The position numbers were made by a program, and so were the translations under genes. This document shows, piece by piece, positions 1 through 52,453 of a DNA stretch of 52,453 nucleotides. Positions within the stretch are counted from its first letter, which is position 1; every line of letters starts with the position of its first letter. The stretch lies in NCBI GenBank assembly GCA_013290125.1, contig JABCYQ010000021.1, forward strand, positions 1-52,453, in the 5' to 3' direction. This DNA is from Vulcanimicrobiota bacterium. GTDB taxonomy: Bacteria; Vulcanimicrobiota; Vulcanimicrobiia; Eremiobacterales; Eremiobacteraceae. A model generated the notes under the pieces. The model ran no database searches and had not been told where the DNA came from. It saw nothing but the letters and a program-made list of their open reading frames with translations.

Positions 1-1204
1 GACGCTGCTGTTGTCCGGCGAGGGTGGTCCGAACTGGTCGTATGCCGGTCTGAACGGCTCCGTGCATCGGCTGCTGCGCGACGGTGACGTGATCGATGTC
101 GGCGATATCCGCGTGCGCGCGTTGCACACGCCGGGGCATACGCCTGAACACATGGCGTTTGCCGTCTTCGATAGCGCCGCATCTGCCGATCCGATGCTGC
201 TGCTGAGCGGCGATTTTGTTTTTGTCGGCGATGTCGGACGGCCCGATCTTCTCGAACAGGCGGTTGGTGTCGCAGGATCAGCTGATGCGGGCGCGCGTCA
301 GATGTTCGAGAGCTTACGCTCGAAGTTTTTGACGTTGCCCGATTTCGTGCAGGTCTGGCCGGGTCACGGCGCAGGCTCGGCATGCGGCAAGGCGATGAGC
401 GCGGTACCGAGCACCACGGTCGGTTACGAACGGCGCTTCAGTTGGTGGGCACCGTTTCTACGCAACGGCGATGTCGAGGGCTTCGTGCACGAACTGCTCG
501 ATGGTCAGTCCGATGCGCCGACGTATTTCGCGCGCATGAAAACGATGAATCGCGATGGGGTGCCGGTGCTCGGCCGCTTACCCCAGCCCACACTAATGGA
601 TGCGAAGTCTGTTGCCTCTGCGCTAGCCGGCGGTGCCACGCTGCTCGATGCGCGCGACGCAGCGTCGTTTGCAAAATCGCATATCAAAGGAGCGGTCAAC
701 GTCCCCGACGGCGATCGATTCTCGACGTGGAGCGCGTGGATCGTATCGGCCGACAAGCCGGTGATCCTTGCGGCGCCTGCTGCGCGCATACCGGATCTCG
801 TGCGCCGGCTGGTCCGCGTCGGTATCGACGACATCCGCGGCTGCGTCGCGCCGGAGGTCGATGGACTACCGCTTTCGAGCTTGACGTTTGTCGATGCCGG
901 GCGTGCACACGAGCTGTGGGAAGACGGCGACGCATCGATCCTCGATGTTCGCAATCGCGGCGAGTTCGTCGTCGAACATATTCCGGGCGTTCTGCAGATC
1001 GCCGCCGGACGTATCGTGCATGAGATCGACCGCGTGCCGCGCGACCGCCCGCTCGTCGTTCACTGTGCGAGCGGCGGCCGCGCCGCCGTTGCTGCGAGCG
1101 CGCTCGCCGCGCACGGCTTCGAAAATATCTCCTGCATGACGGGCGGCATCGCCGATTGGCACGAGCGCGGCTTCCCGCTCGAATCCGGCCTCGTCGCAAC
1201 GTAA
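1..1204 (+). CDS. MBL-fold persulfide dioxygenase-like protein with two rhodanese domains (5' partial)
   Basis: The frame is open to the window edge, so the true start lies upstream. The metallo-beta-lactamase part (about the first 150 residues) keeps HTPGHTPEH, the GDFVFVGDVGRPD segment and the late PGHG histidine; the THxHxDH motif expected first is off the window. Two rhodanese-like domains follow, at about residues 195-285 and 290-395. The second has the loop HCASGGRA with an active-site cysteine; the first lacks a cysteine there and is probably non-catalytic. This order matches CstB/ETHE1-type proteins, which oxidise low-molecular-weight persulfides in the cytoplasm during sulfide detoxification. 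The substrate is inferred from the family only. The gene ends just before a family A palindrome. Confidence 0.8.
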   Translation, partial: TLLLSGEGGPNWSYAGLNGSVHRLLRDGDVIDVGDIRVRALHTPGHTPEHMAFAVFDSAASADPMLLLSGDFVFVGDVGRPDLLEQAVGVAGSADAGARQMFESLRSKFLTLPDFVQVWPGHGAGSACGKAMSAVPSTTVGYERRFSWWAPFLRNGDVEGFVHELLDGQSDAPTYFARMKTMNRDGVPVLGRLPQPTLMDAKSVASALAGGATLLDARDAASFAKSHIKGAVNVPDGDRFSTWSAWIVSADKPVILAAPAARIPDLVRRLVRVGIDDIRGCVAPEVDGLPLSSLTFVDAGRAHELWEDGDASILDVRNRGEFVVEHIPGVLQIAAGRIVHEIDRVPRDRPLVVHCASGGRAAVAASALAAHGFENISCMTGGIADWHERGFPLESGLVAT

Positions 1205-1213
1205 AGCGGTTTT

Positions 1214-1242
1214 CTGAAGGGGCCGACGCCAGTCGGCCCACG
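1214..1242 (+). repeat. Family A palindrome, copy 1
   Basis: CTGAAGG followed by the stem GGGCCGAC / GTCGGCCC with loop GCCA. It lies 10 bases after a stop codon. There is no T-run behind it, so it is not a standard intrinsic terminator. Confidence 0.85.
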
Positions 1243-1368
1243 TAGCGTCCGCTCTTCGGGTCGCCGCTTGCGTTTGCGTTAACTTTGTGATACAAAGTAA
1301 GTCTGTATGGTAACTTGGTTGGGCAAAGAAATGATAAGGCGCCGAGGGTCACATGGTGATCAGCGGTG

Positions 1369-1905
1369 CTACGGCGCGCGATCGATTTCGTCGGTGACGA
1401 GCACTTGCTGACCCCACGGCGTCGCGTCGTGCCAATAATAGACGCGGACTTTCGTCTGCCCGACAATGACGTCGGCGGGCCAGCCGCCGTCACACAGGAC
1501 GGGATCGTACGGGTGACCGTTCAGTGGCGGGATCGCGCAATGGGTTTGCTTTCCATCGATGTACATGGACCGGCCGGTGAAGAAAGTCACTTCACTGCCC
1601 GCTGCGTCGCGAATCACCGCGCCGCCCGACTTCATGCCGGCTCCAAAGCCGATCAACACGCCGGTCCGGTAGCGCAAGTTCGCACCAGACGGACGCGCCG
1701 GAAAAAATGACGGCGGAGGCGTTCCTTTGTAGAACACCAGGCGGGGCAGGCTGGTCGGTGTGTCGTTCGGCAACGGAGCGGATGGTAAAGGAGTCATCGG
1801 CGGGGCGAGTTCGCCATAGTTCGTGACCTCGTGAACTGTTCGATCCTCGCTGTGGCAGCCGGCGGTCGATAGAAAAACGCAAAGCAACGCGAGGGTCGCG
1901 GTCAA
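1369..1905 (-). CDS. Putative lipoprotein of unknown function
   Basis: 178 residues. The N-terminus is a hydrophobic signal segment ending in STAGC, a lipobox with Cys17, so the product is probably exported and lipid-anchored. A proline-rich linker follows (about residues 30-70). The C-terminal half contains two further cysteines (HCAIPP and LCDGGW) that could form a disulfide, and a closing beta-rich stretch (VIVGQTKVRVYYWHD). I recognise no named family. It lies 52 bases downstream of another secreted protein on the same strand, so the two may be co-transcribed. Confidence 0.65.
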   Translation of the reverse strand: MTATLALLCVFLSTAGCHSEDRTVHEVTNYGELAPPMTPLPSAPLPNDTPTSLPRLVFYKGTPPPSFFPARPSGANLRYRTGVLIGFGAGMKSGGAVIRDAAGSEVTFFTGRSMYIDGKQTHCAIPPLNGHPYDPVLCDGGWPADVIVGQTKVRVYYWHDATPWGQQVLVTDEIDRAP

Positions 1906-1957
1906 GATCGCGCTTGACCGGCCCTCGCGATTCCGCCAAATGCGGAGAAACTCTCGA

Positions 1958-2551
1958 CTAGCGCGTCTTTGCGAACGGGTTCTTGAAGCGCAACACTTTC
2001 GAGAGATCGGTTCCGCGGATGATGCCCGCGCTGTGATAGGTCAGCCCCCACGAGTCGATGGACGAGAGATCGGGGAAGATACACGCCTCGAGCGTCTGAT
2101 CGACGGTGCCGAGATTCACCCAGCCGCCGCCGGCGCCGGTCGTGCCACCGAACTGATCGGAGCCGCCCAGCAACGTGCAGTAGCATGATGCCGGATTGCC
2201 GCCGCACTGACCGATCGGCACTTTCGCATAGTACGCAACTGCGGCGAGCGTGGGTTGCTGCGTGTAGAGCGTGTCAAGCAATAGATGGATGCGCGAGCCG
2301 TCGTGCGCCTTGTACCGGCAGAAGCTGCGATCGCCGGCCAATTTGAGCGGGTTCGGACCGTTCGTGCCGTACCATGCGGTGCGCGTCTCGACAGCGCCGC
2401 CGGTCTGCACGCAGTACGCCGCTGCGAGCGTGGGATTGAAATCCGGGCTGACGCCTTGCTCCGCGACGTTTCCAACTCCGGCGGCGAGCGCTGCGCTCAC
2501 CGAAAGAACGGCCGCTGCGACGACACCCAAAGAAATGATCGAGAATTTCAC
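1958..2551 (-). CDS. Secreted cysteine-containing protein, DUF333-like motif
   Basis: 197 residues with a clear signal peptide (MKFSIISLG, hydrophobic core, ALAAG cleavage region near residue 24). The segment AAAYCVQTGGAVETRT followed by FCRYKAHDGS recalls the DUF333/hemolysin-like pattern (YCxxxGG...R...CxF), but with a longer spacer; this is resemblance, not a firm assignment. A glycine-rich loop (FGGTTGAGGGWVNLG) and four more cysteines follow. The mature protein should be outside the cytoplasmic membrane. It is transcribed toward the lipoprotein at 1369-1905. Confidence 0.6.
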   Translation of the reverse strand: MKFSIISLGVVAAAVLSVSAALAAGVGNVAEQGVSPDFNPTLAAAYCVQTGGAVETRTAWYGTNGPNPLKLAGDRSFCRYKAHDGSRIHLLLDTLYTQQPTLAAVAYYAKVPIGQCGGNPASCYCTLLGGSDQFGGTTGAGGGWVNLGTVDQTLEACIFPDLSSIDSWGLTYHSAGIIRGTDLSKVLRFKNPFAKTR

Positions 2552-2796
2552 TATGATCTCCTGACATTCGAAAAAGACTACGACGACGGTGAGCTATGAA
2601 CGCCCCCGCGCGAGTCACGCAGCGTTCGACGACGCGAGAAGCGATGCTTGCCCTCCGCCGCGCTATGAACCATTCGGCCCATAGCGAATTCGCCTTCCTT
2701 CAGAGTCGTTTCAGGCCTAACGGGTACCTTGGGGGCACAGGGGTTCACCATCAGACGAAGATGTCTCGATTTCGTCATCGAGAAAGGTTGGGGGGC

Positions 2797-3798
2797 ATGA
2801 CTCTTAGCAACGGTCAGAGATTGTTCGTAGCTGCCGCGGCGGCGGCGCTGCTCGCAGGCTGCGGGGGCGGGGGTGGCACATCGGTCGCTCCGCCCATGAA
2901 TCCAAACAATACCACGATGGGTGGCGTGTTACGCGGCGGCTCCAGCGGGCTCGCTTCAATCGATGCGAGCGGCGGCAACGTCGTCTATGTCTCCAGCTTC
3001 GACGGCAGACCCGGCGTCGGTGAAGTGATGGTCTTCCCGGCGTATTTGCACGCAAACAATCCAACGCCGCTCCGTCAGATCCAGAACGGCACTGCTCGCC
3101 CATACGGCATTTGGGTCGACTCGGCCGGGACGCTCTACGTCGCGAACATTCCACAGGGCGGCCCTACTATCGGCGTCGCGGAGTTTCATCCGGGTTCGGA
3201 CACGCCGTTCCGGATGCTGACCGACAAGATGGCCTACCCAACGCAGGTCGCAGTCGGCGAAGACGGCTCGACGTACGTCGAACAATGCCAGCAAGGCGAT
3301 GTGCCAGGCGTTTACGTGACGGTATTCCCGCCAGGCAGCGTGACCGCATCGAGGACGGTCAACCTGCACTTCAGCGGCTACGCATTGTCGTGCGATGAGA
3401 TGGCGTTCGATAGGAACGGCGATCTTCTGGTCTCAGCGAACACGGTCCAAAGCCACACGCACGTCTTCCGCGTCACGCCGGGGACATTCCAGGTATCGCG
3501 CGTCAAGCTGAATCTTGGCGGCCTCGACGGGGGCGGTCTAGCCGTCGACGGCGCCGGCAATATCTACGTCTCAGGCGCGTATACCGGAGCGATCATGGTG
3601 TTCGCGCCAGGCAAAGCAGACGCGACGCGCATCATAAATCAAGGCGCAGCGTCGCTCTACGTCAAGCCTGACGGCACGCTGTATGCAGCAACGGCGGGCA
3701 GCATGGTCGATGAATATGCGCCGGGCGGCAGCACTCCGATCAACTCGTTCATCGATAGTGCGACCGGCCTCGGGATCGCGGTCGGACCGGCGAAATAG
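2797..3798 (+). CDS. Lipoprotein with NHL-like beta-propeller
   Basis: About 333 residues from the ATG at 2797. I prefer this start to an in-frame ATG at 2596 because it follows AGAAAGG and a G-run and gives a proper lipoprotein signal: MTLSNGQRL, a run of alanines, then LLAGC with Cys22. Repeating units of the type PYGIWVDSAGTLYVAN, PTQVAVGEDGSTYVEQ, GGLAVDGAGNIYVSG and SLYVKPDGTLYAAT recur every 45-60 residues, as in NHL or SMP-30-like beta-propellers. Such proteins bind ligands or act as scaffolds at the cell surface; the specific role is unknown. The gene ends just upstream of a long perfect hairpin. Confidence 0.75.
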   Translation: MTLSNGQRLFVAAAAAALLAGCGGGGGTSVAPPMNPNNTTMGGVLRGGSSGLASIDASGGNVVYVSSFDGRPGVGEVMVFPAYLHANNPTPLRQIQNGTARPYGIWVDSAGTLYVANIPQGGPTIGVAEFHPGSDTPFRMLTDKMAYPTQVAVGEDGSTYVEQCQQGDVPGVYVTVFPPGSVTASRTVNLHFSGYALSCDEMAFDRNGDLLVSANTVQSHTHVFRVTPGTFQVSRVKLNLGGLDGGGLAVDGAGNIYVSGAYTGAIMVFAPGKADATRIINQGAASLYVKPDGTLYAATAGSMVDEYAPGGSTPINSFIDSATGLGIAVGPAK

Positions 3799-3805
3799 TA
3801 AGAGC

Positions 3806-3848
3806 GATATAGAAGTAGGGCAAGCGATGCTTGCCCTACTTCTATATC
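3806..3848. repeat. Family B palindrome, extended 20-bp perfect hairpin between convergent genes
   Basis: Arms 3806-3825 and 3829-3848 are perfect reverse complements with the 3-base loop GAT. The core is GGGCAAGC / GCTTGCCC; the outer 12 bp (GATATAGAAGTA) are unique to this copy. It sits exactly between the stop codons of two convergent genes (3798 and 3858), so it could act as a bidirectional terminator, although there is no T-run. Confidence 0.85.
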
Positions 3849-3857
3849 CTGGGTTCG

Positions 3858-4901
3858 TTACGGAGTGTAGATCTGCGTGTAGCCGAATATCTGCCGCTTC
3901 GGATTGTTCGTGTTCGTGCCGTCGAAGCAGTAGAGCAATCCGTTCACCGTGGCCGACGCCGTGTAAAGCGCCGCGATCGGCATCGGGGCTAAGCTGGCCC
4001 ACGTGTCCGTCGCGACATCGTAACCGTCGAGACGGGTCTGAGCGTTTGCCGTCGCCGATGCGGATTTTGCGCCACCGGCCGCGTATAAGAACCCGTTGAT
4101 TCCGGCCGCGCAGCCGCCGTATCTGTTCGATGGCATAAGACGGCGCGCTTTCCACGACGTGCCCCCCGATTTGAAAAGTTCGTTGTCCGACGTCGTTTTT
4201 TCGGCATTCGTAAATCCGCCGGCGGCGACGATATCTGTTCCCACCGTGCCTACGTACGCCGACTGCTTTGCGACGATCAGGCTTGGTGCGTTCGACCACG
4301 AGTTCGAACTTGGATCATACTCGTACACGGTAGCAACTCGCGACGCTCCGTTAAATCCTCCGACGACAAAGATCATATTGTTCAGCACCGTCGCTTCCAT
4401 GACGTACTCCGTCGTCGGCAGCGGCGCTTTGGTCGTCCATTTGTTGGTGGTAGGATCGTAGGCCTCGACGACGGCGATTACGTTGTTTGTGGAGCCGAAG
4501 CCGCCGATCGCGTAGACGATTCCGTTCAGCCCGGCGGCCGCAAGACCAGTCCGTTTCGTCGGCATTGCGGCACCGGTCGACCACGTGTTGGTTGCGGTGT
4601 CGTAGATATCGTTCTTGCCGACGGTACCTTGCGCGCTAACCCCTCCGAGAACGTAGATCTTCGAGCCGACGACGGCAGCGGCTGCACCAAGTCGCTTCAG
4701 TGGATCCGGCGCTCCCATGGTCCAGGTGTTGCTGGTGAATGAGCGCGCCACGGTTAGGTCCGCCGTTCGTTGAATCGACTGTGGCCGGCCGCCGGCCAAC
4801 GGCATGATGTGCGATCCGCCGCTGCAAGCGGCGAGAGATATAGGAAGCGCGCAACCGGCGATTACGCCAAGCGTCCACCAGCGAGAAATGCCTCGAAACA
4901 T
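3858..4901 (-). CDS. Kelch-repeat lipoprotein
   Basis: 347 residues from the ATG at 4901, which has AGGAG eight bases upstream; an in-frame extension to 5216 has no such site. The N-terminus is a signal peptide with a lipobox (ISLAACSGG, Cys26). At least five Kelch repeats follow, each with a GG pair and a later Y/W pair (IYVLGG..YDTATNTW, VYAIGG..YDPTTNKW, IFVVGG..YDPSSNSW, DIVAAGG, FLYAAGG..YDVATDTW). These build a six- or seven-bladed beta-propeller, presumably on the outer face of a membrane. Partners and ligand cannot be read from the sequence. It converges with the other propeller lipoprotein at 2797-3798. Confidence 0.8.
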   Translation of the reverse strand: MFRGISRWWTLGVIAGCALPISLAACSGGSHIMPLAGGRPQSIQRTADLTVARSFTSNTWTMGAPDPLKRLGAAAAVVGSKIYVLGGVSAQGTVGKNDIYDTATNTWSTGAAMPTKRTGLAAAGLNGIVYAIGGFGSTNNVIAVVEAYDPTTNKWTTKAPLPTTEYVMEATVLNNMIFVVGGFNGASRVATVYEYDPSSNSWSNAPSLIVAKQSAYVGTVGTDIVAAGGFTNAEKTTSDNELFKSGGTSWKARRLMPSNRYGGCAAGINGFLYAAGGAKSASATANAQTRLDGYDVATDTWASLAPMPIAALYTASATVNGLLYCFDGTNTNNPKRQIFGYTQIYTP

Positions 4902-5045
4902 TGTTCCAACTCCTAAGCGTCGTATGATGAAAACTAAGGGCGCTCTGGCATCTGCCGAAACGCGCCGCTCGATCAATATACTATTTACGCGCCGCTCCCG
5001 ACCTATACCGCTACTCAAGAAAGAAATGGGCCTTTCCCCCCAACG

Positions 5046-5070
5046 GTAGGGCAAGCAACGACAAGGCGAG
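5046..5070. repeat. Half copy of family B
   Basis: GTAGGGCAAGCA matches the left arm of family B, but the right arm is replaced by unrelated sequence (ACGACAAGG). It lies upstream of the Kelch gene and looks like a decayed or truncated copy. Confidence 0.45.
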
Positions 5071-5112
5071 CAAACGGGAGCGCTGACGGGATAGCCGATC
5101 GGATCTTCGAAT

Positions 5113-5634
5113 GTGACCGGCGCTGGGGTATGCGTCGTGATTTCGAAAGTCAACTTGGTATCCGCCGCCTTCGTCCTCATTCTCTTCGCGTTGCCGTTCT
5201 CGGCCGTGTCCTGCAATGGGCATCAGGTGGCCCAGGCCACAGGCTACGAGATCGCGATGGGCACAAATTCGAGTGACGTTCTGACCGCGGACGGGCGCGG
5301 AATCGTCGGCTCAGACTATCAGTCGACAAGCCAACCCGGAAGCTGGCCGGCGCTGGCGGCGTTGGTCGTCGTCGTGATTGGCGGTCTGATCGGCGTCAGC
5401 CGTCTGCCCATGCGCAAGGTTGGTTCGGCGCTGTGTTTCGCCGCGGCGGCGGCGATGCTCGTCTACTTGCAGACGGCGATTCAGTCGCATTATGAAAAAA
5501 ACGCCGCGGCATCTGTCTTCGAACTGCGATTCCTACCGAGCTATTGGGCCGCGCTGATTCTCTGCGCAGCCGCGGCCTTGGCGAACCTCATCGCGCCAGA
5601 CACGCGAGACGAGAACAAACGCGGGACGCCTTGA
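5113..5634 (+). CDS. Four-helix membrane protein of unknown function
   Basis: 173 residues from GTG 5113; GTG 5137 (starting ISKVN) is an equally reasonable start. Hydrophobic helices lie at about residues 14-30, 80-98, 104-122 and 143-160. A soluble loop of about 45 residues containing two Tyr and several Ser/Asp follows the first helix and should face outside. The C-terminus is polar and charged (DTRDENKRGTP). I do not recognise the family. The TGA stop lies inside the -35 hexamer of the infC promoter. Confidence 0.6.
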   Translation: MTGAGVCVVISKVNLVSAAFVLILFALPFSAVSCNGHQVAQATGYEIAMGTNSSDVLTADGRGIVGSDYQSTSQPGSWPALAALVVVVIGGLIGVSRLPMRKVGSALCFAAAAAMLVYLQTAIQSHYEKNAAASVFELRFLPSYWAALILCAAAALANLIAPDTRDENKRGTP

Positions 5635-5660
5635 CCCGAGCCGCCACCGTCCGGTATACT
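5631..5660 (+). promoter_or_regulatory. Sigma-70-type promoter for the infC operon
   Basis: TTGACC (5631-5636), 18-base spacer, TATACT (5655-5660). The start of transcription would be near 5667, giving an infC leader of about 200 bases. Confidence 0.7.
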
Positions 5661-5714
5661 ACTCGGGCAGTACCCTTCGCACCGGCCGGCGCCGTAAGGC
5701 TGCCAGACCGGTCC

Positions 5715-5781
5715 GAAAGACGAAGGCGGTTCGCATCTCCGTCGTCTTTCTTCGGGTAGCCTGCCGCGCGGTGGGCTTTTT
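5715..5781 (+). terminator. infC leader hairpins with intrinsic-terminator-like attenuator
   Basis: Two stems lie in the leader. GAAAGACGA (5715-5723) pairs perfectly with TCGTCTTTC (5742-5750). Just after it, 5759-5776 folds as GCCTGCC...GGTGGGC with two wobble pairs and is followed by TTTTT (5777-5781). A stem followed by a U-run between promoter and first gene is the usual form of an attenuator. infC-rpmI-rplT leaders in other bacteria are controlled by L20 or by leader structures; that this one is so controlled is inference. Confidence 0.55.
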
Positions 5782-5868
5782 CGATTGGCCGGCTGCGACG
5801 CAACCCAACTTAGAAGGAGCAATCGCACATTCAAAGATCTTCATCGCAACTGCACGAGGTAGCGTCCG

Positions 5869-6531
5869 ATTAGCCGGCCGCTCCGCGTAAACGAACAAAT
5901 ACGGATTCCCCAGGTCCGCGTGATCGCGGACGACGGCGCCCAACTCGGCATCATGATCACGCGCGATGCATTGGCGTTGGCCCGCGAACGGGGAGTCGAC
6001 CTGATCGAAGTCTCGCCGAACGCCGTGCCGCCGGTCTGCCGTCTCTCCGATTACGGCCGGCTCAAGTACGAGCAAGCGAAAAAAGACAAAGAGACGCGCA
6101 AGAAGTCGCACAGCATGGAACTCAAGGAAGTCAAGCTTCGTCCGAAGATCGAGGAGCACGACTACCAGACGAAGTTCCGCACCGCCGAGCGGCTCCTGAT
6201 GGGCGGAGACAAAGTAAAAGTGACGATCATGTTCCGCGGGCGCGAAGTGACGTATGCACAACACGGCCGACGACTGCTGGATCGCGTCGCGGCGGATTCG
6301 AGCAAAGTCGCGATCGTCGAACGCGAGGCTCGGCTCGAAGGACGGAACATGTTCATGATCATCTCGCCGCGACCGGAGATCGTCGCGGCGGCGCAGGCCG
6401 CTCACGCGGCCAAACAACATCAGCCCGGCGCGCCTGCCGCTCATAGCAGCGACAATAGCGACAGCAGCGTTGACAGCGATAACAGCGTTGTCAGCGTTGA
6501 CAGCGTGCCGAGCGAACCGACAGAAGAGTAG
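5869..6531 (+). CDS. infC: Translation initiation factor IF-3, ATT start
   Basis: 220 residues. The canonical IF-3 N-terminus (ISRPLRVNEQIRIPQVRVI) is encoded from an ATT at 5869-5871. An in-frame TAG at 5860-5862 excludes any start further up, and GAGGT (5856-5860) lies eight bases before the ATT. IF-3 in many bacteria starts on AUU and uses it for autoregulation, since IF-3 rejects non-standard start codons. The N domain (to about 80) and C domain (about 95-175, with KEVKLRPKIEEHDYQTK) are intact. A roughly 35-residue tail rich in Ser, Asp, Val and Glu follows, which ordinary IF-3 lacks. First gene of infC-rpmI-rplT. Confidence 0.95.
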   Translation: MSRPLRVNEQIRIPQVRVIADDGAQLGIMITRDALALARERGVDLIEVSPNAVPPVCRLSDYGRLKYEQAKKDKETRKKSHSMELKEVKLRPKIEEHDYQTKFRTAERLLMGGDKVKVTIMFRGREVTYAQHGRRLLDRVAADSSKVAIVEREARLEGRNMFMIISPRPEIVAAAQAAHAAKQHQPGAPAAHSSDNSDSSVDSDNSVVSVDSVPSEPTEE

Positions 6532-6543
6532 GAAACAGACGTC

Positions 6544-6747
6544 ATGCCAAAACTCAAGACGCACAAGGGTGCCGCGAAGAGAGTCAAGATCACCGGCACC
6601 GGCAAGTTCATGCGCGAGGCCCAGTTCTCGGGCTGCAGTCATATCCTGACGAAGAAATCGCCGAAACGGATCCGCAAGTTCCGCAAGCAGCGCGTCGCCG
6701 ACAAGACGGACACTCCGCGCCTCAAGCGCATGCTGCCGTACGGCTAA
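6544..6747 (+). CDS. rpmI: Ribosomal protein bL35
   Basis: 67 residues, the usual length. [13 protein letters not shown] at the start and the basic core with [12 protein letters not shown] are typical of bL35, a 50S subunit protein. It lies 12 bases after infC and 35 bases before rplT, the standard infC-rpmI-rplT order. Confidence 0.97.
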
Positions 6748-6782
6748 CTTTCGCATAACGTTCGAAGAGGAGATCGTCAGAC

Positions 6783-7157
6783 ATGGCACGCGTTAAACGC
6801 GGAATGATGTCGCTCAAGAAGCGACGCAAGGTTCTTAAAGCGGTCAAGGGCTTCCGCGGCGCGCGCGGCCGCAACTACAAGGCCGCCAATGAAGCGCTGC
6901 TGCACTCGCAGCTCTACGCCTTTCGCGACCGGCGCGTGCGCAAGCGCGATTTCCGCGCGCTCTGGATCACGCGCATCAACGCAGCCGCGCGGCAGGAAGG
7001 CCTCACCTACAGCCGGTTGATGAGCGGCCTGAAAAAAGAAGGAGTGAACATCAACCGCAAAGTGCTCGCCGACCTCGCCATCAACGACGCGAGCGCTTTC
7101 TCCAAGCTCCTCGCGCTTGCGAAAAAGCATGCCCCGAAGGTGGCCGCAGGAGCGTGA
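6783..7157 (+). CDS. rplT: Ribosomal protein bL20
   Basis: 124 residues. [30 protein letters not shown] and the C-terminal globular part with [11 protein letters not shown] are diagnostic. bL20 is needed for early 50S assembly and in several bacteria represses its own operon by binding the leader RNA. GAGGAG stands ten bases before the ATG. Followed after 3 bases by an rRNA methyltransferase gene. Confidence 0.97.
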
Positions 7158-7160
7158 CCG

Positions 7161-7979
7161 GTGGCTAGCGGCACCGCGGGTTATCATCACCCGCTCGTGC
7201 GCGCGGCGAAGGCACTGCATCACAAGAAGCACCGCCGAGACGAGCGGTGCTTTCTCGTTGAGGGCCCGAATCTCGTCGCCGCGGCGCTCGACGCGCGGGC
7301 GAAGTTGCGCACGATCTTCTTCAACCCGCGCGACGCCGCATCGCCGATCGCAGAACTCGCGGCGCGCGCGAAGGACGTCGGCGCGGACGAGATCGCGGTA
7401 GACGAGCGCACGCTCTCGGTGCTCTCGACCACGCGTTCGCCGCAAGGCATCGTGGCCGTCGCAGAGTTCATCGACCGGCCGATCGACGCGTTAACGGCGA
7501 TCGTTCAGGGCCGGACAAACGCCCTCGCATTGGTCGTACACGACGTCAGCGACCCGGGCAACGCCGGCACACTCGTGCGCAGCGCCGATGCGTTTGGCGC
7601 ATGCGCGGTCTGCTTCGGGCCCGATGCGGTCGAACCGTACAACGATAAGCTCTTGCGCGCAAGTGCCGGCGCGTTTTTCCGCGTGCCGATCTGCACGTAC
7701 GGCGATTGGGCCCAGATGGCGGCCGCCGCGCATGCCGCCGGCCTGCAGTTGTTCGGAGCCGAAGCGGGTGCCGCCGATGTGCGCTCGGTCACAGCGCCGG
7801 CGCGTGTCGCGCTCGTGGTCGGGCATGAACGTCATGGCTTGACGGGCGTGTCTGCTGAGGATCTCGATGTCCGCATCGGCATTCCGCAAAGCCCGCAGTC
7901 GGACTCGCTCAATGCGGGCGTCGCCGGAAGCCTAGCGCTTTATGAATTGAGCCGCCAGATCGGGACCTTAAAACCTTAG
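7161..7979 (+). CDS. TrmH/SpoU-family RNA 2'-O-methyltransferase
   Basis: 272 residues from a GTG with GGAG eight bases upstream. The N-terminal part (about 20-100, with CFLVEGPNLVAAAL) is the L30e-like RNA-binding domain. The SPOUT knot follows: ALVVHDVSDPGNAGTLVRSADAFG (motif 1, Asn and Arg), VVGHERHGL (motif 2) and SLNAGVAGSLALYEL (motif 3). The enzyme transfers a methyl group from S-adenosylmethionine to a ribose 2'-OH of rRNA or tRNA; the target nucleotide cannot be read. Its place right after rplT is common in Gram-positive and related genomes and suggests a ribosome-linked role. Confidence 0.9.
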   Translation: MASGTAGYHHPLVRAAKALHHKKHRRDERCFLVEGPNLVAAALDARAKLRTIFFNPRDAASPIAELAARAKDVGADEIAVDERTLSVLSTTRSPQGIVAVAEFIDRPIDALTAIVQGRTNALALVVHDVSDPGNAGTLVRSADAFGACAVCFGPDAVEPYNDKLLRASAGAFFRVPICTYGDWAQMAAAAHAAGLQLFGAEAGAADVRSVTAPARVALVVGHERHGLTGVSAEDLDVRIGIPQSPQSDSLNAGVAGSLALYELSRQIGTLKP

Positions 7980-8022
7980 TTATGAGAACGAATAACTCGT
8001 AAAAGTCAAGCCCTGTCAAGCC

Positions 8023-8051
8023 TTGTTCGTCCCGCGACCCTATGCTATACT
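8023..8051 (+). promoter_or_regulatory. Extended -10 promoter for the leader ORF and pheST
   Basis: TTGTTC (8023-8028), 17-base spacer, TATACT (8046-8051) preceded by TGC, giving an extended -10 element. Transcription would start near 8058, about 40 bases before the 33-aa ORF. Confidence 0.65.
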
Positions 8052-8096
8052 TTAGCCCAAGCGGCCATGATGGCTATGAGGAGGTCGGCACTGACG

Positions 8097-8198
8097 ATGC
8101 TTTCTCAAACATTTTTCTGGACGTTCTTCAAGACCACGGGATCTGTCCAAGCCTATTTGCTGTACAAGCACATGGCGCCGCAGGGGTCGCACTCATAA
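8097..8198 (+). CDS. 33-aa leader-like peptide upstream of pheST (PheM position, YqzL-like)
   Basis: 33 residues with ATG at 8097 and an excellent ribosome site, AGGAGGT (8079-8085), eleven bases upstream. The peptide holds TFFWTFF at residues 5-11, four phenylalanines in six positions, and then GSVQAYLLYK. In E. coli the same place between rplT and pheS is taken by pheM, a Phe-rich leader peptide that attenuates pheST. The pattern FxW..F..TG..xxYLLYK also recalls the small YqzL family of Firmicutes. Both readings come from memory of the families. Three hairpins lie between it and pheS. An overlapping longer frame from 8042 has no ribosome site and is a shadow. Confidence 0.65.
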   Translation: MLSQTFFWTFFKTTGSVQAYLLYKHMAPQGSHS

Positions 8199-8204
8199 AA
8201 CCAC

Positions 8205-8297
8205 GGTCGGCCCCAGCCGACCTCCATCGCTAATCGTCCGGCGGGGGCCGGGCTAAGGAATCCGTCACTTTGGCCGCACTTCTAATGCGGCCGATTT
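8205..8297 (+). promoter_or_regulatory. pheST leader: three hairpins, the last terminator-like
   Basis: Stems are GGTCGGC/GCCGACC (8205-8211 with 8216-8222, loop CCCA), CCGGC/GCCGG (8238-8242 with 8247-8251, loop GGGG) and GGCCGCA/TGCGGCC (8272-8278 with 8286-8292), the last followed by GATTTTATT. The final stem ends 22 bases before the pheS start codon. With the Phe-rich ORF just upstream this is the layout of a translation-coupled attenuator; I did not find an unambiguous anti-terminator pairing by eye. Confidence 0.5.
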
Positions 8298-8313
8298 TAT
8301 TGCGGGGGACGAT

Positions 8314-9336
8314 GTGAGCGACCAACTCGCCGAGCTCGAGGCGGCGGTTCTCGAGCGGGCGGCGAAGATCACGACGCGAGCCGATCTCGAAATGCTGCGC
8401 ACCGAAGTCCTCGGCCGTAAGGGCGGTGCGCTCTCCCGTGCCATGTCCGGATTGGCCAAACTTCCGCCGGCCGAAAAAGCCGAGTACGGACGCCGCGTCA
8501 ATGAAACCAAGCGGGCGATCGAGGCGGCTCTGGACGCAGCGCTTGCCCGCATCGAAAAAACCGAAATCCAGGGCGATCTTGCCCGCACGTACGACACCAC
8601 GTTCCCGGGCAATACGCCACGTTCAGGCGGCTTGCACGTCTTGCGCCAGACGCTGGATGACGTCGTCGACTTCTTCCGCAGCCGCGGCTTTGCGGTCGTT
8701 CTGGGCCCGGAAGTCGAGACCGAATACTACGCCTTCGAGGCCGTCAACATTCCGGCCGATCATCCGGCGCGCGACAACATGGACACGTTCTACTTGCCAA
8801 ACGGCTCGCTGCTGCGGCCGCACACATCGTCCATGCAGGTCCGCGCTTTGAAATCTAACCCGCCGCCCATCGCGATCTTGGCGCCGGGCCGAGTCTACCG
8901 CCGCGATGCGCTCGACGCTAGCCACTCGTTCATGTTCCACCAGATCGAAGGGCTGCACGTGGATCGCGGCGTGAACTTCGGCCATCTCAAGGGCTTCGCG
9001 GCGGATCTTTGCCGGCATCTCTTCGGCGCCGACCGGCGCACGCGTTTCCGTCCTTCCTATTTCCAGTTCACCGAGCCGTCGGCTGAGGTCGACGTCTCGT
9101 GCGGCGTCTGCGCCGGCCGCGGCTGCCAGACGTGCAAGGGTACGGGATGGCTCGAGATGGGCGGCAGCGGCATGGTGCACCCCAATGTACTTCGTGCAAG
9201 CGGCTACGATCCCGAGGGGTTCAGCGGCTGGGCGTTCGGCTTGGGCACCGACCGCATCGCCATGCTGCGTCACGACATCCACGACATCCGGACATTCTTT
9301 GAGAACGATCCGCGGTTCTTGGAGCAGTTCGCCTGA
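8314..9336 (+). CDS. pheS: Phenylalanyl-tRNA synthetase alpha subunit
   Basis: 340 residues from GTG 8314, preceded by GGGGGA. The N-terminal coiled coil (about 1-90) binds tRNA; the class II catalytic core follows with motif 2 near APGRVYRRDALDASHSFMFHQIEG and motif 3 near GWAFGLGTDRIAMLRH. FQFTEPSAEVDVSC and the CGVCAGRGCQTCKG insert are typical of bacterial PheS. With PheT it forms the (alpha-beta)2 enzyme that charges tRNA-Phe in the cytoplasm. Its TGA overlaps the ATG of pheT (TGATG), so translation is probably coupled. Confidence 0.97.
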   Translation: MSDQLAELEAAVLERAAKITTRADLEMLRTEVLGRKGGALSRAMSGLAKLPPAEKAEYGRRVNETKRAIEAALDAALARIEKTEIQGDLARTYDTTFPGNTPRSGGLHVLRQTLDDVVDFFRSRGFAVVLGPEVETEYYAFEAVNIPADHPARDNMDTFYLPNGSLLRPHTSSMQVRALKSNPPPIAILAPGRVYRRDALDASHSFMFHQIEGLHVDRGVNFGHLKGFAADLCRHLFGADRRTRFRPSYFQFTEPSAEVDVSCGVCAGRGCQTCKGTGWLEMGGSGMVHPNVLRASGYDPEGFSGWAFGLGTDRIAMLRHDIHDIRTFFENDPRFLEQFA

Positions 9337-11780
9337 TGCACGTCTCCATTTCATGGCTGCGCGATTTCGTCACGACCGATGCGCCGCCCGCGCGCATCGC
9401 CGATGTGCTGACGGCGCGCGGCTTCACGGTCGACGGCATCGACGAACAGCCGATGCCGGAACATATCGTCGTCGGGAAGATACTGTCGCTCTCGCGCCAT
9501 CCCAACGCCGACCGCCTGCAGGTCTCCGAAGTGGATATCGGATCGGAGAAGTTGCAGATCGTCACCGGCGCAACCAATTTCGCGGTCGGCGACTTCGTGC
9601 CGATCGCGAAGATCGGCGCGGTGGTCTTCTCGCGCGAGCCGTCCGCCGATGGCGTGCGCAAGACGCTTGCGATCGGCGCGTCTACATTGCGCGGCGTTGC
9701 ATCCAACGGCATGATGTGCTCGGCGTCGGAGCTCGCACTGCCCGGCGAATACGACGACGGAATCGTGATCCTCGATTCGGATGCGGTCGTGGGATCGGAG
9801 TTTTGGAAATCGGTCCGCTTCGGCGACGCGGTGCTCGACGTGGACGTGCCGAGCAACCGACCCGACTGCCTCTCGGTGATCGGCTTGGCGCGCGAAGCGG
9901 CCGCTGGTCTCGGCGCGCCGTTTGCCGCGCCGAAATTGGATGCGTTCGAAGGCTCGGGCGATCCGGGCATCAATGTTGAAATAGGCGACGCTACAATCTG
10001 TCGCCGCTTGGAAGGACAGCGTTTCTCGGGAGTTGGTAACGGCCGCACGCCGTTTTGGATGTCGCTGCGCTTGAAGGCGTCGCGCGTGCGCAGTCTCGGG
10101 TTGCTCGTGGACATCTCAAACTTCGTGCAGCTGGAGACCGGCCAGCCGCTCCACTTCTACGATGCGTCGAAGATCGGAGGTGGTCGCATCGTTGCGCGCG
10201 GTGCGAAGTCAGGCGAGATCATCGTGACTCTCGATGGCGTCGAGCGTGTGCTTGCGGCGGGTACGCCCGTGATCGCCGACGGCGACGGGCCGGTCGGCAT
10301 CGCCGGTATCTTCGGCGGCCAACGTGCTGCCGTGGATGAATCGACGACCGAGGTGTTCCTCGAATCGCCGAACTTCGTCGGCGCTCCGATCCGCCGCGCT
10401 GCACTCGCGCTCGGTCTGCGCACCGAGGGCGCATCGCGCCACGAGAAAAATCTGCCGCTCGAACTCGTCGACTTGGGCCGTCGCCGCGCCGCCCAATTGC
10501 TAGTTGCAGCCGGCGCCAAGCCGTCGGCTGTTGTCTCGGCGGGTGAAAGTGCGGGCCCGGCGCGTTCGATCAAAGTCCGTCCGGAGCGAGTCAATAGGTT
10601 GCTCGGATGGTCGCTGCTCGCCAAAGAGATGTGCGACTCGATCGCGCCCATCGGCCTTTCGACCGAAGGGTCCGATCCGTTCGTCGTCTCCATTCCGTAT
10701 TGGCGCACCGATCTAAACGAAGAGGTCGACATCATCGAAGAGGTCGCTCGCTCGATCGGTTTCGACAAGATCCCCGAATGGCGTGTTGCGGCTTCGCCGC
10801 AATCGGTGAACGAAGGCCTGTTCGTCCAAGACTCGGTCCTCGCGAGATCGTTCGCGGCATCGGGTTATGCGGAGTGCGTGACTATTGCGCTCGGCGGATC
10901 CAAGATGAAATCCGCGTGGGAGCGATCCGGCCTGCCGTTCTGGGCGAAGTTGGTAGAAGTCGTCAATCCGCTGTCCGACGATCAGCGCTTCCTGCGCCCG
11001 AGTCTGCTGCCGGGTTTGCTCACGGTCGCGACGCGCGCGTGGGAACGCGCCGACGGCGCGGTGCGTCTGTTCGAGATCGGTCACGTGTTCCGGCCGCTCG
11101 CGTCGTCCGACGAACCGAAGCCTGGGGTCAGTTCTGGCGCGTTCGATGAGAACGGCGTGCTCGAGTGGCCGTCGCTGTGCGGACTTGCGATGTATCCGCC
11201 GCTCAGCGCCGAGGAATCGTTGGATCGACGACTGCTGGAAGTCAAAGGCGATGTCGTTCGCGCCATCGAGACGCTGACGCGCGAGCCGCTCGCCACCGCG
11301 CCAGCACCGCGCTTCTATTTCCATCCCGGCGCGGCCGCAGATCTTATCGTCGGCGACCACACGGTCGCAAAATTCGGCCGCGTGCATCCGCTGCTGGCGC
11401 GGGCCTACGATCTGCCTGCCGACACGTACGCATTCATGCTTTATCTGGAGAACTTGCCGCAGCGCAGGCCGGTGCGCACGTTCGAACCGTTGCCGAGGTT
11501 CCCGGGAACGACGCGCGACATCGCCGTGGTGGTTGCGGAGAACGTGAGCGCTCAAGATCTGACTGATGCGTGCCGCGCGAACGGTGGAGAGCTGTGCGAA
11601 AGCGTGCGCGCGTTCGACGAGTATCGCGGCCCGCAAGTGGAAGGCGGCAAGAAGAGCATCGCGCTGAAGATCGCGTTGCGCCGCAAAGACGCCACAATCA
11701 CCGACGCCGACGCCGACGCTGCGATGGAGAGAATCCTCGCGGGCCTGCGCGACCGCTTCGCCGCCACCCTCCGCACGTAG
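9336..11780 (+). CDS. pheT: Phenylalanyl-tRNA synthetase beta subunit
   Basis: 814 residues, normal length. Order of parts: N-terminal MHVSISWLRDFV; OB-fold tRNA-binding domain (about 40-155, HPNADRLQVSEVDIG); B1/B3-B4 editing domain (about 200-400, with EGASRHEKN); B5 domain; class II-like catalytic pseudo-domain; and a ferredoxin-like anticodon-binding domain at the C-terminus (FEPLPRFPGTTRDIAVVV to the end). It provides editing of mis-charged Tyr-tRNA-Phe and anticodon contacts. It ends just before a family A palindrome. Confidence 0.97.
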   Translation: MHVSISWLRDFVTTDAPPARIADVLTARGFTVDGIDEQPMPEHIVVGKILSLSRHPNADRLQVSEVDIGSEKLQIVTGATNFAVGDFVPIAKIGAVVFSREPSADGVRKTLAIGASTLRGVASNGMMCSASELALPGEYDDGIVILDSDAVVGSEFWKSVRFGDAVLDVDVPSNRPDCLSVIGLAREAAAGLGAPFAAPKLDAFEGSGDPGINVEIGDATICRRLEGQRFSGVGNGRTPFWMSLRLKASRVRSLGLLVDISNFVQLETGQPLHFYDASKIGGGRIVARGAKSGEIIVTLDGVERVLAAGTPVIADGDGPVGIAGIFGGQRAAVDESTTEVFLESPNFVGAPIRRAALALGLRTEGASRHEKNLPLELVDLGRRRAAQLLVAAGAKPSAVVSAGESAGPARSIKVRPERVNRLLGWSLLAKEMCDSIAPIGLSTEGSDPFVVSIPYWRTDLNEEVDIIEEVARSIGFDKIPEWRVAASPQSVNEGLFVQDSVLARSFAASGYAECVTIALGGSKMKSAWERSGLPFWAKLVEVVNPLSDDQRFLRPSLLPGLLTVATRAWERADGAVRLFEIGHVFRPLASSDEPKPGVSSGAFDENGVLEWPSLCGLAMYPPLSAEESLDRRLLEVKGDVVRAIETLTREPLATAPAPRFYFHPGAAADLIVGDHTVAKFGRVHPLLARAYDLPADTYAFMLYLENLPQRRPVRTFEPLPRFPGTTRDIAVVVAENVSAQDLTDACRANGGELCESVRAFDEYRGPQVEGGKKSIALKIALRRKDATITDADADAAMERILAGLRDRFAATLRT

Positions 11781-11787
11781 CTAATTT

Positions 11788-11815
11788 CTGAAGGGGCCGA
11801 CGTTAGTCGGCCCAC
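11788..11815 (+). repeat. Family A palindrome, copy 2
   Basis: CTGAAGG then GGGCCGAC / GTCGGCCC with loop GTTA, eight bases after the pheT stop. Confidence 0.85.
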
Positions 11816-11862
11816 TTTCTATCGTCAATCTGACTGTGGCAACCTTGTCCCGCGATGCCCCA

Positions 11863-11908
11863 TTGCCGAGACCGCAGATCTGCGGTATGATGACTGCAGA
11901 AAGGCAGT
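11863..11908 (+). promoter_or_regulatory. Promoter and operator of the Xre/RES pair
   Basis: TTGCCG (11863-11868), 17-base spacer, TATGAT (11886-11891). The spacer is almost filled by the perfect 16-bp palindrome ACCGCAGATCTGCGGT (11871-11886). A second inverted repeat, ACTGC/GCAGT (11893-11897 with 11904-11908), lies just past the -10. Such placement would let a DNA-binding antitoxin block RNA polymerase. Confidence 0.7.
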
Positions 11909-11917
11909 GCGGCTCGA

Positions 11918-12355
11918 ATGAAGGTACTCATGGCGCAAGTGATCGACGTGCTTGGCGGCAAGAACGTGATCCGTCAGCGTGTCGGCAGCGAATCCGATAT
12001 GAAGAAGTTGATCGAGCACGGGTTGCCGGGCCGATCGCTGCGCGCGCTCGGGCTGCGTCTCGAGTTGACGAACAAGGAGTTGGGTAACGCCGTCCTCATC
12101 CCGGAGCGCACGCTCATCGCACGGCAGAAGCGAACCACCTTGCCGGTCGACGAGAGCGACCGCGTCTTCCGGCTGGCCCGCGTATTTGCGTCGGCGCTCG
12201 CGGCGTTCGACAACGCCGAAAAGGCGAAGCGGTGGCTGCGCAAGCCCAACCGGTCGCTCGGAGGGCAGACGCCGCTCGTTGCGAGCCGCACTTCGGCCGG
12301 CGAACGTCAGGTCGAGGAGGCTCTCGGCCGGATCATGTACGGAACCATCGGCTAG
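11918..12355 (+). CDS. Xre/MbcA/ParS-type antitoxin
   Basis: 145 residues from ATG 11918; ATG 11930 has a closer ribosome site (GAAGG, five bases away) and would drop four residues. The central helical part (LRALGLRLELTNKELGNAVLIPERTLIARQKR) is the Xre-like helix-turn-helix. The C-terminal part, with RVFRLARVFASALAAFDNAEKAKRWLRKPNRSLGGQTPL, is the DUF2384 (MbcA/ParS/Xre) toxin-binding domain. It should neutralise the RES toxin encoded next and repress the shared promoter through the palindrome at 11871-11886. Its TAG is directly followed by the toxin start codon. Confidence 0.88.
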   Translation: MKVLMAQVIDVLGGKNVIRQRVGSESDMKKLIEHGLPGRSLRALGLRLELTNKELGNAVLIPERTLIARQKRTTLPVDESDRVFRLARVFASALAAFDNAEKAKRWLRKPNRSLGGQTPLVASRTSAGERQVEEALGRIMYGTIG

Positions 12356-12835
12356 GTGCGATGTTGGCGCGTCTGCCGTGTTAAGTACAAAGCACGCGCG
12401 TTCGACGGCGACGGCGCGAAGGAAAGGCCGGGGCGCTGGAATTCCCTGGGTGTACCTGTCGCGTACTGTTCGTCCATGCCGTCGCTGGCGTGTCTCGAAT
12501 ATCTCGCCACGGTTGATATGGAAGACGTCCCAGACGATCTTAGTATCATCGGTCTCGACATTCCCGAACATAGTGTCGCACGCGTCAGCCTCGACGAACT
12601 CCCGGAGGATTGGCGAGAGGTGCCGGCGCCTGAATCGACCCGCGCGTTCGGTGACGCCCGTCTCGCGCGCGGAAGATCGCTTGCGATAGCGGTGCCGTCC
12701 GTCGTCTTGCCCACGGAAGATCCGACGATCGAGTGGAATGTTGTGATAAACCCAACGCACGCGGATTTCGCGATGATCAAGACGTCCGAACCGAACAAAA
12801 TCGACCTGAGCCGCTTCTTCTCCGGGGAAAACTAA
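12356..12835 (+). CDS. RES-domain toxin (NAD-degrading family)
   Basis: 159 residues from a GTG immediately after the antitoxin stop. The start MRCWRVCRVKYKARAFDGDGAKERPGRW is the RES domain signature: Arg27 in GRWNS, Tyr37 and Glu48 fit the conserved polar positions, and RGRSLAIAVPSVVLP is the typical mid-domain strand. Known RES toxins (MbcT, Res) break down NAD+ and stop growth. The two-gene order antitoxin then toxin is the usual one. The pair stands between pheT and cvpA, a place often occupied by zapA in other genomes, so it is probably an insertion. Confidence 0.88.
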   Translation: MRCWRVCRVKYKARAFDGDGAKERPGRWNSLGVPVAYCSSMPSLACLEYLATVDMEDVPDDLSIIGLDIPEHSVARVSLDELPEDWREVPAPESTRAFGDARLARGRSLAIAVPSVVLPTEDPTIEWNVVINPTHADFAMIKTSEPNKIDLSRFFSGEN

Positions 12836-12845
12836 ACGGCCAGAC

Positions 12846-13376
12846 ATGAACTGGGTTGACATCCTCGTCGCTCTCACGCTGCTCGCGGCGTTTTGGGGCG
12901 GCTATCGCAACGGGCTCGTGCGCGAAGTCATCGGCCTCGCCGCTGTGGTCCTCGCTTGGTTCGCAGCCACGGCGTTCGCAAGCGCCGCAACAGACTGGAT
13001 CTCCGCGCAATGGACCGTTGCACCAGCCGTCGCACGCGTGGCCGCGTTTTGGTCCGTGTTCCTTGTGGCGTTCGTCGTGGTTCGCGGACTCGGTTGGCTT
13101 CTCGAGCGCGTCACAAAACTTCCGGTGATCAGCATCGTGAGCGGCATTGGCGGCGGCCTTGTCTCCGGTGTCAAAGTTCTCGTTCTATTGTGGGCGGTAC
13201 TGTTCGTCGCGTTGTTCTTCCCGATGGATCAACAAATCCGCGAGGCGCTGCGCCAGTCGCCAAGCGCGACGTTAATCGAATCATTCGACGGTCCCGTTGT
13301 CGCCGCTATCGACGCCGCATTGCCGAAAGTGACCCGACCGGTGTGGCACGTGGTGATGAAAAGGCATAGGTTGTGA
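12846..13376 (+). CDS. cvpA: CvpA-family membrane protein
   Basis: 176 residues. MNWVDILVALTLLAAFWGGYRNGLVREVIGL is the classic CvpA opening (W-D, then GxxxGLVRE). Four hydrophobic helices lie at about 5-25, 28-48, 62-82 and 100-122, followed by a soluble tail. The family is named for colicin V production in E. coli and lies near pheT and mutS2 in many genomes; its biochemical role is uncertain. The stop is followed by a family B palindrome and a strong hairpin. Confidence 0.85.
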   Translation: MNWVDILVALTLLAAFWGGYRNGLVREVIGLAAVVLAWFAATAFASAATDWISAQWTVAPAVARVAAFWSVFLVAFVVVRGLGWLLERVTKLPVISIVSGIGGGLVSGVKVLVLLWAVLFVALFFPMDQQIREALRQSPSATLIESFDGPVVAAIDAALPKVTRPVWHVVMKRHRL

Positions 13377-13393
13377 ACGTCTGCCCGTCATCA

Positions 13394-13419
13394 GTAGTGG
13401 GGCGAGCATCGCTTGCCCA
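13394..13419 (+). repeat. Family B palindrome, copy 2
   Basis: GTAGTGGGGCGAGC-ATC-GCTTGCCCA. One G-T wobble in the stem (GGGCGAGC against GCTTGCCC). It overlaps by one base the terminator hairpin that follows. Confidence 0.8.
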
Positions 13420-13450
13420 GGCGGACCGTAAAGGTCCGCCTGCATTTTAT
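13419..13450 (+). terminator. Probable intrinsic terminator after cvpA
   Basis: AGGCGGACC (13419-13427) pairs perfectly with GGTCCGCCT (13433-13441), loop GTAAA, followed by GCATTTTATATT. It lies between the convergent genes cvpA and 13483-14421. Confidence 0.65.
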
Positions 13451-13482
13451 ATTGCGGCTGCCAAGCCGACTTCTAATCCCCC

Positions 13483-14421
13483 TTAATACTTGGCGGCATC
13501 AAGATAGTCTTGATAGCCGGTGGGTCCCTGCGGGCTGTCTTCTGTTTGCGAAATCAGCATGTGTCTTGGGCCGGATGCAAATACGTGTCCTCGGGAAAAA
13601 AGTTTCAAGGCACCACCGTCGAGGCGAAATACGACACCCCAAGTACCGCCGGCCACTACGGTGACGTAATCCTGACCTCCGAACGTCGAACAAAACATTG
13701 TAACCAAACGGTCATCCTCGATCAGTCCTCCGGTGGCACGCTGGAATTCGCTGCGGGTTACGAGCGGGCGCGGCGTGCCATTTGTCGTCGACGGCAACGC
13801 GTAAAGCACCGCTGGCAGTGCTAGATTTCGGGGTTGCTCGCAGCGTTCGCCGCTCGAAAGATAGTTAGCGGGTGGTCGCGCGTCAATCTCGCGATACGGC
13901 AGTTCGACGGCACGTGAAGGGGTCAGCGAGAAGAGCCGGTAGCCGCGCGCGGTGTCGTCTGCCTGCAGTAGCGCCATGGCGCCGTTACCCACAAAGACCA
14001 TAGAGCTGTAACCAGCGCGAGTCGATGGCAAGGGTAGGAGGGTCAAGCGCCCCAGATTGAGCGTGGCGACGGCGAAGTGACTATCGAGACTTGTTTCGCC
14101 AGGTTGCGCAACCGCAACATACAGTACACCATTAGGCGCGACGAACGCATCACCGACAATCCACCGCACCCGGTATGCGGCCACCTGGACCGCGGGTCCA
14201 AATCGCACACTTGACATGCTCGGAGCATTCTCGAAGACCGCGAGCGCGCGCCGCAACGCATCGGCTCTCGCCGCTTCGATTGGCGGTTCCGGCACACTCG
14301 TATCAACGCCGATGAGGCCTCCGGAGTTTGCGGACTTGGCGTGGATCGCGAATAACGCGACGACGACTGCAACGGCAAGTACGACGAGGCCGACGAACAA
14401 TCGCTGCATCGAGTCTTTCAT
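13483..14421 (-). CDS. Membrane-anchored extracytoplasmic protein, unknown
   Basis: 312 residues with AAGGTG seven bases before the ATG at 14421. One N-terminal transmembrane helix (about 8-26) is followed by a soluble domain that should lie outside. Short repeated stretches of the kind APNGVLYVAVAQ, SSMVFVGNGAMALLQ and DYVTVVAGGTWGVVFRLDGGALKLF suggest a beta-propeller, but blades are too irregular to count. Two cysteines (ERCEQ and MFCSTF) might pair. No named family recognised. Confidence 0.6.
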   Translation of the reverse strand: MKDSMQRLFVGLVVLAVAVVVALFAIHAKSANSGGLIGVDTSVPEPPIEAARADALRRALAVFENAPSMSSVRFGPAVQVAAYRVRWIVGDAFVAPNGVLYVAVAQPGETSLDSHFAVATLNLGRLTLLPLPSTRAGYSSMVFVGNGAMALLQADDTARGYRLFSLTPSRAVELPYREIDARPPANYLSSGERCEQPRNLALPAVLYALPSTTNGTPRPLVTRSEFQRATGGLIEDDRLVTMFCSTFGGQDYVTVVAGGTWGVVFRLDGGALKLFSRGHVFASGPRHMLISQTEDSPQGPTGYQDYLDAAKY

Positions 14422-14629
14422 AGTTTTTCACCTTGCTGAGCAAGTGCGCCTTACGCGTGGCCTTCTCCGCGTTGCCTGCGCAACATCACCCCGCCGTCCA
14501 TCCTCCACTTGCGCTCGATCGAAGGCACGCTTCTCCTTCATCGAGGTGATTTGTGGGGACACCACCCATTTTGTGCCGGGGCCGCCTTTCGGTCCTAGTG
14601 ACACTTTGAGCCGCCCAGCATAAAGAAGA

Positions 14630-14656
14630 GGGCCGACGTGAAGTCGGCCCCTTCAT
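14630..14656 (-). repeat. Family A palindrome, copy 3
   Basis: GGGCCGAC / GTCGGCCC with loop GTGAA, followed by CCTTCA, so the conserved TGAAGG side lies on the minus strand. It falls 18 bases beyond the stop of the minus-strand gene at 14674. Confidence 0.85.
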
Positions 14657-14673
14657 TAGATACCGCGCGATTG

Positions 14674-16008
14674 TTACGGGTGCGGTGTATGCACCGGATG
14701 CGGAGCCGGTTGCGTCGGCGGCATGTGCGGGCGCGCATGCACGACCGATGGATGCCTGATGATCACGAACGGTTGGAATGCCACACCCGTGAACAACGTG
14801 CCGTTGATATCTGACCAGTTGTTGGATGCGCCGTCGAGGAACGTGAAGGCGACGTGGTCAGTCCCCTGGATGACACCGCCCGGCGCCAAGATCGTCATCG
14901 TGGTCGCTGCGGTCGGGGTTGGGCCGTACGTGACGCTGCCGAGCGTCGAGAGTTTAAGGAAGGTCGAACCCTGCGACGAGATTTGAACGTACGCAAGCGA
15001 GATCTGGTTCGCCGGGTCGAAAATCGTTGAGTTGAACGGCTGCGTGAATGTGAACACGAACGTTATCGGCGGTAGGAGCGGCGTGCCGGTTGTTTGGACG
15101 CCGCCGACCGTGAATAGACCGGTCGTACCCGTGCCTGTCGGCTGCGGGTTTGCAGCGGCAGGCGCCCCGCCGTGACCGATCGCAAGCAGCGCGACGCCAG
15201 CGGTCAATAAGAGAACAAGTGGGTTGAATCCGGATCCGCCGTTGCCTGGCGGCGTGTTAATGGGTGGCTGCGCGTTGAGGCCGACGAGCCTATCGCCGAT
15301 CGCGGGTTTGTAGCCGGCCGATGCATTGACGATCGTGACGACGGCAAACGAACCCGAGATCTGCGTGATGTTGGCTTCGGCGACTTTCTGCCCGGCGCGC
15401 AAGACGTTGAAGCGCTGACCGAGCGAGAAGCCTTCCGCTGTGCCGAGATCCGCGTCGAGCTCGCCGTTGTATGTCGAGTAAATCGTGCCCATCGGAGTGC
15501 GTGGCGCTTCAAGGGTGGCGATGTTCGAAGCGAAGGCGGCCGTCATCGCGTGCGCGTCCGACGGCGGATACGACTGCGTGAAGACTTGCGTGCGCACGAG
15601 CATGACGCTGCCGACGCGATAGACGCTTAAGCTGTAGTAGGCTTGGCCGTTTGCGTACTGCACGATGTTGCCGACGACGACTTCATCCGCGCCGGCCTTC
15701 GCCGCCGCATCCAGCGCCGGCCCGAACGACCCGCCGATCAAGTCTTGCTTGATCGGGAGCGGGCCGCCGCCTGTCGCCGTGTAGGAAGGCGACGACGAGA
15801 TCGACTGGTAGAGCGATGCGCTCATCGCGTTGACAACCGACGCGGGCGCGGCCGCCTGGTTTTGGAACATCGTGACTGCGAGGCGCACGGGCGCATCGCC
15901 GCGCGCTGGCAACGCCGACGGCGCTGACACCGCGGCGATGAGCGCGAGACCAGTCGCGATCGAGACTATCCGGAAAAAGAACGAGCGAATGCCGGCGAAA
16001 CTGCTCAC
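14674..16008 (-). CDS. Secreted protein with His/Pro-rich C-terminus, unknown
   Basis: 444 residues. A signal peptide (basic start, hydrophobic stretch to about 30, ALPARGD) precedes a domain (about 40-150) with VRLAVTMFQNQ and GADEVVVGNIVQYANGQAYYSLSVYRVGS, reminiscent of the small alpha/beta domains found in TolB-N/FlgT-like or curli-assembly-like proteins; this is a loose likeness. A middle part (about 165-245, GTIYSTYNGELDADLGTAEGFSLGQRFNV and GYKPAIGDRLV) looks like a flagellar-assembly-type beta-barrel. A hydrophobic helix lies near 262-280 (NPLVLLLTAGVALLAIG). The last 25 residues are dominated by His and Pro. Confidence 0.6.
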   Translation of the reverse strand: MSSFAGIRSFFFRIVSIATGLALIAAVSAPSALPARGDAPVRLAVTMFQNQAAAPASVVNAMSASLYQSISSSPSYTATGGGPLPIKQDLIGGSFGPALDAAAKAGADEVVVGNIVQYANGQAYYSLSVYRVGSVMLVRTQVFTQSYPPSDAHAMTAAFASNIATLEAPRTPMGTIYSTYNGELDADLGTAEGFSLGQRFNVLRAGQKVAEANITQISGSFAVVTIVNASAGYKPAIGDRLVGLNAQPPINTPPGNGGSGFNPLVLLLTAGVALLAIGHGGAPAAANPQPTGTGTTGLFTVGGVQTTGTPLLPPITFVFTFTQPFNSTIFDPANQISLAYVQISSQGSTFLKLSTLGSVTYGPTPTAATTMTILAPGGVIQGTDHVAFTFLDGASNNWSDINGTLFTGVAFQPFVIIRHPSVVHARPHMPPTQPAPHPVHTPHP

Positions 16009-16170
16009 TGTCGCACAACCCTCTCAAGGTACGGCCGCGCGCGGCCGCTTAGGCCAGGGCGGTGATCGCCCTTCCACATTTACAAGTTATCGGCCGCGCG
16101 TTCGTCCCGCCTTACCCGTCCCACTCTGCGGGGAGCGCGCCAATTGGCGTTCGCCTCCGTGATTCTCGTT

Positions 16171-16193
16171 GTAGGGCGAGCATCGCTTGCCCA
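16171..16193 (+). repeat. Family B palindrome, copy 3
   Basis: GTAGGGCGAGC-ATC-GCTTGCCCA, with the same G-T wobble as copy 2. First unit of a B-A-A cluster. Confidence 0.8.
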
Positions 16194-16206
16194 GCGCGGC
16201 GGACGT

Positions 16207-16231
16207 GGGCCGACATGAAGTCGGCTCCTTC
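16207..16231 (-). repeat. Family A palindrome, copy 4
   Basis: GGGCCGAC / GTCGGCTC with loop ATGAA, followed by CTTC; one stem mismatch near the base. Conserved purine-rich side on the minus strand. Confidence 0.75.
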
Positions 16232-16246
16232 GACGACGCCCCGATA

Positions 16247-16272
16247 GGGCCGACGTAAAGTCGGCCCCTTCA
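16247..16272 (-). repeat. Family A palindrome, copy 5
   Basis: GGGCCGAC / GTCGGCCC with loop GTAAA, followed by CCTTCA. Third unit of the B-A-A cluster. Confidence 0.85.
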
Positions 16273-16315
16273 CCTCACGCCGTCACGAAACGACGTCGAG
16301 TCTTGTCCAACTCGC

Positions 16316-16669
16316 ATGAGCCCGGCAACATTGGCAGCGCAAAAGGTCCGAGTCTACGACTCCGGCGGACCGATCGAGATCGAAAGCGCTTCGCTTGCCG
16401 ACGACCACGGCCACGTCCGCCTGGTCATCTCCTATCGCAATCGCGGCGACTCCGATGTCCAGCGCTTCATGGTCACCGCCGCTTGCCCAGGCTCCGGACG
16501 AAAGCTCTGCCTGGTCGGCGCTTCGATCGGCCCGGGCCACTCGTGCGCCGCGTCGGTCGAGCTTTTCCAACTGCGCCACGTGCCCGCGCATCTCACGGTC
16601 GCGGTGACGCGCGCGCGTTATGCCGACCGCTCGCTCTGGACACTCGAACAGACATCCAAGAGCGCCTGA
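16316..16669 (+). CDS. Small hypothetical protein, beta-rich
   Basis: 117 residues from ATG 16316; no strong ribosome site. Strand-like segments VRLVISYRNRG, QRFMVTAACPG and HLTVAVTRARYADRSLWTLEQ suggest a small beta-sandwich; two cysteines (AACPG, LCLVG) and a third (HSCAAS) are present. There is no signal peptide. A longer minus-strand frame overlaps it, but its composition (Arg- and Asp-rich, few hydrophobic segments) looks like a shadow. Unknown function; real coding status moderately likely. Confidence 0.45.
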   Translation: MSPATLAAQKVRVYDSGGPIEIESASLADDHGHVRLVISYRNRGDSDVQRFMVTAACPGSGRKLCLVGASIGPGHSCAASVELFQLRHVPAHLTVAVTRARYADRSLWTLEQTSKSA

Positions 16670-16677
16670 CCGCCGTA

Positions 16678-16724
16678 CTCTAAGGCGAAGAACCCCAAAC
16701 GCTCTGAGGCGTAGAAGCCCAAAC
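16678..16724 (+). repeat. Tandem 23-bp direct repeat upstream of the pentose-phosphate operon
   Basis: Two units, 16678-16700 and 16702-16724, both CTCT-A/G-AGGCG-A/T-AGAA-C/G-CCCAAAC: 20 of 23 positions identical. They are followed by an inverted repeat, CGGGTTT (16751-16757) with AAACCCG (16768-16774), about 25 bases before the tkt start. They may be a regulator site or the trace of a local duplication. Confidence 0.55.
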
Positions 16725-16800
16725 CAGGGACCCTTCCGAGCCGCGCCCAACGGGTTTGCGTCGCTGTAAACCCGCGCGTCACGATATCCGGAGGCCACCT

Positions 16801-18876
16801 TTGAAAGCGCCTGCTGCTATTTCATCTCCATCCGATCTCGACCAGCTCTGCATCAACACGATCCGCACGCTTTCGATGGACGCCGTCCAGAAGGCCAACT
16901 CCGGCCATCCCGGCACGGCGATGGCGCTCGCGCCGCTCGCGTACGTTATGTGGACGCGCCACATGCGCTACAATCCCGCCAATCCGCAGTGGCCCGATCG
17001 CGATCGATTCGTGCTCTCCGCCGGCCACGCGTGCATCCTGCAGTACGTGATGCTCTACCTCACCGGCTACGACGTGAGTCTCGACGACCTCAAGAGCTTC
17101 CGCCAATGGGGCTCCAAGACGCCCGGCCACCCGGAATACGGCCACACGCCGGGCATTGAAGCCACGACCGGTCCGCTCGGCCAAGGCTTTGGCAATGCGG
17201 TTGGGATGGCGTTGGCCGAGCGCATGCTCGCGGCGCGCTTCAATAAATCACCCGGCGCCGCCGTGCCGGTGAACCACTTCACCTACCTGATCTGCTCCGA
17301 CGGTGACGTCATGGAAGGCGTCGCCTCCGAGGCCGCTTCGTTGGCCGGCCACCTGCAGCTCGGGCGCATCATCGCGGTCTATGACGACAACCGCATCACG
17401 CTCGACGGCCCGTCCGCGCTCTCATTCAATGAAGACGTCTGCGAGCGCTTCAACGCGTATGGCTGGCACACGCTAGCAGTGGAAGACGCAAACGACCTCG
17501 ACGCGATCGACGCCGCGCTGACCGCCGCCAAAGGCGATCCGCGGCCGTCGCTGATCCGGCTGCGCAGCCACATCGGCTACGGCGCACCGCACAAACAGGA
17601 CACGAACGCGGCGCACGGCGAGCCGCTCGGCGCAGACGAGATCAAACTCGCGAAGAAATTTTACGGCTGGCCCGAGGACGCGCAGTTCCTCGTGCCCGAC
17701 GAAGCGCTGGCGCAATTCCGCACCGCTGTCGAACGCGGCGCTAAATACGAAACCGAATGGCGTAAAGAATTCGACGCGTTCTCCGGCGCCGCACCAGATC
17801 TCGCGCGCACGTTCACCGCGCAGATCGCGGGCGAACGGCCTGCAGGCTGGGGCGATGGTTTGCCCGCGTTCAAACCCGAAGACGGACCGATCGCCACGCG
17901 CGATGCGTCGAACAAAGCGCTGAACGCGATTGCTGCAAAAATGCCCGCGCTAGTCGGGGGCGCGGCCGACCTCGCCACGTCGAACAAAACCGACATCAAA
18001 GACGGCGGCTCGATCGAAGCCGGTTCGCTCGGTGATCGCATCCTGCACTTCGGCGTGCGCGAACACGCGATGGGCGCGGCCTTGAATGGCATAATGCTAC
18101 ATCACGGGTTCCGCGCTTTCGGGGCGACATTCCTCATCTTCTCCGATTACATGCGGCCGTCCATACGTTTGGCGGCGCTGAGCCGCATCAACCCCATCTA
18201 CGTGTGGACACACGACAGCATCGGCCTCGGCGAGGACGGCCCAACGCACCAGTCGATCGAACAACTCGCGAGTTTGCGCGCGATTCCCAACATGACCGTC
18301 TTTCGCCCCGCCGACGCGAATGAGGCCGCGATCTGCTGGCGGCTCGCCATCGAACATAAAGATGGCCCGGTCGGCATCGTCTGCACGCGGCAGAAACTTC
18401 CGGTTTATTCCGCCGAGAGCGTGCGCGGCGCGGAGCGCGGCGGCTACGTCTTGTCGCGCGAAGCGTCTGACGATCCCGCGGTGATCCTGATCGGCACCGG
18501 CTCCGAAGTGCAATGGTGCATCGGCGCGCAGAAGCTGCTCAAAGAGAAAGGCGTGCACGCGCGCGTGGTCAGCCTGCCGTGCTGGTCGCTCTTCGACGCG
18601 CAAGACCAAGCATACCGCGACTCTGTCTTGCCGCCAAGCGTCACCGCACGCGTCTCGATTGAGGCTGCTGCCACGTTCGGCTGGGAGCGCTACGTCGGTC
18701 TGACGGGTACGATCATCGGTATGCGGCGTTTCGGCGCGTCGGCGCCGGCTGATATATTGTTCAAAGAATTCGGCTTCACGGCCGAGCATGTCGCCGAAGC
18801 GGCCGTAACTGCGATCGAAAAATCGAAGCCTTATACCGAAATCTATTCTCCCATACAAAGGAAGAACAAGGAATGA
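16801..18876 (+). CDS. tkt: Transketolase
   Basis: 691 residues from TTG 16801, chosen because GGAGG (16790-16794) lies six bases upstream and the protein then begins just before the conserved [20 protein letters not shown]. The thiamine-diphosphate site ([22 protein letters not shown], with DDNRIT), the middle pyrimidine domain ([15 protein letters not shown] and [15 protein letters not shown]) and the C-terminal domain are all present; length is normal. It moves two-carbon units between sugar phosphates in the non-oxidative pentose-phosphate branch. Its stop overlaps the transaldolase start (ATGA), opening a seven-gene operon. Confidence 0.96.
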
Positions 18877-20015
18877 ATCCGCTCACCAAACTCATCGACT
18901 ATGGGCAGTCGTTCTGGCTGGACAACATCAGCCGCGGCTTCACGCGCGCGGGCTCGCTCGCCGACCTGATCGTCAACGACGGCCTGCGCGGCGTCACGTC
19001 GAATCCTTCGATCTTCGAAAAGGCGGTTGCTTCCAGCGCCGACTACGACGACGCCATTCGCGAATTGGCCGCGCAGAACATGACGCCGGAGCAGATGTAC
19101 GACAAGCTCACGACCGACGACATCCGCGAAGCCTGCGACACCTTCCACGGTCTGTACACGCAGACCAAGGGCGGCGACGGCTTCGTTTCCATTGAACTGC
19201 CGCCGCATCTCGCCAAAGACACCGCCGGTTCGATCGCAGAAGCCCGCCGCCTCTGGCCGCTGATCAACAAGCCGAACGTCATGATCAAAGTGCCGGCGAC
19301 CGATGAAGGCATCCCCGTGATCCGACAGCTCATCTCCGAAGGCATCAACGTCAACATCACGTTGATGTTCGGCGCGGGATACTACGAAAAAGTCATCGAC
19401 GCATATTTCGCCGGCCTCGAAGATCGCATGGCGAAGAACTTGCCGCTCAGCGGCATCGCATCGGTCGCGTCGTGCTTCGTGAGCCGGGTCGACACCGCCG
19501 CGGACAAACTCATCCAAGCGGCCGCCGACGCCGCAACTGACGACGCGAAGAAAGCCCAACTCATGGGCCTGCTCGGCAAAGTTGCGATTGCGAACTCCAA
19601 GCGGCTCTATACCCTCTTCTTGCAGTCGATCGAGAGCGCGCGCTGGAAGAAGCTCGCCGCCGCTGGCGCGCACAGGCAGCGGCCGCTGTGGGCGAGCACC
19701 TCGACGAAAAATCCGAAGTACCCAGACACGTATTACGTGGAAGCGCTCATCGGACCGGACACGGTGGACACGATGCCGCCGGCCACGATCGACGCGTTCC
19801 GCGATCACGGCAAGCTCGGCGCGCACCTCGAAGCGGGCATGGAAGAGGCTGAGGAGCAGCTGCAGGCGCTCGAGTCGCTTGGCATCTCGCTCAAAGAGAT
19901 CACCGACGCGCTGCTGAGCGAAGGGCTCGACACGTTCGACAAGGCGTACGACGAATTGCTCGGCGTGATCCAGAAGAAAGCATCGGTCTTGGCCGGCGCG
20001 GGCGCGGGCCAGTAA
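18873..20015 (+). CDS. tal: Transaldolase (Tal-Pgi fusion-type)
   Basis: 380 residues. [25 protein letters not shown], the Schiff-base lysine in NVMIKVPAT and [11 protein letters not shown] are typical. The longer length and the C-terminal [27 protein letters not shown] match the subfamily that in several phyla is fused to glucose-6-phosphate isomerase. It transfers dihydroxyacetone units between sedoheptulose-7-phosphate and glyceraldehyde-3-phosphate. The TAA stop shares one base with the ATG of pgi, in another frame, so here the two are separate. Confidence 0.95.
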
Positions 20016-21648
20016 TGGCGTACGGGAGAACCGCAGCCGACTTGCAAGCGCTCGCCGATCGCGTCTGGCAGCGCGATGCCGATTTCTGGAAACCGGGCGA
20101 CGCAAAGCAGCGGCCGTCATCAAGAATCGCCTCGGCTGGCTGACCGTTCCCGAACTCATGCAAGGCCGGGTCGGCGAGATGACGTCGTTCGTGGACGGTC
20201 TGCGCCGCGACGGCATCCGCCAAGTCGTGGTGATGGGCATGGGCGGCAGCAGCCTCTGCCCGATCGTGTTGGCCATGACGTTCGGCCGGCGCGACGGCTA
20301 TCCGGATCTGCAAGTGCTCGACAGCACGTCGCCGGAAACGGTGCGGATAGTCGAAAGCCATCTCGTGCTAGAGTCGACGCTCTTCATCGAATCCAGCAAG
20401 TCGGGCACGACGCTCGAGCCGCGCTGCTTCGGCGAATATTTCTGGGCCAAACTATGCGAGTCGATGGGCACGGCCAAAGCCGCGCAGCATTTCGCCTGCA
20501 TCACCGATCCTGGCACGCCTTTAGAAATCCAGGGGCGCGAGCGCGGCTATCGCGGCATCTTCATCAATCCGCCGGACATCGGCGGTCGCTACTCGGCGCT
20601 CTCGTATTTCGGACTTGTGCCCGGCGCGTGCGCCGGCGTGGACGTGAACGAACTTCTGTCGCGCGCGGTCGCGATGTCACGCAATTGCAGCAGCGGCAGT
20701 GCGACGGGAAACACCAACCCGGGCGCAGCGCTCGGCGTGGCCTTAGCGCACGGGGCGCTCGGTGCTGGCCGCGACAAGATCACGTTTGTCACCTCCGCCG
20801 GTATTGCCGGCATGGGCTTGTGGCTCGAGCAGCTCATCGCCGAGAGCACGGGTAAGGAAGGCAAAGGCCTGATCCCGATTTCGGGCGAGCCGCTCTTGGC
20901 GCCAAGCGCCTATGGCAACGACCGCCATTTCGTCGCTCTGACGCTCGCCGGCGAAACATCGAACGATGCGAAGCTCGCCGCCCTCGAACAGGCAGGCCAT
21001 CTCGTCACGCGCATCGCGCTGGCCGATCCGCTCGATATCGGCGCGGAGTTCTACCGCTGGGAATTCGCCACCGCGGTCGCGGGCGCGCTGCTCGGCATCA
21101 ACTCGTTCGACGAACCCAACGTGCAAGAGAGCAAGGACAACACCAATCGCATTCTGGCCGAGCACGCACAGGCGTCGGCAACCGATTATGTCGCGCCCGA
21201 CGATGCCGCAGCGGTCGAAGCCTTGCTCAAGCAAGTGCAGCCGGGCGATTACATCGACTTCGCCGCGTTCATCGCGGTCAAGCAGAGCCGCGACAATCTC
21301 ATCACGGAGAGCCGAAGAGGGCTCTGCGAAGCGCTGCGCGTGGCCACCACCGCCGGCTTCGGCCCGCGCTTCTTGCATTCCACAGGTCAACTGCACAAAG
21401 GCGGGCCGAACACCGGCGTGTTCATCCAGTTCGTCATCCCCGATGGCGGCGAAGCGTTGCCTATTCCTGGTCAGCCGTTCGACTTCGGCACGCTGATCCG
21501 CGCTCAGGCGCTCGGCGATCTGCAGTCGCTGCGCGCGCACGGCCGCCGCGCGCTCGGCGTGAAACTCGCGCCCGATGTCGATAGCGGGCTCGCCACATTT
21601 GCGCGTACGCTCGCAACCGCATTATCCGCACAGGGGAGCAAAGTCTGA
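20015..21648 (+). CDS. pgi: Glucose-6-phosphate isomerase, apparent -1 frameshift near the start
   Basis: ATG 20015 opens a frame reading LQALADRVWQRDADFWKPG, the usual N-terminus of the Pgi part of Tal-Pgi proteins, but it hits TGA at 20141. The homologous continuation AAVIKNRLGWLTVPELM lies in the next frame. Inserting one base between 20109 and 20110 restores a continuous protein of about 544 residues. Without it, the first in-frame ATG is 20158, giving 496 residues that lack about 47. The catalytic part is whole: MGMGGSSLCP, SSKSGTTLEPR, and STGQLHKGGPNTGVF with the active-site region. Reaction: glucose-6-phosphate to fructose-6-phosphate. Sequencing error, real mutation and recoding are all possible. 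Confidence 0.88.
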
Positions 21649-22604
21649 TGCAGCTCGGCATGATCGGTCTTGGGCGCATGGGCGCCGGAATGACGCAGCG
21701 CCTCTTGAATGGCGGCCACTCGATCGTCGTGTTCGATCGCTCGGCCGACGCCGTGGCGCATTCCGCCGCAGCCGGTGCCAAGGGAAGCGCGTCGCTCGCC
21801 GAGTTGGTCAAAGCGCTTGCGCCGCCGCGCGCGGTCTGGGTGATGGTGCCGTCGGGCGCGCCGACCAAGAGCACGATCCAAGAATTGGGCGGCCTGCTGC
21901 AATCCGGCGACGCGATCATCGACGGCGGCAATTCGTATTGGAAAGACGCGCAGGCGCAAGCCAAGGAATTGGCGCTCTCGGGAATCTCGCTGATCGACGC
22001 CGGCGTCTCCGGCGGCGTCTGGGGATTGAAGGAAGGCTTCTGCTTGATGGTGGGCGGCGACGCCGCGCAGTGCAAACGCATCGAGCCGATCTTCCTCACC
22101 CTTGCGCCCAAGGATGGTTATCTCTACACCGGCCCCGTCGGGTCGGGGCATTTCGTGAAGATGGTGCACAACGGCATCGAGTATGCCATGCTGCAGGCGT
22201 ACGGCGAAGGCTTCGAGATCATCCAGACGTCGGAGTTCGGCAAAGGCGTTGATTTGGGCCAGTTGAGCCATCTCTGGAATCAGGGCAGCGTCATCCGCTC
22301 GTGGCTGTTGGAATTGGCAGAGCTCGCGTTTAAGGAAGACCCAGATCTTGAACGCATCGCCGGCTACGTGGACGACACCGGCGAAGGCCGCTGGACTGTG
22401 CAAGATTCGATCGACCTTGCCGTGCCGGCGCCCACCATCGCGCTCTCGCTCATGATGCGCTTCCGCTCGCGGCAGACGGATTCGTTCTCGGCCAAGGTCA
22501 TCGCTGCGCTGCGCAATCAGTTCGGCGGCCACGCGGTGAAAGCCGAACCTGCCGCCAACGCCGCTCCCGCCAACACCGCAGCTCCCGCCGCAAAATCGAC
22601 GTAA
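21648..22604 (+). CDS. gnd: 6-phosphogluconate dehydrogenase, short decarboxylating form
   Basis: 318 residues, the short GndA/YqeC-like form rather than the 470-residue enzyme. MQLGMIGLGRMGAGMTQRLL is the Rossmann NADP/NAD site; DGGNSYWKDA, DAGVSGGVWGLKEGFCLMVGG and GHFVKMVHNGIEYAMLQAYGEGFEI (catalytic Lys and substrate contacts) follow. It oxidises 6-phosphogluconate to ribulose-5-phosphate and CO2. The C-terminus is an Ala/Pro-rich tail (about residues 298-318). ATG overlaps the pgi TGA; zwf follows after four bases. Confidence 0.93.
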   Translation: MQLGMIGLGRMGAGMTQRLLNGGHSIVVFDRSADAVAHSAAAGAKGSASLAELVKALAPPRAVWVMVPSGAPTKSTIQELGGLLQSGDAIIDGGNSYWKDAQAQAKELALSGISLIDAGVSGGVWGLKEGFCLMVGGDAAQCKRIEPIFLTLAPKDGYLYTGPVGSGHFVKMVHNGIEYAMLQAYGEGFEIIQTSEFGKGVDLGQLSHLWNQGSVIRSWLLELAELAFKEDPDLERIAGYVDDTGEGRWTVQDSIDLAVPAPTIALSLMMRFRSRQTDSFSAKVIAALRNQFGGHAVKAEPAANAAPANTAAPAAKST

Positions 22605-22608
22605 CTCG

Positions 22609-24183
22609 ATGGCAACCACCACGATCGAAAATCCCTTCGCGCAAGGCGTCACGCAAGACCGCGCCACGCAGCCCGCGCAACTCGTCATCTTCGGTGCGAC
22701 AGGCGACCTGACCAAGCGCAAACTTCTGCCTGCCGTCTACAATCTCGCGCAGGCGCAGCTGCTTCCGCCTGGATTCTGCATGGTCGGGTTCTCGCGCGAC
22801 GACTCGTGTAACGACGAGACGTTTCGCAAACGGTTGTCCGACGCCGTGGCAACATCAGGCGACGTTCGCGAGCAAGACGCCGCGGTGCTCGCCGATCTCT
22901 CGGCGCGCTCATACTACCTATCGGGCGACTTCCACGATCCCCAGTGCTACGCGCAACTGAAAGCCAAGCTTGCAGAACTCGATCCCAAGTACGGCACGGC
23001 CGGCAACCGCATCTTCTACATCGCCACACCGGCGAGTCTGTTCGGCGACATCGTCCAGCAGCTGCACGACGCCGGCATGATCAACCCCTCATCCGTAGTA
23101 GGGCAAGCATCGCCTGCCCAATCCCCGCCCTTCACCCGCATCATCGTGGAGAAACCGTTCGGCCGCGATCTCGCGTCGGCGAAGCAGCTCAACACCGAGA
23201 TGCTGCGCTACCTCGGCGAGGATCAGATCTACCGCATCGACCACTATCTCGGCAAAGAGACCGTCCAGAACATCTTGGTCTTCCGCTTCGCCAACGGCGT
23301 CTTCGAGCCGATCTGGAACCGGCGCTACGTGGATCACGTGCAGATCACGGTTGCCGAAAGTCTCGGCATCGAAGGCCGCGCGAGTTTCTACGAAGAGACG
23401 GGAGTCGTGCGCGACGTCATCCAGAATCACGCGCTGCAATTGCTCTCGCTCGTGGCGATGGAGCCGGTCACGTCGTTTGACGCCACCGATTTCCGCGACG
23501 AGAAGGTGCGCGTTGTGAAAGCGGTCCGGCCGATCGCGCCGCAAGACGTCGACAAGTTCGCGGTGCGTGGCCAGTACGGACCGGGCTTCATCACGGGAGC
23601 AGACGCGGTCGGCTACCGCCAAGAGCCAGAGATCGCGCCCGACTCAGCCACACCGACCTACGCGGCGTTCAAATTCGTGGTGGACAATTGGCGTTGGGCC
23701 GGCGTGCCGTTCTACGTACGCTCGGGCAAACGTTTGGCCAAGCGCGTGACCGAAATCGTCATGCAGTTCAAACAAGCGCCGCACTTGCCGTTTCGCAACG
23801 CGCAGATCTCGGAATTGGAAGGCAACATCCTCGCGCTGCGCATCCAGCCCGACGAAGGCATCACGCTGAAATTCGGTGCGAAGGTGCCGGGGCCTAGCAT
23901 GCGCATCCGCTCGGTCAACATGGACTTCGGCTACGGCGCCACGTTCGGCCGCGAAGATTCGTCGCCGTACGAACGCCTGATCTTAGATTGCATGAAAGGC
24001 GTGCAGACGCTATTCGACCGCTCCGACGGCGTGGAAGCCGCTTGGGCGCTCATCGATCCGGTCCTGACTGCGTGGGCCGCCAAACCGCCGGCGAATTTTC
24101 CGAACTACGCGGCCGGTTCGTGGGGACCGCCTGAAGCCGACAAGTTGCTGGCCGATGACGGGCGCGAGTGGCGCAGGCTGTGA
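22609..24183 (+). CDS. zwf: Glucose-6-phosphate dehydrogenase with an in-frame palindrome insert
   Basis: 524 residues. FGATGDLTKRKLLPAVYNL is the NADP-binding loop; IIVEKPFGRDLASA and RIDHYLGKETVQNILVFRFAN carry the glucose-6-phosphate site with the catalytic histidine. It makes 6-phosphogluconolactone and NADPH. Residues 163-171 (VVGQASPAQ) are encoded exactly by a family B palindrome at 23095-23120, just before the strand leading to EKPFG; ordinary enzymes have a short loop here. The reading frame is kept, so the protein may work with an enlarged loop. Followed by opcA, whose product helps assemble or activate this enzyme in actinobacteria and cyanobacteria. Confidence 0.95.
   Translation: MATTTIENPFAQGVTQDRATQPAQLVIFGATGDLTKRKLLPAVYNLAQAQLLPPGFCMVGFSRDDSCNDETFRKRLSDAVATSGDVREQDAAVLADLSARSYYLSGDFHDPQCYAQLKAKLAELDPKYGTAGNRIFYIATPASLFGDIVQQLHDAGMINPSSVVGQASPAQSPPFTRIIVEKPFGRDLASAKQLNTEMLRYLGEDQIYRIDHYLGKETVQNILVFRFANGVFEPIWNRRYVDHVQITVAESLGIEGRASFYEETGVVRDVIQNHALQLLSLVAMEPVTSFDATDFRDEKVRVVKAVRPIAPQDVDKFAVRGQYGPGFITGADAVGYRQEPEIAPDSATPTYAAFKFVVDNWRWAGVPFYVRSGKRLAKRVTEIVMQFKQAPHLPFRNAQISELEGNILALRIQPDEGITLKFGAKVPGPSMRIRSVNMDFGYGATFGREDSSPYERLILDCMKGVQTLFDRSDGVEAAWALIDPVLTAWAAKPPANFPNYAAGSWGPPEADKLLADDGREWRRL
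23095..23120 (+). repeat. Family B palindrome inside zwf
   Basis: GTAGTAGGGCAAGC-ATC-GCCTGCCCA, full length including the GTAGTA flank, with one changed stem base. Codons read Val-Val-Gly-Gln-Ala-Ser-Pro-Ala-Gln, in the same frame as the copy at 51841. Confidence 0.85.
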
Positions 24184-25241
24184 TCGCAAAGGACGGGCAG
24201 GCCAGACCCGCGCCGAACGGCTTCGAGCCCGTGGAGGTTTCGGCGGTCGAGGCCGTGCTCGCTAAGAAGTGGGAGCGGCCGGCCGACAGCGCCGTGCCCG
24301 CGCCGTCGCGTTCGTGCGCGATGAATCTCATCACGTATCTCGAGGATCTCCACGAAGCGGCAGCTGTCTCTTCCGTCGTCGCGCGGCTTGCGGCCACGCA
24401 TCCGATCCGCTCCATCGGCATCGCTATGGATTTTGCGGCGCCTGAAGATCAAGTGCTCGCGTGGGTATTGAGCGAATGCTCGGACGCCGGTTCCGACGCA
24501 TCCATCTGCAGCGAGCGCATCGCGCTGCTCGCGCACACCGATCAAGCCGCGCGCCTGGCTTCGACCGCTATCGGCCTGCTCAGCCGTGATCTCCCCATGG
24601 TCTTGTGGTGGCACGGCGGCTCGCCGTTCTCCACGCGGCTCTTCCGCTTGATCGCGCCGCTCGCATCAAAGATTGTTGTGGATTCGAAGGATTTCGGCGA
24701 CGGCGCTGCTTCCTTAGATACGCTGCGACGCTTGGAAGAATTTCGCGCCGGCTCGACCGCGGTGGCCGATCTGAACTGGGAGCGCACGACCGCGTGGCGT
24801 ACGACCGTGGCCGCGTGCAGCGACGATCCCATCGTCGCTGCGCTGATCCCCGACTTCGATAATTGCGTCATCGAATGTGCAGCCTCGGCCGACGGCATCA
24901 TTCCGCCGTCGGCACGCGCATTGCTGCTGGCCGGTTGGGTGACGACATGTCTGCCGCGATTGGCCGGTCACGGCTCGATCGTGGGCGTTTCCGGGCACGC
25001 AGGCGACCCGGGTTCTGTCACGCGGCTTAAGCTCGGCTCGTCGAAATCGTCTGCGGCGCTCGACGTGATGTGGGATGTGGAAGCCGGGCGCATCGAAGGC
25101 CGCGCGATCGATCCACGCGGCGCCGAAGTTCGCCGGCTTTCGTTTGCCGCCGATCCGCAGGAAGAAGCGGCGCTGCTCGATCGCTGCATCGGTTCGCTCG
25201 ATCGCGATGCGCGCTTCGACGCCGTGCTGCGCGCCGAATGA
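24180..25241 (+). CDS. opcA: Glucose-6-phosphate dehydrogenase assembly protein OpcA
   Basis: 353 residues from GTG 24180, which overlaps the zwf stop (GTGA); GTG 24168 would add four. Family signs are CAMNLITYLED near residue 45, the conserved DLPMVLWWHGGSPFSTRLF segment, and VVDSKDFG. OpcA stimulates or assembles Zwf into its active oligomer, often under redox control in cyanobacteria. It sits directly after zwf and before pgl with overlapping codons, the arrangement seen in actinobacteria. Confidence 0.9.
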   Translation: MIAKDGQARPAPNGFEPVEVSAVEAVLAKKWERPADSAVPAPSRSCAMNLITYLEDLHEAAAVSSVVARLAATHPIRSIGIAMDFAAPEDQVLAWVLSECSDAGSDASICSERIALLAHTDQAARLASTAIGLLSRDLPMVLWWHGGSPFSTRLFRLIAPLASKIVVDSKDFGDGAASLDTLRRLEEFRAGSTAVADLNWERTTAWRTTVAACSDDPIVAALIPDFDNCVIECAASADGIIPPSARALLLAGWVTTCLPRLAGHGSIVGVSGHAGDPGSVTRLKLGSSKSSAALDVMWDVEAGRIEGRAIDPRGAEVRRLSFAADPQEEAALLDRCIGSLDRDARFDAVLRAE

Positions 25242-25981
25242 CCGCAGCTGCTATACCAGGTCTGCGCGTTTTGGATTCGCCGGCGGCCGTTGCCGCTTCC
25301 GGCGCCGATGCGTTCGTGCGAGCCGCCGGGCTCGCGATCGCAGCGCGCGGCCGGTTCGCCGTCGCACTCTCGGGCGGATCAACGCCAAAAGCGATGCTGG
25401 GTCTATTGGGCGAGGTCACGTACGCGCGCAAGATCGACTGGCGCCACACGCATCTTTTTTGGAGCGACGAGCGCTGCGTCGGCCCCGAAGATCCGGAAAG
25501 CAACTACGGCATGGCGCGCCACGCGCTCTTATCGGGCGGTCTCGTCCCCGATATGAATGTGCATCGCATGATGGGCGAGTTGGAACCGCGTGTGGGCGCG
25601 CTCGACTACAACTTGCGCCTGCACTCGTTCTTCGGCGCAACAACGCCGGTCTTCGATCTCATCTATCTCGGCCTCGGGCCAGATGGCCACACCGCGTCTT
25701 TGTTCCCGCACACCGACGCGTTGAAAGTTACGGATCAACCGTGCGCCGCAAATCGCGTGGATTCCGGCGTCGCGTCGCCGTGGCGGCTGACGCTGACGTA
25801 TCCGGCTCTGAACGCAGGCCGCGCGGTGGTGTTCTTGGCGGAAGGCGCTGCCAAGGCGGAAATCTTGCAAAAGGTGCTCGCCGGTCCGATCGATCGCGAC
25901 TCGCTGCCGGCGCAAGGTGTCGTTCCCAAACGCGGCGCCCTCACGTGGCTCGCAGACCGCGCCGCCGCCTCCCTATTGTAA
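25238..25981 (+). CDS. pgl: 6-phosphogluconolactonase
   Basis: 247 residues from ATG 25238, overlapping the opcA stop (ATGA). VALSGGSTPKAMLGLL is the phosphate-binding motif; HLFWSDERCVGPEDPESNYGMAR and LGLGPDGHTASLFP are the DevB-type catalytic motifs. It hydrolyses 6-phosphogluconolactone to 6-phosphogluconate, between the Zwf and Gnd steps. Last gene of the operon; a family A palindrome lies 30 bases after its stop. An in-frame extension to 25070 overlaps opcA and lacks family similarity. Confidence 0.94.
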   Translation: MTAAAIPGLRVLDSPAAVAASGADAFVRAAGLAIAARGRFAVALSGGSTPKAMLGLLGEVTYARKIDWRHTHLFWSDERCVGPEDPESNYGMARHALLSGGLVPDMNVHRMMGELEPRVGALDYNLRLHSFFGATTPVFDLIYLGLGPDGHTASLFPHTDALKVTDQPCAANRVDSGVASPWRLTLTYPALNAGRAVVFLAEGAAKAEILQKVLAGPIDRDSLPAQGVVPKRGALTWLADRAAASLL

Positions 25982-26012
25982 TAACGGCGCGAAAATGAAG
26001 GGGCTCGTTTGT

Positions 26013-26039
26013 CTGAAGGGGCCGACTTTATGTCGGCCC
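26013..26039 (+). repeat. Family A palindrome, copy 6
   Basis: CTGAAGG then GGGCCGAC / GTCGGCCC with loop TTTAT, between the convergent genes pgl and 26046-27494. A fragment ATGAAGGGGCTCG at 25994 looks like a broken left end of another copy. Confidence 0.85.
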
Positions 26040-26045
26040 TCGATG

Positions 26046-27494
26046 TTAATGAACGCGTTGCGCCGGCTTGAGATGCGGCATCGTATGCGTCACGTTCGGC
26101 ATCACCAGCGACCGAACCGTGATCATCGGCAATCGTGGCGAATGGTCGCCATACGGCTTTGCGACGATCCGATACTCGAAACCGAGCGTCGAATGTCCAC
26201 CACGCAGCTCGCGAACCACGAACCCCGTCTTCGATTTCCCCGCGATGAACAGCCCGTTGCAGTCACCGTCCGGCGTCATAAAGACGAAGTAGTTCGCGTT
26301 CTGGTCGATCACGTTTGCAAATGCAGGATCGAGCGGCACGTGCGCCTCGCCGTTGACGAGTTGGCCTTCTCCGACATCCTCCATCGTCGGCTGGCTCTCG
26401 CGCGGCGCATACGATACGACGCGCTTTTGACTCGGCCCGTGTGCGATGCAACCATTGCCGCACGGTCCATTGGTGAAGAGTAGACCTGATATCGAGAGAT
26501 TACCCACGCCGTCAGCGACTAGCAACGGCGTGTTGTTGACGATTCCTTCAAAAAGGGGTTGGCCGGTGGAATGCGCGACAATCACCCCATTTCCTGAACT
26601 CGAATCTTGCGAAAACGCCTCGATCGCCGAATCGAAACTCTGTGCTCGGAGGGCCGGGACCGTGCCTTGCGAATCGAAATCAGCGGAGGCCCCCGCTACG
26701 GAGCCCGATGTTATGACGTTCCCGATCTGGTCAACAAAGAATTCCAGCGTTCCACTACTGAAGCCGGTGTAGAGCAACGCGCCGGAGGAATCCGCCTCCA
26801 CGGAAGTTCCCGACGTCCCGCTGACAGCTTGGACGGCTGTCGGGCCGTTCGCTAGGAGGCCAAAGCTCGCGCCATTGGCCGACACGCCCACTCCGCCGGT
26901 GCCTTCTGCAAAGGCGAGCACGCCTGTGCCGTTGGACGCGCCGCCGTTGGCGATCGCCTCCAGGGCTGTGCCACCAGTGCCGCTGCTTTCGGCCTGGGCG
27001 CCAAAGTTCACGCCCCTCGCGAACACGCCCGTGCCGATGGTCGATGTACCGGACACACCGACCCCGCTCGTGGAGACGCCGCTCACGCCAAATCCGGTCG
27101 TCGCGATGCCACTCACGCCGATGCCCGATTTCGTCGTGCCTTGCGCGCCGGTGCCGCTCACCGATGTGCCCTCCACGCCGAAGTTGAATTTGCCCTTGGT
27201 CGACGTGTCGGATCCGAGAACGCCGACCGCGAATTTGGTTTTCGACGTGCTGTTGAATTTCGTCGTGCCGGTGAGCCCGGTGCCGCCGACGCTCGTGTTC
27301 GCGCTCGCCGCTCCGCTGCCGTTGTTCGTGGTCGTCGTGCACGGCGAACTGCTCGTGCACGTCGTGTCCGGCGACAAGTATTGCTGGTAGACTTGCGCCG
27401 CCATCGCGGGCAAGTGCAGAACGCTGCCCAACGCGATGCCGCCCAGGCACAGCGCAGAAATACCGACTAGATGAAGGGCGTTGCGCGCTCTCAT
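26046..27494 (-). CDS. Secreted Gly/Ser/Thr-repeat protein with conserved C-terminal domain (paralogue 1)
   Basis: 482 residues. A signal-anchor (HLVGISALCLGGIALGSVLHLPAMAAQ) is followed by a low-complexity part and, at about 90-230, degenerate repeats of the type GVSGIATTGFGVSG, GVSGTSTIGTGVFARG and GGVGVSANGASFG, as in fibrous phage-tail-like or surface proteins. The C-terminal about 110 residues begin at QKRVVSYAPRESQPTMEDVGEG and contain CNGLFIAGKSKTGFVVREL and STLGFEYRIVAKPYG, a domain often found at the end of such repeat proteins. It ends in HLKPAQRVH. Likely a cell-surface fibre; function unknown. Closely related to the next gene. Confidence 0.7.
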   Translation of the reverse strand: MRARNALHLVGISALCLGGIALGSVLHLPAMAAQVYQQYLSPDTTCTSSSPCTTTTNNGSGAASANTSVGGTGLTGTTKFNSTSKTKFAVGVLGSDTSTKGKFNFGVEGTSVSGTGAQGTTKSGIGVSGIATTGFGVSGVSTSGVGVSGTSTIGTGVFARGVNFGAQAESSGTGGTALEAIANGGASNGTGVLAFAEGTGGVGVSANGASFGLLANGPTAVQAVSGTSGTSVEADSSGALLYTGFSSGTLEFFVDQIGNVITSGSVAGASADFDSQGTVPALRAQSFDSAIEAFSQDSSSGNGVIVAHSTGQPLFEGIVNNTPLLVADGVGNLSISGLLFTNGPCGNGCIAHGPSQKRVVSYAPRESQPTMEDVGEGQLVNGEAHVPLDPAFANVIDQNANYFVFMTPDGDCNGLFIAGKSKTGFVVRELRGGHSTLGFEYRIVAKPYGDHSPRLPMITVRSLVMPNVTHTMPHLKPAQRVH

Positions 27495-27592
27495 GTCTCC
27501 TCCACACGCCGGTCATCACCGGCTTCATGGAGGGGAGCGTACCAGCCGGTAGTCTGATTTCCATTCGATTGTGCTAGGACCTTAGGGTAGAA

Positions 27593-27618
27593 ATGAAGGG
27601 CCGACGCTAATCGGCCCT
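27593..27618 (+). repeat. Family A palindrome, copy 7
   Basis: ATGAAGGGCCGAC...TCGGCCCT: one G shorter than the consensus. The stem GGGCCGA / TCGGCCC is kept, with loop CGCTAA. Confidence 0.75.
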
Positions 27619-27624
27619 CGTCGT

Positions 27625-27653
27625 TTGAAGCGGCCGACGTCAGTCGGCCCACG
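27625..27653 (+). repeat. Family A palindrome, copy 8
   Basis: TTTGAAGCGGCCGAC / GTCGGCCC, loop GTCA, followed by ACGTCG. The first stem base is changed (C for G). It is in tandem with copy 7, six bases apart. Confidence 0.8.
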
Positions 27654-27656
27654 TCG

Positions 27657-29108
27657 TTAGTGAACGCGTTGCGCCGGTTTGAGATGCGGCATGGCGTGGA
27701 ATACGCTTGTGTTTATTTGCGGCCGCACTTGAACCATCGGCAACCGAGCCGAATGATCGCCGAACGGCTTCGCGACGATGCGATACTCGAAGCCAAGCGT
27801 CGAATGTCCGCCGCGCAGCTCGCGTACCACGAACCCCGTCTTCGATTTCTCCGCGACGAAGAGGCCGTTGCAGTCGCCTTCCGGCATCGCGAAGACGAGA
27901 TAGTTCGCGTTCTGGTCGATCACGTTTGCGAATTTCGGATCGAGCGGCACATGCGCCTCGCCATTGACGAGCTGGCCTTCACCGAAGTCCTCCATCGTGG
28001 GCTGACTTTCTCGCGGCGCGTAGGACACGACGCGCTTTTGGGCCGGACCGTGTGCGATGCAACCAAAGTTGCATGATCCGCTCGTGAATATCTGACCCGC
28101 TAACGTGAGATTGCCCGCACCGTCCGCATAAAAGTTCACCGTGGTGCCGTTGAGCCCCATGAAGAATGCACCGCCCTGCGTGAACGCTCGGAAGGCGGAG
28201 TTTGTCGTCGACGGATCGGTCGTTATCCCGTTGATCGCCGCCTGGGTATTCGTCGCGCTGAGCGTCGGGAATCCACCGCTGGTATTGCTGAACGAACCGG
28301 TAGTCCCCGACAATGTGCCCGCGGATCCGACGTTTCCAAACTGGTCGACGTAGAATTGAAGTATTCCGCTATTGAAGCCGGTGTAGAGTAACGAGCCGGT
28401 GGAATCGGCCTCCACGGAGGTTCCGGTCGACCCGCTGATGGCCTGACCGGCTGTCGGTCCGTTGGCCTGCAGGCCAAAGCTCCCGCCGTTTGCCGACACG
28501 CCGACACCGCCAGTACCGTTGGCATACGAGAGTACTCCGGTGCCATTCGAAGCGCTGACGTTCGCAATCGCTTCCAAGCCTACGCCACCGGTGCCGCTGC
28601 TTGCTGCTTCGGCGCCAATGCTGATTCCGTTCGCGGCCACGCCCGCTCCGGTGCTCGATGTACCGGTCACGCCGGCCCCGTTTGTCGAGACGCCGCTTAC
28701 GCCGTTTCCGGTCGTCGCGATGCCGCTCACGCCGGTACCGGACTTCGTCGTGCCCTGCGCCCCGGTGCCGCTCACCGACGTGCCCTTGACGCCGATGTCG
28801 AACGTGCCTTTGGTCGACAAATCGGAGCCCAGCACGCCGACGGCGGACTTCACTTTCGACGTGCTGTTGAATTTCGTCGTGCCGGTCAGCGCCGTGCCGC
28901 CGAGGCTCGTGTTGGCGCTCGCCGGCCCGCTGCCGTTGTTCGTGGTGGTGGTGCACGGCGAGCTGCTGGTACAGGTCGTGTCCGGCAACAGGTATTGCTG
29001 GTAGACTTGCGCCGCCATCGCGGGCAAGTGCAAGGCACTCCCGAGGGCGATACCGCCGAGGCAGAGCGCAGAAATGCCGGCTAGATGAAGGGCGTCGCGA
29101 GCACTCAT
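27657..29108 (-). CDS. Secreted Gly/Ser/Thr-repeat protein with conserved C-terminal domain (paralogue 2)
   Basis: 483 residues. Nearly identical to the previous protein over the signal-anchor and first 150 residues and again over the C-terminal 110, while the middle (about 250-350, with GTTGSFSNTSGGFPTLSATNTQ) is unrelated. The gene pair therefore looks like a tandem duplication in which the central segment was exchanged. Same surface-fibre reading as for paralogue 1. The DNA between the two genes contains two family A palindromes. Confidence 0.7.
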   Translation of the reverse strand: MSARDALHLAGISALCLGGIALGSALHLPAMAAQVYQQYLLPDTTCTSSSPCTTTTNNGSGPASANTSLGGTALTGTTKFNSTSKVKSAVGVLGSDLSTKGTFDIGVKGTSVSGTGAQGTTKSGTGVSGIATTGNGVSGVSTNGAGVTGTSSTGAGVAANGISIGAEAASSGTGGVGLEAIANVSASNGTGVLSYANGTGGVGVSANGGSFGLQANGPTAGQAISGSTGTSVEADSTGSLLYTGFNSGILQFYVDQFGNVGSAGTLSGTTGSFSNTSGGFPTLSATNTQAAINGITTDPSTTNSAFRAFTQGGAFFMGLNGTTVNFYADGAGNLTLAGQIFTSGSCNFGCIAHGPAQKRVVSYAPRESQPTMEDFGEGQLVNGEAHVPLDPKFANVIDQNANYLVFAMPEGDCNGLFVAEKSKTGFVVRELRGGHSTLGFEYRIVAKPFGDHSARLPMVQVRPQINTSVFHAMPHLKPAQRVH

Positions 29109-29377
29109 GAATCCTCCCCATGCCGGTCATCGCCGGCCTCACAGGGCAGAGCGTAACAGAGGGCCGTCCAGCATCCGTCCAAACGCGATCGCGCCGATCG
29201 ACTTTTGGCGCCAAGCGCTTTCGTGGGACGATTGGGCGACGACATGCGGCGCCGGGATTTTGCGTATGAAATCGTAGGTTACGAACTGCGTTCCAAAGTG
29301 ATTCGCATCAATTGGGTCAACACTAAGGCTGATGTATCGTGTTTAAATCGCGCCTCGCTGCTGAAAGGGTGGCCCCG

Positions 29378-29482
29378 ATGCTCAACCTTGAAGACTTCCT
29401 CGCCACAGTTCTAACCGACTTCGGTGAACTAGTTCATCCGTTTGATGGTGGAGGAGTCCACGTCGGGCCGCCCCACGGCTAA
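29378..29482 (+). CDS. 34-aa peptide ending in GGGVHVGPPHG
   Basis: ATG 29378, preceded by AAAGGGTGG about six bases upstream, and followed after 21 bases by a strong intrinsic terminator. The first 20 residues form a hydrophobic/acidic helix-like stretch (LEDFLATVLTDFGEL); the last 11 are GGGVHVGPPHG. The same motif with Thr for Val occurs in the 116-residue protein at 32619-32969, and the two are also close at DNA level. Unknown family; a leader/core peptide, a signal peptide for the nearby regulator, or a truncated paralogue are all possible. Confidence 0.5.
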   Translation: MLNLEDFLATVLTDFGELVHPFDGGGVHVGPPHG

Positions 29483-29503
29483 TACGCTATTAGCGATTGA
29501 AGC

Positions 29504-29537
29504 GAAGAGGGGCGCGGAAACGCCCCTCTTCATTTTT
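29504..29537 (+). terminator. Strong intrinsic terminator
   Basis: GAAGAGGGGCG (29504-29514) and CGCCCCTCTTC (29521-29531) are perfect arms of 11 bp with loop CGGAAA, followed by ATTTTTG. It is the clearest terminator in the window and ends the 34-aa gene. Confidence 0.9.
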
Positions 29538-29630
29538 GCCCCACCTATCCGGCCGAGCTCGAATAATCCGTAGTCCGCGCGCCAATTCTCAGTGTTAGTC
29601 CGGAATCGGACGCACATCCTAAACGACTAC

Positions 29631-29683
29631 GATAGTCCCATCAACTGCTGCCCGCCACGGCGGGCGAACGAAAGGGGACTATC
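29631..29683 (+). promoter_or_regulatory. RNA structure able to mask the ribosome site of the 46-aa ORF
   Basis: GATAGTCCC (29631-29639) is the perfect complement of GGGACTATC (29675-29683), which contains the end of the ribosome site AAGGGGA and touches the ATG. Inside lies a second hairpin, GCCCGCC/GGCGGGC (29650-29656 with 29659-29665). A further short inverted repeat, GTCCG-GAAT-CGGAC, is found at about 29599-29612. Confidence 0.55.
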
Positions 29684-29824
29684 ATGGTGGAGTTCACGGC
29701 GAAGATCAAACCGACGATGCCGGTCGCGGCCGATAACGAGGAAAACGATGGGCGCACTCGGTTGGTCCGGATCCCGCGAGGCGCGGACTCAAGCATCTTC
29801 GGAGGCTGGGGAGTAAAGATCTGA
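29684..29824 (+). CDS. 46-aa hypothetical protein
   Basis: ATG 29684 with AAAGGGGA six bases upstream, stop at 29824, 11 bases from the end of the convergent regulator gene. The peptide is charged (MVEFTAKIKP; NEENDGRTRLVRIPRG) and ends in FGGWGVKI. No signal peptide, no transmembrane helix and no recognised family. The structured 5' region supports its being a regulated gene rather than chance. Confidence 0.45.
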   Translation: MVEFTAKIKPTMPVAADNEENDGRTRLVRIPRGADSSIFGGWGVKI

Positions 29825-29835
29825 CGTGACGACAA

Positions 29836-32640
29836 CTACGGCGAGGCCTGCGCCACTCCGGGCAGGTCTCGCCACTTCGCGATCAGCTCTGCTCGATTTC
29901 GCACCTCAAGCTTCGTGAAGATCGAAGCCAGGTGCGTTTCGATTGTTCGGGGACTCAGCGTGAGCGCATCGGCGATCTCTTTGGTTGAGCGACCGGCTGC
30001 CGCCAGTGTCGCGATCTCCCGCTCGCGTTCAGTGAGTTCTGATTTTGTGCGGCCGCGTCGATTGACCGGGTTGAGTATTTCTTTCATGCGCTGCGCGGAA
30101 CGCACGTCTCCGGTCTGCTCGTATGCGCCAACTGCGTCGCGAAGCTTCCCGCCGGTCTCAAGCGCGCGCGCCACGTGCCAGCGCCAACCTAGCCTATCGT
30201 AAAGCTCGCGCGCCGACTCGGCCAGCGTCGTCGCCAGTTCTGCGTTTCCCGACCGCCGCGCCATCACGGCGTCATAGAGCAACACGTGCGCCGAAGCGAT
30301 CTCGGTTTTCGTGTCGTCCGCGTACCGGGCGACGAACGCTCTCGCTGTCTTGGCATCGGCAGCCGAACCGTGCAGCGCCGCCAAGACAAATACGCCGTCA
30401 TCATCGCGCGCGAGCGGCACGGCGGCATACGCCTCGACCACCCGATGGATCAGCGCCACGCCTTCCGACGCGCGCCCAAGCGCGATATCGCGCTCCGCAA
30501 AAGCCAACGCGGTGACGAGCATGGATTCGTTTCCGGGCACGAAGACGGCCTCAACCGCGTGCGGATCGTCGAAGCGACGCGCGAGATCGTCGTCCATAAC
30601 GCGAAGGCCGATGGGTATCGCCGCTTGCGCGGCAAACGCACGCAGTCGCGGGCTGTCGGTGGGGTACTCCAAAGCGCGATAGACCAATTCGCGGGCCCGT
30701 GCTAAATCGCCGAACTGCAAACAACCCCACGCGTGCTGACGAAGGTAGACCGCAGAGTCGAGATTCCAAAGGTCCTCTTGCATCATGATCGTGGCGGCTT
30801 CGTCAAAGGCCGCCAACGCTTGCGCCCGCTCGCCGAGATCGGTGAGCTTGAGCCCCAGATTGCCGAGACAGCGTATCGCAAGCGAGACGTCGCCCTTGGA
30901 ACGCGCGATCTTGCAGGCGCTGCGGAAATCCGAAGCCATGCCGTCCGCATCGCCGCGTTGGCCAAGCGCGAGTGCGCGGCATTGGTGGAACACGAGCGCG
31001 TCGTCTTGTGCACGCTCACCTGTGTAGTGGTCGGCGAGGGTGAAATGAGCCATGGCGGCGTCGCCGTCACGATCGATATTGAGAAGGCCGAGGAACGAAT
31101 GCGCGCGGAAAAACGATGGGCTGCGTTCGTCTGCGAGTGCCAACGCCTTTTCGCATTCGGCAACGGCATCCGCCTCGCGCCCTTCTGATCGCAGAATGGC
31201 TGCGATCTTCACCGACAGTCTCGCCATCGGCTCCGCGACGGATCGCGATTCGTGGAACGCACGCGCCGAAAGGTATGCGGATCGCGCGGCTTCGCTCCGG
31301 CCAAGCCCGTAGAGCGCTTCGCCCAGATTCTCTTCGATCGAGGCCGAGCGGTCCGCATCCGCGTGACCGATGCTCCTGAGCGCACGATCGTAATGCTCGG
31401 CTGCCTCGGGGTACGCGCACAATCGAAGAGCACGGTCGCCCGATGCCTGGTTGTAGTCCGCGGCTTTGACGGTCTCCGCGGCCATCCAATAGTGGTAAGC
31501 GAGATCCGCCGCGCGCTGCGGCGACTCAGGCGTCTGCTCGAGCGCTTCGGCCACGAGCCGATGCAGCGCGCGGGCCTCATCGGGCAGGAGACCGTCGTAT
31601 ACGGCTCGTCTGACGAGCTCGTGTCGGAAACGCAGCGATCTTCCGTCGAGATCCGGCTCCACGAGTTGGGCCGAGACGCCGTGCTTAAGCGCTTCCAACA
31701 CGCTCGGGTCGGATAATTGCGCTATTCGCCCGAGCAAGGCGGGTGTGAAACTGCGGCCAATGGCGGCGGCGCACGCGAGCGCCCGACGCTCCGATGGCGA
31801 AAGACCGGCGAGACGAGCGCGCGTCGCAGCGGTGACGCTTCTTGGCAGCTGGGGCGAGTCAAGACTGACGGTCTGCGCTTCTTCCGTCGTCTTGCTCAAC
31901 TCCTCGGCTAGGAGCGGATTTCCATCTGATTGCTGCGCGATCGAGGCGATGCGGCGCGTCTCGTCCGTCGATGTTGACGTGGCGGCCGTCCTAAGCAGGC
32001 TGCGGATCTCGCCTTTTGATAGCGGCCTCAACTCGCGATGAAACGCGTTTGCGCCCCGCGCGAGGTTCGCGAGCGCCCGATGCAGCGGTTCGCTTTGATC
32101 CGCATCTGCGGATCGATAGGTCGCAAAGATGACGAGGCGCGATCGTTGCGCGTGCTCTGCTACATATTGGAGGAGATCTAGCGTGAGACCGTCGGCCCAT
32201 TGCAGATCGTCCAGCGCCAATAAGACTGGTCGGTCGCGACTGTACGCGTCGAGGGCGCTTCGTAGCGCGACGAAAAGCCGGCGCTTATCTGTTGCTTCGG
32301 AGCCGGCAACCGCTCCGGGCGAGGTTAGAAAGGTGTCGACGACCTCGCGCACTTCGGGTAGCGCTTTGAGTGCGTCCTTGTCTGCTTCTCGAAGTTCGCC
32401 GAAGATATCCGAGATGGGACCGTATGGACTTTGGAGATAGTCGTAGCAACGTCCGATTGCGGCGCTCACACCCGACGCTTTGGAGTGACTCACGATTTCG
32501 CGCAAGAGCCGTGTCTTGCCAATCCCCGGTTCGCCGGAGACGAGCACGACACTGCCTTCGCAATTTGCAGCGGCGGTCAGCCTCGCCTTGACGAGGCTGA
32601 CTTCCTCAGCCCGACCGATCAGCGAAGCGGATGGTCCCAA
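29836..32640 (-). CDS. LAL-type transcriptional regulator: AAA ATPase, TPR-like region, LuxR HTH
   Basis: 934 residues from a TTG at 32640 lying inside the end of the upstream gene. SLIGRAEEVSLVKARL opens an AAA/STAND ATPase with Walker A in SGEPGIGKTRLL (about 35-47) and Walker B in VLLALDDLQWADG (about 140). A long helical TPR-like region follows (about 370-830). The C-terminal 65 residues are a LuxR/GerE helix-turn-helix (LTEREREIATLAAAGRSTKEIADALTLSPRTIETHLASIFTKL). Such MalT-like regulators are switched by ATP and an inducer and activate nearby genes. Likely targets here are the small GGGxHVGPPHG genes or the exporter, but this is inference. Confidence 0.88.
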   Translation of the reverse strand: MGPSASLIGRAEEVSLVKARLTAAANCEGSVVLVSGEPGIGKTRLLREIVSHSKASGVSAAIGRCYDYLQSPYGPISDIFGELREADKDALKALPEVREVVDTFLTSPGAVAGSEATDKRRLFVALRSALDAYSRDRPVLLALDDLQWADGLTLDLLQYVAEHAQRSRLVIFATYRSADADQSEPLHRALANLARGANAFHRELRPLSKGEIRSLLRTAATSTSTDETRRIASIAQQSDGNPLLAEELSKTTEEAQTVSLDSPQLPRSVTAATRARLAGLSPSERRALACAAAIGRSFTPALLGRIAQLSDPSVLEALKHGVSAQLVEPDLDGRSLRFRHELVRRAVYDGLLPDEARALHRLVAEALEQTPESPQRAADLAYHYWMAAETVKAADYNQASGDRALRLCAYPEAAEHYDRALRSIGHADADRSASIEENLGEALYGLGRSEAARSAYLSARAFHESRSVAEPMARLSVKIAAILRSEGREADAVAECEKALALADERSPSFFRAHSFLGLLNIDRDGDAAMAHFTLADHYTGERAQDDALVFHQCRALALGQRGDADGMASDFRSACKIARSKGDVSLAIRCLGNLGLKLTDLGERAQALAAFDEAATIMMQEDLWNLDSAVYLRQHAWGCLQFGDLARARELVYRALEYPTDSPRLRAFAAQAAIPIGLRVMDDDLARRFDDPHAVEAVFVPGNESMLVTALAFAERDIALGRASEGVALIHRVVEAYAAVPLARDDDGVFVLAALHGSAADAKTARAFVARYADDTKTEIASAHVLLYDAVMARRSGNAELATTLAESARELYDRLGWRWHVARALETGGKLRDAVGAYEQTGDVRSAQRMKEILNPVNRRGRTKSELTEREREIATLAAAGRSTKEIADALTLSPRTIETHLASIFTKLEVRNRAELIAKWRDLPGVAQASP

Positions 32641-32969
32641 TCTTCGTTGCCGTCGTCAACCCACTTACAGCGTTTGCCTCCGAGGACGAGTTCGAACACT
32701 TGCGTCAGAAGAGCCTCATCGTCCGGTGAAATGGGAAGATTGAACGAGAAGTTGCACGCTGATGCGTCGCGCGAACTTTTCTTGTGGTGCGGCGGCACAT
32801 CGTGCCCTCTGCCGTGCGGTGGCCCGACGTGCGTTCCGCCGCCGCTATACGCATACTTGGTGCCGAGCGGTTGAACTGAGACGAAGATCCCCGCGATTTC
32901 GACTGCACGCTGAACGCGGAGATCGCGCCCGGCCAATGGGGACAGATTAGGTGTTTTCTTAGCGGCCAC
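32619..32969 (-). CDS. 116-aa protein with GGGTHVGPPHG motif, coupled to the LAL regulator
   Basis: GTG 32969 with GAGG upstream; the last 22 bases overlap the regulator gene, so translation is probably coupled. After a basic start (MAAKKTPNLSPLAGRDLR), residues 43-53 are GGGTHVGPPHG, then a His-rich stretch (HDVPPHHKK), and a C-terminal half with FNLPISPDDEALLTQVFELVLGG and a Trp-rich acidic end. No signal peptide. No family recognised. Possible sensor or ligand-binding partner of the regulator, or a precursor-like protein; its tie to the 34-aa peptide at 29378 rests on the shared motif. Confidence 0.55.
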   Translation of the reverse strand: MAAKKTPNLSPLAGRDLRVQRAVEIAGIFVSVQPLGTKYAYSGGGTHVGPPHGRGHDVPPHHKKSSRDASACNFSFNLPISPDDEALLTQVFELVLGGKRCKWVDDGNEDWDHPLR

Positions 32970-33087
32970 GTTGTGCCCTCACAATGGAAAACTTTGCACG
33001 ATCAAGTGGCTGAACCGTATCTCGCTCTTCGAGCAAGCACGGTCCACCTACCTGGATGTACCAAACGGTTCTCTCGGATAGAGCGGC

Positions 33088-34662
33088 CTACGTATCTGAA
33101 GGGGCCGACGCCAGTCTGCCCTTGGTCGTTGTATCCCCTATCGTAAGCAACGCGATGAGCGCGCCTCCGGCAGCCAAACCCGCTCCGATCAGAACCGCTA
33201 TCTGAAACGAGATCGCGAACGATTCATCCATCGCGCCGCGGATCTGATTTCGCACGTCGGTGCTCGCGCTCGCCGGAATCTGTGCCGCCGCCATCTCGCC
33301 GCTTTGCGCCCGCACTTGCTGGACGACATCCGTCGGCGCCTGAATCGCGCCGAGCCGCCGATCGAGTTGGCCGGCATAGACGACAACCACGATCGCGCTC
33401 ATGGCTGCGATTGCGATGAGCCCGGCGACCCGCGATACAGCGTTATTGATGCCCGATGCGATGCCGAGGCGGCTCTCGTCGACCGCGCCCATCACGGCAG
33501 TTGTGAGTGGCGCGACGGTCAACGCCATGCCGAGGCCAGCGACGACGTTTCCGGGGAAGAACGTCGTCCAATAGGATCCGTCCGTGCCGGCCAGCGAGAA
33601 TAGCGCAAATCCAATGGCCGCGACCGTCGGTCCGAGGATGAGCATCGTGCGAGTACCGACTTTCGCGACGAGCCCGCCGGCCCAGCGTGACAGCGTCGCG
33701 ATCAATACGATGAACGGCATGAGCGCCAACCCCGCCTGAGTCGGCGTGTATCGATGCACTTGAATCATATCGAACGAAACGAAATACAACGCCTCAGAAA
33801 GCGCACCGTATAGAAGTAGCGTGACGAGATTGACGCCCGAGAAAACGCGCGATCTGAACAACTGTAGCGGCATCAACGGATTCGCCGCCGTTCGTTCGGA
33901 CAAAACAAAAGCTACGAGTAAAATAGTTCCAACCACGGACCAAGTGATTGCTCGACTCACTTCGGCTCCCGTCGAGCCGGCAAGTATCAAGCCGAAAGTG
34001 ATCGCCCCCAACCCTGCCGTTGCCAGTAACGCACCGAGCCAGTCCAGACTTTTTCCCTGTTCGTCCTCGTTAAGACTTTCCGGCACAAACGCCAGAGTAA
34101 GAATGATTACGGCCGCGCCTATCGGGGCGTTGATATAGAAAATCCACTGCCAGCCGCCGTGATCCACCAGCCATCCGCCGAGTGCCGGCCCAACCGCGGC
34201 GGTAACAGCGGTCGCGGCCGACCACGTGCCTATAGCCTTCGCGCGCGCGTCACCCTCGAAACAAGCGCTCAAGATGGCGAGACTAGCCGGCGCCATCAGG
34301 GCACTGCCGATTCCCTGTACAGAGCGCGCGACCGCAATGGCAACAATACCGTGCGATAGCGCGCAAGCAATTGAAGACACTGTAAACAGCGCCGTGCCCA
34401 CGACGAATATCAATTTTCGTCCATATCGGTCGCCGAGCGCACCACCTACAAGTATGAGCGCTGCGAGAAAGAGCGAGAACGCCTCAACGACCCACTGGAT
34501 GTCAGCCATGCTCGCCTGCAGGTCGCGCTGCATGACTGGAAGTGCGACGTTGACGGCAGTTCCGTCGATAAACGCCATACTCGAGCCTAGGATGGTGGCG
34601 AGCAAGACTAGCACTGCTCGGGGGGCGCTCGGCCTCCCGGACAAATTGCAATTGTCGCGCAT
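33088..34662 (-). CDS. DHA2-family multidrug exporter (EmrB/QacA type)
   Basis: 524 residues from ATG 34662; in-frame codons up to 34803 add an unsupported extension. Fourteen hydrophobic helices can be traced. LGSSMAFIDGTAVNVALPVMQRDL (motif D1), GDRYGRKLIFVVG (motif A) and the motif-C region AATAVTAAVGPALGGWLVD are those of the drug:H+ antiporter-2 group. It should export hydrophobic or cationic compounds by proton exchange at the cytoplasmic membrane. It is 118 bases downstream of the 116-aa gene's start, transcribed the same way as the LAL genes but upstream of them. The C-terminus overlaps a degenerate family A palindrome. Confidence 0.9.
   Translation of the reverse strand: MRDNCNLSGRPSAPRAVLVLLATILGSSMAFIDGTAVNVALPVMQRDLQASMADIQWVVEAFSLFLAALILVGGALGDRYGRKLIFVVGTALFTVSSIACALSHGIVAIAVARSVQGIGSALMAPASLAILSACFEGDARAKAIGTWSAATAVTAAVGPALGGWLVDHGGWQWIFYINAPIGAAVIILTLAFVPESLNEDEQGKSLDWLGALLATAGLGAITFGLILAGSTGAEVSRAITWSVVGTILLVAFVLSERTAANPLMPLQLFRSRVFSGVNLVTLLLYGALSEALYFVSFDMIQVHRYTPTQAGLALMPFIVLIATLSRWAGGLVAKVGTRTMLILGPTVAAIGFALFSLAGTDGSYWTTFFPGNVVAGLGMALTVAPLTTAVMGAVDESRLGIASGINNAVSRVAGLIAIAAMSAIVVVVYAGQLDRRLGAIQAPTDVVQQVRAQSGEMAAAQIPASASTDVRNQIRGAMDESFAISFQIAVLIGAGLAAGGALIALLTIGDTTTKGRLASAPSDT
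33096..33122 (+). repeat. Degenerate family A palindrome, copy 9, at the end of the exporter gene
   Basis: CTGAAGG, GGGCCGAC, loop GCCA, GTCTGCCC: the right arm has one changed base. It lies inside the last codons of the minus-strand exporter (stop at 33088), so its complement is translated in the final residues (KGRLASAPS). Confidence 0.7.
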
Positions 34663-34904
34663 CGGTTCATGGATACGGTGTAACCGCGAGAACCGCCTTG
34701 AATACGACGAAATGATTGGCCCATCAGCGGTCGACGGGCCGCCTGAAAGCCAAGTAGGTCCAAATTCGTCAATCATCCGCATAGATCTGGTAGAAAACTC
34801 CACCTGAAGGCATCTCCGATTTTAGCGCCAAACTCGCCGTAACGTTAAGGACATAGACAGGAGAATTCATTGAGGGGAGACACGATGGCGGAACTAGCAG
34901 CGGG

Positions 34905-35483
34905 TTGATACCCGCTGACATAAACGCAACGTACGAAGTGCATGAATGGCGCAATGCACTGGCCGTCCTCGTCGTTGCGCATCCTACGGAATGGCAAGAG
35001 ATTTTGACCGTATTGCGCGGTTTTAAGCTGAGCAAAAGTGACATTTTGGTTGGCGGCGGCCGCAAATCTCTCGTCGCTAACAAGTTAGATGGACAGTTTT
35101 ACAATCTCGGTTGGATAGAAAGACGATTTGACACAAAGATTGTGGTCGACGAGGCGGAGTATCCATCCCCAACGCACGGTGTAGATTGCTACAAGAATAA
35201 GGTCGCGCTGGAGGTGGAATGGAATAATAAGGATCCGTTCTTCGATCGCGATCTAAACAACTTTCGCCTACTGTTTGAGCTGCGCGCGGTCGACGTTGGA
35301 ATTATAATCACTCGTTGTGACTCTCTGCAGCCCATATTCAGATCGCTAAATATCGGACCGAAGTATGGCGCGTCGACGACACACATGAACAAACTGTTAC
35401 CCCGAGTTGAGGGTGGAGGCGGTGGAGGATGCCCGGTACTGGCGTTCGGAATCAGGCCCGCGCTGTACGATCCGAACTCATAA
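34905..35483 (+). CDS. BglII/BstYI-like type II restriction endonuclease
   Basis: 192 residues from TTG 34905; the frame stays open further up but without ATG or GTG. The core Asp94-x8-Glu103-Val-Glu105 (DCYKNKVALEVEW) fits the BglII active site D-x8-E-x-Q/E, and EVEWNNKDPFFDRDLNNFRLLFELRAVDVGIIITR is the hallmark of the BglII/BstYI family. These enzymes cut sites built on GATC (AGATCT, RGATCY). The exact site is not readable. The base composition is lower in GC than the flanks. The 3' end overlaps the next gene by 55 bases. Confidence 0.85.
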   Translation: MIPADINATYEVHEWRNALAVLVVAHPTEWQEILTVLRGFKLSKSDILVGGGRKSLVANKLDGQFYNLGWIERRFDTKIVVDEAEYPSPTHGVDCYKNKVALEVEWNNKDPFFDRDLNNFRLLFELRAVDVGIIITRCDSLQPIFRSLNIGPKYGASTTHMNKLLPRVEGGGGGGCPVLAFGIRPALYDPNS

Positions 35484-36133
35484 CACTCGACCCTGGAGAC
35501 TGGTTGCTTAGGTCGACCTCCGGCGCGAAATTCGGCACAGTTTTGGCCGACCCGCCGTGGCGCTTCTCCAATCGAACCGGCAAAATGGCGCCAGAACATC
35601 GCCGCTTGTCTCGCTATGCGACGATGAGTCACGAACACATCGCGGAGTTACCAATCCCTCAAATTGTGCAACCAGAGGCGCATCTCTATCTCTGGGTCCC
35701 CAATGCCATGATAACCGAGGGACTCGAGGTGATGCGCCGGTGGGGATTTACATACAAGACCAACATCGTCTGGTTTAAGGTCCGCAAGGATGGCGGGCCA
35801 GATGGACGCGGTGTTGGGTTTTATTTTCGCAATGTAACCGAATTGGTACTTTTTGGAATTCGAGGTCGCTTGCGAACGTTGAAGCCCGGTCGGACACAGG
35901 TTAATATTGTCGCCACCCGAAAGCGCCGCCATTCGCAAAAACCCGACGAATTATATGGCCTAATTGAGCGCTGCAGCCCCGGCCCTTACCTCGAGCTCTT
36001 CGCACGCCAATATAGGCCTAATTGGCATCAGTGGGGAGACGAGATCGAGAAGCCACCGCTGCGTCTTATCTCCCCGGTGGCGGACTCGACAGCCAAGAAG
36101 CCCGTTCGCAAGATCGCTTCTTTTGAATGCTAG
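35429..36133 (+). CDS. MT-A70-family DNA adenine methyltransferase
   Basis: 234 residues; ATG 35429 follows GGAGG with almost no spacer. DPPW at residues 41-44 (VLADPPWRF) is the catalytic motif; HLYLWVPNAM, FTYKTNIVWFK and the late ELFARQYRPNWHQWGDE are typical MT-A70 segments. It should methylate the N6 of adenine using S-adenosylmethionine. It overlaps the restriction gene and is likely one of its protecting enzymes. In phages and bacteria such proteins usually recognise short adenine-containing sites. Confidence 0.85.
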   Translation: MPGTGVRNQARAVRSELITLDPGDWLLRSTSGAKFGTVLADPPWRFSNRTGKMAPEHRRLSRYATMSHEHIAELPIPQIVQPEAHLYLWVPNAMITEGLEVMRRWGFTYKTNIVWFKVRKDGGPDGRGVGFYFRNVTELVLFGIRGRLRTLKPGRTQVNIVATRKRRHSQKPDELYGLIERCSPGPYLELFARQYRPNWHQWGDEIEKPPLRLISPVADSTAKKPVRKIASFEC

Positions 36134-36417
36134 CGCTCCAAACCGAAACGTGCCTTGTCCGGATTGTCTGCCGGATGTATGCGCCAGTCAACAGGATTTT
36201 AGACTCATGTTCGTTGCTTAGTTTTGAAGAATGGCTATGCAGTAAGAGATTCGGAAGCAAATGAATCACGCGCTACGCGATCGAAATAACGTCAACTTCG
36301 AAGCCGAACTGTCTTAAGGGATCTAGTCGGTTCGCGGGAGACAACATCGAAACCAGAGCAGTTGTAAATCTAGGGTCTCGTGACGTCGTTCACGTTGCGG
36401 AGCCATTTTCAAGTATC

Positions 36418-37278
36418 TTGAAGTGGGCGGGAGGAAAGGGATCTCTCTCGAAAATAATTTTACCAATAGTCCGGACGCACTTGAGAAACCGGTACATCGA
36501 GCCGTTTGCGGGAAGCGCCGCGATATTCTTTCGCCTATCGCCGAACGCCGCGATCCTAGGCGATCTAAATCCCCACTTAATGCGCCTATTCTCGGCGATT
36601 AAAAGTGATCCCGAGGGCGTTTCGCAAGCTCTGGATCGAATTCGACAACGCGCAAGTGGTTTGAATGGGAAGGCATTTGCTGCCTTCTATTACTCGCTTA
36701 GGGACGATTTCCCGAAGAAGAAGCGAAGCGAGAACGCTGCACTCCTCCTTTTTCTTAATCAACACTGTTGGAACGGACTATACCGCGTAAACCAAACGGG
36801 CGAATTCAACACACCAATTGGATCCTACCAATCTCTACGCACGATGCCGTCACTTCAGTCGCTAAGCGCTGCATCGGAGGCGCTTCAACGCGCTTCACTT
36901 CAACTCGCTGACTTCGAGGTTGTCGCATCGATGGCTAAACCGGGTGACTTTGTCTACTTTGACCCGCCTTATGCGCCCACGTCCCAAACAGCAAGATTCA
37001 CGTCATACTCGGCGACCCAGTTCACCTGGCTCGATCAGGTACGGCTAAAACGGGTCCTGTATGACCTAACTGATAGAAAAATATCGTTTCTTCTCTCGAA
37101 CTCGGCGACGCAAACGATGATAAATCTTTACAAGGACTTCGTACAAACCACTGTATCGGCCGCAAGATCCATAAATTCGGTTGGAAGCAAACGACGAGGT
37201 TTTGTTGAACTATTGGTTTCAAACTTCGAAATCGACAGCGCCGAGCATTCACTATTTCAATTTAAGGAAGTACCATGA
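36418..37278 (+). CDS. Dam/D12-class DNA adenine methyltransferase
   Basis: 286 residues from TTG 36418. KWAGGKGSL (SAM motif I, residues 2-10), YIEPFAGSAAIFF, and DPPY at 182-185 within YFDPPYAPTSQTARFTSYSATQF are diagnostic of the Dam/DpnM group that methylates GATC. The start is doubtful: the frame is open for about 50 codons upstream (with ...VAEPFSSILKW directly before motif I) but contains no ATG or GTG, and no good ribosome site is seen for the TTG. A GATC methylase beside a BglII-like nuclease fits a complete restriction-modification system. Its TGA overlaps the next ATG. Confidence 0.88.
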   Translation: MKWAGGKGSLSKIILPIVRTHLRNRYIEPFAGSAAIFFRLSPNAAILGDLNPHLMRLFSAIKSDPEGVSQALDRIRQRASGLNGKAFAAFYYSLRDDFPKKKRSENAALLLFLNQHCWNGLYRVNQTGEFNTPIGSYQSLRTMPSLQSLSAASEALQRASLQLADFEVVASMAKPGDFVYFDPPYAPTSQTARFTSYSATQFTWLDQVRLKRVLYDLTDRKISFLLSNSATQTMINLYKDFVQTTVSAARSINSVGSKRRGFVELLVSNFEIDSAEHSLFQFKEVP

Positions 37279-38477
37279 TTGACGAAACCATGCTTCCAGC
37301 TGATTCGGTCGAGGAAGAACTCGAAGAAGTTCAGGCTCTCGAAGACGTCGTCTTACCGGAAATCAAAGACCGCCGACTCGTTTTCTATTGCGTTAAGGGC
37401 AAGTGCTTAAACGTGGAATGCTATCGCGGCTTCGCACCGGCGAAGTATGTGAGTTCCATAAGCCAGCCTGACGTTTACAATCAATTCTCGAATCCGGAAG
37501 GTACTCAGCGCGAGCTGAGCATTTCAAAAGCTAAGGACGCATACGCTTATATGGATGCGGAGGGCGCGGATCCGGCGACAGATCAGCGGTTTATGACGGA
37601 AGTTGTCTTGAATGTGCGGCGCGAAAACGTTGTTGAAGTGGAGCAGCTTAGAGACGCTTTCTACAAAGTGACGGTGCTCCTAGACATGCTGACTGACAGT
37701 GAGGAAGAACCTGACATCTCGCGGGTTGAGGGCAACCATCGACTGACATACGCGCACGGCTTCAAAAAACTTCCGGCGCTCGATGTACCAATTAGTTTCT
37801 GCCTCATCTCCGGAATCAATAAGCTCATGGAAGCAAAGATCTTTCGCGACATAAATTCCAACCAAAAGCCAATGCAGACCAGCCATTTGGACAACATTGA
37901 CATGCGCATTGACGAAATGGGTGGCAAGGCCGCAGAGGACCACGTGAAGATCGCGTTCAAACTTTCGCGTGATCTACAGTCTCCTTTTCTAGACATTGTT
38001 TACGCGGGTGGCAAGAAAGCCCCAGGTCAACTTCTCCCGATAACGCTCCGCTCACTTGGCACGCTTGTAAGGATCATGCAAGCGAAGAGTGAAAAGCTAA
38101 GCGCTCTAGATTTTGAGCAACAATATCATGTGATCCGCGCGTATTGGAAAATTATTTCCGGGATCTTTCAGGCTGAGTGGAATGACAGCAAGAAACAATA
38201 CTTGTTGATGCGGAGCGCGGGCACGATCGCTTTGGCATTCGCCGGAGCAACCGCGATCAATGACTTGTACGTGCTCGGCAAAATTAAGAATTTGGCGGAC
38301 TACCTCGAGCCACTTCGAGGCAATGTCGACTGGTCTAAGAATGGCCCTGCACAGGGCTTGAATGGTGTCGGCGGCGCCACTCAGATATACAACCGCTTTC
38401 TTAAACCACACCTAAGTGTCCGCAGTGTCGACCACTCTGACATAAGGAAGCAGATCGAACAATTATCGTCACTCTAA
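37275..38477 (+). CDS. DGQHR-domain protein (DndB-like)
   Basis: 400 residues, start overlapping the methylase stop (ATGA). EGNHR at 152-156 is a variant of the DGQHR motif; GTQREL near 76-81 and FRDIN at 190-194 fit the partner motifs of the family (QR and FxxiN). The family includes DndB of phosphorothioation systems and lone proteins in defence islands; its biochemistry is not settled. The acidic N-terminus (about 1-30) may be a flexible tail. Coupling to the Dam-like gene suggests a role in regulating or extending this modification system. Confidence 0.75.
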   Translation: MIDETMLPADSVEEELEEVQALEDVVLPEIKDRRLVFYCVKGKCLNVECYRGFAPAKYVSSISQPDVYNQFSNPEGTQRELSISKAKDAYAYMDAEGADPATDQRFMTEVVLNVRRENVVEVEQLRDAFYKVTVLLDMLTDSEEEPDISRVEGNHRLTYAHGFKKLPALDVPISFCLISGINKLMEAKIFRDINSNQKPMQTSHLDNIDMRIDEMGGKAAEDHVKIAFKLSRDLQSPFLDIVYAGGKKAPGQLLPITLRSLGTLVRIMQAKSEKLSALDFEQQYHVIRAYWKIISGIFQAEWNDSKKQYLLMRSAGTIALAFAGATAINDLYVLGKIKNLADYLEPLRGNVDWSKNGPAQGLNGVGGATQIYNRFLKPHLSVRSVDHSDIRKQIEQLSSL

Positions 38478-38495
38478 GCCGACGATTTAATTCAT

Positions 38496-39041
38496 TTGAG
38501 CATCTTACTTAAGGCGCGCATGGCCCGCCACAAGAGTCGGAGTAGCCTTGCGGAACTCTGTGGAGTAAGCTCCAGTCGCGTTCTGGATTGGGAGATGGGG
38601 TACCACAGGATTCCCCCCATGCATATATCGAGAATTTGCTATTGGTTACGACTTAATAGAGAACAACTTCGAGTCAAACCGTCGGTTCGCGTATGCTGGA
38701 TCTGTGAGCTCGAATCTCCTCTCGACCTTGCTCACGTAGTCCCGCTCGAAAGTGTCAGCCAGGAGGATAGCGATCGAGCGGAAAACCTCGCGGATCTTTG
38801 CCCAAACCACCATCGGCAGTTTGATTTTGAAGGCCTCGATTGTGATCAGGTGGACCGATTCTACGCTAACCTGAGTTACATTGTCGACACGTGCGGAGGC
38901 ATGAGCATTGGCGAGTGCGATTCATGTGTTTACTCCATCCCATTACCTGATTCGGGCGCACCTTTTTGTTCGAATGAACGACTTCGCTTTGAGCTCTTTA
39001 AAATAAATTCCACCCGATTGCGAGCCCGAAAAACAAGCTAG
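38496..39041 (+). CDS. HNH endonuclease with N-terminal helix-turn-helix
   Basis: 181 residues from TTG 38496, 18 bases after the DGQHR gene. Residues 1-60 look like an Xre-type DNA-binding helix-turn-helix (SLAELCGVSSSRVLDWEMGYHRIP). The HNH nuclease follows, with Cys67-x2-Cys70, His80 (DLAHVVPLE), Asn97 (AENLADLC) and Cys102-x3-His106, a zinc-binding HNH. A C-terminal part contains a third cysteine cluster (CDSCVY). Probable DNA nuclease; with the DGQHR gene it may form a separate restriction module. Confidence 0.8.
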   Translation: MSILLKARMARHKSRSSLAELCGVSSSRVLDWEMGYHRIPPMHISRICYWLRLNREQLRVKPSVRVCWICELESPLDLAHVVPLESVSQEDSDRAENLADLCPNHHRQFDFEGLDCDQVDRFYANLSYIVDTCGGMSIGECDSCVYSIPLPDSGAPFCSNERLRFELFKINSTRLRARKTS

Positions 39042-39060
39042 CCGCTGGTGCAGCCGCATA

Positions 39061-40254
39061 ATGAAACCCGACGACTTCAAAGACCCGAGGACAGGCCGGC
39101 TCGTTCAAATTGGGAACGACCATTGGGCATTCGTACCGGCAGACTTGCCGCCCAACATTTCCTGGACAGATGAGCTTGTTAGCCGTTTGAGCCTCGCGGA
39201 AAGATCCGTTGGCACGTTAACTGGTCTCTGCAGGTGGCTGCCCAACACGCAGCTTTTTGCACAGGCGTTTCTGAATCGGGAAGCGGTTTTGTCGTCGCGA
39301 ATGGAGGGGGCCAGCGCCACGCTTTCGGACATATTTGCACACAAGATCGCGCCAAAATCGGCCACTAAACTAAGTGCGGATACTACAGAAGAGGTCTACA
39401 ACTACGCCCTCGCGCTTGAACATGGTCTTGATCGACTGAAACATCTTCCTATTTCTCGTCGGCTGCTGTGCGAGGTACATAGAGTCTTGTTGGATGGGGT
39501 ACGCGGTCAAGAGCATGCCCCGGGGAGGTTTCGAACAAATCAGAACATGATAGGGAACCGAGGTGATACGCCGCGCTCGGCTAGGTTTGTTCCACCACCG
39601 CCTGGTGAAGAGCTTGAAAACGTTCTGGATAAGTTAGAGAGCTACATTAACAACCCGACGGGCCTTCCCATTCTGGTTGATCTGGCCCTGATCCACTATC
39701 AGTTTGAGACGATACACCCATTTGCAGACGGAAATGGACGCATCGGCCGTTTGCTACTTACGCTCCTGCTAATTAGTCGCGGTGTGCTTGCTGCACCGTT
39801 CCTCTACTTGAGCGCCTTTTTCGAGCGAAATCGGACCGAGTATCAGCGCCGCCTGTTGGATGTGAGCCAGCGAGGCAACTGGACGCGATGGATTGACTTC
39901 TTCCTTCAGGCGATAATTGAGGAGGCGGATGATGCGATTGCGCGAGCTAGCTCACTGCAGTCTTTACGAGAGGAATATCGGCGTAGGGCGCAGGCGATAT
40001 CCGGCCCACGCAGCATCCTTACCGCGATCGACTATAGTTTTGTTGAGCCAGTATTTAGCGTCGGGACGCTAAGGCGTATAATTGCCCGGTCCGCCGCTGA
40101 CACACGCGCTGTTCTCCGACAATTGGTGGAGATGGGCGTGGTTGTCGAGAAGACCGGGAAGCAACGCAATCAGGTCTTCGTCGCCGAGCAAGTGCTCGCT
40201 ATCCTAGAAGCGCCAACTACCGAATCCCCAATGCAACCCGCTTCAGGTGACTAA
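39061..40254 (+). CDS. Fic-domain protein (class II) with C-terminal winged helix, copy 1
   Basis: 397 residues. HPFADGNGRIGR starting at His219 is the Fic active site. The inhibitory motif Ser78-x3-Glu82-Gly83 (SSRMEG) lies N-terminal, making it a class II, self-inhibited enzyme. The middle matches proteins with the Fic/DUF4172-like N-terminal segment, and residues about 320-385 look like a winged helix (RRIIARSAADTRAVLRQLVEMGVVVEKTGKQRNQVF). Fic proteins transfer AMP or another group to a target protein. The gene follows the HNH nuclease by 20 bases and shares its low GC. Confidence 0.88.
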   Translation: MKPDDFKDPRTGRLVQIGNDHWAFVPADLPPNISWTDELVSRLSLAERSVGTLTGLCRWLPNTQLFAQAFLNREAVLSSRMEGASATLSDIFAHKIAPKSATKLSADTTEEVYNYALALEHGLDRLKHLPISRRLLCEVHRVLLDGVRGQEHAPGRFRTNQNMIGNRGDTPRSARFVPPPPGEELENVLDKLESYINNPTGLPILVDLALIHYQFETIHPFADGNGRIGRLLLTLLLISRGVLAAPFLYLSAFFERNRTEYQRRLLDVSQRGNWTRWIDFFLQAIIEEADDAIARASSLQSLREEYRRRAQAISGPRSILTAIDYSFVEPVFSVGTLRRIIARSAADTRAVLRQLVEMGVVVEKTGKQRNQVFVAEQVLAILEAPTTESPMQPASGD

Positions 40255-40636
40255 GTAGAACAAACCAGCTTGCGCCTGGGCATGATTCAACGCGTTTACG
40301 GCGCGAAATTCGGATGCTGCGGAGTTCGGCAAGTGGCGCCGTCCAGGCGGCGTTTTTGAGTATTGTTCACACTGCTGAACGCGAACGACCGGTTTCGCTG
40401 TTGTGGATCGAGCCCACCACCACAACGCCCCCACTGCGCGTAGCGTTCTCCGATTTAACCTGGCCATCCGGTGCGCAGAATAGCGAGAAAAATTGCTTCG
40501 TAGTCTGCGACTTCATTGCTTGCCTAAGGGTCTGGATGGTCCCCTAACCAAAAAGAAGTCAGTATCCCAGTACCAGCCTCTAGCTGTGTTACTCTTAGCC
40601 AAGTAGGCGTGCATGGCGGCTCTCAATATGCGCGGG
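40255..40636. other. Intergenic stretch at the end of the defence island
   Basis: No convincing gene; short frames on both strands lack ribosome sites and family likeness. A weak hairpin, CGCC-GTCCA-GGCG with TTTTT close behind, lies near 40338-40358 and may terminate the Fic transcript. Confidence 0.45.
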
Positions 40637-41014
40637 CTATGCTAGACAGCCAACATCATCGAGCCTTTCGAGCGGCCAGCCGTATTGCAATAGCAATTTC
40701 GCGGCAAGCCGTCGGTCATCAGCAGAAAAGAGTCGCTTGAACTGTGGCATCAACACTTTGTACTCAACGGTCAGGTGATAAAGCCCAGCCATTGCGAGAT
40801 CAGCGAATCCACTCGAATATCCGGTGTCGTTCTTCGACTTCCATGCCTTGGCGGCGCTTCCATACTCGGCGATGATATTCAACCATCGTTGCCTTGGCGG
40901 AAGCTTATGTATCTGGTGGACTTCGATTGCCGAGGCGATCGCTTCCCTTGTGAACCTCTTATCGAGCTCATCGTCACCCAAGTGGTCAAGGTTATCGAAC
41001 TTCTGCGCATTCAT
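40637..41014 (-). CDS. 125-aa hypothetical protein
   Basis: ATG 41014; GAGGGGAA lies about 14 bases upstream, farther than usual. The product is soluble and helical, with AIEVHQIHKLPPRQRWLNIIAEYGSAAKAW and LMPQFKRLFSADDRRLAAKLLLQYGWPLERL. No known family. It is on the opposite strand to the island genes and between Fic and lon, so it may mark the island edge. Confidence 0.5.
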   Translation of the reverse strand: MNAQKFDNLDHLGDDELDKRFTREAIASAIEVHQIHKLPPRQRWLNIIAEYGSAAKAWKSKNDTGYSSGFADLAMAGLYHLTVEYKVLMPQFKRLFSADDRRLAAKLLLQYGWPLERLDDVGCLA

Positions 41015-41141
41015 CGTCGCTTCAGTTCCCCTCTTGAAGCTATCCAGCTCAGCTGGGTCGTTGCTCCCCTAAGACCGCCCTGGTGACTTGCTAAATAGTT
41101 GGCGCGGTCGACGCGATATGCGACGAGAGGCGGGCGAGCAA

Positions 41142-43550
41142 TTATCGACGCGCAGCCGCCGGCAATTTATTTCCGTTGCGACGCCCGTTGACCACAACGG
41201 CCGGTGAGATCAGCTTCTCACCCAATGCGGCCTTCAGAACTTGTGATAACTCATCCGCATACGTAAACTTCATCGCCTTGCGCACTTCCGGCGGCACGTC
41301 TTCGATCACATCGGCTTCGTTGCGCAACGGTAGGATCACGTGCTTGATTCCCGCGCGGCGCGCAGCGAGAACCTTTTCCTTGACGCCGCCGATCGGTAGC
41401 ACCTGACCGGTCAACGTAACTTCGCCAGTCATGGCAACGCCTGAGTCAACTTTCTTGTTGAGCATGGCAGAGGCGAGCGACGTGGCCATAGCCACGCCTG
41501 CGGACGGGCCGTCCTTCGGCACCGCGCCGGCGGGCACGTGGATGTGCACGTCGTGCTTGGAGAAATAATCCTTGTCAAGCCCGAGTTCTTCCGAGCGGCT
41601 GCGCAAGAACGAGAGCGCGGCCTGCGCGGATTCTTTCATAACATCGCCCAGCTGACCGGTTAGGGTTAACTTGCCCGATCCCGGCATTATCGTGGACTCG
41701 ACGAACAAGATGTCTCCGCCCACCGAGGTTACTGCTAGACCCGTTGCCACGCCCATCGATGCGGTGCGCTTTGCGACTTCTGCGAAGAAGCGCTGCTTGC
41801 CTAAATACTCTGAGACGTTTTTGGCTGTCACGACCGCCGTGAACTTTGGATTTGATGCAACCTTGCGCGCGACTTTTCGGAAGATCGTCGCGATCTCGCG
41901 CTCCAGATTACGGACGCCCGCTTCGCGCGTGTAGTTCCCCGCGATCTCGGCAACGGCGTCGGTCATGAGGCGGCATTTCTTCGACGTCAGTCCATTCGCA
42001 GCTAGTTGCTTCGGAATCAAGTACTTGCGGGCGATCATGATCTTCTCGGCCTGCGTGTAGCCGGCAAGCGAGATGATCTCCATGCGATCGCGCAGCGGGG
42101 GTTGGACCGTGTCCAACTGGTTGGCGGTCGCGATAAATAAAACGCGGCTCAAATCGAACGGCAGGTCGAGATAGTGGTCGCGGAACGTGTTGTTCTGTTC
42201 CGGATCCAATACTTCCAATAGAGCCGATGACGGGTCGCCGCGGAAGTCGGCACCGACCTTGTCGATCTCGTCGATCATGATGAGCGGGTTGGCCGAGCCG
42301 GCGTCGCGGATCGCGCGGATGAACGAACCGGGCATCGCACCGATATACGTGCGCCGGTGGCCGCGGATCTCGGCTTCGTCGCGCACACCGCCCACCGACA
42401 AGCGCACGAACTTGCGTCCCATGGCGCGCGCGATGGACTTGCCCAATGAAGTCTTGCCTACACCAGGCGGCCCGACGAAGCACAAGATCGGTCCGGACAA
42501 CGTGTTCTTGAGCTTGCGCACCGCCAGATACTCGAGGATGCGGTCCTTGACTTTCTCGAGATCGTAGTGGTCTTCGTCCAAGATCTTGCGCGCTTCTTCA
42601 ATATCGAGGCTGTCCTGCGTCGTCACCGACCACGGCAGCGTGACCAGCCAATCCAGATACGTGCGGATCACCGAATACTCGGGGCTGGCCGACGGGATCT
42701 TGCCGAGCCGGTCCAGCTCGCGCATGGCGGCCTTGTTCGCGTCTTCGGGCATCTTGGCGGCTTCGATCTTCTCGCGCAGGTCTTTGATGTCGGCCTGCGT
42801 GGGATCGGTCTCGCCCAATTCGTCTTGGATAGCTTTGAGCTGCTGGCGCAAGTAGTACTCGCGCTGGTTCTTGTCCATCTCTTTTTGGATGTCGGTCTGG
42901 ATCTTGTGGCCCAGTTCCAGCACATCCAACTCGCGCGACAAGTACGCGGTCAGCATCTTCAGGCGCTCGAGCGTGTTGCGCTCTTCGAGCACCGCCTGCT
43001 TGTCGCCGACGTCCAGCCGCATGGTGGATGCGACGAAGTATGAGAGCAGATTCGGATCGCTGATGTTGTTGACTTCGAGTTCCAGCTCTTTGGGCGCCGA
43101 CGGCAGATAGCCGAGCAGGCGCGTGTATTGGCCCGCGAGGTTGCGCGAGAGCGCGGTGAGCTCGTCCGATTCGGGCGTGATCTCTTCCAACTGCTCCACG
43201 TGCGCTGCCAGGTACGGCTGTGCTTGGCTGAATTCGTCGATGCGAAACGGCACTGTGCCCGAGATGATGCAGCGCAACGTGCCGTCGGGCACTTTGATCA
43301 TCTTCTGGATGATCGCGACGGTGCCCACGAGATGCACGTCGTCCGGTCCTGGCGGTGAGGCGTCGCGATCTTTGAGCGCGACGACTCCGACCGGCACGCC
43401 GGCCTTGAGCGCATCTTCTACTAATTTGATGCCCCACTGCTTGGTCACGGCCATCGGCATGACGGTGTTCGGGAACAGCACGCCGTCCTGCAGCGGCAGG
43501 ATGGCGAGTTCGGTGGGGACGTTGCTGGATTCGCGCGGGGCCTTGGGCAT
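41142..43550 (-). CDS. lon: ATP-dependent protease Lon
   Basis: 802 residues. The N-terminal substrate-binding domain starts at [19 protein letters not shown]; the AAA+ module has Walker A in [17 protein letters not shown] and Walker B in [11 protein letters not shown]; the C-terminal Ser-Lys protease has [17 protein letters not shown] (catalytic Ser) and the Lys in [14 protein letters not shown]. Length is normal. Lon degrades damaged and regulatory proteins, including antitoxins. Its ATG overlaps the hsp20 stop (TGATG), linking chaperone and protease in one operon. Confidence 0.97.
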
Positions 43551-43990
43551 CAGGCGCGGGCCTTGCAGACCATGCGGATCTCGGTGCGGTCGGCGCGGCC
43601 GATGCGGCGCTCCGCGGCGATCGGAAGAATTATGGTCAGCATCCCGTCGATGTATTCGGCGCGCGCGGTGTCCACGGCGACGGGCGACGGGAGCTGGATC
43701 TTCTTGAGAAAATAACCGTAGTCGATCTCCTTTTGCAGGACGGCGTCGGCGCGGCGCGCGTCGTTTTCGCGGGCGCCGGCGAGATAGAGCGTTGCGCCTT
43801 CGACGACAAGTTTGATGTGGTCGCTGCGCACGCCGGCGAGTTCAACCCTCACGAGTACGGTGCGGCCGCCGTCGGTGAGCTGCACGTCGGCGTTGGGGTT
43901 GAACGAGCCGCGGCGCGCGTGGCTCGTCATCGGCAAGCTCAGCTCGGCGAACATGCGGTCGAATTCGCGGAATAAATCGTCGGGATACAT
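43550..43990 (-). CDS. Small heat-shock protein, Hsp20/alpha-crystallin family
   Basis: 146 residues. MYPDDLFREFDRMFAEL is the usual short N-terminal arm; the alpha-crystallin domain runs from about 30 to 120 (FNPNADVQLTDGG, VRVELAGVRSDHIKLVVEGATLYLAGARE, AEYIDGMLTIILPIA). The ILP triad near the end is the conserved I-x-I/V-type contact. It holds unfolding proteins as an ATP-independent chaperone in the cytoplasm. Overlap with lon predicts common heat or stress control. Confidence 0.92.
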   Translation of the reverse strand: MYPDDLFREFDRMFAELSLPMTSHARRGSFNPNADVQLTDGGRTVLVRVELAGVRSDHIKLVVEGATLYLAGARENDARRADAVLQKEIDYGYFLKKIQLPSPVAVDTARAEYIDGMLTIILPIAAERRIGRADRTEIRMVCKARA

Positions 43991-44035
43991 CGGCCTCTGT
44001 ATTCCTCGTGTTTTGGGGGGACGGATGTGTTCGGC

Positions 44036-44063
44036 CTGAAGGGGCCGACTTCATGTCGGCCCG
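44036..44063 (+). repeat. Family A palindrome, copy 10
   Basis: CTGAAGG, GGGCCGAC, loop TTCAT, GTCGGCCC, upstream of hsp20. Confidence 0.85.
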
Positions 44064-44322
44064 CGTTTGGGCAGCTCTGGACGCGCGATCTAGCCGTCAT
44101 CCTTGAGCTCAATCGTTGACAAAAGCGGCGGAGTCGCGATCGCAGCGTCGAGAATCGCGCCGCAGTTCGGGTCGCTCGCGCACGGCCGCATCGAGAGCAA
44201 TGCGTTGCGGAGCAACCGCGTTAGTTCGGGCGTCACCGGACACGTCTGCGAACCGACCGGCCTCTTACTCCTCAGGACGCGAAAGGGTAACTAAGAGGGG
44301 CCGTCCCGTATTTAGACATGAA

Positions 44323-44340
44323 TAATAACTCACGTTATTA
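44323..44340. promoter_or_regulatory. Operator-like inverted repeat before the second Fic gene
   Basis: TAATAAC-TCAC-GTTATTA: 7-bp perfect arms around a 4-base centre, 43 bases upstream of the Fic start codon. Confidence 0.4.
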
Positions 44341-44382
44341 AAGTAAAAGGTCGATTTCCATGAACAACGCGAATCCTTATTC

Positions 44383-45525
44383 ATGGCGTCCACGCGCAAG
44401 CGAGACTCTGGTTCACTTTTTACTCAACCGACCGGTTACCGTGCGTTCATACCTAGGCCGTTGCCGCTTGAACCGCCGCTTGAGCACGATGACCACACGT
44501 TGCAGCTACTTGAGCGTGCAACGCTTTCGCTAGGACGCCTCGATGGGTGCGCACGCATTTTGCCGGACCCAGACCTCTTTGTCTATATGTACATCCGAAA
44601 AGAGGCAGTCCTTTCAAGTCAGATCGAGGGCACGCAGGCGTCGTTGCAAGATGTCCTCGAGTTCGAAGAATCGCTTGCTACACCCGACGCTGACGTCGAA
44701 GAAGTTCTAAACTACGTTGAGGCGATGAACTATGGCCTCGACCGCTTGCAGTCGCTTCCGATGTCACTTCGGCTCATCCGCGAAATCCACGCGAAACTGA
44801 TGGCGGGCGTCCGTGGCAAAGATCGACACCCAGGCGAATTTCGAACCACACAAAACTGGATCGGCCCCGCAGGCTCAAGCCTTGCGACGGCAACCTTTGT
44901 TCCACCGCCGCCGGCGGCGATGCTCGATGCGCTGAGCAATTTGGAGCATTTCGTACATTCGGAACAGACGATGCCTGCGCTCATCAAAGCTGGTGTCGTT
45001 CACGCGCAGTTCGAGACGATCCACCCATTTTTAGACGGCAACGGTAGGCTCGGCAGACTTCTTATCACGTTCTCGCTGTGTCAGCAGTCTGTCATGCTGC
45101 GCCCGCTTCTGTACTTATCCACATATTTCAACCAAAATAAGGCCGACTATTACGCGCTCTTACAGGCGACCCGTGACACCGGCGATTGGGAAGCATGGAT
45201 CCGGTTTTTCTTGACAGGAATCGCCGCGGTTTCAAACGAGGCCGCAGACAGTGCCATGCAAATCACCGAATTGCGCGAGAAAGACCGGCGACTCATCGCG
45301 ACAGGCCGTAGGGGATCGCCCGCTGCGGCGCAACTGCTCGAACACCTTTACGCAAGACCGATTGTCGACGTCAATTCGGTCGCACGCGCGACGAATGTGT
45401 CGTATCAAAACGCAAACGAACTCGTCCGTCGTTTTTGCGACTTGAATATCTTGACCGAATTTACGGGCCGGCAACGCGACCGACAGTTTTCATACGACGC
45501 TTATCTCGCCATCCTGCGCGCTTGA
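44383..45525 (+). CDS. Fic-domain protein (class II) with C-terminal winged helix, copy 2
   Basis: 380 residues. Active site HPFLDGNGRLGR from His214; inhibitory motif Ser78-x3-Glu82-Gly83 (SSQIEG), at the same positions as in copy 1. The N-terminal YRAFIPRPLPLEPPL is typical of this Fic branch, and a winged-helix region lies near 310-370 (SVARATNVSYQNANELVRRFCDLNILTEFTGRQR). Probable protein AMP-transferase under self-inhibition. The sequence is clearly diverged from the first Fic and has the GC-rich composition of the host. It stands alone, flanked by hsp20 and a convergent hydrolase gene. Confidence 0.88.
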   Translation: MASTRKRDSGSLFTQPTGYRAFIPRPLPLEPPLEHDDHTLQLLERATLSLGRLDGCARILPDPDLFVYMYIRKEAVLSSQIEGTQASLQDVLEFEESLATPDADVEEVLNYVEAMNYGLDRLQSLPMSLRLIREIHAKLMAGVRGKDRHPGEFRTTQNWIGPAGSSLATATFVPPPPAAMLDALSNLEHFVHSEQTMPALIKAGVVHAQFETIHPFLDGNGRLGRLLITFSLCQQSVMLRPLLYLSTYFNQNKADYYALLQATRDTGDWEAWIRFFLTGIAAVSNEAADSAMQITELREKDRRLIATGRRGSPAAAQLLEHLYARPIVDVNSVARATNVSYQNANELVRRFCDLNILTEFTGRQRDRQFSYDAYLAILRA

Positions 45526-45590
45526 TCTTGTAGTCAGACTTGGGGAAGAGTATAGCTTGGTCGGCCTCGAGCGGCTGGGACCTCGTCGGC

Positions 45591-46658
45591 TCACAACGCC
45601 TTGTTCAAAAAATCTTTTACGGCCCTAAGCGCGATCGGCGCGTGGAGCCCGAACGGCACGTCTTCAAATCCGTGCTCGGTCCACGGCAAGGTCACGAACG
45701 TGACGTCGTTGCCGTCGCGCCGGAGCGCGTCGCGAAAGGTTGTGGCGAAGTCGAAGTCCACGACGTGATCTCGGGTGCCGTAGATCAAGAGCGTCGGCGG
45801 CAGCCCGGGCCGAACGTGATCGATTGGGGACGCTTCGCGGTAATCTTGCGGCGCCTGCGCCGGCGTCGATCCCATGTACGCGCCGATGACGCCGCGGACG
45901 TCGATCGGGTCGGGCTTTGGCACGATCTCGTAGCCTTTGAGCAAGTCGATCGCGCCCGAGTAGCTGATGAGCGCACGAAACTGAGCGTGCGGCGCAAACG
46001 CACACAGCTCGGCGAGTTGTCCACCCGACGAATGTCCGAGCACCGCCATGCGCCGCGCGTCCGCGCGATATTGTGCGGCATGCGCGACGATCAGTGTGAT
46101 CTCAGATTTGACGTCATCGAGTGCGTCGGGGAAGCGATATGCCGGCGCGTGGCGGTAGTCGAGCGCGAAGACCGCGTCGCCGTCTGCTGCCAGCCCGCGG
46201 TTGAGCCACGCATCGTTGACGGGCGTGCCGTTGCGCCAAGCGCCCCCGTAGATGGCGAAGACGATGGGATGGTTCGCGCCTGCAGCCGGCAGGTAGGCGC
46301 GGATGGCGGTCCGATCGTGCCCTAGCGTGACCGGGATGTCCATTTCGATGACCGAGCCGTTGTTTACCGCGGCCTCAGGCCAAACCGGGCGAGCGCCGGA
46401 AGCGATGAGCGCGCCCAGCGGCAGCGCGCACAGCACGATGTTAGCAGTGGCAACGGCGACGGCCGCCCACTTCACGCGCGCCCGCGATCGAAAGGCGCCG
46501 AACAGCAGCACCGCGTTGAGCACGAGCAAGTAGGGGCTGATTTCGATCGCGAACACGGTGGCGATGATCGCTGCTGCATTGGGCGGCGGCACAACGATCC
46601 AGAGGCACAAACACGCCAGCAGCGCCAGCGCGACTAGAAGCAGCACCAGTACACCCAA
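45591..46658 (-). CDS. Membrane-anchored alpha/beta hydrolase (esterase/lipase-like)
   Basis: 355 residues. Three N-terminal hydrophobic segments (about 2-22, 28-55 and 63-88) are followed by an alpha/beta-hydrolase domain with YGGAW (oxyanion region, usually HGGG/HGGAW), nucleophile elbow GHSSGG, acid in YGTRDHVVDF and the final His in WTEHGFE. This resembles BD-FAE/HSL-type esterases; the substrate is unknown. The domain lies after the helices and could face either side. It overlaps the DoxX gene upstream by 25 bases. Confidence 0.78.
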   Translation of the reverse strand: MGVLVLLLVALALLACLCLWIVVPPPNAAAIIATVFAIEISPYLLVLNAVLLFGAFRSRARVKWAAVAVATANIVLCALPLGALIASGARPVWPEAAVNNGSVIEMDIPVTLGHDRTAIRAYLPAAGANHPIVFAIYGGAWRNGTPVNDAWLNRGLAADGDAVFALDYRHAPAYRFPDALDDVKSEITLIVAHAAQYRADARRMAVLGHSSGGQLAELCAFAPHAQFRALISYSGAIDLLKGYEIVPKPDPIDVRGVIGAYMGSTPAQAPQDYREASPIDHVRPGLPPTLLIYGTRDHVVDFDFATTFRDALRRDGNDVTFVTLPWTEHGFEDVPFGLHAPIALRAVKDFLNKAL

Positions 46659-46981
46659 GCGATCAACACCGCTTGCAGCGGCAATCGCGCGTCGAGCGCA
46701 ACTGGCGACGCGATCGCTGCGAACAGCGCCGGATGCAGAGCCATATAGAGGTTGGCGGGGAACACCGCGACAAGCAGCGCGATGAGTCCGACCCCCGCCG
46801 CCTTTCGCATCTGCGGCAGCACGACGCCGATACCGCCGAGGATCTCGCAGACGCCGCTAACGTACACCAGCGTTTCGGCGTGCCCGAACGTCGGCGGAAC
46901 GATGCGGGCGTACGTTGACGGATAGATGAAATGCAAAGACCCGGTAACGACGAACGCCGCGGCCAGCACGTAACGCGCCAA
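46634..46981 (-). CDS. DoxX-like four-helix membrane protein
   Basis: 115 residues from TTG 46981. YVLAAAFVVTGSLHFIYPSTYARIVPP and ETLVYVSGVCEILGGIGVVLPQMRKAAGVGLIALLVAVFPANLYMAL are the conserved DoxX segments. Four helices lie at about 3-20, 42-60, 66-84 and 95-112. The family includes thiosulfate:quinone oxidoreductase subunits, but most members have no known role. Overlapping coding with the hydrolase suggests co-expression. Confidence 0.8.
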   Translation of the reverse strand: MARYVLAAAFVVTGSLHFIYPSTYARIVPPTFGHAETLVYVSGVCEILGGIGVVLPQMRKAAGVGLIALLVAVFPANLYMALHPALFAAIASPVALDARLPLQAVLIAWVYWCCF

Positions 46982-47119
46982 AGTCCGCAGGCGTTCGACG
47001 GCTTCGGGCTTGATTCGGCTACCCCCGATTTCTGCAGTTGCGGTCTTGGGATGATATTCAACGCATATTTTGCATAGATAAGCCGATTTATTCTAGGCAA
47101 GACCAATTCGTGGGACCGA

Positions 47120-48043
47120 TCAGGGGGCGGGGATGGAGCGGGCGGCGTGCACGCGCGAGCCGTCCGTTTCTAAGGCCCACACGGAGCCCTTTTCCCAGCG
47201 CGGTTCGCCTTCCAGAACTACGCCGGCTTCCGCGAAATGCTCCATGACGCCGGCGATGATGTCGCCGTGCGAACATAAGATGGTTGAGCTCTGCGCCGCT
47301 TCGTCGATGATCGCGCGAGCAGCAGCTGGATCCGCGCCTTCGGCGAGCGCGTCGGACAAGATCACTCGAAGTCCCAGCCGGCGGGCGATCGGTTCGACGG
47401 TTTCGAGGCAGCGCACGTGCGGACTCGACATGATGCGTGTGATCGAAAACGCCGCTAAGCGCTCCGCCAAGACTTCGGCCTGTTTCAATCCGCTCTTGGT
47501 GAGCGGGCGCATCTCGTCCGGCCCTTCCCACTCTTCGCGATCGCCGGCTTTCGCGTGGCGCACCAAGTATGCGGCGCGCAAATGCGGCTGATGCGGCAGT
47601 TCCACTCGGCCGTCCAGCCGTCCGAGCAGCGCGCGGTCGTGTTCGTACGTCATGAGATCTGCGGCTTTGTGCGGCGCGACCCAGCGCAGTTCGTCAACTT
47701 CTTTGTTGGGAGCAAAAAATCCAGACAGCGGCCGCATGAGCCAGTAGTGCACTACTTTGCGACGGCCCTTGTGATCCAGATAGCGCGTTGTCCCCAGCCA
47801 ACGCTCCAAGCGGCAGCGTAGGCCCGTTTCTTCTTCTATCTCGCGGACGGCCGTGTACTCTTCGATCTCGCCGGGATCGAGCTTACCCTTTGGCAGCGTC
47901 CAATCGTCGTAGCCCGGGCGATGAACGAGCGCGATCTCAACAGCGCCGCCGGGCAGCGAGCGCGACACCACGCCGCCCGCGCCGCGGACGAGCCGCGTGC
48001 CTGCGAGAACGGGCGCGTCGACTGGCTTGACGCGCTCAGCCAA
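47120..48043 (-). CDS. mutT1: MutT1-like Nudix hydrolase fused to a histidine phosphatase
   Basis: 307 residues from TTG 48043, which overlaps the ppk stop by eight bases. Residues about 15-150 are a Nudix hydrolase: LPKGKLDPGEIEEYTAVREIEEETG is the Nudix box (GxnE-x7-REUxEE). From about 165 a histidine-phosphatase domain begins, LVRHAKAGDREEW, with the second His in CSHGDIIAGV. The same two-domain order is found in mycobacterial MutT1, which cleans oxidised guanine nucleotides and splits dinucleotide polyphosphates, and which also neighbours ppk. Function by analogy. Confidence 0.85.
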   Translation of the reverse strand: MAERVKPVDAPVLAGTRLVRGAGGVVSRSLPGGAVEIALVHRPGYDDWTLPKGKLDPGEIEEYTAVREIEEETGLRCRLERWLGTTRYLDHKGRRKVVHYWLMRPLSGFFAPNKEVDELRWVAPHKAADLMTYEHDRALLGRLDGRVELPHQPHLRAAYLVRHAKAGDREEWEGPDEMRPLTKSGLKQAEVLAERLAAFSITRIMSSPHVRCLETVEPIARRLGLRVILSDALAEGADPAAARAIIDEAAQSSTILCSHGDIIAGVMEHFAEAGVVLEGEPRWEKGSVWALETDGSRVHAARSIPAP

Positions 48044-50105
48044 CTGGTTCTGCCTGACGTTGCACGCGCGAGAGCGCGATCTCTTGGAAGCGGCGCTGGC
48101 TCGGCACGCCGTGATCGCCGTTGATGCGCCGCCACGAACCATCCGCTTGCAGCGTCCACGCGATTGCGTCGTGCGTGAGGTTGACGGCCAAGACGTCTTC
48201 GAGCCGTGCCTGTAAGACAGGATCCGCGACCGGTACGAGCGATTCCACGCGGCGGTCGAGATTGCGCGTCATGAGGTCGGCAGAACCAATGTAGTAGGCC
48301 GCGCCGCTGCCCGGCGGGCCGAAGCGATAGACGCGCGAATGTTCCAGAAAACGCCCAACCACCGAGCGCACGCGGATATTGTCGGAAACCCCGGGCACGC
48401 CCGGCCGCAAGCAGCACATGCCGCGCACGATCAGCTCGATACGCGCACCCGCCTGCGACGCGGACTCCAACACGGTTATCATCTCGGGATCGGTGAGGTG
48501 GTTGATCTTGATGACGATCTCGCCGCCCGGCTTGGATTGCGCGCGGATCATTTCGACGAGCCGTCGTCGCAAGCCGACCGGCGACACCAACAGTTTGTCG
48601 TACTCGCTCTGTTTCGAATAGCCGGTGAGGTAGTTGAAGACTTCCGCCACATCGTTGCCGAGCACGGGGTCGGCCGAGAGCAGGCCGATGTCTTCGTATA
48701 GTTCTGCGGTCTTCGGATTATAGTTGCCGGTGCTGGCGTGCGTGTAGCGGCGCAGCCCGCCTTCTTCGCGGCGCACGACGAGCAGCAGCTTCGCGTGCGT
48801 CTTCAGACCCACAATGCCATAGACGACGTGTGCGCCCGCTTGCTCCAGCGCGCGCGCCCATTCGATGTTCGCGGCTTCGTCGAAGCGCGCGGTCACTTCC
48901 ACGACCACCACGACTTGCTTGCCGGCTTCGGCCGCGCGGATCAGCGACTTGATGATGCGGCTCTCGCCGCCCGACGTCCGATAGATGGTCTGCTTGATCG
49001 CCATGACGTTCGGATCGCGCGCTGCCTGATCGATGAACGCCTCCACGGATTTAGCGAACGAATCGTACGGATGGTGCAGCAGCACGTCGCCGTTGCCCAG
49101 CACCCGGAAGAAATCCACCGGCCGATCCGGTTCGGATGGCACGAGGCGCGGCGGCGTCACGGGCATCCACGGATCGAATTTCAGCTCGGGGCGGCGCAGC
49201 GCGTACATGCTCCAGAGCGAACCGAGATCCAACGTTCCCGGAACCACATAGACGTCGGATGATTCGATCTCGAGTTCGTCGAGCAAGAGGTCGCGCACGG
49301 TCGGCATCATGCCTGGCGCTATTTCCAGGCGTACGGCGTGCGGTGAACGGCGCCGCAAGCGCAGAACTTCTTCCACTGCGGCGAGCAGATCTTCGGCTTC
49401 GTCTTCGAGCGCGATATCCGCATTGCGCGTGACGCGGAAAAGGTGCGTGCCGAGTATTTGCACGCCGGGGAAGAGCGCGTCGAGATGCGCGGCGATGACT
49501 TGCTCGAGCGGCACGAAGCGGCCGCTGCCGCTCAAGCCGGTGCGGTTGCGCAGCGTCGGCACGAAGCGCGGCAGCGAGCCCGGCACCTTGATGCGCGCGA
49601 TGCGCGGATCGTCGCCGTCGGCGGCGATCACGACCGCCAAGTTCAAGCTGAGGTTGGAGATGTAAGGAAACGGATGCGCTGGATCCACAGCCAGCGGCGT
49701 GAGCACGGGGAAGATCTGATCGGCGAAGACCGACGACATGTATTCGCGCTCAACTTGGTCGAGCGCGGCGAACGGCACGATGGCGATTTCGGCTTGCGCG
49801 AGCGCGGGGACGATTGAATCTTCGAATGCGCGCGCGGCGCGCGTGACGAGTTCTTCGACGCGCGGGCGGATCTCGACCAGCTGCGATTGTGGCGTGACGG
49901 GGGTTGCCGAAGTGGCGCCTTCGCCGGCACTGATCTGCACTTTTAGGCCGCCGACGCGCACTTGGAAGAACTCGTCGAGATTCTGGCTGCAGATGGCGAG
50001 GAAACGCGCGCGCTCGAGCAACGGCAGGCGCTCGTTTTCCGCAAGCGCCAAAACCCGGGCGTTAAAGTCCAGCCAGGAGAGCTCGCGGTTCAGGTTCCCG
50101 GTCAC
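48036..50105 (-). CDS. ppk: Polyphosphate kinase 1
   Basis: 689 residues from GTG 50105, where TGNLNRELSWLDFNARVLALAE, the usual PPK1 N-terminus, begins; the long in-frame extension to 50663 has no similarity to the family. Four domains can be followed: N-terminal helical, head (about 105-320), and two phospholipase-D-like catalytic domains with KQTIYRTSGGESRIIKSL and the active-site region VGLKTHAKLLLVVRR. It makes polyphosphate from ATP at the inner face of the membrane. Overlap with the MutT1-like gene predicts coupled expression. Confidence 0.95.
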   Translation of the reverse strand: MTGNLNRELSWLDFNARVLALAENERLPLLERARFLAICSQNLDEFFQVRVGGLKVQISAGEGATSATPVTPQSQLVEIRPRVEELVTRAARAFEDSIVPALAQAEIAIVPFAALDQVEREYMSSVFADQIFPVLTPLAVDPAHPFPYISNLSLNLAVVIAADGDDPRIARIKVPGSLPRFVPTLRNRTGLSGSGRFVPLEQVIAAHLDALFPGVQILGTHLFRVTRNADIALEDEAEDLLAAVEEVLRLRRRSPHAVRLEIAPGMMPTVRDLLLDELEIESSDVYVVPGTLDLGSLWSMYALRRPELKFDPWMPVTPPRLVPSEPDRPVDFFRVLGNGDVLLHHPYDSFAKSVEAFIDQAARDPNVMAIKQTIYRTSGGESRIIKSLIRAAEAGKQVVVVVEVTARFDEAANIEWARALEQAGAHVVYGIVGLKTHAKLLLVVRREEGGLRRYTHASTGNYNPKTAELYEDIGLLSADPVLGNDVAEVFNYLTGYSKQSEYDKLLVSPVGLRRRLVEMIRAQSKPGGEIVIKINHLTDPEMITVLESASQAGARIELIVRGMCCLRPGVPGVSDNIRVRSVVGRFLEHSRVYRFGPPGSGAAYYIGSADLMTRNLDRRVESLVPVADPVLQARLEDVLAVNLTHDAIAWTLQADGSWRRINGDHGVPSQRRFQEIALSRVQRQAEPVG

Positions 50106-50271
50106 GTTGTGTAGTTGTCCTTGTTCTATACGAACGGACGGTCGTATGAAGCCGGTCTTTTTGAGGGGGCACAGAGGCGTCCGATTTGGGATTCGCTCGC
50201 TTGCGCGTCCCACCCTGGATGATGCGGAAACCGCAAGGTTCTGACGATAACACGACTGAGCGAGCAAGCAA

Positions 50272-52383
50272 ATGGCAAAGAATTTAACCGTAGATTCCGC
50301 TGATAAGTCCGTGCGCTGGTACATCACGCCAGGCACGGCTTCAACATACGACCTACAAGTGCACAACGACACAGACCGGGCGGTATTGTGCCGCGTCACA
50401 GTTGCGTCGCATCTCGAGACCGCATCCGTCAAGCCCGGGTCGCTCACCCTCCAGGCGCACGAGACCCGCACCGTCGCCGTGACCTTCGGGGCGAACGCGG
50501 AACTGCCGCGCGACCGCAAGGCCGTGATCACGGTCAAGGACGCGGCCGGCCAGACTTTGAGCACGATTGAGCGCGAGCTGGTTTCGGGCGCAAGCACCGA
50601 CGCCACGCTGGTACTCTCGTGGAAAGAACCTATCATTGAAGAGGGCGCGCTGCGCGGCTTCATCCTCTACTGTAACATCCGCAGCCTGAGCGGCACAGCC
50701 GACGATTTCACTCCCGACTTCACCCCGCATCCCGCTTTGACGTACCCGAAGCACGAGCCGGTCTGGCTTGAGCCGGGCGCAACCGCGATGCTCGAACTGC
50801 CGATCCGCTGGGATCGCGCCAAGCGCGATAACGAAGGATGGAATCACCCGCGCGCCATCGAGGCATCGGTTGCGGTTTCGCAGGGCCGGCGCAGTACACG
50901 CATGGTCTGGGATGTCGTGCAGCGCGCCGCCGGAGATCTGTTAGACCGCGCGGATAAGTCGCCGTTCGTCGAACGGCGCGCGAGCGCACCCGCGTTTGCG
51001 ACGAGCGCGTCGCCGCAGCCCGCCGCGACGACCGACGCGCCAAAGGATCATTCTGAAGGGGCCGACCGTACTGAAGGGGCCAGCAGAACTGAAGGGGCCG
51101 ACGCTAGTCGGCCCGCAACCGCGACGCCCGTTCAGCCATCGAAGAACGGCGTCGCAAAATCAGTTGAAGCGCCCGCTAAAGATTCCGCTCCCGCGAAGGA
51201 CGCAGCGCTAGCGAAAGACGCTGCGCCCGCGAACGATTCTGCGCCCTTGAATAGTTCGGCGGCGCCGAAAGAATCTGTCGAGAAAAAAGATTCGGCCTCG
51301 CAGCAAGTTGTTGCACCGACGCAGCCATCAAACCCGCCACAACCGCAAGTCGTGGCATTGCCGTTAGCAATCCCGCCCGCCGCGCCGCACCCCGCGGAGA
51401 TCGCCGCATCCGCCGCGCCAGCCGAGCATGCGGACATCCACAAATCGGTGCGCGACATCAAGACCGATGTTGAGAAGAATTTCGAAGGCTATCATCCTGC
51501 CTTCCAGATGGGAGCGGTGACCGCCGCTGCCATTCGTCCGCAGACCGGGCTCGCATTGCACGATGATCCCGCGCAGTCTTCAACCGGTACGCTTGTGACC
51601 GACGATCTCGACGGAGCAGTCGTCATCACAGGATCCCACTCAACGTATCACCCGATCGCGACTCAGCCGGAGAAGCCGAGAGCGCCGATCGGTCGCGGCA
51701 GTTTCTGGGTTGCCGGCGGCGTTGCGGCCTTGGCTTTGGTCGTTCTCTTGGCGCGTCCGCACGCGCCGACCAACACTCCGCAGGTAGCGGCGCCTGCAGC
51801 GGTTGCCGCCGCTCCGGTCGCGCCTCCCGCAAATCAACCTGTAGTAGGGCAAGCATCGCTTGCCCACGTTTCGCACCCCGCCCGCACGAAGTCGGCCGGT
51901 GCGAAGACGAAGTCCGCGACGCCGGTGAAAGTGGCACCGACAATTGCGCCCGCGCCGACGCCGGCCGCTCAAATAACTGCTGCACCCGTGGCGCAGGCCG
52001 CGGCTGCCCAAGCTTCACGCCCCACGCCCGCACCGGCGAAGTTCGCTGTGCTATCATCGAGCGCTATCGCGCGCCGCATCGCGCCGCGCCCTGCGCCGAT
52101 CGATCGCAGTGCGCTGCCTGAGATCGACAATGTGGATGCGGCCTATACTCGGCTTGGCCGTGCAGTTCGGATAGCATGGGCTTCGTACGCGCAAGCGGGC
52201 GCCGATGTGCAATTGACCGATGCGCGCGGAACGTTGATCGCCCAAGGCGCGGTCCGCGGCATGCGCGCGCGGTTGCTGTTACCGCTGCCGCGCGGTTATC
52301 ATGGCGACGTGTACGTGCAAGTGAGCGTCACGGGATTCCACGACGAGCGCGTCGTTCAGACTTCCTCGCTCCCGCCGTTCTAA
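50272..52383 (+). CDS. Large membrane protein with Ig-like ends and repeat-derived linker
   Basis: 703 residues. No signal peptide. The N-terminal about 215 residues look like Ig-like beta domains (TYDLQVHNDTDRAVLCRVTVASHLETASVKPGSLTL). A long Ala/Pro/Lys-rich linker (about 240-400) contains imperfect repeats (SAPAKDAALAKDAAPANDSAP). One transmembrane helix is at about 480-500 (FWVAGGVAALALVVLLA); a second Ala/Pro linker and a C-terminal beta domain (about 615-703) follow. Mobile palindromes lie in both linkers, at 51053-51115 and 51841-51866. Topology is probably N-inside, C-outside. Unknown family. Confidence 0.65.
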   Translation: MAKNLTVDSADKSVRWYITPGTASTYDLQVHNDTDRAVLCRVTVASHLETASVKPGSLTLQAHETRTVAVTFGANAELPRDRKAVITVKDAAGQTLSTIERELVSGASTDATLVLSWKEPIIEEGALRGFILYCNIRSLSGTADDFTPDFTPHPALTYPKHEPVWLEPGATAMLELPIRWDRAKRDNEGWNHPRAIEASVAVSQGRRSTRMVWDVVQRAAGDLLDRADKSPFVERRASAPAFATSASPQPAATTDAPKDHSEGADRTEGASRTEGADASRPATATPVQPSKNGVAKSVEAPAKDSAPAKDAALAKDAAPANDSAPLNSSAAPKESVEKKDSASQQVVAPTQPSNPPQPQVVALPLAIPPAAPHPAEIAASAAPAEHADIHKSVRDIKTDVEKNFEGYHPAFQMGAVTAAAIRPQTGLALHDDPAQSSTGTLVTDDLDGAVVITGSHSTYHPIATQPEKPRAPIGRGSFWVAGGVAALALVVLLARPHAPTNTPQVAAPAAVAAAPVAPPANQPVVGQASLAHVSHPARTKSAGAKTKSATPVKVAPTIAPAPTPAAQITAAPVAQAAAAQASRPTPAPAKFAVLSSSAIARRIAPRPAPIDRSALPEIDNVDAAYTRLGRAVRIAWASYAQAGADVQLTDARGTLIAQGAVRGMRARLLLPLPRGYHGDVYVQVSVTGFHDERVVQTSSLPPF
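51053..51115 (+). repeat. Family A cluster inside a coding region
   Basis: Three CTGAAGGGGCC units in tandem. The first two are left halves only (CTGAAGGGGCCGACCGTA and CTGAAGGGGCCAGCAGAA); the third is complete with loop GCTA. Translated as the repeat TEGADR/TEGASR/TEGADASRP. Confidence 0.8.
51841..51866 (+). repeat. Family B palindrome inside a coding region
   Basis: GTAGTAGGGCAAGC-ATC-GCTTGCCCA, perfect stem; translated Val-Val-Gly-Gln-Ala-Ser-Leu-Ala-His in the linker after the transmembrane helix. Confidence 0.85.
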
Positions 52384-52421
52384 AAAGTCCCGACGCTCAA
52401 ATAGATCTGAATGGGCTGATT

Positions 52422-52453
52422 TTTGAAGGGGCCGATTTTATATCGGCCCACGT
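52422..52453 (+). repeat. Family A palindrome, copy at window end
   Basis: TTTGAAGG, then GGGCCGAT, loop TTTAT, ATCGGCCC, then ACG. Both arms carry the change C-G to T-A, so pairing is kept. It lies 38 bases after a stop codon and reaches the window edge. Confidence 0.8.

Follow-up and report, generated by a model that had tools for sequence, protein, structure and literature searches.

A BglII-class restriction pair beside a putative Dam–DGQHR unit in an Eremiobacteraceae genome, and the recurrent coupling of DGQHR proteins to adenine methylases

The window analysed here, a stretch of 52,453 nucleotides from a Vulcanimicrobiota bacterium of the family Eremiobacteraceae (contig JABCYQ010000021.1), contains four consecutive genes that encode a restriction endonuclease (R), an MT-A70 family methyltransferase (M1), a Dam-type methyltransferase (M2, called Dam below) and a DGQHR-domain protein. 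We consider it likely, with a probability of roughly 60%, that these genes form two separate modules lying side by side in a defence hot spot, a BglII-class restriction-modification system and a Dam–DGQHR unit. Judged from sequence comparisons, the restriction half is ordinary, and the Dam–DGQHR half appears to belong to a real and recurring theme of predicted function, of which the window is an outlying example. A standard restriction pair and a Dam–DGQHR unit placed side by side can in this way mimic a single four-gene system.

All four open reading frames are located on the + strand, at the positions and under the names given in a preliminary description of this DNA. The R gene (192 aa, TTG start; 34905..35483) and the MT-A70 gene (234 aa; 35429..36133) overlap, as that description had it, and the overlap measures 55 nt. 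They are followed by an interval of 284 nt (36134..36417) in which no promoter match above chance was found, and which stays open in the Dam frame over its last ~50 codons, none of which is a standard start codon. The Dam gene (286 aa counted from a TTG, start uncertain; 36418..37278) ends within the start of the DGQHR gene (400 aa; 37275..38477), and the overlap of stop and start that had been pointed out earlier amounts to 4 nt (ATGA, 37275-37278). Two further + strand genes follow, one encoding a protein with an XRE-type HTH and an HNH domain (181 aa; 38496..39041; HTH_3 1.6e-4, PF13391 6.6e-6) and one encoding a SoFic-like Fic protein (39061..40254; PADLOC SoFic 9e-111) that is part of the same island and lies outside the assigned module. 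Together with one small ORF these six genes make up the island, which has a G+C content of ~50% as opposed to 62% in the window. In the congener G018, 2.5 kb of different DNA lies between the same MFS and lon genes; it encodes an HTH regulator, a protein that weakly matches SAD/SRA and a small one that weakly matches NOV_C. The interval between MFS and lon is therefore a variable, probably defence-related locus.

The R protein matches the BglII profile PF09195 with 149 bits against a cut-off of 26 (E 1e-43). Its profile also matches BstYI (1sdo); the catalytic Asp and Glu of the two align, Asn takes the place of Gln in R, and the conserved residues are D94, E105 and N107. A scan with the R profile over 84,980 species genomes provided the best 80 R loci, 1.01 Mb in total, which span Proteobacteria, Bacteroidota, Verrucomicrobia, Planctomycetes, Chloroflexi, Acidobacteria and others. 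An MT-A70 gene was found at most 300 bp from R in 77 of these 80 loci, and in 67 it lies directly downstream of R in tandem order; two of the three remaining loci are at contig ends, and at one locus (L088) R and MT-A70 are fused into a single ORF. MT-A70 also adjoins R in those Eremiobacterota loci with flanking DNA that are nearest to R of the window, and the pairing is found on plasmids as well. M1 of the window (PF05063 2.8e-32) carries a DPPW motif. Based on what is familiar of these families, the site of R is presumably a GATC-centred hexamer, and we take it that the same site is protected by N6-adenine methylation by MT-A70. AGATCT occurs 22 times in the window against 21 expected, and GGATCC is not avoided there either.

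With the profiles and queries used, no Dam, other D12 or DGQHR gene was detected in the 1.01 Mb around the best 80 R loci. The idea that Dam serves the BglII system as an additional methylase was considered and is rejected on account of this absence. The comparisons indicate that R and MT-A70 are an ordinary, self-sufficient Type II restriction-modification pair of the BglII/BstYI class, and that MT-A70 alone is the predicted cognate modification enzyme of R. The BglII-like restriction system proposed in the preliminary description is thus borne out, and the two-methylase, DpnII-like quartet proposed along with it finds no counterpart among these loci.

Dam is recognised by PF02086 (D12; E 4e-47) and by TIGR00571 (dam; 3.6e-67), and its best match in the PDB is DpnM (2dpm, 1.1e-45). 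The motifs KWAGGK, NGLYRVN, FNTP and DPPY align with those of EcoDam and DpnM, and the catalytic motifs are intact. Also kept in the alignment are the K, N, R and P residues that we take to be the GATC contacts of EcoDam, and the enzyme is predicted to modify GATC. The TTG at 36418, which immediately precedes KWAGGK, is the first ATG, GTG or TTG codon in the ORF, and the in-frame codons upstream of this TTG (…EPFSSILKWAGGK) are still coding-like. Translation may start at that TTG or at an unusual start codon, or the 5' end of the gene may have been lost.

The DGQHR protein scores 78.3 bits against TIGR03187, for which the curated cut-off is 58.85 (7.9e-22), and contains a QR pair and a FRDIN motif. 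The signature itself reads EGNHR in the window protein, and the exact DGQHR is present in 100 of 115 collected relatives. Single-protein scans of viral and genome contig collections gave no close relative, a sequence search of the PDB gave no solved relative, and a single-sequence AlphaFold model reached a pLDDT of 32. The nearest relatives are rhizobial, Roseomonas and Chloroflexota proteins of ~22-28% identity, which neighbour other genes, encoding for example a radical-SAM protein or an ATPase. DndB-like proteins are known mainly from the phosphorothioate (Dnd) and deazaguanine (Dpd) systems; profile searches found no dndCDE or dpdAC genes near the DGQHR gene in the island. DndB is a DNA-binding regulator of its own modification operon (PMC4507180). 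DndB, DUF262, GmrS and related proteins share the ParB/Srx superfamily, which includes nucleases and NTPases (PMC4619093, PMC10853773, PMC11662687). By analogy with DndB and other proteins of the ParB/Srx fold, the DGQHR protein of the window is most likely a DNA- and nucleotide-binding protein, and we infer that it reads or represses adenine methylation.

The DGQHR family alone was used as query in Eremiobacterota, Alphaproteobacteria, Gammaproteobacteria, Bacteroidota and Chloroflexota, and the surroundings of the genes were annotated by purpose-built profiles. This gave a sample of 82 DGQHR loci besides the window (0.98 Mb). A Dam gene is present in nine of them, in all nine on the same strand as the DGQHR gene and no more than 600 bp from it, and no Dam gene was found farther away in that 0.98 Mb. 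Under random placement and independence this corresponds to p ~4e-9, a value that overstates the case because the loci are partly related. At other loci D12, MT-A70 or N6/N4 methylases adjoin DGQHR proteins of ~500-800 aa. Two architectures were seen repeatedly. The first consists of Dam, a membrane protein with 3-4 predicted helices and a DGQHR protein of ~370-390 aa, encoded in this order by overlapping or closely spaced genes, and is seen in Eremiobacterota (G124), in Bacteroidota (G1013) and on a Roseateles plasmid. In the second, a methylase is found beside a DndB/DGQHR-domain protein of ~720-800 aa, and in several of these large proteins the N-terminus gives a weak PD-(D/E)XK-like match and the C-terminus a weak HEPN/Abi-like one. 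The DGQHR–methylase pairs sometimes adjoin a BglII-type R, as in Acinetobacter pTR3_1, pRiA4 and the Chloroflexota locus L335. For both architectures the PADLOC matches were confined to generic methylase, DpdB-, DndB- or candidate types, and no dedicated model for either was found among the proteins tested.

Taken together, these neighbourhoods indicate that DGQHR proteins are repeatedly coupled to a methylase. The suspicion that the DGQHR protein is tied to methylases thereby receives support of another kind than that originally offered, through recurrent pairing with Dam, D12 and MT-A70 elsewhere, and DGQHR genes are not confined to unrelated islands. The quartet of R, MT-A70, Dam and DGQHR, which the preliminary description had suggested looking for in other genomes, was found nowhere besides the window. 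The exact Dam–DGQHR pair of the window was likewise absent from the relatives searched, which yielded no closer relative of the pair. A literature search that reached few subscription journals turned up no paper on Dam–DGQHR pairs. A survey from 2013 notes fusions of HEPN with ParB, as well as a HEPN family whose operon also encodes a ParB nuclease and a DNA methylase (PMC3710099), so the architecture with a methylase and a large DGQHR fusion has been at least partly anticipated.

Phylogenetic analysis placed the nine DGQHR-linked Dams in one clade (support 100/100), which joins both architectures. The Dam of the window falls outside this clade on a long branch; forcing it inside costs 1.6 log units and is not rejected (AU p 0.22). 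The Dam of Bacteroidota G1013 is likewise placed outside, and a joint clade with it is rejected (p 0.024). In the DGQHR tree the membrane-protein-linked DGQHRs of Acinetobacter pTR3_1, pRiA4, G124, Roseateles and G1013 group together (support 97). An adenine methylase is encoded within a few genes in all five, and a BglII-type R is near two of the five. The DGQHR protein of the window lies outside the recurrent clades, with a branch length of 2.4. Since the trees place both Dam and DGQHR of the window on long branches and not within the recurring clades, the pair is probably an independent assembly or a strongly diverged pairing.

The adjacency of the two genes could also be explained by mere chance, in that Dam and DGQHR would be unrelated cargo of a defence island, their overlap meaningless and Dam perhaps a decaying orphan. 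We regard this as rather unlikely, albeit the most serious of the competing explanations. It would account for an exact pair that has no conserved relative, for two long branches, for a Dam that lacks a normal start and for an altered DGQHR motif. Against it stand the 4-nt ATGA overlap and the Dam catalytic motifs, which have been kept intact, and Dam–DGQHR pairing elsewhere is far above random placement, always on the same strand and close.

The HNH gene starts only 18 nt after the DGQHR gene, and it is possible that both belong to one putative transcription unit. The HNH protein was also considered as a conserved partner of DGQHR and rejected as such; no relative was found beside the other DGQHR genes examined, or on plasmids. 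On a Pseudomonas plasmid a DGQHR gene is located directly after an HNH gene. A complete restriction system made up of Dam, DGQHR and HNH could be imagined, in which DGQHR–HNH would be akin to GmrSD, DndI or SspE and Dam would supply the mark that is read. This speculation draws on the short spacing, on the gene order of the Pseudomonas plasmid, on the recurrence of a methylase with nuclease-like DGQHR fusions and on the ParB-like domain that is joined to HNH in GmrSD, DndI and SspE (PMC4619093, PMC11662687). We consider it improbable, however, given that the HNH protein carries an HTH of its own and lacks relatives next to the other DGQHR genes examined, and that its HNH_2 match is modest (6.6e-6).

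Least probable of the alternatives is one four-gene, DpnII-like system, in which two methylases, one for double-stranded and one for single-stranded or hemimethylated DNA, would guard against a single GATC-centred nuclease and be regulated by DGQHR: the four genes do share one direction within 3.6 kb, DpnM is the nearest solved structure to Dam, DpnII loci have a second, single-strand methylase (PMC3573125) and Dam would modify an overlapping site if that of R and MT-A70 is GATC-centred, but MT-A70 pairs with R in 77/80 loci with neither Dam nor DGQHR in any, the quartet is found nowhere else and a gap of 284 nt separates M1 from Dam.

The two-module reading can be formulated as follows. In the first module R would cut its GATC-centred hexamer, and MT-A70 would protect this site by N6-adenine methylation. 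In the second, the Dam-type methylase, whose stop codon overlaps the DGQHR start, would modify GATC. The DGQHR protein might then read the adenine-methylation state and license a nuclease, for which the neighbouring HNH protein is a candidate. Alternatively, it might repress its own modification operon, as DndB does. The pair in the window would have been put together, or have diverged, separately from the commoner DGQHR–methylase versions. Several observations speak against the two-module reading: the tree places Dam outside the nine-Dam clade, although the AU test does not reject its inclusion, DGQHR is on a long branch and its nearest relatives adjoin other genes, no closer relative of the pair turned up, the start of Dam is doubtful, the signature is EGNHR, the HNH protein is not conserved and the sites are not avoided.

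The tight link between DGQHR proteins and adenine methylases recurs over several phyla and has been little studied. It suggests that DGQHR proteins read or control ordinary base methylation too. Both compact operons, the one with a membrane protein between Dam and DGQHR and the one that joins a methylase to a large DGQHR fusion, are directly testable anti-phage candidates. A wider and decidedly speculative idea, which we hold to be doubtful, is that DGQHR (DndB-like) proteins could generally serve as a module that reads adenine methylation in DNA, and that Dam, D12 and MT-A70 methylases as well as BglII-type systems would each have recruited it on their own. The window would then provide a further independent case, in which Dam–DGQHR, next to a conventional restriction pair, would sense methylation as a defence unit of a kind not yet described.

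Compared with known systems, the restriction half of the window closely follows the BglII/BstYI-class systems with MT-A70 of Comamonas pZM22-2 and Roseomonas p5, which have the same R family and the same order of R and then MT-A70. BstYI has Gln in the active-site motif whereas R of the window has Asn, and nothing essential differs from this class. With DpnII (dpnM, dpnA, dpnB) the window shares two unlike adenine methylases near a GATC-type nuclease, and a Dam that resembles DpnM. Unlike in DpnII, R is of the BglII type, MT-A70 takes the place of the second methylase and no pairing of the two methylases is seen at the other R loci. The DGQHR domain, over the cut-off, is shared with DndB/TIGR03187 of the Dnd and Dpd systems; in contrast to these, the island has no dnd or dpd genes, the partner is a Dam methylase and the signature is EGNHR. 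In the Dam–membrane protein–DGQHR operon (L151, L161, L299) Dam is encoded upstream of DGQHR and the genes are tightly spaced or overlapping, as in the window. The window differs in that it lacks the membrane protein, no membrane helices being predicted in its proteins at Dam–DGQHR, and in that its Dam and DGQHR fall in other branches of the trees. Finally, methylases are found with large DGQHR proteins that have nuclease-like and HEPN-like ends at L210, L211, L289, L291, L301, L304 and L320-L322. The DGQHR protein of the window, at 400 aa, has no nuclease or HEPN part, unlike these large proteins; like these loci, the window couples an adenine methylase to DGQHR, and comparable links between ParB-like, HEPN and DNA methylase components have been described (PMC3710099).

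The closest relatives of the window's DndB-like DGQHR protein include the DGQHR proteins of loci L024, L025, L026, L027 and L169 (L numbers denote loci collected from other genomes and plasmids), all carried by alphaproteobacterial plasmids. In L024-L027 the DGQHR gene adjoins a radical-SAM gene and an ATPase gene; in L169 the ATPase gene is also found, and a hypothetical gene replaces the radical-SAM gene. Genes for a DEAD-box helicase, ParB-N and PIN-like proteins are also present in several of the five loci. In the window's own island, a small ORF (125 aa) is located between the Fic gene and lon (40637-41014, minus strand), for which family searches gave no convincing match.

A Hyphomicrobiales MAG encodes a BglII-type nuclease and an MT-A70 methylase as a single ORF of 463 codons (L088:7926-9317), in which each Pfam domain scored over its cut-off. 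Closely spaced pairs of BglII-family nuclease genes on opposite strands were found at L054:7252-8573, where no MT-A70 gene neighbours the pair, and at L030:406-2474, where one does.

An Acinetobacter plasmid carries a DNA methylase, a NotI-family nuclease, a DGQHR gene and a hypothetical gene in tight order (L168:427-4303). Operons of Dam, a membrane protein and DGQHR (L151:6783-9473, L161:4584-7134 and L299:5597-8145) represent three phyla, and similar membrane protein-DGQHR pairs adjoin dnd genes (L163), lie close to BglII-type systems (L021, L160) or occur in other settings (L300, L306, L324). At ten loci from four lineages (L210, L211, L289, L291, L301, L304, L314, L320, L321 and L322), the gene for a DGQHR protein of ~720-800 aa forms a two-gene set with that for an adenine methylase of the Dam, D12 or MT-A70 type; several of these DGQHR proteins have a nuclease-like N-terminus and a HEPN-like C-terminus.
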